The notes under the pieces are model-generated. The model saw only the letters and a program-made list of their open reading frames with translations, ran no database searches and was not told the DNA's origin. From positions 2,391,278-2,455,277 of the forward strand of contig NZ_LT629791.1 in assembly GCF_900105925.1 (NCBI RefSeq): a stretch of DNA of 64,000 nt, given 5' to 3'. Position numbers and translations under genes: made by a program. Source of the DNA: Jiangella alkaliphila (GTDB lineage Bacteria; Actinomycetota; Actinomycetes; Jiangellales; Jiangellaceae). Shown here one piece after another: positions 1 to 64,000 of this stretch. The first letter of the stretch is position 1, and each line of letters opens with the position of its first letter.

Positions 1-177
1 GCGGGCGTGTTCGTCACGTCCGTGTCGTCGTACGCCGTCGACGGCGAGGTCGGCATCCCGAGCCTCGCCGGAGCGCTGGGCAGTCTCGCGATGACGGTGC
101 TGCTCGGCCGGGAGCGCTCAGCCGGCCGGGCCCAGCAGGCCGAGCTCGTCCGCCAGGACGAGGTACATGCCGTGTGA
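1..177 (+). CDS. C-terminal end of an unknown, probably membrane, protein (partial)
   Basis: Frame 1 is open from the window edge to a TGA at 175-177 and shows the same strong G/C third-position bias as the neighbouring genes, so it is probably the 3' end of a real gene. About 58 residues are visible. They include a small-residue and hydrophobic stretch (PSLAGALGSLAMTVLL) followed by a charged tail, which fits a last membrane helix and a cytosolic end. The tail overlaps the 3' end of the convergent GH15 gene by 60 bases. The family cannot be recognised from this fragment. Confidence 0.5.
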   Translation, partial: AGVFVTSVSSYAVDGEVGIPSLAGALGSLAMTVLLGRERSAGRAQQAELVRQDEVHAV

Positions 178-1242
178 CCACAGCAGCGGCCGGGCGCTGG
201 GGCCCCAGCGCCCGGTCCACTCCTCCAGCTGGTCCGGCGCCAGCAACGGCGGCACCTGCTCGGGCAGCAGACCGTCGCCGTCGGCGGTCGACGCGATCCA
301 GTGCAGCAGGTCGGTGGCCCGGTCGCGCGATCCCGTGACGGCGTGGTGCCAGCCGAGGAACGCCGCCAGGATCGGCCACTGCCCGCCGCCGTAGAAGGTG
401 TCGCCGACGTAGCGGTGCACGCCGCCGCCCGGCGTCGTCAGCTCCGACGTCACGCGCGCGACCGTCGCCGCCATGACGTCACCCGACGGCGGGACCAGCT
501 CGAACGGCGCCCCGGCGACCACCAGGCTCGCGTCGACCGCCGTCGACCCGAGCCACTTGCGCAGCGCGCCGTCGTGCAGGCCCTCGCGCTGGACCAGGTC
601 CGCGATGCGGTCGGCCGCCATGTCGGCGGTCGCCGCCAGCACGCCGAGCGACGCGGCCGCGCGCAGCCCGCCGTACACCGACGCCAGCGTCGACACGTGC
701 GTCTCGTCGCGGTGCTCCTCCCACCAGTCGCGGCAGGTCCGGTCCCCGACGGCGACCAGGTAGCGCACCGCCGTCTCGGCGGCATCGACGTACGGCGCGA
801 CCGGCAGCTCCCAGCGGGACAGGTGCGACCGCAGCGCCCACAGCCACGTCCCGTAGCCGTCGACCTGGTAGTTCCACCAGTCGTCGTCGTGCCGTTCGCC
901 GCTCAGCGTGTACCGGGCCGGCAGCAGCTCAAAGTCGGCCGGCTGCTCACCCGCCGCCACCCGCTCGACCAGCGACGACACGACCGGCGCCTCCCGCGCC
1001 AGCACCCGTGCGCACCAGTCGTGGAAGGCGGTGGCGGAGTCGGCGGAGCCCGCGCGGCTCATCCCCTCGGCGACGAACGCGCCGTCGCGGAATCAGCAGA
1101 AGCCGTACGGCGCGAAGCCGGCCGCCGCCGGGTAGGCGCCGGACGGATCCTGGGACCGCGCGATCACCGCGACGCTGACGTCAGCGAGTCGCCGCAGGTC
1201 AGTGCCGCCGGCTTCAGACAATGGGTTGACAGGCTCGGCCAT
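118..1242 (-). pseudogene. GH15 glucoamylase / isomaltose glucohydrolase-like gene interrupted by an in-frame TGA
   Basis: The downstream 314 codons (from an internal ATG at 1062) read as a bacterial GH15 (alpha/alpha)6-barrel enzyme that removes glucose from non-reducing ends of alpha-glucosides. DGYGTWLWAL lies at about residue 128, the WEE acid motif at 174-176 and LPEQ with the probable base Glu328. The same frame continues upstream to an ATG at 1242, giving 374 codons of coherent sequence, broken only by TGA at codon 50 (1093-1095). The context is YGFC-stop-FRDGAF, where GH15 proteins carry Trp (YxxCWFRDGAF), so TGG to TGA is the likely change. Restart at 1062 would lose the N-terminal substrate-binding segment. 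The gene is divergent from a LacI gene and belongs to the sugar locus. Sequencing error is possible. Confidence 0.8.
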
Positions 1243-1261
1243 GATGCCCGAATGTAGCCGA

Positions 1262-1288
1262 TGTAACCGGTTTATGTAACCGGTACCA
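1262..1288. promoter_or_regulatory. Tandem LacI-type operator half-repeats between GH15 and lacI
   Basis: TGTAACCGGT occurs twice, starting at 1262 and 1275 (13-bp period). Each copy is centred on a dyad: TGTAACCGGTTTAT and TGTAACCGGTACCA. The first resembles the general LacI-family operator TGnAAnCGnTTnCA. The pair sits between the divergent GH15 and LacI starts and just upstream of the lacI ribosome binding site (AAAGGAG, 1288-1294), which fits autoregulation and co-control of both directions. Confidence 0.6.
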
Positions 1289-1304
1289 AAGGAGCGACCC
1301 GACG

Positions 1305-2354
1305 ATGGACGACGCGGAGCCGAAGAGCCCCCAGCGACGCCGCACGACCGGCCGCGCCAGCGTGACCATCCGCGACGTGGCGCGGCACGCGGGCGTGTCG
1401 GTGGCGACGGTCTCGCGCGCCCTCCGCGGCAGCGACCTCGTCCACCCGGCCACCCGCGAACGCGTCGACGCCGCCATCGAGGCGCTCCGGTTCACCCCGA
1501 GCCAGCTCGGCCGCTCGCTGGCCGAACGGCGGCACGCGGCCAACGGCATCGTCTTCCCCGACCTGTCCGGCCCGTTCTACGCCGAGGTCGTGCTGGGCTA
1601 CGAGGAGGTCGCCGCGACGCTCGGCCGCTCGGTGCTGATCCTCAGCACGCACAACCGCGAGTCGGCGGACGAGATGGTGCTCGAGCTCGCCGGCCGGGTC
1701 GACGGCCTGGCGGTGTTCGGCCGGACGGTGCACGACGACGTCGTCGCCGAGGTCGTGCAGCGCGGCGTCCCGGTCGTGCTGATGGCGCGGACCGAGATCG
1801 AGGGGGCCGACTCCGTCCGCACCGAGAACGTCGTCGCCGCGTCCTCCGTCGTCGATCACCTGCTGACGCACGGGTACCGGCGCATGGCCTTCCTCGGCGA
1901 CCCGGTCGACTCCACCGACGTCGCCGAGCGCTGGGCCGGGTTCCGCGGCGCGCTCGCGCAGGCCGGCGCGGAGGTCCCGGAGCGCACCATCCCGGCCGGC
2001 TTCAAGGAGGACGACGGCGCGCGGGTCGCCGCCGAGCTGGTCGCCGACGGACTGCCCGACGTGGTCGTCTGCGCGAACGACGAGCTGGCGCTCGGTCTCA
2101 CCGTGGCGCTGGCCGAGCAGGGGGTGGAAGTACCGGGGGACGTCGCCGTCACGGGGTGGGACGACGTCATGGCGGCACGCTACGCCGGGCTGACGACGGT
2201 CCGTCAGCCGATGCGCGAGATGGGGGCCCGGGCGGCCCGGCTCATGGACGCCCGGATCAGCGGAGACCGTTCCGAACCACGTCACGACGTCCTGACCACC
2301 CAGCTCGTGGTCCGCCGCAGTTGCGGGCCGCACTCGAAGGAGGCTCATCGATGA
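1305..2354 (+). CDS. LacI-family transcriptional repressor
   Basis: This is a 349-residue LacI/GalR regulator. The N-terminal helix-turn-helix (VTIRDVARHAGVSVATVSRAL, about residues 20-40) is followed by a hinge helix and a PBP1-like sugar-sensing domain containing the family-typical VVVCANDELALG and GDVAVTGWDD. A 15-residue basic extension precedes the usual start. A strong Shine-Dalgarno AAAGGAG lies 10 bases before the ATG. The stop overlaps the start of the solute-binding protein (ATGA), so it is the first gene of the importer operon. It probably controls locus A in response to an oligosaccharide. The effector cannot be read from the sequence. Confidence 0.93.
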   Translation: MDDAEPKSPQRRRTTGRASVTIRDVARHAGVSVATVSRALRGSDLVHPATRERVDAAIEALRFTPSQLGRSLAERRHAANGIVFPDLSGPFYAEVVLGYEEVAATLGRSVLILSTHNRESADEMVLELAGRVDGLAVFGRTVHDDVVAEVVQRGVPVVLMARTEIEGADSVRTENVVAASSVVDHLLTHGYRRMAFLGDPVDSTDVAERWAGFRGALAQAGAEVPERTIPAGFKEDDGARVAAELVADGLPDVVVCANDELALGLTVALAEQGVEVPGDVAVTGWDDVMAARYAGLTTVRQPMREMGARAARLMDARISGDRSEPRHDVLTTQLVVRRSCGPHSKEAHR

Positions 2355-3637
2355 GTCGACGACCCATCTACGCCGCGACCGCCCTGGCCGCGGCGACCGC
2401 ACTGGCCCTCAGCGCCTGCGGCCGCGACGACGACACCGACGCCGGATCCGGCGACGGCAACGCGGCACCGTCCGCCGACATCACCGACGGCCCGGCCACC
2501 GGCTCCATCGAGGTCTGGGCGATGGGCACCGAAGGTGAGCTGCTCGGTGACTTCCTGGCCGACTTCGAGGAGGAGAACCCGGACGTCACCGTCGAGGTGA
2601 CGCCGGTGCCGTGGGAGGGCGCGCACGACCGCATCGCCACCGCCATCGCGGCCGGCGAGACACCCGACATCAGCCTCATCGGCACGACGTGGATGGGCGA
2701 GTTCGCCCAGACCGGCGGCCTCGAGGCGACGCCGACCGACCTGTTCAACGAGGACGACTTCTTCCCCGGCCCGTGGGCGTCCACCGTCGTCGACGGCACG
2801 TCCTTCGGCGTCCCCTGGTACGTCGAGACCCGTGCGCTGTTCTACCGCACCGACCTCGCCGACGCGGCCGGCCTGGAGCCGCCGCAGAGCTGGGACGACC
2901 TCAAGGCGTTCGCGCAGGGCCTGCAGCAGGCCGGCGCCCAGCAGGGCATCTACCTGCAGCCCGGCCAGGGCGGATCGTGGCAGACGTTCATGCCGTTCGC
3001 CTGGCAGAACGGCGCCACGCTCACCGACGGCGACGCGTACACGCTGGACAGCCCGGAGATGACCGAGGCGCTCGAGTACTACATGTCCTACTTCTCCGAG
3101 GGTCTGTCGCAGGACACCGTCCTGCAGCCGGGCGCGCTGGAGCAGATGTTCGCCGACGGCACGATCGGCTCGTTCATCTCCGGCCCCTGGCACATCGGCC
3201 TGGTCCGCGACGCCGGCGCGACGGACAACTTCGACGTCGTCCCGCTGCCCGGTAAGGACGAGGGTCCCGGCACGTCGTTCGTCGGCGGCGGCAACCTGGC
3301 CGTCTTCACCGACTCCGACAACAAGGACGGCGCCTGGAAGCTGATCGAGTACCTCACGCAGAGCGCAGTGCAGCAGAGCTGGTACGAGACCGCGACCGGC
3401 CTGCCGTCGCGGCCCGACGCGTGGGAGGGCGGGCCCGTGGTCGCCGACCCGCTGGTCGCGGTGTTCGGCGAGCAGCTGGAGAGCACCGAGGCGCCGCCCG
3501 CCGTCCCGACGTGGGAGCAGGTCGCGACCGTCATCGACGGCGACGTCGAGGCCGCCGTGCGCGGCACCATGCCCGCCGCCGACGCCGTCGCGGACATGCA
3601 GTCGCAGGCCTCGTCCATCGGGACCGGGCTGCAGTAG
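2351..3637 (+). CDS. Sugar ABC transporter solute-binding lipoprotein (MalE-like)
   Basis: This 428-residue family-1 extracellular solute-binding protein captures a carbohydrate outside the membrane for the two permeases downstream. The signal peptide ends in the lipobox ALSAC (about residues 17-21), predicting a lipid-anchored Cys, followed by a Ser/Gly/Asp linker and then IEVWAMGTEGELL, the usual start of the mature domain. The ATG at 2351 is chosen because AAGGAGG precedes it and it overlaps the lacI stop by 4 bases. A longer in-frame extension back to 2156 would lie inside lacI and lack the signal peptide at its N-terminus. No ATPase is encoded nearby, so a shared MsiK-type ATPase elsewhere is likely (inference). 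Confidence 0.93.
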   Translation: MSRRPIYAATALAAATALALSACGRDDDTDAGSGDGNAAPSADITDGPATGSIEVWAMGTEGELLGDFLADFEEENPDVTVEVTPVPWEGAHDRIATAIAAGETPDISLIGTTWMGEFAQTGGLEATPTDLFNEDDFFPGPWASTVVDGTSFGVPWYVETRALFYRTDLADAAGLEPPQSWDDLKAFAQGLQQAGAQQGIYLQPGQGGSWQTFMPFAWQNGATLTDGDAYTLDSPEMTEALEYYMSYFSEGLSQDTVLQPGALEQMFADGTIGSFISGPWHIGLVRDAGATDNFDVVPLPGKDEGPGTSFVGGGNLAVFTDSDNKDGAWKLIEYLTQSAVQQSWYETATGLPSRPDAWEGGPVVADPLVAVFGEQLESTEAPPAVPTWEQVATVIDGDVEAAVRGTMPAADAVADMQSQASSIGTGLQ

Positions 3638-3640
3638 CCG

Positions 3641-4591
3641 ATGACGACCGCCACCACGGCCGCGGCGAGCCGCCCGACCCCCGCGGGCGGCTTGCCGCCG
3701 CGCCGGCGCCGGTCCCTGCTGCAACGGCGGCAGGCCCGCACCGCCTGGCTGCTCTCGGTGCCGTTCCTGCTGCTGTTCGCGGCGTTCACCGCCGGTCCGG
3801 TGTTCGCGTCGCTGCTCATGAGCTTCACCGACATGCGCAGCACCGACGTGCGCTCGCCGTTCGCCGTCGACCTCGCCGCGTTCGACAACTACACGGCGCT
3901 GTTCCAGGACGAGATGTTCCGCAAGGTCGCGGTCAACACGGCGATCTTCGTGGTGGTCGGCGTGCCGCTGACCATGGTGCTGGCGCTGGCGGCGGCGGTC
4001 GGGCTGAACCGCATCACCCGGCTGAAGGCGTTCTTCCGGCTCGGCTACTACCTGCCGGTCGTCACCAGCATCGTCGCCGTCGCCGTCGTCTGGCGGTTCC
4101 TGCTGCAGCCCGACACGGGGCCGATCAACCAGCTGCTGAGCGTCGTCGGCATCGACGGGCCCGACTGGCTGGGCGATCCGTCGCTGGCGCTGCCGTCGCT
4201 GATCGTCATGGCCACGTGGCGCAACCTCGGCACGTTGATGGTGATCTTCCTGGCCGGGCTGCAGACGGTGCCGCGCGAGCTGCTCGAGGCGGCCGAGGTC
4301 GACGGCGCCGGCCGCTGGCAGCGGTTCCGGCACGTGACGCTGCCGCTGTTGCGACCCGTGCTGCTGTTCGGCGCCGTCATCACCGGCATCGGCTACCTGC
4401 AGGTCTTCGAGGAGCCGTTCGTCATGACCAACGGCGGGCCGCTCAACGCGACACGGACCGTCTCGTTCTACATCTACGACCAGTTCAGCTTCGGCAACTA
4501 CGGGTACGCCGCGGCGGCCAGCTACGTGCTGTTCGTGGCCATCGTCGTCATGACGGCGCTGCAGTTCCGCCTGCTGCGGCCGAAGGCGTGA
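3641..4591 (+). CDS. Sugar ABC transporter permease, MalF type
   Basis: This 316-residue inner-membrane permease of the binding-protein-dependent sugar importer has a basic N-terminal tail and about six membrane helices (first at about 34-58). The EAA loop that docks on the ATPase reads EAAEVDGAGRWQRFRHVTLPLL (about residues 213-234). It follows the solute-binding gene by 3 bases and precedes the MalG-type permease by 10, so the three are co-transcribed. The substrate is probably an oligosaccharide released by the flanking GH15 or GH39 enzymes (inference from context). Confidence 0.93.
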   Translation: MTTATTAAASRPTPAGGLPPRRRRSLLQRRQARTAWLLSVPFLLLFAAFTAGPVFASLLMSFTDMRSTDVRSPFAVDLAAFDNYTALFQDEMFRKVAVNTAIFVVVGVPLTMVLALAAAVGLNRITRLKAFFRLGYYLPVVTSIVAVAVVWRFLLQPDTGPINQLLSVVGIDGPDWLGDPSLALPSLIVMATWRNLGTLMVIFLAGLQTVPRELLEAAEVDGAGRWQRFRHVTLPLLRPVLLFGAVITGIGYLQVFEEPFVMTNGGPLNATRTVSFYIYDQFSFGNYGYAAAASYVLFVAIVVMTALQFRLLRPKA

Positions 4592-4601
4592 GGGGCCCGC
4601 G

Positions 4602-5501
4602 ATGACCACCTACACCCCGCCCCCGTCCAGGGTCGACGACGCCGTCGACGCGATGCCGGCCGTGGGCCCGCCGCGCCGCGACGCCGAGCGCGCCCCGTCG
4701 CGCTGGCTCTACGTCGTGCTGACGATCGGCGTGATCGTCATGGCGCTGCCGTTCCTCTGGATGCTGCTGTCGTCGGTGAAGCCGGAGGCGGAGGTGCGGT
4801 CGATCCCGCCGACCTGGCTGCCCGAGACGTTCACCCTGGAGAACTACCGCGAGCTGTTCGACCGGCTGAACTTCCCGACGTACTTCCTCAACTCGGCGAT
4901 CGTCGCCGTCGTCGTGACGCTCGGGAACCTGCTGTTCGGCTCGATGCTCGGCTACGCCCTGGCCAAGCTGGACTTCCGCGGCAAGCGGCTGGTGTTCGTG
5001 ATCGTGCTCGGCACCCTGATGGTGCCCGGCATGGTGACGTTCGTGCCGCTGTTCGTGCTGGTCAGCAACATGGGACTGACGAACACCTTCCCCGGGCTGA
5101 TCCTGCCGTACCTGGTCGCGCCGCTGGGCGTGTTCCTGATGCGGCAGTACTTCCTAGGGCTGCCGGACGAGCTGATCCAGGCCGCCCGGGTCGACGGCGC
5201 CGGCGAGCTGCGGATCTTCTGGAGCGTCATGCTGCCGCTGACCGGGCCGGCCCTGGCGACGCTGGGCATCCTGACGTTCCTGTCGTCGTGGAACAACTTC
5301 CTCTGGCCGCTGGTCGTGGCGCAGACGGAGGACATGTACACCCTGCCGGTCGCGCTCGCGCTGTACTCGGTCGGCCAGAACGCCACGCAGTACGGGCTGC
5401 TGCTGGCCGGGGCCGTCGTGGTGGTCGTGCCGGTGATCGTGCTGTTCCTCGCGGTGCAGCGGTACTTCGTCCAGGGCATCGCGATGACCGGCATCAAGTG
5501 A
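4602..5501 (+). CDS. Sugar ABC transporter permease, MalG type
   Basis: This 299-residue partner permease has a hydrophilic N-terminus of about 35 residues and then six predicted membrane helices. The EAA motif is QAARVDGAGELRIFWSVMLPL (about residues 193-213), and the C-terminal FVQGIAMTGIK is characteristic of MalG-like proteins. It forms the heterodimeric channel with the preceding permease. The stop is followed within 22 bases by the start of a glycosidase, indicating one operon for uptake and breakdown. Confidence 0.93.
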   Translation: MTTYTPPPSRVDDAVDAMPAVGPPRRDAERAPSRWLYVVLTIGVIVMALPFLWMLLSSVKPEAEVRSIPPTWLPETFTLENYRELFDRLNFPTYFLNSAIVAVVVTLGNLLFGSMLGYALAKLDFRGKRLVFVIVLGTLMVPGMVTFVPLFVLVSNMGLTNTFPGLILPYLVAPLGVFLMRQYFLGLPDELIQAARVDGAGELRIFWSVMLPLTGPALATLGILTFLSSWNNFLWPLVVAQTEDMYTLPVALALYSVGQNATQYGLLLAGAVVVVVPVIVLFLAVQRYFVQGIAMTGIK

Positions 5502-5522
5502 AATTTGCGGAAGGACAGACGC

Positions 5523-7361
5523 GTGAGCAGTGAGATCGACGCCCGTACCGACTTCGAGACCAGGCTCGGCCGGGCCAGCGGGGAGGCCGGCGGCGCCGCG
5601 GTGGCGCTGCCGCCGCCCGGCGGCCTGACGGCGAGACCGGGGCGGGCGCAGGTCACGCTGTCGTGGGATCCGGTCGACGGCGCCGCGGGGTACCTGGTGC
5701 ACGTGGCCGAGTCGCCGGACGGCCCGTTCGAACCGCTGGATCACCAGGGCCGCGACGTGCTCTCCGTCCCGCACGGGCCGTACGCCGACACCACGGGCAC
5801 GCCGGGCGTGCGGCGCTGGTACGCCGTCGCCGCCGTGGCGTCCGTCGACGACGTCGGCGAGCTGAGCGCCGCGGTCTCGTCGGCCTCGACCGCCGGCGAC
5901 GGCGAGCCGGTCGCCGTCGTCGTCGACGCCGCCTCTGACGAGGGCGAGCTGGACCGGCCGTGGCGGCCGATGATCGGCAGCGAGCACCTCTCGCACGCGC
6001 TGTCGGCCGAGCGCACGGGCGGGCAGGAGATCGGCGCCGAGCTGCGGGCCGCGCTGAAGGCGGCGCACGACGAGCTGGGCGTCGAGACCGTGCGGGCGCA
6101 CGGCATCCTCTGCGACGACCTCGGCGTCTACCGCGAGGTCGACGGCGAGCCGGTGTACGACTTCACCGGCGTCGACCGCGTGTACGACATGGTGCTGTCG
6201 CTCGGCCTCACGCCGATCGTGGAGATCTCGTTCATGCCGCGCGACCTGGCCTCCGACCCGTCGTCGACGGTGTTCGAGTACGGCGCGATCATCTCGCCGC
6301 CGAAGGACTGGGACCGCTGGTACGACCTGGTGCGGGCGTTCGTCGCGCACCTGGTCTCGCGGTACGGCCTCGAGGAGGTCCGCGACCGGTGGGCGTTCGA
6401 GGTGTGGAATGAGGCCAACCTCGAGGTGTTCTGGTCCGGGACGCCGGAGGAGTTCTTCCGGCTGCACGACGTCGCCGCGCGCGCCGTCAAGGACGTCGAC
6501 GAGGGCCTGCGGGTCGGCGGTCCCGCGTCGGCGGCGGCCGGCTGGATCGACCAGCTGCTCGCCGCCACGAAGGAACCGCTGGACTTCGTCTCGACGCACA
6601 CCTACGGCTCGCCGCCGCTGGACCTGCGGCCGGTGCTCGCGCGGCACGGCCGGGCCGGGACGCCGATCTGGTGGACGGAGTGGGGCGTCACCCCGACGCA
6701 CTTCAACGAGGTCAGCGAGTCGGTGTTCGCGGCGGTGTTCCTGCTGCGCGGCATGCGGTCGTCGATGGGCCGGCTGGAGGCGCTGTCGTACTGGGTGGTG
6801 TCCGACCACTTCGAGGAGCTGGGCCGGCCGCCGTCGCTGTTCCACGGCGGGTTCGGCCTGCGCACCGTCGGTGAGCTGCGCAAACCCCGGTGGTGGGCGC
6901 TCGCGATGCTGGCGGCGCTGCCGTCGCGGCGTCTGACGGTGCGGGCGTCCGGCGACGGTGCGGACTCGCTGGTGGAGTCGCTGGCCGCCGCCGACCCGTC
7001 GTCCGGGCGGGTGGCGGCGCTGGTGTGGAACGGGACGCTGGACCAGTCCAAGGCGGCCGGGTCGGTGGAGCTGGCCCGCCGGGTGTCGCTGCGATTCACC
7101 GGCCTGCCCGACGGCGACTACGAGCTGCGCCACCACCGCGTCGACGACGACCACTCATGCGTCCCCGCGCTCTGGCGGCGCATCGGCGGCGGCGCGGCCT
7201 GGCCCAGCGACGCGCAGTGGGCCGAGCTGCGCGCCGCGGACCGGCTGGACCAACTCCACCCGCCCCGCGCCGTCACCGCCGCCGGCGGGGTGGTGGAGGT
7301 CGACTTCGACCTCCCCAACCCGTCGATGTCCCTGGTGGAGCTGGTGCCGGCCGCGGGCTGA
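5523..7361 (+). CDS. GH39-like glycosidase with N-terminal fibronectin-type domain (beta-xylosidase-like)
   Basis: This is a 612-residue cytoplasmic enzyme (no signal peptide). An Fn3-like segment (about residues 30-125, VTLSWDPVDGAAGYLVHVAES) precedes a clan GH-A barrel. The acid/base Glu297 is in WNEAN and the nucleophile Glu386 in WWTEWG. The ELGVETVRAHGILCDDLGVY stretch near the barrel start matches GH39 beta-xylosidases and relatives. GTG 5523 is preferred over a TTG at 5505 because GGAAGGA lies 7 bases upstream. It is the last gene of locus A's importer operon and probably hydrolyses the imported glycoside inside the cell. The exact sugar specificity is not readable. Confidence 0.85.
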   Translation: MSSEIDARTDFETRLGRASGEAGGAAVALPPPGGLTARPGRAQVTLSWDPVDGAAGYLVHVAESPDGPFEPLDHQGRDVLSVPHGPYADTTGTPGVRRWYAVAAVASVDDVGELSAAVSSASTAGDGEPVAVVVDAASDEGELDRPWRPMIGSEHLSHALSAERTGGQEIGAELRAALKAAHDELGVETVRAHGILCDDLGVYREVDGEPVYDFTGVDRVYDMVLSLGLTPIVEISFMPRDLASDPSSTVFEYGAIISPPKDWDRWYDLVRAFVAHLVSRYGLEEVRDRWAFEVWNEANLEVFWSGTPEEFFRLHDVAARAVKDVDEGLRVGGPASAAAGWIDQLLAATKEPLDFVSTHTYGSPPLDLRPVLARHGRAGTPIWWTEWGVTPTHFNEVSESVFAAVFLLRGMRSSMGRLEALSYWVVSDHFEELGRPPSLFHGGFGLRTVGELRKPRWWALAMLAALPSRRLTVRASGDGADSLVESLAAADPSSGRVAALVWNGTLDQSKAAGSVELARRVSLRFTGLPDGDYELRHHRVDDDHSCVPALWRRIGGGAAWPSDAQWAELRAADRLDQLHPPRAVTAAGGVVEVDFDLPNPSMSLVELVPAAG

Positions 7362-7371
7362 CCCGGGTCAG
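7358..7371. terminator. 14-bp palindrome over the GH39 stop codon, possible terminator
   Basis: CTGACCCGGGTCAG is a perfect palindrome that includes the TGA stop of the glycosidase and lies just before the convergent DUF4143 gene end. The stem is short (5 bp if a CCGG loop forms) and no T-run follows, so the role as a transcription end is tentative. Confidence 0.3.
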
Positions 7372-7382
7372 GAGACTGCTGA

Positions 7383-8645
7383 TCATTCTGGCAGCGGCTG
7401 GTGGTCCCAGAGCGCGGACAGCGGCAGCGCATAGAGACCGTCACCACGTGAGGCGGCCTCGGTACCGAGGTGCAGCAGGATGCCCGCGTGCAGGCGGTCG
7501 CCCAGTCGGTCGCGCAGCCAGCGGAGCCCTTTCAACGCCCCCGCTCCGGGTGAGGTCGACGCCTTGACCTCGACGGCGACGATGCGTCCGCGCGGGCCTT
7601 CGAGGACGAAGTCGACCTCGTGCCGGTCCGCGGTGCGCAGATGGAACAGCGAGATCCGTTCGTCGGTGACCGCGAGTGCCTTGAGCAGCTCTGTCGCGAC
7701 GAACGTCTCCAGCAGCGGGCCGAGCGCCGGATGCCCGGGCTCGGCCAGCTGCTCCGCGTCGACGTCGAGGAGGTGGGTCGCGAGACCCGAGTCGGTGGGG
7801 TACAGCTTCGGCGTTTTGCTGAGTCGCGACGAGAGGTTCGCGGACCACGCAGGCACCGTCATGGTCAGGTACACCATGTCGAGGTAGGAGAGATAGTTGC
7901 GAGCGGTGTCCCTGGCCAGGTCTGCGGCCTGCGCCAGGTCGGCGAGGACAGCGGTGCCGCCGGCCCGCGCGGCAACCAGCCCCAGCAGAGTCGCGACGGC
8001 GTCGCCGCGGGCGACGGTGGCGAAGTCACGGATGTCGCGAGTGATGACCGTGCTCAGGTAGCCGTCGAACCAGGCGCGCCGGGCGAGCGGCGACGTGATC
8101 GCCAGCGCCTCCGGATAGCCACCTGAGGTGACGGCAGACAGGTAGTCGGACCTGTTCCAGGTGGAGTCGCGCAAGACGGCGCCGGTGTCGCCGAACCATC
8201 GCGCGACGTTGTCGGTCCTGGCGCGGGTGCGCTCGGCCATGCTCAGCGGCCAGAGGTCGACGAACGCGATCCGCCCGGCCAGCGACTCCGACAGTGTGGG
8301 GATGGTCAGGAACCGGCTGGAGCCGGAGAGCACGAACCGGCCCGGCCGCGCATCGGCGTCGACCTCGGCCTTGATGGCGCGGACGAGATCGTCGCCGCCG
8401 AGCTGCACCTCGTCGATGACACGGGGAGTCGTGCCGAACGCCGCGAAGGCGGCCGGGTCGTCGCGTGCCGCTGCGAGGGTTTCCGGCCGGTCGAGTGAAC
8501 GGAACGTCCCGCCCGAGCCGGCGAGTTGCTCGCGGAGCAGCGTGGTCTTGCCGGACTGGCGCGGGCCGCTCACCATGACGATGCGCAGGTGCTGCACGAG
8601 CTCCGTGAGCCGTCCGAACGCGGCTCGAGGGATCAGATCGTCCAT
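7383..8645 (-). CDS. AAA ATPase with DUF4143 domain
   Basis: This 420-residue protein has the P-loop GPRQSGKTT (residues 27-35), Walker B RVIDEVQ (about 75-81) and a sensor-like FVLSGSSRFL. The DUF4143 winged-helix region follows at about 170-330. A C-terminal restriction-nuclease-like fold is marked by DFVLEGPRGRIVAVEVKAS (about 360-380), containing the D...ExK pattern. These cytosolic ATPases are widespread in bacteria and often horizontally shared, and their cellular role is not established. It is a single-gene unit facing the GH39 gene, with an array of TAGTCG repeats over its promoter region that may serve self-regulation. Confidence 0.9.
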   Translation of the reverse strand: MDDLIPRAAFGRLTELVQHLRIVMVSGPRQSGKTTLLREQLAGSGGTFRSLDRPETLAAARDDPAAFAAFGTTPRVIDEVQLGGDDLVRAIKAEVDADARPGRFVLSGSSRFLTIPTLSESLAGRIAFVDLWPLSMAERTRARTDNVARWFGDTGAVLRDSTWNRSDYLSAVTSGGYPEALAITSPLARRAWFDGYLSTVITRDIRDFATVARGDAVATLLGLVAARAGGTAVLADLAQAADLARDTARNYLSYLDMVYLTMTVPAWSANLSSRLSKTPKLYPTDSGLATHLLDVDAEQLAEPGHPALGPLLETFVATELLKALAVTDERISLFHLRTADRHEVDFVLEGPRGRIVAVEVKASTSPGAGALKGLRWLRDRLGDRLHAGILLHLGTEAASRGDGLYALPLSALWDHQPLPE

Positions 8646-8653
8646 CCTGACTC

Positions 8654-8713
8654 CGACTAGTCGAATTTCAAACTACAGAGTAGTCGATTTTCCGACTAGC
8701 CACTAGTCGATTT
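8654..8713. promoter_or_regulatory. Cluster of TAGTCG / CGACTA repeats upstream of the DUF4143 gene
   Basis: A perfect 10-bp palindrome CGACTAGTCG (8654-8663) is followed by an inverted pair TAGTCG (8681-8686) and CGACTA (8693-8698). A further TAGTCGATTT (8704-8713) repeats the 8681-8690 sequence exactly. The cluster is AT-richer than its surroundings and begins 9 bases from the start codon, as expected of an operator array over the promoter. Confidence 0.5.
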
Positions 8714-8743
8714 GCGGCACATCGTTCGCCGCTGTGACCTGGG

Positions 8744-9100
8744 TCAGTCCACGCAGAGACAGAACGGGTGCCCCGCGGGGTCGAGGAACACCCGGAACGA
8801 CGTGCCGGGCTGGTGCTCGTGCTTGGTCGCACCGAGTTCGAGCACCGCCGCCTCGGCGGCGTCCAGGTTGTCGACGTTGACGTCCAGGTGCATCTGCTGC
8901 GGCACGGTCTGAGCCGGCCACTGCGGCGGGGTGTAGTCCTCGACCTGCTGGAAGCAGATGCACTGGCCGTAGTCGGCGCGGATCTCCGCCCAGCCGGGGG
9001 AGGTCTCGATCTTCCAGTCCAGCAGCGTGCCGTAGAAGGTGGCGAGGACGCTCGCGTCGGGACAGTCGATCACGAGGCTCGGGAAGCGTGCGATAGCCAT
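8744..9100 (-). CDS. VOC-superfamily glyoxalase-like protein
   Basis: This 118-residue single-domain protein has the beta-alpha-beta-beta-beta fold of the vicinal oxygen chelate superfamily. FPSLVIDCPDASVLATFYGTLLDW opens the first module, and MHLDVNVDNLDAAEAAVLELGA and DPAGHPFCL the second, matching the glyoxalase-like (PF18029 type) group common in actinomycetes. Metal-binding residues are incomplete compared with true glyoxalase I, so the substrate is unknown. ATG 9100 is chosen; an ATG three codons upstream (9109) is possible and neither has a clear ribosome binding site. Confidence 0.8.
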   Translation of the reverse strand: MAIARFPSLVIDCPDASVLATFYGTLLDWKIETSPGWAEIRADYGQCICFQQVEDYTPPQWPAQTVPQQMHLDVNVDNLDAAEAAVLELGATKHEHQPGTSFRVFLDPAGHPFCLCVD

Positions 9101-9166
9101 GCGTCGCACTGTAGGCCGGGTTCCGGACGATCCGCGTCCGGAACCCGGGCCTCAGAGGGGGCGACG

Positions 9167-9772
9167 TCACGCAGGGGCGCCGAGCGGCGGGTGCTCGAGC
9201 ACGGTGGGCTTGTACTCGACCAGCTGGATGCGGCCGTCGAAGGTGCGGTGCTCGATCATCTCGAGGGCGACGTCCGGATAGCCGTCATAGATGCGTTCTG
9301 CGCCCGTGGCCCCGGTGATCACCGGGAACATCCCGACCCGGAAGCGGTCGACGAGTCCGGCGCGTAGCAGGGACCGGCACAGGCTGAGGCTGCCGATCGT
9401 GCTGAGGAGCCCCGAGCCACTCGACTTCATGGCGCGGACCGCCTCGACGGCGTCGCCGCGGACCAGCGTGGAGTTGGCCCAGGTCATGGGCTCCTCGAGT
9501 GAGGAGGAGAACACCACCTTGGACGCCTGGGTGAGCTCGTCGACGGACGCCTCTTCCTCGGGCCTGAACTCGTCCTGGCCACTCGGGACGTCGCCGGCGG
9601 CGAAGCCCGACATCAGGCGGTAGGTGTTCGCGCCCATCAGGTAGGTGACCTCGGGCTGCTCACCGAGCCATGCGAGGTATTCCGGGCCCTCGAGGCCCCA
9701 GAACCCGGGCCATCCCTCGCCTGATGCGTAGCCGTCGAGGGAGGTGATGAAGTCGACGAGAAGCTCCGACAT
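9167..9772 (-). CDS. Dihydrofolate reductase / RibD C-terminal family protein
   Basis: This 201-residue protein of the RibD_C (DHFR-like) superfamily starts with LLVDFITSLDGYASGEGWPGFWG. It contains YLMGANTYRLM (about residues 44-54) and the nucleotide-binding-type LLSTIGSLSLCRSLLRAGLVDRFRVGMFPVITG. Family members are NADPH-dependent reductases of mostly unknown substrate, distinct from essential FolA. AGGAAAGGAA precedes the ATG. The next gene on the same strand begins 1.9 kb upstream, so it is probably expressed alone. Confidence 0.85.
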   Translation of the reverse strand: MSELLVDFITSLDGYASGEGWPGFWGLEGPEYLAWLGEQPEVTYLMGANTYRLMSGFAAGDVPSGQDEFRPEEEASVDELTQASKVVFSSSLEEPMTWANSTLVRGDAVEAVRAMKSSGSGLLSTIGSLSLCRSLLRAGLVDRFRVGMFPVITGATGAERIYDGYPDVALEMIEHRTFDGRIQLVEYKPTVLEHPPLGAPA

Positions 9773-9869
9773 GGCGGTTCCTTTCCTCGGGTGTCACGAG
9801 CTTTGACCGGCCGGGAACCACGATGTCACCGGCGGCGCTGTGAGGGAACGAGGAAACGTCCCGCGCGAC

Positions 9870-13284
<3,415 letters not shown>

Positions 13285-13293
13285 GAGCGGGCC

Positions 13294-13905
13294 GTGCCCA
13301 CGTCGCGCCGTTCGCCCAGCGCCCGCCCCGCGGCGGGCGCAGGCACGGCGCGACGTCCCAGCGCGGGCCGCGCCGGCCGTCCGTCGGCCCGCGCGCCCAA
13401 GGGCGGCACCGCCGCGGCACGGCCCCGCACCGGGGCCGACGCCGGCGACGGGCCGCCTCCTCCGCCACCACCGCGGCGGCCGCAGCCGAAGGGCGGCCGC
13501 CCTTCGGTCACCGGCCGGGCCGCGGTGCTCGCGCTGGTGCTGGCGGTGCTGCTGGTGTCGTACGCCTACCCGCTGCGGACCTGGTTCGACCAGCACCGCG
13601 AACGGGTCGAGCTGCAGCGCGAGCAGGACGAGCTGACGGCGTCGGTCGACGACCTCGAGCAGGAGCTGCGGCTGTGGGAGGACCCCGCTTACGTGGCCGC
13701 CCAGGCGCGCGAGCGGCTCGGCTTCGTGCTGCCGGGCGAGCAGAGCTACATCGTGCTGCCCGACCCGGACGCGCCGGACGACACCGCCGCCGAGGCCGGC
13801 GGGCTGCCGCCGTCCGGTCAGGGCACCTGGTACGAGCGGCTCTGGGCGTCGGTGACGTTCGCCGACAGCCCGCCGCCCGATCCCGAGGCACCCGTCGACG
13901 AATGA
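13294..13905 (+). CDS. ftsB: FtsB/DivIC-family septum formation initiator
   Basis: This is a 203-residue bitopic division protein. A long basic, Pro/Ala-rich cytosolic tail (1-70) precedes one membrane helix (about 74-92). A coiled coil (EQDELTASVDDLEQELRLWEDPAYVAAQARERLGFVLPGE) marks the DivIC/FtsB domain, which bridges FtsL and FtsQ at the divisome. The start is GTG, 9 bases after the eno stop. Its stop overlaps the DUF501 start (ATGA). The extended disordered N-terminus is common in actinobacterial homologues. The symbol is assigned by family and position. Confidence 0.9.
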   Translation: MPTSRRSPSARPAAGAGTARRPSAGRAGRPSARAPKGGTAAARPRTGADAGDGPPPPPPPRRPQPKGGRPSVTGRAAVLALVLAVLLVSYAYPLRTWFDQHRERVELQREQDELTASVDDLEQELRLWEDPAYVAAQARERLGFVLPGEQSYIVLPDPDAPDDTAAEAGGLPPSGQGTWYERLWASVTFADSPPPDPEAPVDE

Positions 13906-14405
13906 CCGCCGCCCCGCCCACCCCCGCCGACCTCGACACCGTCACCCAGCAGCTCGGCCGCCCGGTCCGGGGCGTCCGCGCCGTTGCCGCACGGTGCGCC
14001 GGCGGGCACCCGTCCGTCGTCGAGACCGAGCCGCGGCTGCCCGACGGCACGCCGTTCCCGACGCTCTACTACCTGACCTGCCCGCGCGCCGTCGCCGCGA
14101 CGTCGACGCTGGAGTCCGTCGGCGTCATGCGCGAGTGGACCGACGAGCTGGCCGGCGACGCCGACCTGGCCGCCGCCTACCGCGCCGCGCACGAGTCGTA
14201 CCTGGCCCGGCGCGAGGCGATCGGCCACGTCGACGAGATCGCCGGCGTCACCGCTGGTGGCATGCCCGACCGCGTCAAGTGCCTGCACGTCCTCGTTGCG
14301 CACAGCCTCGCCGCCGGGCCGGGCGTCAACCCGTTCGGCGACCGCGCCCTGGAGCTGATGGCGCCGACGTGGACCCCGGCGGCCTGCGACTGGAGCCCCG
14401 CGTGA
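13902..14405 (+). CDS. DUF501 family protein
   Basis: This 167-residue conserved protein is almost always found between ftsB and ppx in actinobacteria. Recognisable segments are LGRPVRGVRAVAARC, GTPFPTLYYLTCPRAVAATSTLESVGVMREW and MPDRVKCLHVLVAHSLAAGPGVNPFGDRAL. The last carries conserved Cys and His residues (C and H of KCLHVLVAH) that could bind metal or take part in catalysis. No experimental function is known to me. It overlaps both neighbours by 4 bases, indicating translational coupling. Confidence 0.93.
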   Translation: MTAAPPTPADLDTVTQQLGRPVRGVRAVAARCAGGHPSVVETEPRLPDGTPFPTLYYLTCPRAVAATSTLESVGVMREWTDELAGDADLAAAYRAAHESYLARREAIGHVDEIAGVTAGGMPDRVKCLHVLVAHSLAAGPGVNPFGDRALELMAPTWTPAACDWSPA

Positions 14406-15325
14406 CGCGCGTCGCCGCCATCGACTGCGGCACCAACTCGATCCGCCTGCTCGTCACCGACCTCGACCCGGCGGCGAACCTCCAGCACGACCTCGACCGC
14501 CGGCTGCGCATCGTCCGGCTCGGCAAGGACGTCGACCGCACCGGTGTGCTCGCCCCCGAGGCGCTGGCCCGCACGTTCGAGACGCTGCATGAGTACGCCG
14601 CCGTCATCGCCGAGCTCGGCGCCGACCACGTCCGCATGGTCGCCACCAGCGCCACCCGCGACGCCGCCAACCGCGACGAGTTCGTCGCCGGCGTCGTCGA
14701 TGTCCTCGGGGTCGAGCCGGAGGTCGTGTCGGGCGCGGCCGAGGCCGGACTCTCGTTCGACGGCGCGGTGCGCGGGTTGGCCGGCGACGGCGACGCGCCG
14801 TACCTCGTCGTCGACATCGGCGGCGGCTCGACCGAGCTGGCCCTCGGCGGCGACCACGGCGTCATCGCCGCCCGCAGCGTCGACATCGGCTGCGTCCGGC
14901 TGACCGAACGGCGGTTCCAGGCCGACCCGCCCACGCCCGATCAGGTCGCGTCGGCCCGGGCCGACATCGAGGCCGGGCTGGACGAGGCCGCCGCCGTCGT
15001 GCCAATCAGCGACGCTCGGACGCTGGTCGGGCTCGCCGGCTCGGTGACGACGGTCGCCGCGATCCACCTGGGGCTGGCGGAGTACGACTCCACGGCGATC
15101 CACCACAGCCGCATCCCGGCGGCGCAGGTGCGGGCGATCAGCGACCGGCTGCTGACGCTGACCCACGACGAGCGGCTGGCGATCGGGCCGATGCACCCCG
15201 GCCGGGCCGACGTCATCGCCGCCGGTGCGCTGGTGCTGCGCTGCGTGGTCGACCGCGCCGCCGTCGACCACGTGCTGGTCAGCGAGCACGACATCCTCGA
15301 CGGCATCGCCTGGAGCGTCGTCTGA
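14402..15325 (+). CDS. ppx: Ppx/GppA exopolyphosphatase family protein
   Basis: This 307-residue protein has the ASKHA (actin-like ATPase) fold. VAAIDCGTNSIRLLV is the phosphate-1 loop, MVATSATRDAANRDEF follows, and VVDIGGGSTEL is the phosphate-2 loop. LVGLAGSVTTVAA and the C-terminal VLVSEHDILDG complete the Ppx/GppA pattern. The family hydrolyses polyphosphate or pppGpp; this short actinobacterial type lacks the C-terminal HD-like domain of E. coli Ppx. GTG start overlapping the DUF501 stop. Confidence 0.93.
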   Translation: MTRVAAIDCGTNSIRLLVTDLDPAANLQHDLDRRLRIVRLGKDVDRTGVLAPEALARTFETLHEYAAVIAELGADHVRMVATSATRDAANRDEFVAGVVDVLGVEPEVVSGAAEAGLSFDGAVRGLAGDGDAPYLVVDIGGGSTELALGGDHGVIAARSVDIGCVRLTERRFQADPPTPDQVASARADIEAGLDEAAAVVPISDARTLVGLAGSVTTVAAIHLGLAEYDSTAIHHSRIPAAQVRAISDRLLTLTHDERLAIGPMHPGRADVIAAGALVLRCVVDRAAVDHVLVSEHDILDGIAWSVV

Positions 15326-15339
15326 GGCCGCGGCCTCAG
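15322..15339. terminator. Bidirectional terminator-like palindrome containing both convergent stop codons
   Basis: An 18-bp perfect palindrome, CTGAGGCCG followed by CGGCCTCAG, contains the TGA of ppx (15323-15325) and the TGA of the opposing SRPBCC gene (15336-15338). It can fold into a G/C-rich hairpin in RNA from either strand. The position between convergent genes fits a shared transcription end. Confidence 0.55.
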
Positions 15340-15770
15340 GACAGCGCGGCGATCGCTTCTTCCCAGCTCCGCAGGTAGCCGGCGAACCCGGCGGCGAACC
15401 GGTCCAGCTCCGCCGCGGCGGCGTCGGTGAGCGCCGTCATCGCGTACGTGACGGTGACGTCGCTGCCGCCGCCGTCGCCCGGCCGCAGCGCCACGTGCAC
15501 CGTCCCGGCCCGCTCGCCCGGCGTCACGCGGGCGTAGGAGACGCTCCGGCCGGGGTCGCGGTGCAGCACGACCCAGATCGTGGGTGCGCCGTGCGCGTCG
15601 GTCTCGAACACCGTGCCGGGCGCGGCGTCGTCGTCCGTGGGCCCGGCGAACCGCGGCTCCCAGCCGGGCGCCCAGGCGATCTCGCCGCGCGGTGTGAACA
15701 GCACGAACGCCTCGGCCGGCGGCAGGGCGACGTGCAAGGTGCCGGTCAGATCGTGCTGCGCCCCGGTCAT
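15336..15770 (-). CDS. SRPBCC-domain (START-like) protein
   Basis: This 144-residue protein starts LTGTLHVALPPAEAFVLFTPRGEIAWAPGWEPRF and ends with an amphipathic helix (ELDRFAAGFAGYLRSWEEAIAAL). That is the pattern of the helix-grip SRPBCC/polyketide cyclase-like superfamily, which binds hydrophobic ligands. ATG 15770 is preferred to a TTG ten codons upstream. It is a single gene, convergent with ppx; ligand and role are unknown. Confidence 0.8.
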   Translation of the reverse strand: MTGAQHDLTGTLHVALPPAEAFVLFTPRGEIAWAPGWEPRFAGPTDDDAAPGTVFETDAHGAPTIWVVLHRDPGRSVSYARVTPGERAGTVHVALRPGDGGGSDVTVTYAMTALTDAAAAELDRFAAGFAGYLRSWEEAIAALS

Positions 15771-15894
15771 GCCGCGAACGGTAGCAGCGACGGTCTTCAA
15801 CTGCCGTTCAGCTCCCGGCCGTGTGTCGGTTCAGGCATACCGCGACGATTCGGACTGGACCGATTCGCCGACTCGACGAGAGAAGGGCCTTCAC

Positions 15895-17028
15895 ATGTCC
15901 GGAGCACTGACCCGGCGCACGCTCATCGCGGGTGCCTCCGCAGCGGGTCTCGCCCTGACTGTCCCGCGCGCCGCCAGCGGCGCCGAACCCACCGCGTACG
16001 CCGCCTTCCGCGTCGTCCGTACCCGGCCCGACACCCCCAGCGTCCCGGAGATCACGCTGCCGGCCGGCTACAGCATCCTGGCCGGGACCCGCTACTCCGT
16101 CGCCAGCCGAGCGGAGTACTACACGTTCGTGGTCGGCCCGCGCTCCACCGGCATCGAGATCGCCGTGCGCTGGCCGGACGTCGCGGTCGAGACGGTCGTC
16201 CACCAGGACACCCGACTGGCGCTGCGCCCCGACCCCGCCGACGGCGACCGGTTCACGTTCACGCTCCCCGTCACCCAGACGTCGGCCGACGCGAACCAGC
16301 CGACGCTGCAGGTGTGGAGCTTCCCCGAGAACGTGTCGGGGATGAACTGGCGCATCGAGCACAACGACGCCGACCGCGTCGCCGGCCCGTGGACGACGGT
16401 GCCGTGGCCGGCCGGCGAGGTGAAGTCGGTCGTGCACCAGCTGGTCGCCGCGAACTACATCTGCCACGCGTCGGGCCTGGTCGCGACGGCGGCCGCGAAG
16501 GGTCACCGGTGGGTGCTGATGGGCTTCGAGACCAACAACACGCTGCACGCCGACAACCCGCCGCACTGGCACATCTCCTACAACTCCGGCCGTGACTTCA
16601 ACGCCAAGACGCACAACCCGCATCTCTGGCTCGACCGCGAGGGCAAGAATTTCTACAACGGCATGGACGTCACCGGCCTCGGCCGGCTGCGCTACTACGT
16701 CGGCGACCCCGCGCCGCTGTACGACTTCATCGGGACGGACAACGGCGGGCGCGGCAACCTCACCTGCACGATGACGCTGCGCGAGGACGGCGGCATCGAC
16801 CTCGCCGCGCCGACCGGCCCGACGTACGCGATCGCCGCCGGCCGCGACGGCACGCTGCTCGAGGAGGTCACGGTGCTGCGCGACAATGCGCCGTGGCTGC
16901 GTATCGCCACCGTCGACCGGGTGAAGTTCGGCGTCACCGCGTTCGAGGTGACCGGCCTGGCCGACCCGAGCGAGAGCGTGTCGCGGGTGCTCCGCTACGA
17001 CCGCCTCACCGGCGTCATCACTCGATAG
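15895..17028 (+). CDS. Tat-exported protein of unknown function
   Basis: This 377-residue protein has a twin-arginine type signal ([17 protein letters not shown], about residues 5-21, cleavage near ASG-AEP) and AGAAGGG before the ATG. The mature part is rich in beta-type sequence. Its most distinctive region is a His-rich stretch ([22 protein letters not shown], then [24 protein letters not shown], about residues 205-262) that could form a metal site. I do not recognise the family. It stands alone between an SRPBCC gene and the uracil-DNA glycosylase gene. Confidence 0.75.
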
Positions 17029-17042
17029 GCACAATATGGGGC

Positions 17043-17879
17043 GTGCTGCTGCCCCATCCGCTCACCGGCCAGCCGTTCCCCAGCCCCGTTCCGCCGGGGA
17101 CCGGCTGGCCCGGCGACCCGGCCGGGCCGGACACCCCGGTGGCGAGGTCGGCCGCCGACGTCGCGCGGCTGGCGGCTGGCGCGTCGCTGGCCGAGGTGGT
17201 CGCGCGCTCCTCGGTGTGCCGGGCCTGCCCGCGGCTGGTGACCTGGCGCGAGGACGTCGCCCGGGAGAAGCGCAAGTCGTTCGCGGACCAGCCGTACTGG
17301 GGCCGGCCGACGCCGGGCTGGGGCGACCCGCGGCCGCGGGTGCTGGTCTTCGGGCTGGCGCCCGCGGCCAACGGCGGCAACCGCACCGGCCGCGTCTTCA
17401 CCGGCGATCGCAGCGGCGACTGGCTCTACGCCGCGCTGTACCGCGCCGGCCTGGCCAGCCAGCCGACCGCGACGCACGCCGGTGACGGCCTGGAGCTGAT
17501 CGGCGCCCGCATCGCCGCCGCCGTCCGCTGTGCACCCCCTGACAACAAGCCGACGCCGGGGGAGCGCGACGCCTGCGTGCCGTGGCTGGACCGCGAGGTC
17601 GAGCTGGTGCTGCCGACGGTGCGCGCCGCGGTCGCGCTCGGGTCGTTCGCGTGGGCCGCCGCGCTGCGAACGCTCGGCCGGGCCGGGCTGACCGTGCCCC
17701 GGCCGCGGCCGGTGTTCGGGCACGGCGCCGACGTGACGCTGGACCCGGCGGACGGGTCGCCGGCGACGGCGCCGGTGCGGCTGATCGGCAGCTACCACCC
17801 GAGCCAGCAGAACACCTTCACCGGCAGGCTCACCGAGCCCATGCTCGACGACGTGTTCGGCCGGGCCGCCGCGACCTAA
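17043..17879 (+). CDS. Family-5 uracil-DNA glycosylase (UdgB type)
   Basis: This is a 278-residue base-excision repair enzyme. The Fe-S cluster cysteines appear as CxxC (VCRACPRL, about 60-63) and two later Cys in [22 protein letters not shown]. Motif [26 protein letters not shown] (about 102-127) is the uracil-binding/catalytic loop of family-5 enzymes, and [16 protein letters not shown] (about 247-262) is the DNA-intercalating HPS loop. It removes uracil, and in some homologues hypoxanthine or ethenocytosine, from DNA. GTG start at 17043; no good ribosome binding site is visible, so the start is uncertain by a few codons. Confidence 0.9.
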
Positions 17880-17881
17880 CG

Positions 17882-18220
17882 TCAGGCCGGGAGGGTGCCG
17901 CTCTCGATCTCGCGCACCTCGACGCCGCCGCCCTGCCGCACGACGGGGTTCTGCCCGGCGATCGCGACGGCGGTCTCGAGGTCGGGCGCCGCGACGACGT
18001 AGATGCCCGCGACGACCTCCTTGGTCTCCAGGAACGGGCCGTCGGTGACGCCGCCGGCCCGCACCGACCGGGCCTGCGCGCCGGGCTGCAGCGCGTACGC
18101 CGCGACCATCGAGCCGGCGCCCGCCAGCTCGTCGGCGTGCCGGTCGTGCACGCCGCGCTCGTCCGCCGCCGCGTCTGCCGGCTCTCCAGGTGCGTAGATC
18201 AGGATCGCGTAGTGCGACAT
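17882..18220 (-). CDS. YCII-related (DGPF) domain protein
   Basis: This is a 112-residue YciI-like protein. HYAILIYAPGEPADAA opens the ferredoxin-like fold, and VTDGPFLETKEVVAGIYVVAAPDLETAVAIAGQNPVV contains the DGPF motif that names the actinobacterial subgroup. The group is often encoded with ECF sigma factors, but none lies next to this copy. Function is unknown; YciI proteins have a putative active-site His/Asp pair. AGAGAGGA precedes the ATG. Confidence 0.88.
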   Translation of the reverse strand: MSHYAILIYAPGEPADAAADERGVHDRHADELAGAGSMVAAYALQPGAQARSVRAGGVTDGPFLETKEVVAGIYVVAAPDLETAVAIAGQNPVVRQGGGVEVREIESGTLPA

Positions 18221-18371
18221 GAGGGTCCTCTCTCTGGTCGGTGCCTTCACCGAGTCCGTCACGCGGCGGCCGGCGGAATCGACAACCGCGACGAGAGAAT
18301 TCTCAGTCGCCGCCCGGTCGGGAGTTGGCCGGTGTGCCAGGTGGTCCCCGCCCGCCGGGGGGCCTCCCACC

Positions 18372-19103
18372 CTACGGGCGGGCGCCGACGTCGGCGGGCA
18401 GCTCCAGTCCCAGGTGGTCGCGCAGCTCCGAACGCCCGGCGTCGGTGATCCGCAATGCACGGGACTGCCTCGACCGCACGACCCAACCCGCCTCGACGGC
18501 GTGGGAGCACAGCGCCGCTCCGGTGGCGCCGCCGAGGTGCGGCCGCCGCTCGGTCCAGTCCAGGCACGAGCGGACCAGCGGCCGCCGCGACGCGGGTGGC
18601 CAGGCGCCGACCAGTGCGGCCAACCAGCGGTCGCCGTCGTCGGTGAGGGTGAGGCCGCGGTCCCAGGAGAGCAGGCCGCGCGCCGTCATCGCGTCGGTCA
18701 CCGCGACGCCGAGGGTGCCGGCCAGGTGGTCGTAGCAGGTCCGGGCGGCGGCCAGCGCCCGCCGGCGGTGTGCCGTCGTCAGCGAACGCACCGGCGCGGC
18801 CGCACCGGGAGGAGCGGCGGCGGCCAGCCGCTCGACCAGCTCGGCGGCGTGGTCGGCCAGCCGCAGACAGCGGTGCCGGCCCTGCCGCACCTCGGTGAGC
18901 AGGCCGCCGGACACCAGCAGGTTCAGGTGCTCGGTGGCCGTCGACCGCGCGACGCCGGCGGTCCGGGCCAGTTCGGCGGCGGTCCAGGCCCGGCCGTCCA
19001 TGAGCGCCAGACATACCGTCGCCCGGGTGCGGTCGGCGAGCAGCCCGGCCAGGCCGGCCAGGGCCGTTCCCGCCAGTGCGGTGTCGGTCATGTCCACCAT
19101 CAT
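18372..19103 (-). CDS. ArsR-type winged-helix transcriptional regulator
   Basis: This 243-residue regulator has an N-terminal winged helix (LADRTRATVCLALMDGRAWTAAELARTAGVARSTATEHLNLLVSGGLLTEVRQGRHRCLRLAD, about residues 20-85) of the ArsR family. The long C-terminal part (RRALAAARTCYDHLAGTLGVAVTDAM...) is typical of larger actinobacterial ArsR-like repressors, with no metal-binding Cys cluster. Starts at 19103, 19100 and 19091 are all possible. It is divergent from a flavin-reductase-like gene across a 36-bp palindrome, its likely operator. Confidence 0.88.
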   Translation of the reverse strand: MMVDMTDTALAGTALAGLAGLLADRTRATVCLALMDGRAWTAAELARTAGVARSTATEHLNLLVSGGLLTEVRQGRHRCLRLADHAAELVERLAAAAPPGAAAPVRSLTTAHRRRALAAARTCYDHLAGTLGVAVTDAMTARGLLSWDRGLTLTDDGDRWLAALVGAWPPASRRPLVRSCLDWTERRPHLGGATGAALCSHAVEAGWVVRSRQSRALRITDAGRSELRDHLGLELPADVGARP

Positions 19104-19106
19104 CGC

Positions 19107-19142
19107 CCCGTGACGGTTCGGCCGGCGCCGAACCGTCACGGG
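19107..19142. promoter_or_regulatory. 36-bp palindromic operator between divergent genes
   Basis: Two perfect 16-bp arms, CCCGTGACGGTTCGGC (19107-19122) and its reverse complement (19127-19142), flank the centre CGGC. It fills the gap between the ArsR-type gene (start 19103, minus) and the flavin-reductase-like gene (start 19159, plus), so one site could control both. A -10-like TAGCGT at 19145-19150 lies 8 bases before the GTG, suggesting a leaderless plus-strand transcript. Confidence 0.7.
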
Positions 19143-19158
19143 CCTAGCGTCGACCGGC

Positions 19159-19773
19159 GTGGACCACGTGACGATCGCCCCCAGCATCCTGTACGTCGGC
19201 ACTCCGGTGGCGCTGCTGGCGTCCGAGAACCCGGACGGCACGGCCAACCTGGCGCCGATGTCGTCGGCCTGGGCACTCGGCCAGGTGATGGTGCTCGGGC
19301 TCGGCACCGAGGGGCAGACCGCGGCCAACCTCGCCGTCCGGCCGGACCTGACGATCAGCTTCCCGGCCCCGGAGCTCTGGCCGGCGGTCGAGCGGCTGGC
19401 CCCGCTCACCGGCCGCGATCCGGTGCCGGCGAGCAAGCCCGGGTTCCGGTACGAACCGGACAAGTTCGCCGCCGCCGGCCTGACGCCCGCGCCGTCCGAG
19501 CTGGTCGGCCCGCCGGGGGTGGCCGAGTGTCCGCTGTGGCTCGAGGCGACGGCCGAGGTTCGCCCGGGCGCCGACAGCACGTTCGTCGTCGTCGAGGCCC
19601 GGGTGCTGCGCGTGCACGCCGACCCGGACATCGTCGTGCCCGGTACGCAGCACGTCGACCCGGCGCGGTGGACCCCGTTGATCTACAACTTCCGGCACTA
19701 CTTCGGGCTCGGCGGCGAGCTGGGGCACAGCTTCCGCTCCGAGACGCCGCGGATGTGGTCGAGCGCACCTTGA
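19159..19773 (+). CDS. Flavin reductase-like (FMN-binding split barrel) protein
   Basis: This 204-residue protein begins with the split-barrel strand pattern PSILYVGTPVALLASENPDGTANLAPMSSAWALGQVMVLGLG, where the TANLAPMSS loop is typical of flavin reductase-like domains. AAGLTPAPSELVGPPGVAECPLWLEATAE follows, as in related oxidoreductases that bind FMN. The reaction is unknown. Together with the divergent ArsR-type gene and shared operator it looks like a self-contained regulated unit, perhaps for a reactive compound (inference). Confidence 0.85.
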   Translation: MDHVTIAPSILYVGTPVALLASENPDGTANLAPMSSAWALGQVMVLGLGTEGQTAANLAVRPDLTISFPAPELWPAVERLAPLTGRDPVPASKPGFRYEPDKFAAAGLTPAPSELVGPPGVAECPLWLEATAEVRPGADSTFVVVEARVLRVHADPDIVVPGTQHVDPARWTPLIYNFRHYFGLGGELGHSFRSETPRMWSSAP

Positions 19774-19779
19774 AATGGC

Positions 19780-19808
19780 TTGTGAACGCATTCACAAGCC
19801 CCTAGGCT
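19780..19808 (+). promoter_or_regulatory. ndh promoter: -35 TTGTGA, 17-bp spacer, -10 TAGGCT
   Basis: TTGTGA (19780-19785) and TAGGCT (19803-19808) are 17 bases apart. The expected start point falls at or next to the A of the ATG at 19815, so the transcript is probably leaderless. The -35 box lies inside the Rex operator, so a bound repressor would block RNA polymerase. Confidence 0.7.
19781..19796. promoter_or_regulatory. Rex operator (ROP site) upstream of ndh
   Basis: TGTGAACGCATTCACA matches the Streptomyces coelicolor Rex consensus TGTGAAC-NNN-TTCACA at every defined position, and the dyad extends to 10-bp arms (19777-19786 and 19791-19800). Rex is released from DNA by NADH. Placed over the -35 box of an NADH dehydrogenase gene, it would switch the gene on when the NADH/NAD+ ratio rises. 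Confidence 0.88.
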
Positions 19809-19814
19809 AGGGGT

Positions 19815-21221
19815 ATGAACGGGAGAGTCGGACGCACCGGAACCCCGCACATCCTCATCGTCGGCGGCGGGTACGTCGGCATGTACACCGCGCTCGGGCT
19901 GCAGCGGTCCCTGAAGCGGAGCCAGGCCCGCATCACCGTCATCGACCCGCGTTCCTATATGACCTACCAGCCGTTCCTGCCCGAGGCGGCGGCCGGTTCG
20001 CTGGAGCCGCGGCACGTCGTCGTGCCCCTTCGCCGGGTCCTGAAGCGCAGCAACGTCATCACCGGCGAGGTCACCGCGATCAGCCACGCCGCCAAGACCG
20101 TGACCGTCAAGCCGGAGATCGGCAACGACTACCAGCTTGGCTACGACATCCTCGTCGTGGCGCTCGGGTCGATCTCGCGGACGCTGCCGATCCCCGGCCT
20201 CGCCGAGGTCGGCATCGGCTTCAAGCAGATCGAAGAGGCGATCGCCCTGCGCAACCACGTCCTCGACCGGCTCGACGTCGCCGCGTCGACCACCGACCCC
20301 GAGGTGCGCAAGCGGGCACTGACGTTCGTCTTCGTGGGCGGCGGGTTCGCCGGCGTCGAGGCGCTCGGTGAGCTGGAGGACATGGCCCGCTACGCGCTGC
20401 GGTACTACCCGCAGCTCAAGCCCGGTGACATGCGCTGGGTGCTGGTCGAGGCCGCTGGGCGCATCCTGCCCGAGGTCGGCCCGGAGATGGGCGAATACAC
20501 CGTCGTCGAGCTGAGCAAGCGCGACATCGAGATCCGCCTCGAGACGCTGCTCGAGTCCTGCGTCGACGGCCACGTCGTGCTGTCCAAGGGCAGGCCGTTC
20601 GACGCCGACACCATCGTGTGGACCGCGGGCGTCAAGGCCAACCCCGTCCTCGCCAACACCGACCTGCCGCTGGACGAGCGCGGCCGGCTGCGCTGCCTGC
20701 CCGAGATGCGCATCGACGGTCTCGACGACGCGTGGGCGGCCGGCGACAACGCCGCCATCCCGGACCTCAGTGCGGGGCAACCGAACGTGTGGACGGCGCC
20801 TAACGCCCAGCACGCCGTGCGGCAGGCGAAGCTGCTGGCCAAGAACATCGTCGCCGACCTCGAGGGTGGGCTGCCGAAGCCGTACAAGCACAAGTACATC
20901 GGCTCGGTCGCCAGCCTCGGCCTCTACAAGGGCGTCGCGCACACCTACGGCATCAAGGTCCGCGGCTTCCCGGCCTGGTTCATGCACCGCACGTACCACA
21001 TGAGCAAGATGCCGACGTTCAACCGCAAGTTCCGCGTGGTGGTCGACTGGACCCTGGCGCTGCTGTTCAAGCGCGAGGTCGTCACGCTCGGCCGCATGCG
21101 GATGCCACGCGAGGACTTCCGCCGGGCCGCGCAACCGGGCGCGCCGCGGGCCGCGCAACCGAGCGCTCCCCGCCAGGCGGAGACAGCCACCACGGCGGGC
21201 GGCCGGCTTCCGCGCGGCTGA
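19815..21221 (+). CDS. ndh: Type II NADH dehydrogenase (NDH-2)
   Basis: This 468-residue single-subunit flavoprotein passes electrons from NADH to menaquinone at the inner face of the membrane without pumping protons. The FAD-binding Rossmann motif is ILIVGGGYVGMYTALGL (about residues 14-30) and the NADH-binding one is FVFVGGGFAGVEALGELEDMA (about 173-193). IVWTAGVKANP and AAGDNAAIPDL match the FAD site, and the AQHAVRQAKLLAKNI quinone-site motif is present. A variable Ala/Pro-rich tail ends the protein. No Shine-Dalgarno is visible; a promoter ends just before the ATG, implying leaderless translation. Rex control is predicted. Confidence 0.95.
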   Translation: MNGRVGRTGTPHILIVGGGYVGMYTALGLQRSLKRSQARITVIDPRSYMTYQPFLPEAAAGSLEPRHVVVPLRRVLKRSNVITGEVTAISHAAKTVTVKPEIGNDYQLGYDILVVALGSISRTLPIPGLAEVGIGFKQIEEAIALRNHVLDRLDVAASTTDPEVRKRALTFVFVGGGFAGVEALGELEDMARYALRYYPQLKPGDMRWVLVEAAGRILPEVGPEMGEYTVVELSKRDIEIRLETLLESCVDGHVVLSKGRPFDADTIVWTAGVKANPVLANTDLPLDERGRLRCLPEMRIDGLDDAWAAGDNAAIPDLSAGQPNVWTAPNAQHAVRQAKLLAKNIVADLEGGLPKPYKHKYIGSVASLGLYKGVAHTYGIKVRGFPAWFMHRTYHMSKMPTFNRKFRVVVDWTLALLFKREVVTLGRMRMPREDFRRAAQPGAPRAAQPSAPRQAETATTAGGRLPRG

Positions 21222-21332
21222 GCCACCGCGCGGACGCTCCGCTCGCCGTGGGCGGCCCCTGCCGAAAGCCGTGGCAGCGACCCCGCCGTCTCGCTAGCGT
21301 GGCAGGGGAGGGGCACGGACTGGGAGGTCGCC

Positions 21333-22625
21333 ATGTCCACTGGGGGAGCGGCGGGACGCATCGCCGGGCTGGTCGAACGGCTGCTGGGGCGGCCGCTGCC
21401 GCTGGGCATCCGCACCTGGGACGGCGCGCACGCCGGCCCGCAGGACGGCCCGGTGCTGGTCATCCGGTCCCGCCGGGCACTGCGCCGGTTGCTGTGGCAG
21501 CCCGACGAGATCGGCCTGGCCCGCGGCTGGGTGGCCGGTGAGCTGGACGTCGAAGGCGACCTCGACGAGGCGCTGACCAGGCTCGACGACACCCTGCGGG
21601 AGCTCGGCCGCCGCGGCCGGTTCAGTGCCGCCGACCGCGCCGAGGTCATCCGGCTGGGGGTCATGCTCGGCGCCGTCGGGCCGCCGCTGAAGCCGCCGCC
21701 CGAGGAGGTCGTGCTGGCCGGCGACCGCCACTCCAAGGGCCGCGACCAAGCCGCCATCAGCCACCACTACGACGTCGGCAACGACTTCTACGAGCTGGTC
21801 CTCGGCCCGTCGATGGTCTACTCGTGCGCCTACTGGACCGGCGACGCCGCCACGCTCGAGGAGGCCCAGCGGGCCAAGAACGAGCTGATCTGCCAGAAGC
21901 TCGGGCTCCGGCCCGGCATGCGGCTGCTCGACGTCGGCTCCGGCTGGGGCTCGCTGGTGCTGCACGCCGCCGAGCACCACGGCGTCGAGGCCGTCGGCGT
22001 CACACTGTCGGTGCCGCAGGCCGAGTACGCCAAGCAGCGAGTCGCCGACGCCGGCCGGTCCGACGCGGTCGAGATCCGCGTGCAGGACTGGCGCGACGTC
22101 GCCGACGGCCCGTTCGACGCCATCGCCAGCGTCGGCATGGCCGAGCACCTGGGCGCGGCGACGTGGCCGGAGTACTCCGCCCGCTTGTACAGCCTGCTGC
22201 GGCCCGGCGGCCGGCTGCTCAACCACCAGATCGTGCGGTCCGGGCGGCCGCGGGCGCACGGGCTGGCCCGGCCGCGGCGGACGTTCATCGACGCGTACGT
22301 GTTCCCCGACGGGGAGCTGATCCCGATCGGCGACGTCGTGCAGCGGCTGGAGGCGGGTGGGTTCGAGGTGCGCGACGTCCAGGCGCTGCGCGAGCACTAC
22401 GCGCGGACGCTGCGCGCGTGGGTCGCGAACCTGGAACGCGGCTGGCGGCGCGCCGTCGAGCTGGCCGGCGAGGGCCGGGCCCGCGTGTGGCGGCTCTACA
22501 TGACCGCGTCGGCCGTCTCGTTCGACGCCGCCCGCATCGGCGTCGACCAGGTGCTGGCCGTGCGCCCACATCGCGACGGCCGAAGTGACCTGCCGATGGT
22601 GCGTCCGGTTGGATGGAGCCTGTGA
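21333..22625 (+). CDS. cfa: Cyclopropane-fatty-acyl-phospholipid synthase family methyltransferase
   Basis: This 430-residue SAM-dependent enzyme adds a methylene or methyl group to unsaturated acyl chains of membrane phospholipids. An N-terminal lipid-binding region (about 1-120) precedes the Mycolic/CFA synthase domain. AISHHYDVGNDFYELVLGPSMVYSCAYW contains the conserved HYDxGNDFY, LLDVGSGWGSLVLHAAEHHGV is the SAM loop, and EHYARTLRAWVANLERGW is the C-terminal signature. GGGAGG precedes the ATG. The stop overlaps the next GTG. The symbol follows the family; cyclopropanation versus methylation is not decided by the sequence. Confidence 0.9.
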   Translation: MSTGGAAGRIAGLVERLLGRPLPLGIRTWDGAHAGPQDGPVLVIRSRRALRRLLWQPDEIGLARGWVAGELDVEGDLDEALTRLDDTLRELGRRGRFSAADRAEVIRLGVMLGAVGPPLKPPPEEVVLAGDRHSKGRDQAAISHHYDVGNDFYELVLGPSMVYSCAYWTGDAATLEEAQRAKNELICQKLGLRPGMRLLDVGSGWGSLVLHAAEHHGVEAVGVTLSVPQAEYAKQRVADAGRSDAVEIRVQDWRDVADGPFDAIASVGMAEHLGAATWPEYSARLYSLLRPGGRLLNHQIVRSGRPRAHGLARPRRTFIDAYVFPDGELIPIGDVVQRLEAGGFEVRDVQALREHYARTLRAWVANLERGWRRAVELAGEGRARVWRLYMTASAVSFDAARIGVDQVLAVRPHRDGRSDLPMVRPVGWSL

Positions 22626-23143
22626 GCCTCATCGCCGTCACCGTCATCGGACACGACCGCCCCGGCATCATCGCCGACGCCACCGCCGGCCTGGCCGGAC
22701 TCGGCCTGAACCTCGAAGACTCCACCATGACCCTGCTGCGCGGTCACTTCGCCATGATGCTGATCTGCTCCGGCGACCGGTCGCCGGCGGAGGTCCAGCA
22801 GGCGCTGGCCGGGCTGGCCGCCGACGGACGGCTCCAGGTGTCGGCTGCCGCCGTGCCCGACGAGGATGGCGCCGGCTCGCGGTCGCTGCGGCCGTACGTG
22901 CTGACGGTGCACGGCGGCGACCGCCCCGGCATCGTGTCCGCCGTCACCGGCGTGCTGGCCGAGGCCGGCGGCAACATCACCGACCTCACGACCCGGCTGA
23001 CCGGCGACCTCTACGTCGCCATCGCCGAGGTCGACCTGCCCGCCGACGCCGACGCCGACGCGGTGGGCGGCCGGCTCCGCGACGCCGGCGCCGAGCTGGG
23101 TGTCGGCGTCACCCTGCGGCCGCAGGAGACCGACGTCCTGTGA
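22622..23143 (+). CDS. ACT-domain protein, GcvR-like
   Basis: This 173-residue protein is made of two ACT domains: VTVIGHDRPGIIADATAGLAGLGLNLEDSTMTLLRGHFAMM (first) and LTVHGGDRPGIVSAVTGVLAEAGGNITDLTTRLTGDLYVAIAEVDLP (second). Paired ACT domains without a catalytic part resemble the glycine cleavage regulator GcvR and act as amino-acid sensors. The start is GTG 22622 (overlap GTGA with the cfa stop) or ATG 22613. It overlaps the deformylase start by 4 bases, so the three genes are coupled. Confidence 0.88.
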   Translation: MSLIAVTVIGHDRPGIIADATAGLAGLGLNLEDSTMTLLRGHFAMMLICSGDRSPAEVQQALAGLAADGRLQVSAAAVPDEDGAGSRSLRPYVLTVHGGDRPGIVSAVTGVLAEAGGNITDLTTRLTGDLYVAIAEVDLPADADADAVGGRLRDAGAELGVGVTLRPQETDVL

Positions 23144-23685
23144 GCATCGCCGACTGGACCGAGGCCGACCTCGGGGTGCCGGGCCGCGTCCTCACCGTGG
23201 TCCGCGCCCCCGACCCCGTCCTCGCCGCGCCGTCCCCGCTGGTCGACCCCGCCGACCCGAAGGTCGTGCAGCTCGCCGCCGACCTCGTCGCCACCATGCG
23301 CGTCTCGCCCGGCTGTGTCGGCCTCGCCGCCTGCCAGGTCGGCGTCGCCGCCCACCTCTTCGCCGTCGACGTCAGCCAGCACCCGAAGACCCGCACCGGC
23401 CACGGCACCTTCGCGCTCTGCAACGCCGAGGTGGTCGAAGCGACCCGCAAGGAGAAGGGCCGCGAGGGCTGCATGTCCGTCCCCGACCTCACCGGCGACG
23501 TCAAGCGCGCCACCCGGCTGACGGTCCGCGGCCTGCTGCCCGGCAGCGGCGAGGAGTTAACCGTCGAGACCGACGCGTTCGAGGCCAGAGCGTTGCAGCA
23601 CGAGATCGACCACTGCGCCGGCTTCCTCTTCCTCGACCGCGTCGCCGGCGCCCACGCCGTCTTCCCGCGGCAGACCTACCTGTAG
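23140..23685 (+). CDS. def: Peptide deformylase
   Basis: This 181-residue metalloenzyme removes the formyl group from the initiator Met of new proteins. The three family motifs are intact: GLAACQ (61-66), EGCMS with metal-ligand Cys111, and HEIDH (154-158) giving two His ligands and the catalytic Glu155. The length is normal for actinobacterial type 1 enzymes. GTG start overlapping the ACT gene. It may be one of several deformylases in the genome, as is common in actinomycetes (inference). Confidence 0.93.
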   Translation: MSIADWTEADLGVPGRVLTVVRAPDPVLAAPSPLVDPADPKVVQLAADLVATMRVSPGCVGLAACQVGVAAHLFAVDVSQHPKTRTGHGTFALCNAEVVEATRKEKGREGCMSVPDLTGDVKRATRLTVRGLLPGSGEELTVETDAFEARALQHEIDHCAGFLFLDRVAGAHAVFPRQTYL

Positions 23686-23762
23686 CCGCCGGCCTGGGCG
23701 CCGGGGTCTCACACCCGCCTGACACGTGACCCGATCGTGTCCGGAATGGGAGGTTTCGTCAG

Positions 23763-23791
23763 GAGACAGGCGACCTGCCGGACGCGATACT
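23763..23791 (+). promoter_or_regulatory. Likely promoter of the tRNA gene
   Basis: GAGACA (23763-23768) and GATACT (23786-23791) are 17 bases apart, and the -10 element lies 7 bases before the first base of the tRNA at 23799. The match to TTGACA/TATAAT is moderate. Confidence 0.45.
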
Positions 23792-23798
23792 GAATCCG

Positions 23799-23872
23799 GC
23801 CCCCGTAGCCCAATCGGCAGAGGCATCAGCCTTAAAAGCTGAACAGTGTCGGTTCGAGTCCGACCGGGGGCA
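23799..23872 (+). tRNA. tRNA with anticodon UAA (Leu by codon table), class-I length
   Basis: A 74-base cloverleaf is complete. The acceptor stem GCCCCCG pairs with CGGGGGC (7 perfect pairs). The D stem is GCC/GGC with loop CAATCGGCAGA, and the anticodon stem is TCAGC/GCTGA with loop CTTAAAA, placing anticodon TAA at 23833-23835. The T stem is GTCGG/CCGAC with loop TTCGAGT, and the discriminator base is A. No 3' CCA is encoded. The variable arm is only 5 bases (ACAGT), whereas genuine tRNA-Leu is class II with a long variable arm, so charging identity is not certain. Confidence 0.9.
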
Positions 23873-23994
23873 CACCAAGTTTGCACACACTGCGCTCCTG
23901 GAGCGCCGCGAGGCCGTCCTCGTGGCGATGTCACATCCTTGCCGGTCCATCTCGTCTGGGGTTTGAGAGCCGACCCCAGAGATTCGGAGAATTC

Positions 23995-24861
23995 ATGAGC
24001 AAGGTGTGGTTCGTCACCGGTTCATCCCGCGGCTTGGGTCGCCAGTTCGTGGAGGCCGCCCTGTCTCGCGGCGACAAGGTGGCGGCGACCGCCAGGAACA
24101 GCGCAACCCTGAAGGATCTGGTCGGCACCTATGGCGATGCGGTGCTCCCGCTCGACATGGACGTCACCGACAGAGCCGTGGTGTTCGAGAGTGTGCGGCG
24201 AGCCGAGGAGCACTTCGGCCGTCTCGACGTCGTCGTCAACAACGCGGGCTACGCCCTGATCGGCGCGGTCGAGGAACTGGCCGAGCAGCAGTTGCGAGAC
24301 GTACTGGAGACCAACGTGTTCGGCGCGCTGCGGGTCGTCCAGGCCGCGCTGCCGTACCTGCGCGTGCAGGGCAGCGGGCACCTCATCCAGATGTCGTCCA
24401 TGGCGGGCCTGTTCGCGGCACCACTCGGTGGCGGGTACCACGCATCGAAGTGGGCTCTCGAGGTCCTGAACGACTCGCTCGCGCAAGAGGTCGGCGAGTT
24501 CGGCATCAAGGTGACGGTGGTCGCACCCGGCGGCTTCGCCACCAGGCGCGGCGGGGAGAAGCCCGATCCACTCACCGACGGCGACCAGGCCGGCCGCAAT
24601 CCGATCTACGACGGCCTCCGCCAGCGCATCGCCGCGTTCATGGGCAAGTCGCCCGGCGGCGACCCGGCGGCCGCGGCCCAGGCCCTGCTCAAGATCGTCG
24701 ACTCCGAGAACCCGCCCCTGCGAGTGTTCTTCGGCCCCCAGGGCTATCAGATCATCCAGAAGGTCTACGCCGACCGGCTCAAGACCTGGGCGGACTGGCA
24801 GGATCTCTCCGTCGAAGCCCACGGCAGACCCGAACACGACCTCGGGCCCACCGTGGTCTGA
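23995..24861 (+). CDS. Short-chain dehydrogenase/reductase (SDR)
   Basis: This 288-residue classical SDR has TGSSRGLG (residues 8-15) binding NAD(P), an acidic/polar stretch LDMDVTD, NNAG (about 81-84), catalytic Ser in MSSMAG and YHASK (about 151-155, Tyr and Lys). PGGFAT follows as the cofactor-closing loop. The long C-terminal extension (QIIQKVYADRLKTWADWQDLSV) is common in actinobacterial SDRs. The substrate is unknown. GGAG precedes the ATG. Third-position GC is a little lower than in its neighbours, and it stands alone after a tRNA gene, so recent acquisition is possible. Confidence 0.9.
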   Translation: MSKVWFVTGSSRGLGRQFVEAALSRGDKVAATARNSATLKDLVGTYGDAVLPLDMDVTDRAVVFESVRRAEEHFGRLDVVVNNAGYALIGAVEELAEQQLRDVLETNVFGALRVVQAALPYLRVQGSGHLIQMSSMAGLFAAPLGGGYHASKWALEVLNDSLAQEVGEFGIKVTVVAPGGFATRRGGEKPDPLTDGDQAGRNPIYDGLRQRIAAFMGKSPGGDPAAAAQALLKIVDSENPPLRVFFGPQGYQIIQKVYADRLKTWADWQDLSVEAHGRPEHDLGPTVV

Positions 24862-24882
24862 GTGCTTCGGCGACGCTCGCGA

Positions 24883-27135
24883 CTATTCGATGGCGAGTGC
24901 CGACTCGGCGGGCCGGCCACGCGTCGCCCGCCAGGCGGGTAGCAGCGTGGCGCCGAGGGTCAGCAGAACGGCCAGGCCGGCCGTCGCCGCGTAGATGAAC
25001 GGGGAACCCGACGGCAGCACCGAGTCGAGGCGCTTGAGGCTGACCGGGACCAGGATCGCGATCGAGGCCATGGTGCCCAGCGCTACGCCGCTGACGGCGA
25101 CGATCGCGCCTTCGATCCCGACCATCCGCAGCACCTGACCGCGGGTCGAGCCCGCGAGCCGCTGCAGCCCGAACTCCCGCCGCCGCGCGGTCGTGCTCGA
25201 CGCCAGGGTGTTGATCACCGTGATGGCCGCATACCCGGCGATCATGATCACCATGATGTAGATCGCGAAGGTGGCGGTCGTCCGCTGTTCGTCGTACTCG
25301 CTGAACAGGACGTCGCGGCCGCTCACCGTCAGTCCGTCCTGGCCGGCGAGCAAGTCCGTCAGATCGGCCCTGAGGGCGCCGGGGTCGGTGTCCGCGTCGG
25401 CGGTGACCAGGATCCGCGTCGCGAACCCGTCGGTGGTGTGCGCGGCCAGGGTCTCGGTCGGCAGCAGCAGCGTGTCGTAGTCGTCCGGGGCGGAGAACAG
25501 CGCGGCCACCTGAGCGTCGATCGTGGTGTTGTCGCCCATCCGCAGCGAGATCGTGTCGCCGACGTCGACGCCCAGCCTGCCGGCGTGCTGGTCTTCGAGC
25601 GCGACCGTGTCACCGCGCAGGTCGGCGAAGTCGCCGGCGGTGACGTCGACGGGTGTGGTGGCGTCCGCGCCGCCGGCGGTGACGCCCTGGAGGTTCCAGC
25701 CCTCACCCGCCGGTGAGCTGTCGTCGGGGTTCTCGATGAACCCGGTGCTGCTGACGTACTCCGACGCGCCGGCCACGCCGGGCAGCTCGTCGATCCGCTC
25801 GACCAGGTCCGGGTCGAGCCCGTCCTCGGCGGTCACGACCGCGTCGGCGATGAGGCTGTCCGCGAAGATCTGCCGGTCGGCGTCGTCGTTGGTCGTCTGC
25901 AGGTACAGCATGCCGGTCGCCACGCCGGTCAGCAGGACGACCGGTGCCATCACCGCCGCCATCCGGCCGGTCCGGCCGCGGGCGTTGAGCACGGCGAGCT
26001 GGCCGGTCACGCCGCCCAGCGCGCGCACGGGCCACTGGAGGACGAAGGTCATGACCTTCGCCAGGACGGGGGCCAGCAGGGCGAATCCGATGGCGAAGAC
26101 GATGACCGCGGGCGCAGCCGTGGCCGGAGTGAGCGGTCCGCTCATCACCGCGATGCTGACGAAGGTCAGGGCGACCCCGCCACCGATCAGGAGCAGTGCG
26201 ATGAAGGCTCGCCACCCGCCGATCAGCCTGCCTTCGAGAGAGGCTTCGGCGAGGGCCTGGGTGGGCTTGATGCGCGCGGCTCTCCGCCCGGCACCCAGGG
26301 CACCGGCGAGCGCCGCGATCACCGCGATCCCCATCGCGGCCACCGTCGGTATCCAGCCCTGGTGGAAGGCCACCCCTTCGGTGGCGATGCCGCGATCGGC
26401 CAGCTGGTCGAACACGAACTCGCCCAGGAACCGGCCCGGGGCGATGGCCAGCGCGGTGGCGACCAACGACAGTGCCAAGGTCTCACGGAGGATCAGCCGG
26501 CGCACCTGACGGGGCGTGGATCCGATGGCCCGCAACAGCGCGAGCTCCTGCTGGCGCTGAGTGATCGACAGGGCCAGCATCGACGCCACTCCGAAGACCG
26601 ACACCATGATCGCGAAGGCGGTGAAGACGCCGGCCAGGGCGACGATGTTCACACTGGTGCCCTTGGCCTCGCGCAGTTCCGCCTGCCCCCGCTGGTCGCC
26701 CACCAGGGTGGTGGTGGTGCCGTCCAGGTCGGCGTCGATGCGCTCCCGGACCTCGCCCACGTCCGCGCCGGGCTCGGTCACCACGCCGATCGCGTCGACG
26801 GTCCCCGCGGGCGGGTCGCCGTCGAAGACGTAGGTCGTCGTCTCCTGCACACCCGGCAGGTCCGAGATCGTGTCCTCCAGCCCGGCGTCGATGCGGACCC
26901 GCTCGGGCAGGATCGCCGGTTCGTCCGGGTCGCCGCCGCGAGCGTCGTACTCCTGGTTGCCGGCGACGACGATGTCGGCCGAGGCGAGCTGCTGCGGAGG
27001 AACAGCCGTGCGGATGCCCGTCTCGATCAGCCCGCCACAGGCCATCACGATGGCCGCGGCGAAGAACATGGCGAGGAACGCCGCCACGAACGTGCCCATC
27101 CGGAACCGCAGCGTGCGAAGCGCCAGTCGCAACAT
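24883..27135 (-). CDS. ABC transporter permease, FtsX/MacB-like with two FtsX domains
   Basis: This 750-residue membrane protein has an N-terminal helix (about 12-35), a large extracytoplasmic segment (about 36-240) and FtsX domain 1 (about 245-360, with QRQQELALLRAIGSTPRQVRRLIL). A middle pair of helices, a second external domain (about 470-610) and FtsX domain 2 (about 615-745, with TARRREFGLQRLAGSTRGQVLRMVG) follow. It works with the ATPase upstream (TGATG overlap) as an exporter, or as an antimicrobial or lipoprotein-release machine. The adjacent divergent two-component system suggests envelope-stress or peptide-antibiotic response (inference). Confidence 0.9.
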   Translation of the reverse strand: MLRLALRTLRFRMGTFVAAFLAMFFAAAIVMACGGLIETGIRTAVPPQQLASADIVVAGNQEYDARGGDPDEPAILPERVRIDAGLEDTISDLPGVQETTTYVFDGDPPAGTVDAIGVVTEPGADVGEVRERIDADLDGTTTTLVGDQRGQAELREAKGTSVNIVALAGVFTAFAIMVSVFGVASMLALSITQRQQELALLRAIGSTPRQVRRLILRETLALSLVATALAIAPGRFLGEFVFDQLADRGIATEGVAFHQGWIPTVAAMGIAVIAALAGALGAGRRAARIKPTQALAEASLEGRLIGGWRAFIALLLIGGGVALTFVSIAVMSGPLTPATAAPAVIVFAIGFALLAPVLAKVMTFVLQWPVRALGGVTGQLAVLNARGRTGRMAAVMAPVVLLTGVATGMLYLQTTNDDADRQIFADSLIADAVVTAEDGLDPDLVERIDELPGVAGASEYVSSTGFIENPDDSSPAGEGWNLQGVTAGGADATTPVDVTAGDFADLRGDTVALEDQHAGRLGVDVGDTISLRMGDNTTIDAQVAALFSAPDDYDTLLLPTETLAAHTTDGFATRILVTADADTDPGALRADLTDLLAGQDGLTVSGRDVLFSEYDEQRTTATFAIYIMVIMIAGYAAITVINTLASSTTARRREFGLQRLAGSTRGQVLRMVGIEGAIVAVSGVALGTMASIAILVPVSLKRLDSVLPSGSPFIYAATAGLAVLLTLGATLLPAWRATRGRPAESALAIE

Positions 27136-27935
27136 CAGCGCCGCCCTCCCGCCACCGTCGCCGAGGACGGGAGGGGTACGTCGTCGGCGAAGGCGCCCAG
27201 GCGGGTCATCCGCTCGGCCACGGCGGCCGCCGTCGGCGAGTGCAGCTCGCCCACCAGACGCCCGTCGGCGAGGAACACGACCCGATCGGCGTAGGACGCC
27301 GCGACCGGATCGTGCGTCACCATCACGATCGTCTGGCCGGCGGTCCGCGCCGAGTGCCGCAGCAACCCGAGAACGCCCCGCGCGGTCCCCGTGTCCAGCG
27401 CGCCCGTCGGCTCGTCGGCGAAGATGACCGCGGGCTCGGTGATCAACGCCCGCGCGATGGCGACCCGCTGTTGCTGCCCGCCGGACAGCTCCGCCGGACG
27501 ATGCCTGCTCCGCTCGGCCAGGCCGACCTGTTCGAGCACGCTCGTCACCCGGCCTCTGGCCGGCTTGCGCCCGGCGAGCCGCAGCGGCAACGTCACGTTC
27601 TGCCGCACCGTCAGGACCGGGAGCAGGTTGAACGCCTGGAAGACGAAGCCGATGCGGTCGCGCCGCAGCTTCGTCAGCTCGGTCTCGTCCAGCTCGCTGA
27701 GCTCGTGGTCCTCGAGGAGCACCGAACCCGACGTCGGCTGGTCGAGCCCGGCCGCGCACTGGAGCAGCGTGCTCTTGCCGGATCCCGACGGGCCCATGAT
27801 CGCCGTGAACGTGCCCCGGCCGAACCGCGTCGTCACGCCGTCGAGCGCCACCACCTGGTTGTCGCGCTTGCCGTAGACCTTGTGGACGGCCGTCAGCCGG
27901 ACCGCGTCGGTCGTGTTGTCGCTGTCGTGGGACAT
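27135..27935 (-). CDS. ABC transporter ATP-binding protein (MacB/LolD type)
   Basis: This 266-residue ATPase has Walker A GPSGSGKST (about 49-57), the Q-loop FQAFNLLPVLTVRQNV, the signature LSGGQQQR (about 148-155), Walker B VIFADEPTGALD and H-loop VTHD. FNLLP and EPTGALD are typical of the LolD/MacB/BceA exporter class. Its stop overlaps the start of the FtsX permease. The gene pair is divergent from a histidine kinase/response regulator pair. Confidence 0.95.
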   Translation of the reverse strand: MSHDSDNTTDAVRLTAVHKVYGKRDNQVVALDGVTTRFGRGTFTAIMGPSGSGKSTLLQCAAGLDQPTSGSVLLEDHELSELDETELTKLRRDRIGFVFQAFNLLPVLTVRQNVTLPLRLAGRKPARGRVTSVLEQVGLAERSRHRPAELSGGQQQRVAIARALITEPAVIFADEPTGALDTGTARGVLGLLRHSARTAGQTIVMVTHDPVAASYADRVVFLADGRLVGELHSPTAAAVAERMTRLGAFADDVPLPSSATVAGGRR

Positions 27936-28074
27936 TCCTCATGCCGCCTTCCTGTCCGGCTCGCGCCGGACGATTCAGCAACCCATGCTCCCCACGGACG
28001 AGCCGCCGGTCGTCGTCCCTCGCAACCGACTTCGTCTGGTGCGTGTGCACTAGGACAGACGGTTGCTGAGGACG

Positions 28075-29292
28075 ATGCCCGCCGGGTCGCCGCCTCGTAT
28101 CGTGGGCCGTGTGCTGGCCAACGGGGACATGCGACCAGGCGCACCGTGGTGGCGTGAGGCGGCGATCCTCGCCACCACGTTCGTGCTCTGTCTCTCCGGC
28201 GGCGTCGCGCACGCCGACGGCACGTTCGGGCCGCCGCCGGCCGCGGCGTACGTCGTCGCGGTCCTGATGTGCGCCGTGCTGCCGCTGCGGCACCGCGCGC
28301 CGCTGGCCGCCCTGGCCCTCACGACCGCGGGCGGCCTGCTGGTGGCCCCGGTGGGTCTGCTGCTGACGCCGCTCGTGGTGGCCCCGGCCGCGGTCGCCGC
28401 CTACGCCCTCGCGGTGCGCGACGAGAGGCGGGCGGCGGCCGCGATCCCGGTGTCGGCGGCGCTGCTGGTCTCGACGACGCCCTTCGCCGAGACGCTGTCG
28501 TGGCAGGACGTGACGCGGCTGGGCACGGTGGTCGCGGTCCCGTTGGTGGCCGGGGTGCTCGGGTGGTCGGTGCAGAACCGGCGGGCCTACCTGGGCGCCG
28601 TCGAGGAGCGGGCCCGCCGGGCCGAGAAGAGCCGTGAGAGCGAGGCGCGCCGGAGGGTCGCCGAGGAACGGGTGCGCATCGCCCGTGAGCTGCACGACCT
28701 CGTGGCCCACCAGATCACCCTGGCCAACGCCCAGGCCATGGTCGCCGCCCAGGTGTTCGACGTCCGTCCCGAGCAGACCCGCGAGAGCCTGGAGGACGTC
28801 ATCGAGACCACCAGAAACGCCCTCGACGACCTGCGCGCCACGGTCGGCCTGCTGCGTCAGTCAGGCGACGCGGTCGCGCCCGCCGAACCGGTGCCCGGGC
28901 TGTCCCGGCTCCCCACCCTGCTCGAGTCGTTCCGCCGCGCGGGCCTGGAGGTCTCGGTGCACGAGGAGGGCACGGCCAGGCCGCTGCCACCGGGGGTGGA
29001 CCTCACCGCCTACCGCATCATCCAGGAGGCGTTGACGAACGTGACCAAGCATGCGGGCTCCGGCGACGCCCAGGTGGGCCTGGTCTGGAGCCGCGACCGG
29101 CTGACCATCACGGTCGCCGACGACGGGACGAACGTTCGTCCGGCCCCGGACCGGCCACCCGGCTTCGGCCTGATCGGGATGCGCGAACGAGCCGCCGCGG
29201 TCGGCGGGCAGCTCTCCGCGCGCCGGCGCCCGGAGGGTGGCTTCCTCGTCTCCACCGACCTGCCGCTCCCGGCCGTCAGGAGCACGCGATGA
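28075..29292 (+). CDS. Sensor histidine kinase (HisKA_3 / NarL-associated type)
   Basis: This 405-residue sensor has four to six N-terminal membrane helices (about 20-175) with little extracellular sequence. A HisKA_3 dimerisation helix follows with the phosphorylated His in ARELHDLVAHQ, and then an HATPase domain (AYRIIQEALTNVTKHAG, TVADDGT, GFGLIGMRERAAAVGG). It phosphorylates the response regulator that overlaps its stop (ATGA). ATG 28075 with GAGGA just upstream is chosen; a leaderless GTG at 28111 behind TATCGT (28098-28103) is an alternative. The likely target is the divergent ABC exporter (inference). Confidence 0.9.
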   Translation: MPAGSPPRIVGRVLANGDMRPGAPWWREAAILATTFVLCLSGGVAHADGTFGPPPAAAYVVAVLMCAVLPLRHRAPLAALALTTAGGLLVAPVGLLLTPLVVAPAAVAAYALAVRDERRAAAAIPVSAALLVSTTPFAETLSWQDVTRLGTVVAVPLVAGVLGWSVQNRRAYLGAVEERARRAEKSRESEARRRVAEERVRIARELHDLVAHQITLANAQAMVAAQVFDVRPEQTRESLEDVIETTRNALDDLRATVGLLRQSGDAVAPAEPVPGLSRLPTLLESFRRAGLEVSVHEEGTARPLPPGVDLTAYRIIQEALTNVTKHAGSGDAQVGLVWSRDRLTITVADDGTNVRPAPDRPPGFGLIGMRERAAAVGGQLSARRRPEGGFLVSTDLPLPAVRSTR

Positions 29293-29981
29293 CGGTCCGC
29301 GTGCTCCTCGCCGACGACCAGGCCCTGCTGCGCCAGGCGTTCCGGACCCTGTTCGACACCGCCGACGACCTCACCGTCGTCGGCGAGGCCGCCGACGGCA
29401 GGGAAGCGGTGAGTCTCACCCGCGAGCTGCACCCGGACGTGGTGGTCATGGACATCCGGATGCCCGACGTGGACGGCCTCACCGCCACGGCCGAGATCTG
29501 CGCCGACGCGGAGCTGCAGGCCACCCGCATCCTGATCCTCACGACCTACGAGACCGACGAGCACGTCGCCCAGGCGCTCCGTGCGGGCGCGAGCGGCTTC
29601 ATCGGCAAGGGCATCGGGGCGGCCGAGCTGCTGGACGCCGTCCGCACGATCGCCGACGGCGAGACGCTGCTCTCGCCGGCCGCGACCCGCGCACTGATCG
29701 CCCGCTTCCTGGCCACACCGGCCGACAACGCGCCCGCGCACCGGCCCGAGCAGCTCGACGCCCTCACCCCGCGCGAACGCGAGATGGTGGCCCTGGTCGC
29801 GACCGGCCTGTCCAACCAGGAGATCGCCGAGCGGATGTACCTCAGCCCCTTCACCGTCCGGGCCCACGTGCAGCGCGCCATGACGAAGCTGCAGGCCCGC
29901 GATCGCGCGCAGCTCGTCGTCATCGCCTACCAGTCGGGCCTGGCCTACGGCGCGAACGGCGGCATGGACCAGTCGTCGTGA
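29289..29981 (+). CDS. LuxR/NarL-family response regulator
   Basis: This 230-residue regulator has a receiver domain (1-125) with VRVLLADDQALLRQAF, the phospho-accepting Asp in VVMDIRMPDVDG (about residue 54) and the Lys of GKGIG. The C-terminal LuxR helix-turn-helix (LTPREREMVALVATGLSNQEIAERMYLSPFTVRAHVQRAMTKL, about 160-205) completes it. It overlaps the histidine kinase by 4 bases. The pair probably controls the divergent ABC exporter. Confidence 0.95.
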   Translation: MTVRVLLADDQALLRQAFRTLFDTADDLTVVGEAADGREAVSLTRELHPDVVVMDIRMPDVDGLTATAEICADAELQATRILILTTYETDEHVAQALRAGASGFIGKGIGAAELLDAVRTIADGETLLSPAATRALIARFLATPADNAPAHRPEQLDALTPREREMVALVATGLSNQEIAERMYLSPFTVRAHVQRAMTKLQARDRAQLVVIAYQSGLAYGANGGMDQSS

Positions 29982-29997
29982 ACCGGGCTCTTGCGAA

Positions 29998-30020
29998 AAC
30001 AGTGTCCATAGGACACAGTT
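29998..30020. promoter_or_regulatory. Dyad upstream of the second DHFR-like gene
   Basis: AACaGTGTCC, ATA, GGACACaGTT forms a 23-bp dyad with 9 of 10 positions paired, centred at 30009 and 59 bases before the ATG at 30079. The design suits a TetR-like repressor. It differs from the operator at 31326-31351, so it is not an obvious target of the nearby TetR. Confidence 0.4.
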
Positions 30021-30078
30021 AGCTCGCGGGCACGCGGACAAGCACACCGTCGGCTGAGACGCGCGAGAAGGAGACGTC

Positions 30079-30660
30079 ATGGGCAAGGTCATCGCAGGAA
30101 TCTCGATGTCGCTGGACGGGTTCATCACCGCGCCGGACGTCACCCGCGACCAGCAGCTCGGCGACGGCGGCGAGGTCCTGCACGCGTGGCTGCGTCATCC
30201 GGACCCGCGCGACACCGAGCTGCTGGCGGCGATGGGCGAAGGGCTCGGATCGATCCTGATGGGCCGGCGGTCCTACGACCTGGCCGAGGGCGACGGCGGC
30301 TGGGGTGACGGCGGACCGGCCGGCCCGGCGCCGTGCTTCGTGCTCACCCACAACCCGCCGGCGCCGGCGACGGTCCGGGCACCGTCGGTCTTCACGTTCG
30401 TCGCTGACGGCATCCACAGTGCCGTGAAGCAGGCCAAGGCGGCCGCCGGCGACAAGGTGGTCGGAGTGCACGGCGCCAGCGCCACCCAGCAGTGCCTCGC
30501 CGCCGGTCTCATGGACGAGATCCAGCTCCATCTGGCCCCGGTCCTGCTCGGCGGCGGCACCCGGCTGTTCGAGCATCTGGGCGGCCGGTTCCAGCTCGAG
30601 CGCACCATGGTGATCGAGACGCCGAACGCCACTCACCTGCGGTTCAGGGTGATCCGTTGA
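30079..30660 (+). CDS. Dihydrofolate reductase / RibD C-terminal family protein
   Basis: This 193-residue DHFR-like protein starts KVIAGISMSLDGFITAPD and carries ILMGRRSYDLAEGDGGW (about 58-74), FVLTHNPP, and the dinucleotide-binding-type VVGVHGASATQQCLAAGLMDEIQLHLAPVLLGGGTRLFEHLG. It is related to, but clearly different from, the copy at 9.2-9.8 kb. It is probably an NADPH-dependent reductase of unknown substrate. AGAAGGAGA precedes the ATG. Its 3' end overlaps the convergent TetR gene by 17 bases. Confidence 0.88.
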   Translation: MGKVIAGISMSLDGFITAPDVTRDQQLGDGGEVLHAWLRHPDPRDTELLAAMGEGLGSILMGRRSYDLAEGDGGWGDGGPAGPAPCFVLTHNPPAPATVRAPSVFTFVADGIHSAVKQAKAAAGDKVVGVHGASATQQCLAAGLMDEIQLHLAPVLLGGGTRLFEHLGGRFQLERTMVIETPNATHLRFRVIR

Positions 30661-31264
30661 CCGACGGCCCAGGCGCGGCCGTCGTGACGACCGAGGCGAA
30701 CGCGGCGCCGAGGGCATCGGCCACTGACGACGCCTCGCCGAGGTAGCCGTTCACCATCGCGCCGTCCCGGAGGATCATCAGCTGCCTTGCGGCGGAGTCG
30801 ACGTCGTCGACGCCGGCCTCCGCGGCGATGCCGGCGAACTCGTCGAGCATCCAGCGGCGGTGCGCGGCCACCGCGACCCGGACCGGGTCGCCGGGGTCGG
30901 CGTACTCCGCCGCCGCGTTGATGAACGCGCAGCCCCGGAACCCCGGACGGCAGCTCGCGGCGCCGATGTCGGTGGCGAGGGCGCGCAGCGACCCCACGGC
31001 GTCGCCCTTGCGGCGGACGCTCTGCATCCACGCGCGCTCGGCGGCCGCCTGCTGCTCCAGGTAGGCCACCACCAGCTCACTCTTGGTGCGGAAGTGCCGG
31101 TAGAACGTGACCTTCGTGATGCCGACCTGCTCGATGATGCGGTCGGCGCTGGTGGCGCGGATGCCGTGGGCGTAGAACAGCTCGTTCGCCGCGGTGAGGA
31201 TGCGCGTTCTGGTGGCCGGCCCCGAGGGGGTGCGCGTCGCCGGTTCGGTGACGTCGGCGTGCAT
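30644..31264 (-). CDS. TetR-family transcriptional repressor
   Basis: This 206-residue regulator has the TetR helix-turn-helix at about residues 20-65 (RTRILTAANELFYAHGIRATSADRIIEQVGITKVTFYRHFRTKSELVVAYL). The C-terminal ligand domain contains CRPGFRGCAFINAAAEYADP, whose two Cys (about 105 and 111) could sense oxidants. It is divergent from ohr with a dyad operator in between, replacing the usual MarR-type OhrR. It probably represses ohr until peroxide or an electrophile is sensed (inference). Confidence 0.92.
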   Translation of the reverse strand: MHADVTEPATRTPSGPATRTRILTAANELFYAHGIRATSADRIIEQVGITKVTFYRHFRTKSELVVAYLEQQAAAERAWMQSVRRKGDAVGSLRALATDIGAASCRPGFRGCAFINAAAEYADPGDPVRVAVAAHRRWMLDEFAGIAAEAGVDDVDSAARQLMILRDGAMVNGYLGEASSVADALGAAFASVVTTAAPGPSVNGSP

Positions 31265-31290
31265 GTGTGCTCCCCTCCCGGCCGGGGCCG

Positions 31291-31319
31291 ATTGCGCCAG
31301 CGCTGCGGACAGTCTAGAG
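31291..31319 (+). promoter_or_regulatory. ohr promoter: -35 TTGCGC, 17-bp spacer, -10 TAGAGT
   Basis: TTGCGC (31291-31296) and TAGAGT (31314-31319) are 17 bases apart. The expected start point (about 31326) coincides with the left edge of the dyad operator, so a bound repressor would block initiation or early elongation. Confidence 0.65.
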
Positions 31320-31325
31320 TCGTTT

Positions 31326-31351
31326 ATGTAGACGTACTAGTAACTCTACAT
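31326..31351. promoter_or_regulatory. TetR operator between tetR and ohr
   Basis: A 26-bp dyad has outer arms ATGTAGA (31326-31332) and TCTACAT (31345-31351) and a perfect inner palindrome TACTAGTA (31335-31342), all sharing one centre at 31338.5. Only the two dinucleotides between inner and outer parts are unpaired. It lies immediately downstream of the ohr -10 box. Confidence 0.7.
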
Positions 31352-31372
31352 GCCGACGAACTGGGAGATCTG

Positions 31373-31819
31373 ATGTCCGCACCCCTGTACACCGCCATCG
31401 CGACCTCGACCGGCGACGGCCGAGCCGGAGGCCGCGCGGTGACCGACGACGGCCTGCTCGACGTGACGCTCGCCGTCCCGAAGGACATGGGCGGCCCGGG
31501 CGGGGCGACCAACCCGGAGCAGCTGTTCGCGGCGGGCTGGGCATCGTGCTTCCACTCGGCCCTGAAGCTCGTGGCCTCGCGGCGCAAGGTGTCGCTGGCC
31601 GATTCCACCGTCGTCGCCGAGGTGTCGATCGTCCCGGCCGGGGCCGGCGGATTCACGCTGACCGCCGCGCTGCGCGTGCACGTCGGCGGCGGGATCGCCC
31701 AGGAGCTCGCCGAGAGCCTCACCGCCGCGGCGCACGAGGTGTGCCCCTACTCGGCCGCCACGCGGGGCAACGTGCCCGTCACGCTCACCACCACCGTCGC
31801 CCAGCCAGCACACGAATGA
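31373..31819 (+). CDS. ohr: Organic hydroperoxide resistance protein (Ohr/OsmC family)
   Basis: This 148-residue thiol peroxidase reduces organic hydroperoxides. The peroxidatic Cys is in WASCFHSAL (about residue 60) and the resolving Cys in EVCPYSAATRGN (about 125), the signature that separates Ohr from OsmC. GGATNPEQLFAAG is the third hallmark. GGGAG precedes the ATG. The stop overlaps the start of the next membrane protein (ATGA). Control by the divergent TetR is predicted. Confidence 0.95.
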   Translation: MSAPLYTAIATSTGDGRAGGRAVTDDGLLDVTLAVPKDMGGPGGATNPEQLFAAGWASCFHSALKLVASRRKVSLADSTVVAEVSIVPAGAGGFTLTAALRVHVGGGIAQELAESLTAAAHEVCPYSAATRGNVPVTLTTTVAQPAHE

Positions 31820-32397
31820 GGACCATCGTGACCACGCTCGAATCGACGTCCCCGTCGACGTTCACCGCGACGCTTCGCCGCCTGTACGTCGTCCGTTTCG
31901 CCTTCGCGGTCGTCTGGGCGGTGTTGCTGTTCCTGACGCCGGACGGCACCGGGCCGCTGCTGACCGTCCTCCTGGTCGTCTATCCGCTGGCCGACGCGGC
32001 CGCCGTTCTCTGGCAGCTGCGATCGGACCACCACACGGCGGGCCCGCGGGTGGCGGAGTGGGCCAACGTGGTGGTCAGCGTCGTCGTCGCCATCGTGCTC
32101 GGCTGGGTGTCGTCCGGGTCCGTCGCCGCCGCCCTCGGGGTCTGGGGCGCGTGGGCCGCGGCCGCCGGAGTCGCGCAGCTCGTCACCGCGGTACGGCGCC
32201 GGAGCTCCGGTGGCCAGGTGCCGCAGATCCTGAGCGGCGCCCTCTCGATCGTGGCCGGGCTCGCCTTCCTGGCGCAGTCGTTCCAGGACCCGGACAGCAT
32301 CTCCGGAGTGGGCGGCTACGCCGTCCTCGGCGGGATCTTCTTCCTGATCTCCGCCGTCCGCCTGGGGCGGCAGACAAACCCGTTGCCGCGTCGGTGA
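31816..32397 (+). CDS. DUF308-like integral membrane protein
   Basis: This 193-residue protein has about six hydrophobic helices arranged in pairs: LYVVRFAFAVVWAVLLFL, LLTVLLVVYPLADAAAVL, WANVVVSVVVAIVLGWV, AALGVWGAWAAAAGVAQLV, ILSGALSIVAGLAFLA and GYAVLGGIFFLISAV. The paired-helix pattern resembles HdeD/DUF308 proteins. It is translationally coupled to ohr and so may be induced with it. A GTG at 31828 is an alternative start. Function is unknown. Confidence 0.82.
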   Translation: MRTIVTTLESTSPSTFTATLRRLYVVRFAFAVVWAVLLFLTPDGTGPLLTVLLVVYPLADAAAVLWQLRSDHHTAGPRVAEWANVVVSVVVAIVLGWVSSGSVAAALGVWGAWAAAAGVAQLVTAVRRRSSGGQVPQILSGALSIVAGLAFLAQSFQDPDSISGVGGYAVLGGIFFLISAVRLGRQTNPLPRR

Positions 32398-32410
32398 TCG
32401 TCCTTCGAGA

Positions 32411-33157
32411 ATGGCCGGCGTGGACGAGGTCGAGGTCGTCGTCGCTCATCAGGAGCGGGCGACGCTGCGGGTCGGTGACGTGTTCCTGAAGATCGACGCC
32501 GATCCGGCGCACGCCGAGGTCGAGGTCGAGGCGATGGCCATGGCGCCGATCCCGACCGCGGACGTCCTGTGGTGCCGGCCGCCCGTGCTCGCGCTCGCCG
32601 CCCTCCCGGGGACGGCGCTCGGCCGCCTGGGCGAGCCGTCGCCCGCGTCGCCGGCGGCGTGGGCCGCGGCCGGCGCCGCCGCGCGGAAGCTGCACGAGGC
32701 GCCGCTGCCGCCCTGGCCGTGGCGGAGCCGCGACACCCTGGTGGCGGAGCTCGAGACCGAGTGTGAGCGGCTCGTCGCCGACGGCGTCCTTCCCGCCGAC
32801 CTGGTCGCGCGCAACCGTGAGGTCGCCGAGGCCGCGCTGCGGCCGTGGACGCCGGTGTTCATTCATGGCGACTTCCAGATCACCCACGTGTTCGTCGACG
32901 GCGACGAGGTCACCGGCGTGCTCGACTGGTCCGAGGCCAGCCGGGGCGACGGAATGTTCGATCTCGCGACCCTGACGCTCGGACACGAGGAGCACCTGGC
33001 CGACGTCGTCGCCGGCTACGGAGGCGACGTCGACCGCGACGTGATCCGGGCATGGTGGTCGATCCGCAGCCTGCTGAACGTCCGCTGGCTGGCCGAGCAC
33101 GGCTTCGACCCGTCGATGCCGGGCGGCGAGATCGACGTGCTGAGATCGCGGATGTAG
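32411..33157 (+). CDS. Aminoglycoside phosphotransferase-family (APH) kinase-like protein
   Basis: This 248-residue protein has a small N-terminal lobe (VGDVFLKID with the ATP-binding Lys) and the catalytic loop FIHGDFQITHVFVDGDEVTGVLDWSEASRGDGMFDLATL (about 155-192). The loop contains HGDF and the Mg-binding D of LDWSEA, typical of APH/choline kinase folds. It is smaller than antibiotic-inactivating enzymes and many such genes act on metabolites, so resistance is not implied. It starts 13 bases after the membrane protein gene, possibly in the same transcript. Confidence 0.87.
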   Translation: MAGVDEVEVVVAHQERATLRVGDVFLKIDADPAHAEVEVEAMAMAPIPTADVLWCRPPVLALAALPGTALGRLGEPSPASPAAWAAAGAAARKLHEAPLPPWPWRSRDTLVAELETECERLVADGVLPADLVARNREVAEAALRPWTPVFIHGDFQITHVFVDGDEVTGVLDWSEASRGDGMFDLATLTLGHEEHLADVVAGYGGDVDRDVIRAWWSIRSLLNVRWLAEHGFDPSMPGGEIDVLRSRM

Positions 33158-33160
33158 GGC

Positions 33161-35530
33161 TCAGACGCGATGCGCGCCGCCGAGGCGAGGGCGCCTGGCC
33201 GGGGTGGTCCGGCCGGCCGCGCGGCCCGGGATGATCGTGAGGCCGCGGTACACGCGGGGCGCGCCGTCGAGGACGAGCCGGGTGGTGCGTCCGGTGACCG
33301 TCAGGTCGGTGCGGCGCCCGATGGCGTCGACGGCGACGGCGGTGTCACCGCTGGTGGTGACCGACAGGGTGGTCTTCGTCGGCCAGGGGTCGACCCAGAC
33401 CTCCGGGGCGGGGAAGTAGTCGCCCTCGTCGGGATGGCCGGCGTTGAGGAGGTAGCCGTCGGCACGGTTCCAGAGCACCGCGAGGTCGCCGCCCGGCGAC
33501 TCGAAGTAGAGCCCCTTCGTCTGCGGGTTGCCGAACTCCAGCCAGCCGCCGAAGACGGCGTCGTCGAGCAGGCGGGCGGCGTTCGCGTAGGCCAGCAGTG
33601 ACGGCTTCGCGCTGAGGTCGCGGTTCATCAGGCCGAAGTGGTACTCGACGTTGCCGGGGTCGGCCACCTGCGCGTTGCCGAGCACGCTGTCGTGGAACTG
33701 GTACCAGTTCACGCCGCGAACGCCTTCGGCCTTGGCAAGAGCGAGGGTGAGGAAGACGTTCTCGGCGGCGTGCCGGTAGGTGTCGTTCCACCACGCGTTC
33801 GGACGGGTGCACGCGTACGCCTCGGTCAGCCAGATCTCCTTCTCGCCGTACTCGGCCATCAGCGCCTTCAGCCGGAGCAGCCCGCCGTAGAAGTTCCAGT
33901 AGCCGCCGTGGGCCGAGGGGTCCGACTCGTCGTCGGGCACGTAGTCGGGGGTGAAGTTCCCCCGGCCGGGATGGAAGGCGAACGCGTCGATGAGGTCCCA
34001 GCCCCCGCCCGCGTGGAAGTTCCGCACCCAGGGCTCGTCCATGCCGGCCAGCCCGTTGTTCATGATCTTCACCGTCGCCCGGACGGCGGCGGCCCGGTCG
34101 ACGACCGGGCGCAATGCCTTGTCGATGTAGCTCTGAGCGGCCACGCCGGTGTTGAACGGGCGGTTGAGCTCGTTGCCGACCTCGAAGTACTCGGCGCCGG
34201 CGGCGATCGCGGTGCCGAGGTTCGCCGCCGCCCAGGCGGCAGCGGCCTCGGGCGTCGCGTCGAGAGAGGGCTGCAGCTCGATGTTGTGCGGCATGCCGCG
34301 CTCGTCGTACGCCGCGGGCGGCAGGCCGGGGCCGCCGTCGTAGGCGATCCGGACCCGGCTGACGCCGACGCGCTGCCAGAGGTCGAGCAGCGCGTCGGCC
34401 GAGGGGCGCTGCAGCCAGGGGTAGTTGGCGATGCCGAACATGCTCTGCGCCGACGGGCCGGCGGCGGGCTCGCTCGGCAGGACGGCGAGCGTGGTGCGGG
34501 CGAAGGCCTCGTCGTCGCCGGATCGGGCGAACACCTCGGCCACGAGAATCCCCTGCGCCGGAGCGGCCACGGTGAAGGTGCGCTCCAGGGTCGAGCGGGC
34601 CGCGATCGTGACCGGGCGGGTGTCGTTCGCCAGCTGGGCGCCGTCGTAGTCACGGACCCACCAGCCGAGGTCGACCGTCTTGTCCGCGTCGCTCCCGTTC
34701 GCGACGAGCGCGGTCACGGACATCGTCTCGCCCGCCTGCGCCCAGAGGATGAAGTCGCGGTCGGTCCACACCTCGACGCCGAGCTCCCGGCCGAGGCCGA
34801 TCGACGCCGTCGCCGAGGGGCGGGTCGAGCTGAAGAAGAAGTCGGCCCGGCTCAGGTGGCCGCCGCCCGGCAGCGCGACGCCGGGGGAGTGGATCCAGGT
34901 GCTGTTCGACCAAGCCTGCCGGGACCGCTCGAGGAGGAACATCCCGTGCAGGGCGCCCCAGGCCGAGGTATGCGCCACGCCGACCATCCGCTCGTACGGG
35001 ATGCCGCCGCCGGCGTCGCGGACCCATTCGGTGACTGCGATGTAGTCGTCCGCCTCGGAGGCGGACAGGATCGCCCGGCTGAAGAGGAACCCGTCCGGGA
35101 GCAGCGTCGGTGCGCCGTCGACCCGCCACTCGAGGTGCGCGTGGCCGGTCGCCACCGTCACCGTGCCGACGACCGTCGTGGGGCCGGCGGCCGCGTCGAA
35201 GGTGTACGCCATGCGGATCGCGGGCGCGCCGTCGGCGGTCGTGACGAGGGTCGGCTGGCCGCCGGTCGAGACGTGGACGCCGGTGCGGGAGTCCTTCACC
35301 TGGAAGCGCGAGCCCTGGGAACGGACGACGCCCGCGCCGTCGCGGATGGCGATCCGCCCGCCGACACTGGCGACGACACTGATCCCGGCCGCCGACAGCG
35401 TGACGTCGCCCGCGGCGGCGGAGGCGGTGACCGGTGAGCGTTCGGCGACGAGCAGCACGCCCGCCGCGAAGGTCGCTCCGAGGAATCCGCGGCGGCTCAG
35501 ATCGCGCGAAGGGGTGCGTGCCGACGTCAT
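33161..35530 (-). CDS. Tat-exported clan GH-A glycoside hydrolase
   Basis: This 789-residue enzyme has a Tat signal (SRRGFLGATFAAGVLLV, about residues 12-28). A beta-rich N-terminal half (about 40-370) precedes an (alpha/beta)8 barrel (about 375-650). The probable acid/base Glu is in YFEVGNELNRPF and the nucleophile Glu in KEIWLTEAYACT. A C-terminal beta domain (about 660-789) follows. The layout is like GH39/GH5-type extracellular enzymes, but the family is not certain. It is divergent from a LacI gene whose dyad operators lie between them, so it is probably the extracellular enzyme of locus B. Confidence 0.8.
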   Translation of the reverse strand: MTSARTPSRDLSRRGFLGATFAAGVLLVAERSPVTASAAAGDVTLSAAGISVVASVGGRIAIRDGAGVVRSQGSRFQVKDSRTGVHVSTGGQPTLVTTADGAPAIRMAYTFDAAAGPTTVVGTVTVATGHAHLEWRVDGAPTLLPDGFLFSRAILSASEADDYIAVTEWVRDAGGGIPYERMVGVAHTSAWGALHGMFLLERSRQAWSNSTWIHSPGVALPGGGHLSRADFFFSSTRPSATASIGLGRELGVEVWTDRDFILWAQAGETMSVTALVANGSDADKTVDLGWWVRDYDGAQLANDTRPVTIAARSTLERTFTVAAPAQGILVAEVFARSGDDEAFARTTLAVLPSEPAAGPSAQSMFGIANYPWLQRPSADALLDLWQRVGVSRVRIAYDGGPGLPPAAYDERGMPHNIELQPSLDATPEAAAAWAAANLGTAIAAGAEYFEVGNELNRPFNTGVAAQSYIDKALRPVVDRAAAVRATVKIMNNGLAGMDEPWVRNFHAGGGWDLIDAFAFHPGRGNFTPDYVPDDESDPSAHGGYWNFYGGLLRLKALMAEYGEKEIWLTEAYACTRPNAWWNDTYRHAAENVFLTLALAKAEGVRGVNWYQFHDSVLGNAQVADPGNVEYHFGLMNRDLSAKPSLLAYANAARLLDDAVFGGWLEFGNPQTKGLYFESPGGDLAVLWNRADGYLLNAGHPDEGDYFPAPEVWVDPWPTKTTLSVTTSGDTAVAVDAIGRRTDLTVTGRTTRLVLDGAPRVYRGLTIIPGRAAGRTTPARRPRLGGAHRV

Positions 35531-35564
35531 CGTCGCTCCGTTTCCGCTCGCTTCATCGCGAGCC

Positions 35565-35582
35565 TGCTAATGCCTATTAGCA
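35565..35582. promoter_or_regulatory. LacI operator 1 of locus B
   Basis: TGCTAAT-GCCT-ATTAGCA is a perfect 7-bp-arm dyad lying 35 bases upstream of the GH start codon (35530, minus). The core TAATGCCTAT recurs at 35679-35691 in reverse orientation and partly at 35647-35660. Confidence 0.7.
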
Positions 35583-35646
35583 TCCTGGGCGACCTCATCC
35601 TGAGCGCTGCGCCGAAGCGCTGTCAAGGAGGGTTGCGCGATCTGGT

Positions 35647-35691
35647 GTTACGCATTATCGTCGCCGACACCTCGTGAAGATAGGCATTATC
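35647..35691. promoter_or_regulatory. LacI operators 2 and 3 of locus B
   Basis: GTTACGCATTATCG (35647-35660) and GATAGGCATTATC (35679-35691) read on the other strand as TAATGCGTAAC and GATAATGCCTATC, sharing TAATGCnTA with operator 1. The second is an imperfect dyad with GATA/TATC ends just upstream of the lacI ribosome binding site AGGAG. Together they would control lacI and the operon behind it. Confidence 0.6.
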
Positions 35692-35707
35692 AAGTTCAGG
35701 AGCTCAG

Positions 35708-36751
35708 ATGGCACCGAAGCCTCGCCGGGTCACCCAGCGGGAGATCGCCCGGATCGCGGGAGTGAGCCAGACGACGGTCTCGCTGGTCCTCAACGACCGC
35801 GACGGCTCGAACATCCGCATCCCCGAGGAGACCAGGGAGCGGGTGCGTGAGGCGATCGAGGCGGCGACGTACGTGGCCGACCCGGCCGCCCGCCGGCTCG
35901 CGGGCCTCGACAACCAGATCGTCGGCGTGTTCACCTACGAGCCGGCTCTGTCGCCCGAGAGCATGGACTTCTACGGCCCGCTGCTCAACGGCATCGAGCG
36001 CGCGGCCGAGCAGGTCGGCTGCGACCTGCTGTTCTTCACCAGCTCGCCGGTCGAGGACGGCACCCGGCGGCTGTTCCACCGCAAGACGCGGCTGCGGCTG
36101 GCCGACGGATGCATCCTGCTCGGGCAGCAGATGGACGGCGCCGAGCTCGAGCGGCTGGTCGACGAGCGGTTCCCGTTCGTCGCCGTCGGACGCCGGGACG
36201 AGACCGAGGCCAAGGTCCCGTACGTCGGACTCGACTACGTGACGCCCACCCGGGCGCTCATCGACCGCGCCGTGGCCCTCGACCACGAGCGCGCCGTCTA
36301 CCTGCACCGCGACCGGCCGAGCCCGACCGCTCGCGACCGGCGCGCCGCGATCGAGTCCGCCGGCGCCGAAGGCCGGCTGACGTTCGCCCTGAGCGGCGCC
36401 GAGGACCTCGCCGGCCTGGCCGGCCTCGTTCGGGACCACCGTGCGACGGTGCTGTTCGCCGAGGACGCGTTCCTGGCCGAGGACGCGATCCACGCACTCA
36501 CGGGCGCGGGCGTGCGGACGCCGGCGGACGTCTCCGTCGCCGCGCTGGCCGAGGTCCGCGGGCACCGTAGCGACGGCCGCGTGCTCACCGGGTTCCACGT
36601 GCCGCGCGACGAGGTCGCCGCGGAGGCGCTGGAGGTGCTGCACGAGCTGATCGCCTCCCCGGTCGAGGACTGGGACTCCCTCGACACGCAGCGCCTCCTC
36701 GGCGCCGAGGTCGAGCCCGGCGAGACGATCGTCGAGCGGGCGACCCGATGA
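35708..36751 (+). CDS. LacI-family transcriptional repressor of locus B
   Basis: This 347-residue regulator has the helix-turn-helix VTQREIARIAGVSQTTVSLVLNDR (about residues 7-30), the hinge VADPAARRLAGL and a periplasmic-binding-protein-like sensor domain. AGGAG lies 6 bases before the ATG. It overlaps the FAD oxidoreductase gene by 4 bases (ATGA) and is divergent from the secreted glycosidase. Three related dyads in the intergenic region are its likely binding sites. The effector is unknown. Confidence 0.93.
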   Translation: MAPKPRRVTQREIARIAGVSQTTVSLVLNDRDGSNIRIPEETRERVREAIEAATYVADPAARRLAGLDNQIVGVFTYEPALSPESMDFYGPLLNGIERAAEQVGCDLLFFTSSPVEDGTRRLFHRKTRLRLADGCILLGQQMDGAELERLVDERFPFVAVGRRDETEAKVPYVGLDYVTPTRALIDRAVALDHERAVYLHRDRPSPTARDRRAAIESAGAEGRLTFALSGAEDLAGLAGLVRDHRATVLFAEDAFLAEDAIHALTGAGVRTPADVSVAALAEVRGHRSDGRVLTGFHVPRDEVAAEALEVLHELIASPVEDWDSLDTQRLLGAEVEPGETIVERATR

Positions 36752-38343
36752 CGGCGATCCACACCGACATCGCGGTCATCGGCGGCGGGCTCGGCGGCGT
36801 CGCGGCCGCGCTCGCGGTGCTCGACCGCGGCCTGCGGGTCGTGCTCACGGAGGAGCACCCGTGGCTGGGCGGTCAGCTGACGTCGCAGGGCGTGCCGCCG
36901 GACGAGCACATCTGGGTCGAGCGGTTCGGCGTCACCGCCCGGTACCGAGCGCTGCGCGACGGCATCCGCGACCACTACCGGCGCAGTTACCCGCTGTCGG
37001 ACACGGCCCGGGCCGACCGGGAGCTGAACCCCGGCCGCGGTCGCGTCAGCCGGCTCTGCCACGAGCCGAGGGTCGCCGCGGCCGTCGTCGCCGAGCTGCT
37101 CGGCCCGTACGAGGCGAGCGGCCGCCTCGTCGTCCTGCGGCGCACGGTGCCCGTCGCGGCTGACGTCGACGACGACCGCGTGCGCTCGGTCACGGTCGAA
37201 CGGCTGGCCGACGGCGCCCGCACCACGATCCACGCCTCGTACGTGCTGGACGCCACCGAGACCGGCGACCTGCTGCCGCTCACCGGCACCGACTACGTCG
37301 TCGGGGCGGAGTCGCGGGAGGAGACGCTCGAGCCCAGTGCGCCCGTCGACGGCGACCCGGGGAACGTCCAGTCGATCGCCTGGTGCTTCGCCTTCGACCA
37401 CGTCGACGGCGACCACACGATCGAGCGGCCGGCCGACTACGACGAGTGGCGCGCCGTCGAACTGCCGTTCTGGGGCGCACCGATGCTGTCGTTCGTCGCA
37501 CCGAACCCGCGCACGCTCGAGCCCGAGACGCGCACCCTCGACGTCAACCCCACGACCGAGCGCAGCGGAGACCCCCGCGTCGACGCCGGCGACCAGGACC
37601 TCTGGGAGTTCCGGCGCATCGCGGCCCGCCAGACGTTCCGCGCCGGGTTCTACGACAGCGACATCGTGCTGGCCAACTGGCCGCAGCTGGACTACGTCGG
37701 CGGCTCGATCATCGACACCGCCGACCGCAAGGCCCATCTCGCCGCGGCGAAGGCTCAGTCGCGGGCGTACTTCTACTGGCTGCAGACCGAGGCGCCGCGC
37801 CCCGACGGCGGGGCCGGGTGGCCCGGCCTGCGGCTGCGCGGCGACGTCCTCGGCACCGACGACGGCTTCGCCCAGGCGCCCTACATCCGGGAGTCACGGC
37901 GGATCCGCGCCCGCCGCACCATCGTCGAGCAGGACGTGTCGGTCGCCGTTCGCGGGCACGCGGGACCGGCGCGGTTCGCCGACTCCGTCGGTGTCGGCAT
38001 GTACCGCATCGACCTGCACCCGTCCACCGGCGGCGACAACTACATCGACGTCGAGTGCGCGCCGTTCGAGATCCCGCTCGGCGCGCTCGTGCCGCTGCGC
38101 ACCGTCAACCTGCTGCCCGCGGCGAAGAACATCGGCACGACGCACATCACGAACGGCGCCTACCGGCTGCACCCCGTCGAGTGGAACGTGGGCGAGTCGG
38201 CGGGCGAGCTCGCGGCGTTCTGCCTCGAAGGCTCCGTCAGCCCGGGCGACGTCGTGTCGGATCCGCGACTGGTCGACCGGTTCCAAGCCCGGCTCGTCGA
38301 GGCGGGCGTCGACATCCACTGGCCCGAGATCATCGGCTATTAG
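36748..38343 (+). CDS. FAD-dependent oxidoreductase (PF12831 type)
   Basis: This is a 531-residue flavoprotein. The N-terminal Rossmann motif is DIAVIGGGLGGVAAALAVLDRGLRVVLTEEHPWLGGQLTSQGVPPDEH (about residues 7-55), containing the family-specific GGQLTSQG. YVLDATETGDLL is the second FAD contact, and LLPAAKNIGTTHITNGAYRLHPVEWNVGESAG the C-terminal FAD-binding segment of PF12831. Such proteins often sit in polysaccharide-utilisation clusters and are thought to oxidise sugars or sugar derivatives; no signal peptide is present. It lies between lacI and a sugar importer, so it probably acts on the imported compound (inference). Confidence 0.88.
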   Translation: MTAIHTDIAVIGGGLGGVAAALAVLDRGLRVVLTEEHPWLGGQLTSQGVPPDEHIWVERFGVTARYRALRDGIRDHYRRSYPLSDTARADRELNPGRGRVSRLCHEPRVAAAVVAELLGPYEASGRLVVLRRTVPVAADVDDDRVRSVTVERLADGARTTIHASYVLDATETGDLLPLTGTDYVVGAESREETLEPSAPVDGDPGNVQSIAWCFAFDHVDGDHTIERPADYDEWRAVELPFWGAPMLSFVAPNPRTLEPETRTLDVNPTTERSGDPRVDAGDQDLWEFRRIAARQTFRAGFYDSDIVLANWPQLDYVGGSIIDTADRKAHLAAAKAQSRAYFYWLQTEAPRPDGGAGWPGLRLRGDVLGTDDGFAQAPYIRESRRIRARRTIVEQDVSVAVRGHAGPARFADSVGVGMYRIDLHPSTGGDNYIDVECAPFEIPLGALVPLRTVNLLPAAKNIGTTHITNGAYRLHPVEWNVGESAGELAAFCLEGSVSPGDVVSDPRLVDRFQARLVEAGVDIHWPEIIGY

Positions 38344-38357
38344 GGGAAGAGACACAC

Positions 38358-39639
38358 ATGATCACAGCAACGAGGCTGGGCCGCACCGCCGCACTGGCGG
38401 CCGCGGCCGTGCTCGTCGTCGCCGGATGCTCCGCCGACGCGAGCGACGACGAGACGTCGTCCACCCCCGCCGCGGCCGGCAGCGTCGACCTGCGCATGAC
38501 GGTGTGGACGTCGAACGAGGACCACCTCGCCCTGTTCGACTCGATCGCCGAGGCGTACCGGAGCGAGCATCCCGAGATCGATCACCTTCGAGAGCCTGCC
38601 GTTCGCCGACTACAACACCACGCTCACCACCCAGATCGCCGGCGGGAACGCCCCTGACCTCGCCTGGATGGGCGACCTGTCCGAGGACCTCATCACCGCG
38701 GACGCGCTGGTGCCGCTCACCGAGACGCTCGAGGGCACGGACGGCTGGGAGTACGACGACCTGCTCGAGAGCGTGACGGCGGAGTTCTCCGCCGACGGCG
38801 AGCTGTTCGCCTATCCGTTCTCGAACTCGCCGTTCGCGCTGTACGTGAACACCGACCTGCTCGCGCAGGCCGGCCAGACGCTCCCCGCCGACGGGCTCAC
38901 CTGGGACGACGTCTCGGCCGCCGGCGCCGCGGTGCACACGGCGACCGGCAAGGGCGGCTTCGTCATCCGCGACTTCGACTACTCGTCCTGGAACGTGCTC
39001 GGCACGGTGTGGCCGGCCTGGGGCGCCGCGGCCTGGTCCGAGGACGGCACCGAGTGCACGTTCGACAGCCCGGAGATGGCCGACGCGTTCCGGTTCCTCC
39101 ACGACGCGGCCTTCGTCGACGGCTCGATGCCCGGCCCGGGGACGACCGCGGACTTCTTCGCCGGCGACGCCGCCTTCACCGTCGCCCAGGTCTCCCGCGC
39201 CTCGCTGCTGGACGGATCGTTCGGCTACGACGTGATCCCGCTGCCCGCGGGCCCGGCGGGCGAGTACTCCGTCATCGGCCAGGCCGGTGTCGGCGTGCTC
39301 TCGTCCAGCGCCCACGTGGACGAGGCGACGGAGTTCCTCGCCTATCTGACGAACCCGGACAACGCGGCCCTGCTCGCGCAGTACTTCCCGCCGCCGCGCG
39401 AGTCGCTGCTGACCGGTGAGGCGCTGGCCGCGAACAACCCGATGCTGACGGCCGAGCAGCTCCAGACGGTGGTGGTCGACCGCATCCCCGACGCCGTCAC
39501 ACTGCCGAACCACGCCAACCCGGCCGAGATCGCCCAGACCGGCAAGACCGCGCTGGACGCGCTGTGGACGGCCGGCGCCGACGTCGAAGCGGTGCTCGGC
39601 TCGGTCTGTGACGCGATCCAGCCGCTGCTCGCGCATTGA
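38358..39639 (+). pseudogene. Sugar ABC solute-binding lipoprotein with a frameshift
   Basis: From the ATG at 38358 (GGGGAAGAG upstream) the frame encodes a lipoprotein signal (AALAAAAVLVVAGC, lipobox VAGC) and VDLRMTVWTSNEDHLALFDSIAEAYRSEHPEI. At about 38580 the family-typical continuation ITFESLPFADYNTT...GNAPDLAWMGDLSEDL is found in the next frame, which stays open to 39639. The shift fits loss of two bases (for example ATCGCGATC reduced to ATCGATC) or gain of one. Repaired, the protein would have about 427 residues, normal for family-1 binding proteins. It precedes its two permeases directly. The importer would be non-functional unless this is a sequencing error. Confidence 0.85.
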
Positions 39640-40604
39640 TGAACACGACAACGAGCCAGGCGACCCGGGAGGCGGCCGCAGCCGCCTCCCGGGGCCGGCC
39701 GCCCTCGCCCGGGCGCCGTCCGTTCTGGACCACCAGGCGACGCGACGCGCTCACCGGCTACCTCTTCATCACGCCGCAGCTGGCCGGCGTCGCGGTGTTC
39801 GTCCTGCTGCCGGTCGGCCTCGCCATCTGGTACAGCCTCAACGACTGGAACATCTTCCGCGGCGACCTCACCTTCGTGGGCGGGGACAACTACGCGGCGT
39901 TGCTGGACGACCCGCAGCTCCCGGCCGTCCTCACGTCCACCGCGGTGTTCTCGGGCGGCGTCGTCGTCCTGAACATCACCCTCGGTCTCGCGCTCGCCGT
40001 CATGCTCAACCGGCGGTTCCGCGGCGTGACCGTCTTCCGGACCCTGTTCTTCTCGCCGGTCGTCGTGTCGGTCGTGGCCTGGACGCTCGTCTGGGGATTC
40101 CTGCTGCAGGACAACGGCGGCATCAACGCCGCCCTGGACGTCGTCGGCCTCGACGGCGCCAACTGGCTGCAGCAGGGCGACACCGCCATGGCCGCGGTCA
40201 TCGTCACGCAGGTGATCCGCTCCGTCGGCGTCAACATGGTGCTCTTCCTCGCCGCCCTGCAGGGTGTGCCGAGCGAGCTCTACGAGGCGGCCCGCATCGA
40301 CGGCGCGAGCGACGCCGCGATCTTCCGCCGCATCACGCTGCCGCTGATCTCGCCGACGGTCCTGCTCACGGCCATCATCACCATCGTGGGCGCACTGCAG
40401 GCGTTCGCGCAGATCGCCGTGCTCACCCAGGGCGGACCGGGCCTGTCCACGACCGTGCTCGTCTTCTACGTCTTCCAGCAGGCGTTCGAGTTCAACGACA
40501 TCGGCTACGGCTCGACCCTCGCGCTCATGCTGCTGACGTTCGTCCTGCTGCTGACGCTGCTGCAGTGGCAGCTGCGCCGGAAGTGGGTGTTCCATGAGGC
40601 CTGA
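39639..40604 (+). CDS. Sugar ABC transporter permease, MalF type
   Basis: This 321-residue membrane permease has a basic N-terminus and then six helices (first at about 38-60, YLFITPQLAGVAVFVLLPVG). The EAA loop is YEAARIDGASDAAIFRRITLPLI. The ATG overlaps the stop of the binding-protein gene (TGATG), and the 3' end overlaps the next permease by 11 bases. It forms the locus B importer with that permease. No ATPase gene is nearby. Confidence 0.93.
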   Translation: MNTTTSQATREAAAAASRGRPPSPGRRPFWTTRRRDALTGYLFITPQLAGVAVFVLLPVGLAIWYSLNDWNIFRGDLTFVGGDNYAALLDDPQLPAVLTSTAVFSGGVVVLNITLGLALAVMLNRRFRGVTVFRTLFFSPVVVSVVAWTLVWGFLLQDNGGINAALDVVGLDGANWLQQGDTAMAAVIVTQVIRSVGVNMVLFLAALQGVPSELYEAARIDGASDAAIFRRITLPLISPTVLLTAIITIVGALQAFAQIAVLTQGGPGLSTTVLVFYVFQQAFEFNDIGYGSTLALMLLTFVLLLTLLQWQLRRKWVFHEA

Positions 40605-41430
40605 CCTCGCGCGCCGCATCGGGCTGGTCGTCGCGTTGACGGTGCTGGCGGTGCCCTTCGTGGTGCCCACGGTCTGGATGATCGCGTCGTCGTTCAAGCC
40701 GCTGGCCGAGATCTTCCAGTCGCCGCCGACGCTGTTCACGGACTCGCCGACGCTCGACGCCTACGTCGAGGCGTTCAGCTTCCAGCCGTTCGCCCGGCAG
40801 TACGTCAACAGCGTCTACATCGCCGTCGTGGTGACGATCGTGACGCTGGTGGTGTCGAGCATGGCCGGGTACGCCTTCGCCCGAGTGCGGTTCCCGGGCA
40901 GCAACGCGCTGTTCCTGGTCGTGCTGGTCGGCCTGCTCGTGCCGAGCGAGGTCACCATCGTGCCGCTGTTCCAGATGTTCAAGCAGGTCGGCCTCGTGAA
41001 CACCCACTGGCCGCTGATCCTCGTCACGGCGCTCGCCGCACCGTGCGTGCTGGCGACGTTCATCATGCGGCAGTTCTTCCTCGCGCTTCCCGGCGAGCTC
41101 GAGGAGGCGGCCCGGCTCGACGGCCTCGGCCGGCCGGCGATCTGGGCGCGCATCGCCCTGCCGCTGGCGAAGCCGGCGCTCTCGGCCGTCACGATCCTCA
41201 CGTTCCTGGCGTCGTGGAACCTCTACCTCGAGCCCACCGTCTACCTGACCTCGCCGGAGCTGTTCACGCTGCCGCAGGCGCTGACCCGCTACACCGACGC
41301 CTACGGCGGCGAGATGTGGAACACCCAGCTCGCCGCGGCGACGATGACCGTGGTGCCGGTGCTCATCGTGTTCGTGATCGCCCAGCGCCAGTTCGTCGAG
41401 GGACTCGCCCACTCCGGGCTGAAGGGATGA
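40594..41430 (+). CDS. Sugar ABC transporter permease, MalG type
   Basis: This 278-residue partner permease has six helices and the EAA loop LEEAARLDGLGRPAIWARIALPLAKPAL. The C-terminal QFVEGLAHSGLKG is the usual MalG-type end. It overlaps the MalF-type permease by 11 bases. It is the last gene of the locus B operon and ends 9 bases before a convergent Rieske gene. Confidence 0.93.
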   Translation: MRPDLARRIGLVVALTVLAVPFVVPTVWMIASSFKPLAEIFQSPPTLFTDSPTLDAYVEAFSFQPFARQYVNSVYIAVVVTIVTLVVSSMAGYAFARVRFPGSNALFLVVLVGLLVPSEVTIVPLFQMFKQVGLVNTHWPLILVTALAAPCVLATFIMRQFFLALPGELEEAARLDGLGRPAIWARIALPLAKPALSAVTILTFLASWNLYLEPTVYLTSPELFTLPQALTRYTDAYGGEMWNTQLAAATMTVVPVLIVFVIAQRQFVEGLAHSGLKG

Positions 41431-41439
41431 GCTCCGGCC

Positions 41440-41925
41440 TCACCCGGACGCGAGGCTGATCTGGTCGCCGTCGACCGTCACGTCCACCGGCGGCAGCGGG
41501 TCCTGATCGTCCGGTGAGAGGCCCGACGCTGCCTGCACCACCGAGCCGTCCTCGATCGAGAAGCGGCTGCCGTGGCAGGCGCAGTCGATGGTGCCGTCGC
41601 CGACGGAGCTCACCGTGCAGCCCTGGTGCGTGCAGACGGCGGAGAAGGCCCTGAAGTCGCCCTCGGCCGGCTGCGTGATGACGACCTGCTGCTCGGCGAG
41701 GATCAGGCCGCCGCCGACCTCGACGTCGCCGGTCGTGGCGACGACGGCGCCCCCGCCGCTCGCCCCGCCGCCGTCACTGGCGTCGGGCTGGTCGGGCGAG
41801 TCGGGCGAGTCGGGCGGGTCCGGCGGGTCGTTCTCGTCGCCGTAGACCGTGCATCCGGTCGCCGCGGTCACGACGCCGGCGGCGCCCAGCACGAGCACCT
41901 GCCGCCTCGGGGTTCCCGCCGTCAC
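41440..41925 (-). CDS. Rieske [2Fe-2S] protein, probable lipoprotein
   Basis: This 161-residue exported electron-transfer protein has TPRRQVLVLGAAGVVTAATGC as a signal with an RR pair and a Cys at about 26, fitting a Tat/lipoprotein signal. An Asp/Pro linker follows, and then a Rieske fold with both cluster motifs, CTHQGC (about 100-105) and CACHGS (about 118-123). It is shorter than a cytochrome bc Rieske subunit. AGGAGGAG precedes the GTG start. It is the last gene of a three-gene operon with a multi-helix membrane protein and an anchored protein, suggesting a small membrane redox module. Confidence 0.9.
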   Translation of the reverse strand: MTAGTPRRQVLVLGAAGVVTAATGCTVYGDENDPPDPPDSPDSPDQPDASDGGGASGGGAVVATTGDVEVGGGLILAEQQVVITQPAEGDFRAFSAVCTHQGCTVSSVGDGTIDCACHGSRFSIEDGSVVQAASGLSPDDQDPLPPVDVTVDGDQISLASG

Positions 41926-41933
41926 ATCTCCTC

Positions 41934-42500
41934 CTAGAACCGCACGCCGAAGGTCGTGAAGAACCACAGGGACGACGTCCACCACAGCGCCACCAGCAGG
42001 GTGAACGCCGCGCCGCCGAGCAGCGGCAGCGCCCAGCCCGGCAGCCCGTCGCGGCGCAGCCCGAGCATCTTGACGGTGAAGACGCCGAAGAACAATGTCC
42101 CGGCCGCCGAGTGGACGAGTACGCGCGGAGTCGCGGTCTGGTAGCCGAGCGCGTACAGGCAGTGGACGGCGATCGGCACGGTGAGCAGGAACGCCGCCCG
42201 GCCCGACCAGCGATGCAGCGCGCCGATCCAGGACGGCGGCTCGAACCGGCCCAGCCTTCCGTACATCGCCAGCGCCGACACCACCTGCACGACCGCCAGC
42301 AGGGCCGCCGCCGACGTCATCCAGACCTTCGCCTCCAGCGGCCCGGAGAAACCGGCGACGTTGACGGCGATGCCGGTCGGCTCGTGCACGTTCGCGTACA
42401 CGCCGAGCACGACGGCGACGGCGGCACCGACGAGGAACGGCACCAGCAGCAGCGTCGCTCGCCGCTCCGGCTCGACGAACAGCGGCTCCCCGGGGCTCAT
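41934..42500 (-). CDS. Integral membrane protein, DUF6529-like / cytochrome b561-like
   Basis: This 188-residue protein has five or so helices: LLLVPFLVGAAVAVVLGVYA, KVWMTSAAALLAVVQVVSALAMYG, AAFLLTVPIAVHCLYALGY, VLVHSAAGTLFFGVFTVKMLG and ALPLLGGAAFTLLVALWW. His residues in GALHRWSGR, AVHCLY and LVHSAAG sit near helix ends, as heme ligands do in b-type cytochromes. Heme binding is inference. It is translated between the anchored protein (4-base overlap) and the Rieske gene. Confidence 0.82.
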   Translation of the reverse strand: MSPGEPLFVEPERRATLLLVPFLVGAAVAVVLGVYANVHEPTGIAVNVAGFSGPLEAKVWMTSAAALLAVVQVVSALAMYGRLGRFEPPSWIGALHRWSGRAAFLLTVPIAVHCLYALGYQTATPRVLVHSAAGTLFFGVFTVKMLGLRRDGLPGWALPLLGGAAFTLLVALWWTSSLWFFTTFGVRF

Positions 42501-43189
42501 TCGATGCTCCCGTCGGTCTGGAGTTCGGGCTCCACGATCTCGCCGTCGACCGTGACCTGACCGGTGCCGACGTCGATCGGTGCGGCCGGCTGCGTCTGGC
42601 CGTCGACGCTGACGGCGCCGACCTGGTTGCCGTCGGGGAGGACGATCCAGCCGCCTACCACCTCGGCGCCGCCGGAGATCGTGTCGGCGAACCGGTACAG
42701 CCCGTCCGGCGGTGCGACCTGCTCGATGGTGAACGTCCAGGTCTGGCCGTCGACCGTCGTCTCGCCCTCGACGACCGAACCGTCGTACGTGGCGGACAGC
42801 GTCCCGCGGTCTCCGGTCAGCTCGAGGCGGCCGTCGGCGGCCGTCCCGGTCAGCCACGCCTCGCGGCTCGCGCCGTCGCACACGTAGGCGATCGCCTCGG
42901 TCCCGTCGATGATCACCGCCACCGATGCGCCGCCGTCGCCGGTGTAGCCGACGTACGTCACCGGCTCGGCCGGCGCCGGTGGCGGCGTCGTCGCCTCGGG
43001 CGGCTCGGTCGTCGGCGGTGGTGTGGTGGCCTCGGCGGCCGGCGTCGGCGTCTCCGTCTCGGTCGCCGCGGCCGCCGGTTCGTCGTCGGCCGCGGGCTCC
43101 TCCGGCGTCGCCGCCATGCTCGCGATGAGCAGGCCGGCGCCCAGCGCGGCACCCGTGAGCAGTGTCACCAGCGGACCAATGCGCGGCAT
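42497..43189 (-). CDS. Membrane-anchored protein of unknown function
   Basis: This 230-residue protein has one N-terminal helix (LVTLLTGAALGAGLLIASMA, about 7-26), a Glu/Thr/Pro-rich spacer (about 29-73) and a beta-rich extracytoplasmic domain (VTYVGYTGDGGASVAVIIDGTEAIAYVCDG... to about 190). It is first in the operon with the DUF6529-like and Rieske genes, overlapping the former by 4 bases. The association with a Rieske protein suggests a structural or sensing part of the same module. I do not recognise the domain. Confidence 0.8.
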   Translation of the reverse strand: MPRIGPLVTLLTGAALGAGLLIASMAATPEEPAADDEPAAAATETETPTPAAEATTPPPTTEPPEATTPPPAPAEPVTYVGYTGDGGASVAVIIDGTEAIAYVCDGASREAWLTGTAADGRLELTGDRGTLSATYDGSVVEGETTVDGQTWTFTIEQVAPPDGLYRFADTISGGAEVVGGWIVLPDGNQVGAVSVDGQTQPAAPIDVGTGQVTVDGEIVEPELQTDGSIE

Positions 43190-43256
43190 GATCGACCCTC
43201 CGCCGTAGCTCCCGGGGCGAGGTCATCCTAGGGCCGCGGCCACCCGCAGAACAGGC

Positions 43257-44462
43257 CTAGCCGCCGCCGATCGGGGTGGCCGCGCCGGAGAACGGGTCCA
43301 GCTGGATGTACGCCGCCGCAGGGTCGCCGTCGTGCACGAGCGACTCGTGCTGGCCGACGTCGTCGAAGGCGAAGGCGTAGGCCCGGCCGTCGGCCATCTG
43401 CGCGTGGATGTGCTTCGCGTAGTGGTTGGTCACCGCGTCCTGGTAGAACGCGCCGCTGCCCGAGTCAGGCTGCTGCGAGTTCACCAGCAGCGTCGACCGG
43501 TTGAACCCCGCGCACAGGGTCCGCGCGATCGCGCCCACGTCGTCGTTCGGGGCGGCGAGGTCGCGGTGGCAGCCGAGGATCGAGTCGCTCGACGGCTTCG
43601 GGAACGTGGTGACCACCGCGCCGGCCGCGTTCGTGAACGTCATGACGTCGCCGGACACGCGGCCGTGGAACACCCGGCCCGGCTCGTTGGCGTAGGGCCG
43701 GACGGTGAGGGTCTCGGCGCGGTACTTGGCCCAGACCCGGTCGACGTAGCCGGCGAACACGTTCGGGTCGAGCTGTCCGGTCCCGACCGCGTGCCCGGGC
43801 GACAGCACGCGCAGCACGGAGCCGTCCGGTGCGGTCTGGACGAGGCCGTCCCAGCCGGGTGTCGCGTCGAGGGCCGCGACCACGGCGCCGAAGCCGTCAG
43901 GCTGGAGCATGCCGGTGCCGGCGACCGACCCGTCGGCGCGGCGCAGACCGGTCTGGTAGGGCGCGGAGAAGAAGTCGACCTGGGTGCTGTTGATCCACAG
44001 GCCGGAGCCGTTGAGGGTGTACTCGGTCCAGTTGAACAGGAGGTTCCGGTTCGGGTCGCTGGGGTTCTGGACCGCCGGCTGCACCAGCCGGCCGTCGTTG
44101 ACGATCTTGAAGACGAGCTTGCTGCCGTAGGAGAAGTAGACCCGGCCGGAGAGTTGGGGCAGCTGGATCGTGAGCGACTGCCTGTCGGCCGGGCCCGCGA
44201 TGGAGGCGTCGGGCGCGTCGACCGGGACCGAGCCGACCGTGGGCCACGGATGGAAGGTGCCGGCGGCGTCGGCGTATCCGAGCCGGCCGTCGCGCTCGCC
44301 GAGGACGTAGATGTGGACGGGGTCGCCGCGGCCGGAGTCGTTGGTGATGGTGAGCGGGATCGTGGCGGGGACGGCCGCGGCCGCCGGCGCGGCGGCCGCC
44401 GATCCGGACGCGACGAGGGCGAGTGCGGCGAGTGTGCCGGCGAGTCTCCTGATGGCGGACAC
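43257..44462 (-). CDS. GH64 family endo-beta-1,3-glucanase
   Basis: This is a 401-residue secreted enzyme with a Sec signal (LAGTLAALALVASGSAAAAPAAAA, cleavage near 30). The mature part matches GH64 laminaripentaose-producing glucanases and thaumatin-like folds: IPLTITNDSGRGDPVHIYVLG, VYFSYGSKLVFKI, FNWTEYTLNGSGLWINSTQVDFFSAPYQTGL (with the likely catalytic Glu and Asp) and CHRDLAAPNDDVGAIARTLCAGFNRSTLL. It cleaves beta-1,3-glucans such as fungal wall laminarin. No carbohydrate-binding module is attached. It is a single gene divergent from the large carboxylase. Confidence 0.9.
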   Translation of the reverse strand: MSAIRRLAGTLAALALVASGSAAAAPAAAAVPATIPLTITNDSGRGDPVHIYVLGERDGRLGYADAAGTFHPWPTVGSVPVDAPDASIAGPADRQSLTIQLPQLSGRVYFSYGSKLVFKIVNDGRLVQPAVQNPSDPNRNLLFNWTEYTLNGSGLWINSTQVDFFSAPYQTGLRRADGSVAGTGMLQPDGFGAVVAALDATPGWDGLVQTAPDGSVLRVLSPGHAVGTGQLDPNVFAGYVDRVWAKYRAETLTVRPYANEPGRVFHGRVSGDVMTFTNAAGAVVTTFPKPSSDSILGCHRDLAAPNDDVGAIARTLCAGFNRSTLLVNSQQPDSGSGAFYQDAVTNHYAKHIHAQMADGRAYAFAFDDVGQHESLVHDGDPAAAYIQLDPFSGAATPIGGG

Positions 44463-44497
44463 CGATGGCCTCCTCCGGATGGGTGACCCGGACGCTA

Positions 44498-44512
44498 TTG
44501 GAAAGCTTCCTT
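44498..44512. promoter_or_regulatory. Possible LacI-type site upstream of the GH64 gene
   Basis: TTGGAAAGCTTCCTT contains GGAA and TTCC half-sites around AGC and the palindrome AAGCTT, 36 bases from the GH64 start codon. The element is AT-richer than its surroundings. The match to a known operator is weak. Confidence 0.3.
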
Positions 44513-44631
44513 CCTGTAAAGTCCCGTGTCATATCCGGGACGCCGGGTTGTGGGGACCGCACAACGACGGGCCGCGACCTTGTGACGGAAGGGCCACCCG
44601 CGGGGCGGCCTTCGCCTGACAAGGTCGAAAG

Positions 44632-50202
<5,571 letters not shown>

Positions 50203-50221
50203 GGCGGATCGCGACCAGGGC

Positions 50222-51358
50222 CTAGTCCTCGGCCAGGACGTCGCGCAGCGCCTCCAGGTAGCGCATCCCGCGGACGGTGTCGGGCAGCAGCGCCGACCCC
50301 TCGGTCCACTCGTTCCACGCGTTGACGGTGACGATCGAGTGCGGCGGCCGGTGCCTGCGGAGGAAGTCGAGGGCGTCGCGCAGTCCTTGGGCGAACTGCT
50401 CGGGCTCGGGGTCCGAGGTCGGGATCCACGGGTACGCGCCCTCGACGAACGGCACGTCCTGGTCGGTGCGGGGGCTGGAGTCCCAGCCGACCGTGACGTT
50501 CGGGTAGAAGGGGAGGTCGAGGTAGCCGGTGATGCGCTCGAAGGACTCGAAGGCGAGCCGGCGGGTGTGGTCCCAGTCGGCGGCCGGGAAGCCGATGGCG
50601 TCGGCCGGCGCGTGGTGGATCCACACGTAGGCGGTCGCCGACCGGAAGCCCAGGGTGGGCAGCGCCGTCAGCGACTGCTCCCAGTCGGTCGACCCCGGCA
50701 GCTCGTTGACCGAGCTGACGATGCCATCCAGGTGGACGCCCTCGAACCCGCGCGACCGCACGTGCGCGTCGAACCACTCCAGCGCGTCCATCGTGGCGTC
50801 GACGCCGCCGAGCCCGGCGACCAGCGAGCCGATCTCGTAGACCGAGAACCACGGGCGGCCGTCGACGGTCAGGTAATTCGGCTCGGTGAAGTAGCGGTCG
50901 GTGATGTGGCGGGCCATCGCCTCGAACGCCGGCCGGTCGATGGCGCCGTCCTTGAGGACGGTGGCGGTCCCGTCGGCCGAGCGCGACGGGAAGATGTCGG
51001 TGAGCGCGTGGTTGGCCCACATGAGCGCGAACGTCATGCTCGAGCGCGACTCCGCCTTCAGGAACCCCTCGTCGAGCGCGCGCTGCAGGAACGGCCCGTC
51101 GTCGTACCAGTAGTAGTCGAACAGGAACCCGTCGACGCCGTGCGAGACGGCCAGGTCGATCTGCGTCTGGAACACCTGCGGGTCCGCCTCGTCGAAGTAG
51201 CCGAGGGCGGGCTCGCGCGGCTGACGGTGGCCGGGGAACCGCGGCGTGGCGGCCTTGAGCAGGTCCCACTCGGTCCAGCCGGTGCCGAAGTACGCGCTGG
51301 TGCGCTCGTCGACGTGCCAGTTGGGGAAGTAGTAGCAGAGGATCTGGGGTCGGTTCAT
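50222..51358 (-). CDS. GH99-like / WbsX-type glycoside hydrolase
   Basis: This 378-residue cytoplasmic protein (no signal) starts PQILCYYFPNWHVDERTSAYFGTGWTEWDLLKAATPRFPGHRQPREPALGYFDE, a hallmark of the WbsX/GH99-like domain. GVDGFLFDYYWYDDGPFLQRALDEGFLKA and IVTVNAWNEWTEGSALLPD with the typical NAWNEW..G..LLPD end are also present. GH99 enzymes cleave alpha-mannosides; WbsX-like proteins are less well defined. It is the last gene of the locus C importer operon, 44 bases after the ATPase, so it probably processes the imported sugar. Confidence 0.87.
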   Translation of the reverse strand: MNRPQILCYYFPNWHVDERTSAYFGTGWTEWDLLKAATPRFPGHRQPREPALGYFDEADPQVFQTQIDLAVSHGVDGFLFDYYWYDDGPFLQRALDEGFLKAESRSSMTFALMWANHALTDIFPSRSADGTATVLKDGAIDRPAFEAMARHITDRYFTEPNYLTVDGRPWFSVYEIGSLVAGLGGVDATMDALEWFDAHVRSRGFEGVHLDGIVSSVNELPGSTDWEQSLTALPTLGFRSATAYVWIHHAPADAIGFPAADWDHTRRLAFESFERITGYLDLPFYPNVTVGWDSSPRTDQDVPFVEGAYPWIPTSDPEPEQFAQGLRDALDFLRRHRPPHSIVTVNAWNEWTEGSALLPDTVRGMRYLEALRDVLAED

Positions 51359-51402
51359 GGCCTCGTCGTTCGGCTCGGGGACGGGGATCGGGTGCGGCGG
51401 CG

Positions 51403-52134
51403 TCACTCGCCGTAGACGTTGAGGCGGACGATCTCGTCCACCGTGGTGTCCTCCTTCGCGCGGATGCCGGCGACGCGGCCCAGGCGCAGGGCGAGGAAGC
51501 GGTCGGTGACGTCCCACACCTGCTCGAGGTTGTGGCTGATGACGATCACCGCCTTGCCCGCGTCGCGCAGCCGGGCGATCACGTCGATGACGCGGCGCGA
51601 CTCCTGCACGCCGAGGGCCGCGGTCGGCTCGTCGAGGATGACCAGCTGGGCGCCCTGCAGGAGGACGCGGCCGATGGCGACCGACTGCCGCTGGCCGCCG
51701 GACAGCATGCTCACCGGCACCTTCACGCTCGGGAGCCGGAAGGTGAACTCGTGCAGGATCCGTTCCGCCTCGGCGATCATCGCCCGGTGGTCGACGAACG
51801 GGCCGCGGCGCAGCTCGCGGCCGAGGAACAGGTTGGCCGCGACGCTGCGGGTGTCGACCAGCGAGAGGTCCTGGTACACGGTGGCGATGCCCGCGTCGAT
51901 CGCGTCCTTCGGCCCGGCCCACTGCTGGACCTCGCCGCCGACCACGATCTCGCCGCCGGGGTCCGGCGCGTAGACGCCGGCGAGCAGCTTGATCAGCGTG
52001 GACTTGCCCGCGCCGTTGTCGCCGACGATCGACAGCACCTCGCCGGCCGAGACCTCCAGGTCGACGCCGCGCACCGCCTGGACGTGGCCGAACGTCTTGC
52101 GCAGCTCGCGCGCCTGCAGCAGCGGGGCGCTCAT
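51403..52134 (-). CDS. Ribose-type sugar ABC transporter ATP-binding protein
   Basis: This 243-residue single ABC domain has Walker A GDNGAGKST (about 37-45), the signature LSGGQRQSVAIGR, Walker B LVILDEPTAALGV and the H-loop ISHN. DNGAGKSTLIKLLAG and EPTAALGVQES are typical of carbohydrate importers of the CUT2 class. CUT2 ATPases often have two fused ABC domains; this one has one and would work as a homodimer. Its start overlaps the permease stop by 4 bases. Confidence 0.93.
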   Translation of the reverse strand: MSAPLLQARELRKTFGHVQAVRGVDLEVSAGEVLSIVGDNGAGKSTLIKLLAGVYAPDPGGEIVVGGEVQQWAGPKDAIDAGIATVYQDLSLVDTRSVAANLFLGRELRRGPFVDHRAMIAEAERILHEFTFRLPSVKVPVSMLSGGQRQSVAIGRVLLQGAQLVILDEPTAALGVQESRRVIDVIARLRDAGKAVIVISHNLEQVWDVTDRFLALRLGRVAGIRAKEDTTVDEIVRLNVYGE

Positions 52135-53123
52135 CGGGTCATCCGCTTCGCCGCGATCGCGCCGAGCACGACCGCCAGCAGGAAGACCGCGCCGCGCACC
52201 GTCGCCTGCACGTAGGTGTCGACGGACAGCAGCGTGAGCCCGTTGTTGAGGACTCCGATCAGCAGCACGCCGGCGAGCGTGCGTTCGATCCGCCCGGCGC
52301 CGCCGCTCAACCCGACGCCGCCGAGCAGCACCGCCGTCAGCACGTCGAACTCGGTCGTCGCGCCGAAGAACGGCCCGCCCGACGCGGCGCGGCCCGCGGA
52401 GAGCGCGCCGCACAGCCCGGCCGCGCCGGCGGTGAGCAGGAAGACGCCGAAGTAGATCCGCTTGGCCGCGACGCCATTGCGGATCGCCGCGATGACGTTG
52501 CCGCCGACGGCGTACACGTGCCAGCCCGTCCGTGTGTACTGGAGCAGGACGAAGAGCACCGCGAACACGACCACGAGCAGGATCAGCGGGGTCGGGATGC
52601 CCAGCGGCCGCGAGTTCACGAACCGCTGCAGGCTGAGGTCGGTGATCGCGACCGCTTGGCCGTCGGTGAGGATCTGCGCGACGCCGCGGACCGTGAGCGC
52701 CACCGCGATCGTGACGATGATGCTGTTGATGCCGACCTGGATCACCAGTGCGCTGTTGAGCAGGCCGACCACGAGCGCGGCGCCGACCGCCAGCAGCACC
52801 GCGACCAGCGCGGGCAGCTGCAGGTCCTGGATCGCCATCGCCGTGATCACCGCGCTCAGCGCCAGGCACGCGCCGATGCTGAGGTCCAGCTGCCCGGCGA
52901 TCAGCGCGACCGTCATCGCCGCCGCCATGATCCCGTTCAGCGACACGGCGAGGCCGATGTTGAGCAGGTTCGCCTGCGTCCAGAAGTACGGCGACGCGAC
53001 CGAGAAGTACACGATCAGCGCCACCAGCGCGGCGTAGAGGCCGTAGTCGAGCGCGACGTCGGCGGGACGGCGCCGGACCCGCGGCTCCTCGAGCGTGACG
53101 ACCGGCTGCGTCGTCACGTTCAC
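52131..53123 (-). CDS. Ribose-type sugar ABC transporter permease
   Basis: This 330-residue protein of the RbsC/XylH family has about 8-10 helices. The signature region is NLLNIGLAVSLNGIMAAAMTVALIAGQLDLSIGACLALSAVI, with GQLDLSIG the CUT2 permease hallmark, and TRTGWHVYAVGGNVIAAIRNGVAAKRI the cytoplasmic loop before the last helices. GTG 53123 overlaps the binding-protein stop (GTGA); GTG 53117 is also possible. It forms the channel of the locus C importer. Confidence 0.93.
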   Translation of the reverse strand: MNVTTQPVVTLEEPRVRRRPADVALDYGLYAALVALIVYFSVASPYFWTQANLLNIGLAVSLNGIMAAAMTVALIAGQLDLSIGACLALSAVITAMAIQDLQLPALVAVLLAVGAALVVGLLNSALVIQVGINSIIVTIAVALTVRGVAQILTDGQAVAITDLSLQRFVNSRPLGIPTPLILLVVVFAVLFVLLQYTRTGWHVYAVGGNVIAAIRNGVAAKRIYFGVFLLTAGAAGLCGALSAGRAASGGPFFGATTEFDVLTAVLLGGVGLSGGAGRIERTLAGVLLIGVLNNGLTLLSVDTYVQATVRGAVFLLAVVLGAIAAKRMTR

Positions 53124-54202
53124 CGGTCGTCGTCCGGGTAGAACTCGTCGACGTTCTCGGCCGTCAGCACCCGGGTGACCGCGTACTCGTCGAAGCTCTC
53201 GCCCAGGTGCGTGGCGATGGCGGCCTCGACCCAGTTCCACCCCGCGGAGTAGGGCTGGAAGTCGATGGCGCCCAGCAGGACGCCCGCGTTGTCGGGGTCG
53301 CGCAGGGCGGTCCGGCCGGCCGAGTCGCCGCCGCTCGCGACCGCGAGGATGTCGCCGGTGCGGTCGGCGGACTTGGCCGCGTTGAGCGCGCCGACGACCG
53401 GGGCGTCGCCGTAGGACACGACGATGGTGGCGGCGTCGGGGTGCGCGGTCAGGAAGTCGGTGAAGGTGTCGGCGGCGTTGTTCGTCGGGTCGGTGCCGAC
53501 GGGCTCCAGCCGGACCTGGCGGTCCTCGGGGATGTCCCACGCGGCCGCGGCGTCGGCGAAGGACTGGCGCACGCGCGCGTCGCACGGCGGGCAGTTCGCC
53601 GCCGAGATCCCGGCGATGTACAGCTCCTTGCCGGCCCACTCGGTGGCCAGCTTCGCGTCGACGGCTTCTGCGAGTGTGGTGATGGCCAGCGAGCCGACCT
53701 CGGCGTCGGAGACGCCGAAGTCCGCCGCACCATCGACGGCGCCGTCGATCACGACGGCATCCGTTCCGTTCGCCGCGGCGGCGGCCACGACGGCGGCGTT
53801 CATGGCCCCGCCGCCGCTGCCGATCACCGCGGGCTGCTTCACCGACATCTGCTCGTACGCTGACATCGCGGTCTCGTACTTGAACGCGAGGTCGACCTCG
53901 TCGAGGGCGACGCCGTAGAACTCGGCGGCGTCGTGCATGCCGGTCGACCACTCGGCGAAGAACGGGTAGCTCAGGCCCGGGTTCGCGAAACCGAGCTGCA
54001 GATCGGGCAGGTCCTTCGGCACCGCGAACAGCGGGACGACCGCGCGCGTGCCGGTCGCCTCCGCGACCTCCTCGGCGGACCAGGTGCCGCCCTCGGACTC
54101 CGACTGCTGCGCCGCGGGCGCGTCGTCGCCGGCACAGCCGGCGCTCAGGAGCACGCTCGCCGCGACCACCGCGCCGAGCGCGACGTGGGATCTCATCGCC
54201 AT
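53120..54202 (-). CDS. Ribose-type sugar ABC transporter solute-binding lipoprotein
   Basis: This 360-residue protein has a lipoprotein signal (LGAVVAASVLLSAGCAGDD, lipobox SAGC at about 21-24) and a periplasmic-binding-protein type 1 fold. QLGFANPGLSYPFFAEWSTGMHDAAEFYGV opens it, VVIDGAVDGAADF follows, and ILAVASGGDSAGRTALRD is the second lobe. A CPPC motif (AANCPPCDARV, about 200) is unusual for the family and could form a disulfide. ATG 54202 has GGGAGGA 5 bases upstream. It is the first gene of the locus C operon under the GTGAACCATTTCAC operator. Confidence 0.92.
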   Translation of the reverse strand: MAMRSHVALGAVVAASVLLSAGCAGDDAPAAQQSESEGGTWSAEEVAEATGTRAVVPLFAVPKDLPDLQLGFANPGLSYPFFAEWSTGMHDAAEFYGVALDEVDLAFKYETAMSAYEQMSVKQPAVIGSGGGAMNAAVVAAAAANGTDAVVIDGAVDGAADFGVSDAEVGSLAITTLAEAVDAKLATEWAGKELYIAGISAANCPPCDARVRQSFADAAAAWDIPEDRQVRLEPVGTDPTNNAADTFTDFLTAHPDAATIVVSYGDAPVVGALNAAKSADRTGDILAVASGGDSAGRTALRDPDNAGVLLGAIDFQPYSAGWNWVEAAIATHLGESFDEYAVTRVLTAENVDEFYPDDDR

Positions 54203-54225
54203 GTGAGTCCTCCCTGACTCTCTGG

Positions 54226-54253
54226 CCGCTCGGTGAACCATTTCACCGAGCGG
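54226..54253. promoter_or_regulatory. LacI operator of the locus C importer
   Basis: Perfect 12-bp arms CCGCTCGGTGAA (54226-54237) and TTCACCGAGCGG (54242-54253) surround CCAT. The core GTGAACCATTTCAC (54233-54246) is repeated exactly at 58119-58132 in front of the secreted glycosidase. It lies at the predicted transcription start of the importer operon. Confidence 0.8.
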
Positions 54254-54255
54254 TT

Positions 54256-54283
54256 ACTCTAGCGTCGCCCCAGGAGTTGTCAA
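54256..54283 (-). promoter_or_regulatory. Importer promoter: -35 TTGACA, 16-bp spacer, -10 TAGAGT
   Basis: On the minus strand TTGACA (54283-54278) and TAGAGT (54261-54256) are separated by 16 bases. The start point is expected near 54249, inside the operator, giving direct repression by steric block. Confidence 0.7.
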
Positions 54284-54373
54284 GAGCGGAATCGCCTGGT
54301 CGGATGGCCGCACGTCGCCGTCCGAGCACTATGGTGTGGTGATCCGCAGACCCAGCGACGACCGAGGACCCAC

Positions 54374-55387
54374 GTGACCACTCGTCCCACCATCCGAGAC
54401 GTCGCGGAGGCCGCCGCCGTCTCGATCGGGACGGTGTCCAACTACCTCAACGACGTCAAGCCGATCGCCCCGGCCACCCGCGAGCGCATCGAGCAGGCCA
54501 TCGCCGACCTCGAGTTCGTGCCGAACCGGGCCGTCAAGGTGATGCGCGGCGCCCGCGCACCCGCCATCGGCTACGTCGTGTCCGACTCGCCGGACCCGTT
54601 CTTCGTCGAGGTCGGACGGGGCATCGAGGACGTCGCGCGCGAGCACGGGCTGGTCGTCGTCTCGTGCAACACCGAGGGCTCGCGCGAGTACGAGCGCAGC
54701 TACATCACCGCGCTCGCCGAGATGCGCGTCGCCGGCGCGATCGTCATGCCGTCGTTCGAGCGGCGCGACCTGCCGTTCCGGGCGCTGCGCGCCTCCGGGG
54801 CCGGGGTGGTCGTGCTGCGCGACTGGGACGACGACACGTGCTCGATCACCTTCGACGACGACGAGGGCGGCCGGCTCGCCGCCGCGCACCTGATCGAGCT
54901 CGGCCACCGCGACCTCGTCTTCCTCGGCGGCCCCGGCGGCGAGCACCAGATCGAGCACCGCTTCGCCGGCGCCAAGGCGGCGCTGCGCGACGCGGGGCTC
55001 GATCCGGAGTCGCTGCGGCGCATCGACGCGGCGAGCGCGACCGTCCGCGACCGCGTCGCGCTGGCCGACCAGGTCCTCGCCCTCGACCCGCGGCCGACGG
55101 CGGCCTTCTGTGCGAGCGACAGCCTGGCGCTGGCGATGATGAACGGGCTGCTGCGCCAGGGCGTCCAGGTGCCCGGCGACATCTCCATCGTCGGGTTCAA
55201 CGACGTCGTCGCCGCTCAGCTGGCGGTCGTGCCGCTCACCACGATCGCCGTGCCCCAGTACGCGCTGGGCGAGTCCGCCGCGCGGCTCCTGCTGGACGAG
55301 CTGCAGCCCGAGCACCGCCACGAGCAGATCGTGCTCGGGCCGCAGCTGGTCGTCAGGGAGTCGACAGGTACACCTCGACCTCGCTGA
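54374..55387 (+). CDS. LacI-family transcriptional repressor of locus C
   Basis: This 337-residue regulator has the helix-turn-helix PTIRDVAEAAAVSIGTVSNYLNDVKPIAPATRERI (about 5-39), the hinge VPNRAVKVMRG, and the sensor domain with IGYVVSDSPDPFFVEVGRGIEDVA, AFCASDSLALAMMNGL and GDISIVGFNDVVAAQLAVVPLTTI. GTG start with GAGGA upstream. It lies between the importer operon and the secreted glycosidase gene, which share one operator core. Its 3' end overlaps the convergent glycosidase gene by 35 bases. Confidence 0.93.
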   Translation: MTTRPTIRDVAEAAAVSIGTVSNYLNDVKPIAPATRERIEQAIADLEFVPNRAVKVMRGARAPAIGYVVSDSPDPFFVEVGRGIEDVAREHGLVVVSCNTEGSREYERSYITALAEMRVAGAIVMPSFERRDLPFRALRASGAGVVVLRDWDDDTCSITFDDDEGGRLAAAHLIELGHRDLVFLGGPGGEHQIEHRFAGAKAALRDAGLDPESLRRIDAASATVRDRVALADQVLALDPRPTAAFCASDSLALAMMNGLLRQGVQVPGDISIVGFNDVVAAQLAVVPLTTIAVPQYALGESAARLLLDELQPEHRHEQIVLGPQLVVRESTGTPRPR

Positions 55388-58096
55388 GGCGGGCCACCTT
55401 CTCGCCGGGCGGCGGACCGTCCTGCTGGACGTTGCCCTCCGTCGTCCAGACCCGTAGCCGCGACGCCGTGACGGTGCGAAGGTGTGCGTCAGGTGGTCGG
55501 TGGTGTTGCCGGTCACCGTCACGAGATCGACCCACCCCGCGCCGTCCCAGTACTGCAGCGTGTAGCCCTTCTGCTCGTAGTCCTTCTTCGTGTACACCTC
55601 GACGCGGTCGAACGTGCGGTCGCGCCCGAAGTCCAGCTCGAGCCACGCGGGGAAGACGACCGCCGCCCAGCCGGACCACGTCTCGGTGCTGTTGTTGCCG
55701 TCGTTCACGGCGGCCGGGGAGTAGTTCGTGCTCTCGACCGACGACGCCGTGGCGACAGCCGTCAGCGCGAGGTTCTCGCCCAGGTCGGCGACGGTGTCGA
55801 TGGTGTAGAAGCGGGTCCGCAGGCCGTCCTGGGAGGTGACCGACAGCAGCATGCCGTCCTCGATGCCGCCGCTGGTCACCTCGGTCGTCCCGTCCGCGAG
55901 CCACACCTTCGTCGACGCGCCGACCGTCGGCGTCAGGGCGGCGAGCAACGCGGCCCGGTCGGTGCCGTTCGTCACGCCGCCGATCGTCCGCTCGCGGTCG
56001 CCGACGAGGTAGGCGGTGGACCGGACGGTCGCGGCCGTGCCGACCTTCGCGTACGCCGTCACCGTCACGTCCGACCCGTTGACCAGCGCCACCCTCGACG
56101 GCCCGCTGAGCGTCAGCCGTAGATGGCGGGCCGTCCCGGAGACCCGCTCGGTCTGTTCCGCGCCGAACACCGGCGCACCGGTGTGGTCCTGCAGCGTGGT
56201 CCAGGTCTGCCCGTCGACGGAGCCCTCCAGCAGGTACTGGTGGCGCAGCAGGCCGGCCGGGAAGTCGAGCCCGACCCGGGCGAGCTCGTATGGCTCGCCG
56301 AGGTCGACCTGAAGGGCGCGCGGCCGCCGCTCGCCCAGCCGGGTGACGACCGCGCCGTCGGAGACCACCGTCAGGCCCGCTGACGCGGTCGCGCCGGCCG
56401 CGGGAAGGGCCGTCGGCTGGAGCTTGCGCACCAGCAGCAGCCAGTCCGCGCCGGTCGGCTTCTCCGGCACCGTCCACCGGCCGGCGACGGGCGTCAGCGA
56501 GTCGTCGATGAGCTGGTACTCGCCGGTGCGCGGGTCGTACCACTGCGCCTCGTACGCCGCGTCGGGCAGCACGAGCGCGCCCCGCGAGGAGGTGTCCGCG
56601 AGGAAGTACACGGTCACCACGTTGGCGGCGTCGTCGGCCCGCAGGGTCGGGTCGGTCAGCTCGGCGCTGTACTCCCCGTCCCAGACGGCCCAGCCGTCCG
56701 GCCGGTAGCTCATCGTCGACAGCGGGAGCGAGCGGTAGAAGTCGGCGAGGTGGGTCATCTGGTCCCCGCCGGGGAAGTCGATCGCGTCGAACCAGTTCCG
56801 GTGCCCGTAGCCGTAGTCGTCGGCGGTGTCCTGGTCGTCCCAGGCCGCGTTCCAGATGCCGTGCGCGCCATACCCGTAGCCGAACCCGCCGGCCTGGATC
56901 GAGCGGTAGGCCGACTGCCGGACGACGGTGTCGGTCGCGAACCCGTCGAGGATCTGCTCGTAGTTCGCCTCCGACTCGAAGAAGGGGGCGCCGTACTGCT
57001 CCGCGTAGTAGTCGTAGTCGCCGGTCGGGACGACCTTGCGGTGGCCGCCCTGGAGCATCTCGAAGTCGAACCAGCCCTCGCCCTCGTAGTACTGCGGCAG
57101 GCCGAAGGTCTGCTTCTCCGTCAGCGCCGTGGTGTGCGCCGTCTGCGGGTGGTCGTAGTCGTCGTACTGGTGGATCGTCCGCGCGACGTCGCGCCACCCG
57201 TCGATGCGCGCCTCGCGGGTGCCGACGTCGTAGCCGGCGCCCTCGCCGGCGGTCGTCCAGACCATGGGGTAGGCGCCGTAGCGCGCGACGACGTACTCGG
57301 CCAGCCGCTGCTCGCCCTCGACGAAGCCGTCGATGTTCGAGTGGAACCCGACGCCGAACGCGTTGACCAGGCCGGCGTCGGCGACGTAGGCCATCTTGCG
57401 GTCCAGCTGATCGCGGAAGTAGGCCGGGTCGATCTCCACGCCCTGCCGGCCGTCGCGCCAGTAGCTCGACTCCGGGCCGAAGACGACGCTCTGGTAGACG
57501 GTGAACCGCTGCTCGGCGCGCCGGTCGACCATGCTCCGGAACTGCGAGTCGACGCCGGGCTTGTTCGAGGTGTCCCAGGACTCCTTGCGGTCGAAGAACC
57601 AGTGGGTGTCGCCGAGCCAGAAGAACGGCGTGCCGTCGGCGTACGCGAGCTGGCGTCCGCCGTCGCCCGCGGTCAGGAAGCCGCGCTGGTAGATCTCCTG
57701 GTCGCCGGTGTAGGGGACGGCCTGGATCGTGCCGGTGCGCCGCAGGCCGCTGTTGTCAGGGTCGCTGCTGGCGATCTGGTACGTCCACGTGCCGACCGTG
57801 GGCGGTGCGAACCGCACCTTCCAGGTGTCGCCGCCGTCCCAGAAGCCCGGCCGTCTGATCACCTCGCCGCCGGGTCCCGCGAACGTCGCCATGACCTCGA
57901 CGTCGAGGAACGGGTTCGGGTAGGACTGCGTGCTCTGCAGCGCGAGCTCGGTCGTGATCCAACGCTCGGCGGTCTGGGCCGGTCCGGTGCGGTCGGGTGG
58001 CGCGGCGTCCGCCGGGGCGTACGCGAGCACGACCGCCGCGATCGCCAGGGCGGCGGACAGCAGCGCGGCGAGGGGCTTGCCTGGTCTGAGCATCAT
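55353..58096 (-). pseudogene. Secreted DUF5060/DUF4038 glycoside hydrolase with a C-terminal frameshift
   Basis: A Sec signal (LAALLSAALAIAAVVLAYAPADA) is followed by a DUF5060-type beta domain (about 40-130, WITTELALQSTQSYPNPFLDVEVMATF), an apiosidase-like DUF4038 barrel (about 150-490, FFWLGDTHWFFDRKESWDTS; FFESEANYE), a collagen-binding-like tail domain and discoidin-type modules. After VTVTGNTTDHLTHTFA the frame shifts near 55472. The expected end VTASRLRVWTTEGNV...KVARLSEVEVYLSTP continues in the next frame to a stop at 55353, consistent with loss of one C. Repaired length is about 914 residues. Unrepaired, translation would run about 1.1 kb further, antisense through lacI. The catalytic barrel is intact either way. 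Confidence 0.82.
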
Positions 58097-58118
58097 CGAT
58101 CTCCCTGGTCACGAGGAA

Positions 58119-58132
58119 GTGAACCATTTCAC
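58119..58132. promoter_or_regulatory. LacI operator of the secreted locus C glycosidase
   Basis: GTGAACCATTTCAC is identical to the core of the importer operator at 54233-54246. It lies between the -10 box and the start codon of the DUF4038 gene, 23 bases upstream of the ATG at 58096. Confidence 0.78.
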
Positions 58133-58145
58133 CAAGCTGTCCGGG

Positions 58146-58174
58146 AGATTAGACCGCGCCTCGGGGCCCGTCAA
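58146..58174 (-). promoter_or_regulatory. Glycosidase promoter: -35 TTGACG, 17-bp spacer, -10 TAATCT
   Basis: On the minus strand TTGACG (58174-58169) and TAATCT (58151-58146) are 17 bases apart. The start point is expected near 58139, just upstream of the operator core, the same arrangement as at the importer promoter. Confidence 0.65.
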
Positions 58175-58207
58175 TACCCGAACCGGGGGGCAGATCTCAG
58201 AGTTCTC

Positions 58208-58227
58208 TGATAAAGCCGCGTTTATCA
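58208..58227. promoter_or_regulatory. Dyad TGATAAA-N6-TTTATCA upstream of the CapA-M15 gene
   Basis: Perfect 7-bp arms TGATAAA (58208-58214) and TTTATCA (58221-58227) flank GCCGCG, 9 bases before the ATG at 58236. It is an AT-rich island in GC-rich DNA, so a protein-binding site or the -10 region of a leaderless promoter is likely. Confidence 0.45.
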
Positions 58228-58235
58228 TCGTGATC

Positions 58236-60020
58236 ATGCCGAGACGTCGCCGGCTCGTTCTCGTGGCGGGCCTCGCCGCGGCCGCGGTGATCGTGGGCGC
58301 GCCGCTGCCCGAGCCGCCGGCCGGATCGGTTCCGACGACCGGCATGCCCGAACCCGCACCCGCCGACCCGGCCCCGGACGCCACCGCGACGACGCCGCCC
58401 GCGGCCGCCGGCGACGAGACGGTGCGGCTGGCCTTCGCCGGCGACATCCACTTCGAGGGCGACTACCGCGACGTGCCGGCCGATCCCGCCAGCACCCTCG
58501 GCCCGATGTCGGACGTGCTGAGCGCGGCCGACCTGGCCATCGTCAACCTCGAGTCGGCGCTGGCCGTCGGCGGCATGCCGGCCGCCAAGGAGCTCGAGGA
58601 CCCGGCCAACCGGTTCTGGTTCCGCACCGGCCCGGCCGCTCTCGACGTCCTGGCCCGGTCCGGCGTCGACGTCGTGTCGGTCGCCAACAACCACGGCGCC
58701 GACTTCGGCCCGGCCGGCTTCATCGAGACCATCGCGGCCGTCGAGACCGGCAGCGTGGCCGTCGTCGGCGCCGGCCGGAACGAGCGGCAGGCGTACGCGC
58801 CCTACCGGGTCAGCGTCAAGGGCACCGACATCGCCGTCCATGCCGCCGACGCCTCGCGGGCCGAGAGCGCCGACCCCATCTGGGCGGCCGCGCCGGGGAC
58901 CGGGCCGGGCCTCGCGTCCGCGCGCGGTCCGGGGGCCGACGCGCTCGCCGCCGCCGTCCGCGTGTCGGCGCAGACGGACGACCTGGTCGTCGTCTACCTG
59001 CACTGGGGCGAAGAACAGAACGCCTGCCCGATCGAGAGCCAGCAGGTTCTGGCCGGGCAGCTGGCCGAGGCCGGCGCCGACATCGTCGTCGGGACCCACG
59101 CGCACATCCCGCTCGGTGCCGGGCTGCAGGGCTCCACCTACGTCGCCTACGGTCTCGGCAACTTCTACTGGTACCACGGCCGCGAGTCCGAGACCGGGGT
59201 GCTCCAGCTCGACGTCAGCGGCGGCGTCGTCGTGGGCGACGAGTGGCTGCCGGCGCGGTTCGTCCCCGAGGGCGGCGGCGCGATCCCGCTGACCGGCAGC
59301 GTCCGCACCGAGGCGGTGCGGGAGTGGCATGACCTGCGCGGCTGCACGAGCCTCGCCCCCGGGCCTGGCCCCGACCCGGCGGCGGCCGGTGTCGCCCCCG
59401 GCCCGCCGCCCGATCCGGTCGCCCCCGAGCTGCCCGCGTTCGCCTCCTCCATCGAGCCGATCGGCCCGTCGGTGAGCGCCGGCATGGTGAGCCACACCGA
59501 GGGGACGTGCCCCGTCCCGCTCGCGGACCTGCGCCACCTCGTCGTCACCCATGTCGGGTTCGACGGCCGCGCCCGCCGCGGCGAGCTGGTGGTGCACGCC
59601 GACGTCGCCGCCGATGTCGTCGACGTGTTCGCCACGCTCTACTCCGCCCGGTTCCCGATCGAGCGGATGCTGCTGGTCGACGAGTACGGCGGCGACGACA
59701 ACGCGTCCATGGCGGCCAACAACACCTCCGGCTACAACTGCCGCCGCGTCGCCGGCCAGTCGACGTGGTCCAACCACGCCTACGGACGCGCCATCGACAT
59801 CAACCCCGTGCAGAACCCGTACGTCCTCGGCGACGTGGTGCTGCCGCCGGCCGGGGCGCCGTTCCTGGACGTCGATCGCTCGTCCGACGCCCCGGCGCTG
59901 CCCGGCGTCATCCGCGACGGCGACGTCGTGCGCCAGGCGTTCGAGCGGATCGGCTGGGAGTGGGGCGGCCTGTTCTCCGACCCCGACTACCAGCACTTCA
60001 GCGCGCCCGACGCGCCATAG
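58236..60020 (+). CDS. Exported CapA-family / M15 peptidase fusion protein
   Basis: This 594-residue two-domain protein has a short signal or anchor (RRRRLVLVAGLAAAAVIVGA) and a Pro/Ala linker. A CapA/PGA_cap metallophosphatase-like domain follows (about 62-360: LAFAGDIHFEGDYRD, LAIVNLESAL, VSVANNHGADFG, YLHWGEEQ, VVGTHAHIPLG). A Pro-rich linker (about 372-400) leads to an M15C-type D-Ala-D-Ala carboxypeptidase-like domain (about 420-594). The zinc ligands are visible: His514 and Asp521 in SNHAYGRAIDINP and His587 in YQHFS. CapA proteins are linked to poly-gamma-glutamate and M15C enzymes cleave wall peptides, so a role in the cell envelope is likely. The start could be slightly upstream. Confidence 0.85.
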   Translation: MPRRRRLVLVAGLAAAAVIVGAPLPEPPAGSVPTTGMPEPAPADPAPDATATTPPAAAGDETVRLAFAGDIHFEGDYRDVPADPASTLGPMSDVLSAADLAIVNLESALAVGGMPAAKELEDPANRFWFRTGPAALDVLARSGVDVVSVANNHGADFGPAGFIETIAAVETGSVAVVGAGRNERQAYAPYRVSVKGTDIAVHAADASRAESADPIWAAAPGTGPGLASARGPGADALAAAVRVSAQTDDLVVVYLHWGEEQNACPIESQQVLAGQLAEAGADIVVGTHAHIPLGAGLQGSTYVAYGLGNFYWYHGRESETGVLQLDVSGGVVVGDEWLPARFVPEGGGAIPLTGSVRTEAVREWHDLRGCTSLAPGPGPDPAAAGVAPGPPPDPVAPELPAFASSIEPIGPSVSAGMVSHTEGTCPVPLADLRHLVVTHVGFDGRARRGELVVHADVAADVVDVFATLYSARFPIERMLLVDEYGGDDNASMAANNTSGYNCRRVAGQSTWSNHAYGRAIDINPVQNPYVLGDVVLPPAGAPFLDVDRSSDAPALPGVIRDGDVVRQAFERIGWEWGGLFSDPDYQHFSAPDAP

Positions 60021-60608
60021 GCGGCGCAAGTGAGGCTCTCCTGCTCGCTCCGTGGGTCGGCGGTCGGTGGGCACAGCCTGCAGGCTCACACCGTCGCGTT
60101 GATCATGGAGAAGCGCGGCCTCCCGGGGCCCCGAGACCCCAATTTCCCCATGATCAACAACGTACACGCCGGGGCAGCAGAGCCCGCAAAATGAGGCTCT
60201 CCGGTTGCTGCCGTGGGTGGGGTCCGAGCCTGTTCGACGTGGATGGGCGCGACGGGCATCGGTCCGGTGCGGGGGAGCCGAGGGCACGGCGCCGGCTGCC
60301 TCTGTAATGCGCACCTATACGCACGACCCGCCCCGGCTGCGGCCTTGGCGGAGCTGGTCGTCGCTCGGGACCGGGCACATCGGTCGCCAAGGCGGCGGCC
60401 AGAGTAGCCAAGGCGACCGTTAGCCGAGCCAAGGCGGCCAGGTCCACGCCCGGCCAGTGGTGCGTATTGGTGCTCATTGCAAAGCCGGCGAACGGGCAGT
60501 CGGTCACCCCGGCGGCCACGGCGGTGTGGATGAGGGATCGGTGCAGCCATGGCGACCCGGATCCCGCAACCATTCACGATGCACTCGCCCTGTATCGGCC
60601 TCGCCACT
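60021..60608. repeat. Non-coding 588-base region with inverted and direct repeats
   Basis: No open frame here has coding-like composition. It contains an inverted repeat with perfect 11-bp arms GTTGATCATGG (60098-60108) and CCATGATCAAC (60148-60158). A direct duplication is built on TGAGGCTCTCC and CCGTGGGT (60026-60057 and 60186-60217), which brackets the inverted repeat. Three copies of GCCAAGGCG lie between about 60386 and 60426. Composition is less GC-skewed by codon position than the genes. It may be a decayed mobile or regulatory repeat unit. Confidence 0.55.
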
Positions 60609-61034
60609 TCAAGGCACGACCGTGATGACGATCGCGAGCAGCACGTGCGGGATCGCGACGAAGGCGAGGAAGAGCAGGACGATCAGCGGCAGCGCGCTGG
60701 AGTCGGACCCTCGAGGCGGTGCCGGACGGGGCTGACGCGGCGCGGCGGCCGCGGCCGGTGCGGGTCGCGGCGGTGCCGGTGACGGCGACGGAGAGGGCGG
60801 CGGCTCGAGCAGGGCGTCGCGCGCGGCGACCAGCCGCCGGAAGGCTCGCGCGTCGCCGCCGGTGTCTGGGTGGCCGCCCCGCAGCACCTCGCGCCGGAAC
60901 GCCTGAGCGACCTGTTGCGGAGTCGCGCCCCGCCGTACCCCGAGCACGTGGTGCGGTTCCGCACCGAGTTCAGCCTTCATGCTCATACGACGCCTGACGG
61001 CGGCGATCTGTGACATCGAGTGTTCATCCGCCAT
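60609..61034 (-). CDS. J-domain protein with a C-terminal membrane anchor
   Basis: This is a protein of up to 141 residues. An N-terminal DnaJ-like segment (EPHHVLGVRRGATPQQVAQAFRREVLRGGHPDTGGDARAFRRLVAARDALL, about 27-77) has the HPD tripeptide needed to stimulate Hsp70 ATPase. A Pro/Ala/Ser linker (about 78-112) and one C-terminal helix (LPLIVLLFLAFVAIPHVLLAIVITVV) make it tail-anchored. Starts at 61034 or 61016 are both possible. It may recruit DnaK to the membrane; this is inferred from the domains only. Confidence 0.75.
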   Translation of the reverse strand: MADEHSMSQIAAVRRRMSMKAELGAEPHHVLGVRRGATPQQVAQAFRREVLRGGHPDTGGDARAFRRLVAARDALLEPPPSPSPSPAPPRPAPAAAAAPRQPRPAPPRGSDSSALPLIVLLFLAFVAIPHVLLAIVITVVP

Positions 61035-61084
61035 GCGCCCGGATGCGGCCGCAGCGGGGTAGCGGGCCGTCTACCCTCCTGCCC

Positions 61085-62677
61085 ATGAGGCGTGCGGTGC
61101 CCACGGTGGTGTGGCTGATCGCCGCGGTGCACCTGGTCGTTGCGCTCGCACAGACAGCGGTCTTCCCGAACGCGCGCTCGCCCGACGAGCGGCAGCAGGT
61201 CGACCTCGTGCTGCAGGTCGCCCAGGGCGACGCGTGGCCGTGGCCGGACCCCGGGACCGCGTTCGTCACGGAGGGCGTCGACGCCGGGTTCTTCGTCCCG
61301 ACCGACCGGCTGCCCGAGCGGCAGCACCTGGCCGACCGCGACGACGTCCCGGCGCGCGGCGAGCGCCCGAGCTACGCCGACGCCGGCGGCGCGACGCCGC
61401 TGGACGGGCCGGTCGACGAGCCGGTGTACAACCAGCTCATCCAGCACCCGCCGCTGTACTACCTGCTCGGCGGCGCGGTCGTCAGCCTGATCCCCGGCTG
61501 GGCGGACCAGCCGCTCGACGCCGTGTGGATGGTGCTGCGCTGGGGCAACGCGCTGCTCACGGCCGTGCTGCCGATCCTGCTCTTCCTCACCGCGCGCCGC
61601 CTCGGGCTGGCGTCGCCGCTGCCGGTCGTGGCGGCCGCGACGCCGCTGGTCGTGCCCGAGCTGATGCACATCGAGTCGTCGGTCAACAACGACAACCTGC
61701 TGATCGTGCTGTTCGCGGCGGCCACCTACCTGGTGGCCAGAGTGCTCACCGGCGACCTGCGCTGGCGCACCGGCGCCGCGCTCGGCGCCGTCACCAGCCT
61801 GGCGCTGCTCACCAAGGGCTTCGCACTGCTGATGCCCGCGTGGATCGTGCTGGCCTACGTGGTCGCCGGGGTCCGGGAGCGACGGCGGGCCGACGCGGTC
61901 CGCGGCCTGCTGGTGGCCGGCGCGGCCAGCGTGCCGGGTGCGCTCTGGTGGCTGCGGAACAAGCTCGAGTACGGCACGATCCAGCCGCACGGCACGCACG
62001 CCGAACCGCCCGACCTCACCGCGGTCTACGGCTGGTCCGACGGCGGCTGGGACTGGCTGTCCCGCTTCGCCGAGCGGATGGTGACGCTGTTCTTCGTCAA
62101 CGACCACGACTCCTCCCGCTCCCTGGACCCGTCGTGGTGGATGGCCCGGGTCGCGCTGGTCGTGCTGCTGGCCGGCATCGCCGTCGCGCTGGCCCGCCGC
62201 GGCCTGCCCCGTCCGGCCGCGCTGGTCCTGCTGTTCCCGATCCCGGCGCTCGCCGGCATCGTCGCGCGCGGCTCGTGGGAGCAGTTCGCCGCGTTCGGCG
62301 ACACCGCGGCGGCGCAGCAGGGCCGCTACCTGTTCCCCGGCTTCGTCGGGCTGATGGTCGTGGCCGTCGCGGGGGCCGTGGCGCTCCCGGTGGCCTGGCG
62401 GCGGTGGCTGCTGCCGGGTCTCCTGGCGCTCGCGGTCGCGATGCACGCCGCGTTCTGGCACGACGTGTGGACGCTCTACTGGCTGCCCGCGGACGGGATC
62501 GGCGGCCTCTGGCGGGCCGTCGAGGCGATCGCGTTCTGGTACCCGTTCCCGCCGGTGCTACTGGGGGTGGTGCTGGTGGCGGGACTGGTCGCGGCGGGCT
62601 TCCTCGTCCGCTGGACGGTCCGCGAGGCGGCTGCGCCGGCCGCGCCGGTCGAGCGCGAGAAGGAACTCGTGGCGTGA
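61085..62677 (+). CDS. Polytopic glycosyltransferase-like membrane protein (ArnT/PMT or DUF2142 type)
   Basis: This 530-residue protein has about 11-12 helices. The first helix is followed by an extracytoplasmic acidic motif (ARSPDERQQVDLVLQVAQGDAWPW) and YNQLIQHPPLYYLLGGAVV, the DE...QHPPLYY pattern of GT-C enzymes that use polyprenyl-linked sugars. MHIESSVNNDNLLIVLFAAATYLV and LLTKGFALLMPAWI also fit. TACCCT (61072-61077) lies 7 bases before the ATG, so the transcript may be leaderless. It overlaps its homologous neighbour by 4 bases. Confidence 0.82.
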   Translation: MRRAVPTVVWLIAAVHLVVALAQTAVFPNARSPDERQQVDLVLQVAQGDAWPWPDPGTAFVTEGVDAGFFVPTDRLPERQHLADRDDVPARGERPSYADAGGATPLDGPVDEPVYNQLIQHPPLYYLLGGAVVSLIPGWADQPLDAVWMVLRWGNALLTAVLPILLFLTARRLGLASPLPVVAAATPLVVPELMHIESSVNNDNLLIVLFAAATYLVARVLTGDLRWRTGAALGAVTSLALLTKGFALLMPAWIVLAYVVAGVRERRRADAVRGLLVAGAASVPGALWWLRNKLEYGTIQPHGTHAEPPDLTAVYGWSDGGWDWLSRFAERMVTLFFVNDHDSSRSLDPSWWMARVALVVLLAGIAVALARRGLPRPAALVLLFPIPALAGIVARGSWEQFAAFGDTAAAQQGRYLFPGFVGLMVVAVAGAVALPVAWRRWLLPGLLALAVAMHAAFWHDVWTLYWLPADGIGGLWRAVEAIAFWYPFPPVLLGVVLVAGLVAAGFLVRWTVREAAAPAAPVEREKELVA

Positions 62678-64000
62678 GGCTCGCGACCCGCGCCGCGCTC
62701 CCGCTCGCCGTGCTCGCGGCGCTGCTGCTCTCGGCCGTGGCCGCGCTGGTGCAGGCGCCGTACGTGACCGGCGACGAGGCGCCGCACATCGACTACGCGT
62801 ACCAGGTGTGGCAGGGCGAGCTGCCGGTCTTCGAGGACGGGCTCGAGCACCGCCCGGAGGGCGCCTGGCTCGCGCCGGTGCAGTGGACGGCGCAGCATCC
62901 GCCGCTGTTCTACCTGCTGGTGGCGCCGGTCGTCGGCCCGTTGGCGGAGGCCGGGCACCCGGTCGCGGCCGTGTACGCCGCCCGGGCCGTCAACGTGCTG
63001 CTGTCCAGCGTCCTGGTGCTGGTCGCGCACGGTGCCGCGCGGCGGATCTGCCGGCCGGGCAGCGCCGTCCCGCTGATGGTCGCGTTCGTCGTCGCGGCGA
63101 TGGCCGCGAAGTCGCTCATGGGCGGCTCCGGCTACAACGACCTGCTCGCGGCCGTCTTCGTGACGGCGACGTTCGGCGTCGCAGGCACGGCGATCAGGCG
63201 CGGCCTGGACACTCGGCTGGTTCTGACGCTGTCGCTGCTCGCCAGCGGCGCGGCGCTGACCCGGCTCTCGGCCGGCATCGTGGCCGTCGTCGTGGTGGGC
63301 GTGGCCGGGCTCGCGGGGATCGTCCGGGCACGCCAGGGCCGCGGACGGTGGGCGCCGGTGGCCGGCCTTGCACTCGGCGGCCCGGCGATCGTCCTGGCCG
63401 CGGCCGGCTGGTTCTACGTCCGCAACGTCGAGCTGACCGGCACCGTGACCGGGTCGCACTTCGACTGGTCGATCGAGAACCAGGGCCGGTCGCCGAAGCC
63501 GCTCTGGCTGGTGCTGGTCGAGTACGTCACCTGGCTGCGGCTGCCGAACCTGTTCTGGTGGTCCGGTCAGCAGCCGCCCCGCACCACCTACGTCTGGGCG
63601 ACGATGATCGTCACCGGCATCGTGCTGGTGTGGGTCCCGATCGCGATCGCCGTCGCCCGGCTGATCCGCCGCCGGGTCGACGACACCGACCGGCTGCTGC
63701 TGCTCGCCCTGCTGGTCCTGCCGCTCCTGGTGCTGGTGGCCATCCAGGTGGTGTTCGCCTCGAACAGCGGCGGCGTGTACCCGCGCTACCTGCTGCCGGT
63801 GGCGCTGCCGCTCTGCCTGGCGATCGCCGCCGGGCTCGCCACCCGGCCACGTCTGCTGCTCCCGGTGTGGACGGCCGTCACGCTCGCCGACCTGGCCGGC
63901 TGGGTGGCGCGGGAGCTCAGCACCGCGCCGGCCGAGCCGTGGTACTACACGGACGCGCCGGTCCCGTCCGTCGTGGCCGCGGTGCTGGCCGGCGCCGCCG
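62674..64000 (+). CDS. Second polytopic glycosyltransferase-like membrane protein (3' end outside window)
   Basis: The frame from GTG 62674 (overlapping the previous stop as GTGA) stays open for 442 codons to the window edge. It shares its layout with the upstream protein: a first helix, then VTGDEAPHIDYAYQVWQGELPVFEDG and VQWTAQHPPLFYLLVAPVV, then many helices including MGGSGYNDLLAAVFVTATFGV and YPRYLLPVALPLCLAIAAGLA. The two are probably tandem paralogues acting in cell-surface glycan assembly. The C-terminus is not visible. Confidence 0.82.
   Translation, partial: MRLATRAALPLAVLAALLLSAVAALVQAPYVTGDEAPHIDYAYQVWQGELPVFEDGLEHRPEGAWLAPVQWTAQHPPLFYLLVAPVVGPLAEAGHPVAAVYAARAVNVLLSSVLVLVAHGAARRICRPGSAVPLMVAFVVAAMAAKSLMGGSGYNDLLAAVFVTATFGVAGTAIRRGLDTRLVLTLSLLASGAALTRLSAGIVAVVVVGVAGLAGIVRARQGRGRWAPVAGLALGGPAIVLAAAGWFYVRNVELTGTVTGSHFDWSIENQGRSPKPLWLVLVEYVTWLRLPNLFWWSGQQPPRTTYVWATMIVTGIVLVWVPIAIAVARLIRRRVDDTDRLLLLALLVLPLLVLVAIQVVFASNSGGVYPRYLLPVALPLCLAIAAGLATRPRLLLPVWTAVTLADLAGWVARELSTAPAEPWYYTDAPVPSVVAAVLAGAA

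Follow-up and report, generated by a model that had tools for sequence, protein, structure and literature searches.

A predicted local LacI-family regulon of an importer operon and a DUF4038 enzyme in Jiangella alkaliphila

The LacI-family protein P0001 of Jiangella alkaliphila is probably a local repressor of two minus-strand transcription units, with two identical palindromes in their leaders as its operators; judging from the sequence, we put the probability of this reading at roughly 0.85. The features of the locus, numbered within the window (the whole 64-kb stretch of DNA that was analysed), are as follows.

50222–51358, minus strand: WbsX-domain protein (PF14307) with a GH99-like predicted fold; start at ATG 51358 or at an upstream GTG
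51403–52134, minus strand: single-domain ABC ATPase
52131–53123, minus strand: permease, BPD_transp_2 (profile match)
53120–54202, minus strand: sugar-binding protein P0003, Peripla_BP_4 (profile match), with a lipobox-like LSAGC (sequence)
54233–54246: predicted operator 1, GTGAACCATTTCAC, within the importer operon leader
54256–54283, minus strand: promoter 1, TTGACA-16-TAGAGT (promoter scan)
54374–55387, plus strand: LacI-family regulator P0001, 337 aa, hinge NRAVKVMRGAR (PF00356, PF13377)
55353–58096, minus strand: DUF5060-DUF4038/apiosidase-like-discoidin enzyme, signal-peptide-like start, predicted secreted
58119–58132: predicted operator 2, a 14-mer identical to operator 1, within the DUF4038 gene leader
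58146–58174, minus strand: candidate promoter 2, TTGACG-17-TAATCT (sequence; weaker, missed by the promoter scan)

The preliminary description had placed the same 14 bases at both promoters, and the genome-wide motif scan it proposed found exact copies of GTGAACCATTTCAC at these two positions and nowhere else in the 7.7-Mb genome, where about 0.006 copies would be expected by chance (71% GC). With up to two mismatches there were 11 matches, the nine besides the exact pair each having two mismatches, and the reversed-pattern control run alongside gave four. With exact copies confined to the two known positions, a wider regulon of such sites in J. alkaliphila was rejected. At both sites the core is the even palindrome GTGAA-N4-TTCAC with centre CA, and operator 1 is the core of a wider perfect palindrome with 12-bp arms, CCGCTCGGTGAA-ATGG-TTCACCGAGCGG; the flanks of the two sites diverge beyond about 15 nt. 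Operator 1 lies 9 nt downstream of the -10 box TAGAGT and 30 nt ahead of the binding-protein ATG (54202), and operator 2 lies 13 nt downstream of TAATCT and 22 nt ahead of the enzyme ATG (58096). The “strong” -10 boxes once ascribed to both promoters are true of promoter 1, which passed the scan, but not of promoter 2, because its -10 box matches TATAAT at three of six positions. The lacI 5′ region (54203–54374) contains no copy, as had been stated; the best other match to GTGAAAYRGTTCAC there has 6 mismatches in 14. Elsewhere in the genome GTGAA-N4-TTCAC occurs at eight places, which a simple gene caller divides into four inside genes (L002, L003, L008, and L010) and four intergenic ones: ahead of an alpha-L-rhamnosidase gene (L009), ahead of an NDH-2-like gene within the window (L004), and adjoining a reductase-like gene (L001) and a small cysteine-rich gene (L007).

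P0001 scores 55.2 bits against PF00356 (cut-off 27) and 132.2 bits against PF13377, giving it a LacI HTH and a periplasmic-binding-protein-like core. Five relatives, gathered by LacI protein sequence and not by motif, form one clade with it in the tree (support 100/100). TGAA-N4-TTCA is present in leaders or intergenic regions of all five relatives’ loci, ahead of likely target genes; the loci hold 15 such sites against 0.45 expected, three of them in coding sequence, and four of the five hold the full GTGAA-N4-TTCAC (eight sites, one coding, against 0.06 expected). The identical 14-mer precedes a binding-protein gene both in Cryobacterium shii (L081:4188) and in a Microbacteriaceae genome (L101, 10565). 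In the C. shii genome GTGAAAYRGTTCAC has exactly three copies, all at the relative’s locus, with none for the reversed control, and three further places with one mismatch lie outside the locus. This footprint in five loci found through the LacI favours the earlier proposal that one LacI may govern both the importer operon and the DUF4038 enzyme. In L101, a near-copy of the operator stands directly ahead of lacI.

Across the six clade loci TGAA-N4-TTCA was counted 17 times, 2 here and 15 in the relatives, and 14 sites ahead of likely starts were kept: two in J. alkaliphila, three each in C. shii and L101, and two each in L103, L102, and L100. The coding sites dropped were L102:15925, in a binding-protein gene, and L100:6261 and L100:9478, in called genes; among those kept, L081:4188, L101:10565, L103:10502, L100:301, and both L102 sites lie inside the longest ORF and are leader only with a later start. 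The centre is CA/TG in seven of the kept operators, CG in three, TT in two, AA in one, and AG in one, so that 11 of the 14 have no CpG centre. Sites ahead of the RhaR-like LacIs, a set of 12 loci fetched from 18 other matches, are CG-centred in 10/10 (L052 and L057 have no such site), and the contrast between the two groups came to 2.5e-4, calculated with 13 of the 14 sites (without L101:9369) and ignoring shared ancestry. The hinge residue is Met in all six clade members and Leu in 16 of the 17 compared LacIs; a LacI N-terminus search of 384 class genomes found no other Met-hinge LacI, the 18 stretches at 16 loci all having Leu. The pairing of a Met hinge with a non-CpG operator centre in these sequences is a hint, not a test.

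We then consider the genes under the predicted operators. The reading frame of the DUF4038 gene changes close to the 3′ end (at about 55484); the gene product matches PF13204 at 1.2e-52 and the profiles of 8t9w and 3kzs at 1.1e-30 and 8.1e-24, and its structure model (pLDDT 51.4) was left out of the analysis. By this catalytic domain it resembles the apiosidase-like family (BT_1012, PMC4032388; PDB 3kzs and 8t9w) and differs in adding DUF5060 and discoidin domains; apiosidase activity is putative. The WbsX-domain protein has no evident signal peptide. In a fold search with its model (pLDDT 79.6, below 50 in five stretches, including residues 349–355 around the conserved NEWTEGS), GH99-type folds took ranks 1–35 of the best 50 rows (E 3.7e-10 to 5.3e-8). 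These best matches of the model give the original label “GH99-like”, that is, like the endo-alpha-mannosidase/mannanase family, moderate fold support, but the TM-score to the query is 0.48–0.58, with an rmsd of about 7–10 Å and 13–16% identity, and by sequence the best GH99 match has E 0.015, the Pfam assignment being WbsX. Proteins with this domain are named glycosyltransferases in Pfam. Our search found no literature combining WbsX with glycoside hydrolase. The gene set recurs in part across the clade loci (WbsX in 4/6, DUF4038 in 3/6), and at seven other WbsX loci (L044–L050) no LacI match exceeded 33%, showing that WbsX is not tied to a P0001-type regulator.

No further match to P0003 turned up in 22 order genomes (E 1e-30), in 393 class genomes (E 1e-12), or in a named-genome scan; neither it nor the permease has a match in the five relatives’ loci, and the ATPase finds there only 25–37% matches, to other ABC ATPases. 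Four of the five relatives carry SBP_bac_1 and BPD_transp_1 importers instead. Because those importers are of other families, the cargo cannot be transferred from the relatives with certainty.

Several observations bear on the sugar. In C. shii an operator stands ahead of rhaI, and RhaEW and a match to rhamnulokinase follow downstream of it; the LacIs just outside the clade adjoin rhaI in 11 of the 12 family loci fetched. In J. alkaliphila, TGAATCGGTTCA lies between rhaI and its adjoining LacI, and the leader of the TAT-signal alpha-L-rhamnosidase gene (L009) contains GTGAATCGTTTCAC. Among clade members rhaI accompanies only C. shii (1/6), and the loci fetched for the remaining four relatives (17.5–19.9 kb) lack it; the genome scan found no exact operator ahead of the rha genes of J. 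alkaliphila. We slightly favour L-rhamnose or a rhamnosyl oligosaccharide as inducer or cargo, and the sequence evidence points to a target glycan that is rhamnose-linked and possibly pectic. Of the earlier guess of pectic or mannose-containing glycans, the pectic half thus keeps some ground, while mannose enters only through the GH99-like fold. Known GH99 members act on mannosides.

Other explanations of the paired sites were weighed. Control of both promoters by another LacI of the genome, the RhaR-like protein adjoining rhaI (G000:562712-563704), alone or together with P0001, would be plausible from its relatedness to P0001 (43–44%) and the TGAA-N4-TTCA geometry they have in common; we consider it unlikely, given the uniformly CG-centred sites of its group against the CA-centred operators here and the presence of RhaR-like LacIs in relatives that have no match to P0003. 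An RNA hairpin acting as attenuator or stability element is very unlikely. The leader with operator 1 does fold strongly (−33.1 kcal/mol, z = −5.4), but that with operator 2 gains no stability over shuffled versions of itself (z = 0.09), and the stem common to both is only 5–6 bp; a hairpin as the common element was rejected on this difference. The four central bases are also identical at the two sites, which fits DNA recognition.

If DNA is what is recognised, the redox repressor Rex could be the binding protein, since GTGAA-N4-TTCAC lies within the published Rex site, TTGTGAAW4TTCACAA (PMC2883068), and a Rex-like site, CTTGTGAACGCATTCACAAG, occurs in the same window at 19782–19795, just ahead of an NDH-2-like oxidoreductase gene. 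Neither operator has the outer TT/AA, however (GG..CC at site 1, AG..CC at site 2), and in three genomes the 14-mer occurs together with a LacI of the clade and importer genes, making Rex less probable still than the hairpin. There is next to no likelihood that the two copies arose by chance or by recent copying of a promoter fragment: just two exist, as such an origin would have it, but the expectation is far below one, the flanks diverge, and the recurrence of the 14-mer in other genomes and the footprint contradict it.

The reading we prefer is repression by P0001. From the sites, their positions, the gene content, and their conservation with the regulator, we infer binding, repression, effector, glycan, and enzyme activities as follows. 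P0001 bound just past the -10 box would block initiation or early elongation, and a glycan-derived inducer would release it from both operators. The secreted DUF4038 enzyme would cleave the glycan outside the cell, the binding protein, permease, and ATPase would take up the fragment, the cytosolic WbsX/GH99-like protein may cleave it further, and freed rhamnose would feed the separate rha genes of the genome.

On sequence grounds the predicted local regulon is well supported and new, and its type of switch is already known. The RhaR regulators of Actinomycetales, LacI-type proteins that PMC3870299 ties to uptake and catabolism of L-rhamnose and rhamnosyl oligosaccharides, resemble it in regulator family, palindromic operator, and the RhaEW route. 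On the tree P0001 is not an orthologue of the RhaR-like LacIs, falling outside the group of rhaI-adjacent LacIs fetched for this comparison; its system also has no rha gene under an exact site in J. alkaliphila, another importer and other enzymes, a Met hinge, and a CA centre. The local sugar regulons of the LacI family described in PMC4052901 are similar in scale and in their even palindromes, of which 1173 of 1251 have a CG centre, 49 a different one, and 29 a degenerate one; local regulators there are autoregulated in 72% of cases. The CA centre and the lack of a site ahead of lacI set the present locus apart.

A broader picture is conceivable, although we hold it to be doubtful: a sporadic, mobile actinobacterial rhamnose-glycan system in which WbsX proteins are cytosolic GH99-fold hydrolases and a Met-hinge LacI clade, for which the central CpG is dispensable, is insulated from the RhaR-like LacI. 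For J. alkaliphila, the analysis turns a previously unassigned gene cluster into a concrete prediction: a single repressor acting at two promoters, an inducer that is probably linked to rhamnose, and roles for the importer and the enzymes that can be assayed. For the LacI family, the locus would offer a natural test of how these regulators cope with operators that lack the common CpG centre, with the Met-hinge clade to be set against RhaR-like relatives that have Leu and a CpG.

The 14-mer GTGAACCATTTCAC occurs at two minus-strand promoters on either side of the gene for the LacI-family regulator P0001 (54374–55387, plus strand, 337 residues), each copy lying between promoter and start codon:

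54233–54246: site 1, importer operon (minus strand), 9 nt after TTGACA-16-TAGAGT and 5′ of the start codon
58119–58132: site 2, DUF4038 gene (minus strand), 13 nt after TTGACG-17-TAATCT and 5′ of the start codon

The identical core noticed in the preliminary description is thus confirmed, and the genome scan it proposed, run as a pattern search over all 7.7 Mb, found these two exact copies only (about 0.006 expected by chance for an exact copy); nine further matches each carry two mismatches, and the reversed control gave four. It had also placed strong −10 boxes at both promoters, which holds for the importer operon and fails for the DUF4038 gene, where the −10 is weak and was missed by the promoter scan. 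As it stated, no copy lies upstream of lacI in the window.

The importer operon encodes, in order, a binding protein (Peripla_BP_4), a permease (BPD_transp_2), a single-domain ABC ATPase and a WbsX-domain protein. The predicted WbsX model (pLDDT 79.6) is weak in five short segments, including one that surrounds the conserved NEWTEGS motif, and its best structural matches are GH99-type with modest TM-scores (0.48–0.58); in a profile search the best sequence match was not significant (E 0.015). The invariant NEW-E motif resembles the GH99 acidic pair. The second unit, convergent with lacI (from which the importer operon diverges), has a secreted product that combines DUF5060, apiosidase-like PF13204 and discoidin domains, and its DUF4038 profile matches the solved apiosidase-like enzymes 8t9w and 3kzs. 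An apparent frame change near 55484, in the last discoidin domain, may be a real mutation or a sequencing error; the upstream frame, if continued, would pass antisense through lacI as far as 54329. A separate inverted repeat, GATAAAGCCGCGTTTATC (58190–58240), lies directly 5′ of a PGA_cap/peptidase gene starting at 58236. Elsewhere in the window, CTTGTGAACGCATTCACAAG (19779–19798), just 5′ of an NDH-2-like oxidoreductase gene (Pyr_redox_2, start about 19815), agrees with the published Rex operator and is likely a redox-control site.

A genome scan with the P0001 protein sequence identified an orthologue in Cryobacterium shii (70% identical; five other matches, 30–41%). Its locus carries a WbsX gene 65% identical to that of the window, the exact 14-mer 5′ of the binding-protein gene, and GTGAAACAGTTCAC ahead of a beta-helix protein gene and again ahead of an L-rhamnose isomerase gene (rhaI). 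All three exact copies of GTGAAAYRGTTCAC in that genome fall within the LacI locus; three other places match with one mismatch, and the reversed control gave none. Searching 378 genomes of the C. shii family at E 1e-80 yielded four further relatives (50–53% identity). L101 has the exact 14-mer 5′ of its binding-protein gene and near-copies 5′ of lacI and of a gene matching the C. shii beta-helix protein (103 residues, 38%), with WbsX and DUF4038 genes farther along. Two copies stand 5′ of WbsX–DUF4038 in L103, between GH28-like and ADP-ribosylglycohydrolase-like genes in L102, and, with one arm weaker, 5′ of a GH30-like gene in L100, which lacks the full GTGAA-N4-TTCAC. The L103 putative operators (10468 and 10502) are 34 bp apart, a tandem arrangement absent from the window. 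Across the five relatives' loci, TGAA-N4-TTCA occurs 15 times against 0.45 expected (3 in coding sequence) and GTGAA-N4-TTCAC eight times against 0.06 (1 in coding sequence).

As a control we used five WbsX-homologue loci from the window's own family (L044–L048), four of which (L044, L046–L048) lack TGAA-N4-TTCA altogether. In L045 it occurs twice, each time in the stretch that separates a distant LacI gene (33%) from the importer-type gene next to it, and the more distant WbsX locus L049 has one, 5′ of a 29% LacI gene that is 3.4 kb from the WbsX gene. The control homologues (47–50%) come from five family genomes; L044 neighbours include an AraC-type regulator, SBP_bac_1 and BPD_transp_1 genes, and a 1372-residue protein without a Pfam match that has blastp matches in all five loci, other neighbours recurring in several.

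Several neighbourhoods point to rhamnose. Beyond rhaI, C. shii has a gene for the bifunctional rhamnulose-1-phosphate aldolase/dehydrogenase, which passes the TIGR02632 cut-off, and one for a kinase of the FGGY family whose best match, rhamnulokinase, falls under that model's cut-off. LacIs of the window's family 41–43% identical to P0001 (RhaR-like) adjoin rhaI in 11 of 12 fetched loci (exception, L057), and rhaI is also present within L082–L084 (3 of 3). J. alkaliphila itself has such a LacI divergent from rhaI, with TGAATCGGTTCA in between and the bifunctional enzyme gene following. In the same genome, the leader of a gene for a TAT-signal alpha-L-rhamnosidase contains GTGAATCGTTTCAC (L009:1501–1514; G000:5154484), again downstream of a promoter-like sequence, TTGACC-17-TAAAGT; either the RhaR-like LacI or P0001 probably targets this gene. 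PMC3870299 proposes a LacI-type RhaR in Actinomycetales as co-regulator of rhamnose and rhamnosyl-oligosaccharide genes. Against the rhamnose link, rhaI is missing from the loci fetched for the four relatives L100–L103.

P0001 groups with its five relatives in a single clade (support 100/100), with Met at a hinge position in 6 of 6 members, versus Leu in 16 and Ile in one of the 17 other rows. Structural work places this residue in the operator's central base step. According to PMC4052901, 1173 of 1251 even palindromes of LacI type are centred on CG. Site centres are CG in 10 of 10 before RhaR-like LacIs, CA/TG in 5 of 5 for P0001 and the C. shii orthologue, and mixed across the whole clade (CG in 3 of 14 kept sites). 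The pairing of a Met hinge with a non-CG operator centre is suggestive only.

Of 393 class genomes, with up to five candidates scored in each, none of the remaining 392 matched P0001 at E 1e-80; of 22 order genomes, none of the remaining 21 matched the binding protein at E 1e-30. The C. shii locus adjoins a relaxase gene. The locus is accessory and has probably moved horizontally, with a swap of importer type between its carriers. The proposal that one LacI governs both the importer operon and the secreted DUF4038 enzyme is supported by the conserved sites in relatives' loci, and the regulon, as read from sequence, would be narrowed toward a rhamnose-linked glycan. As a predicted regulon it is of an ordinary kind and has good evidence behind it, and one detail of its regulation is unusual.
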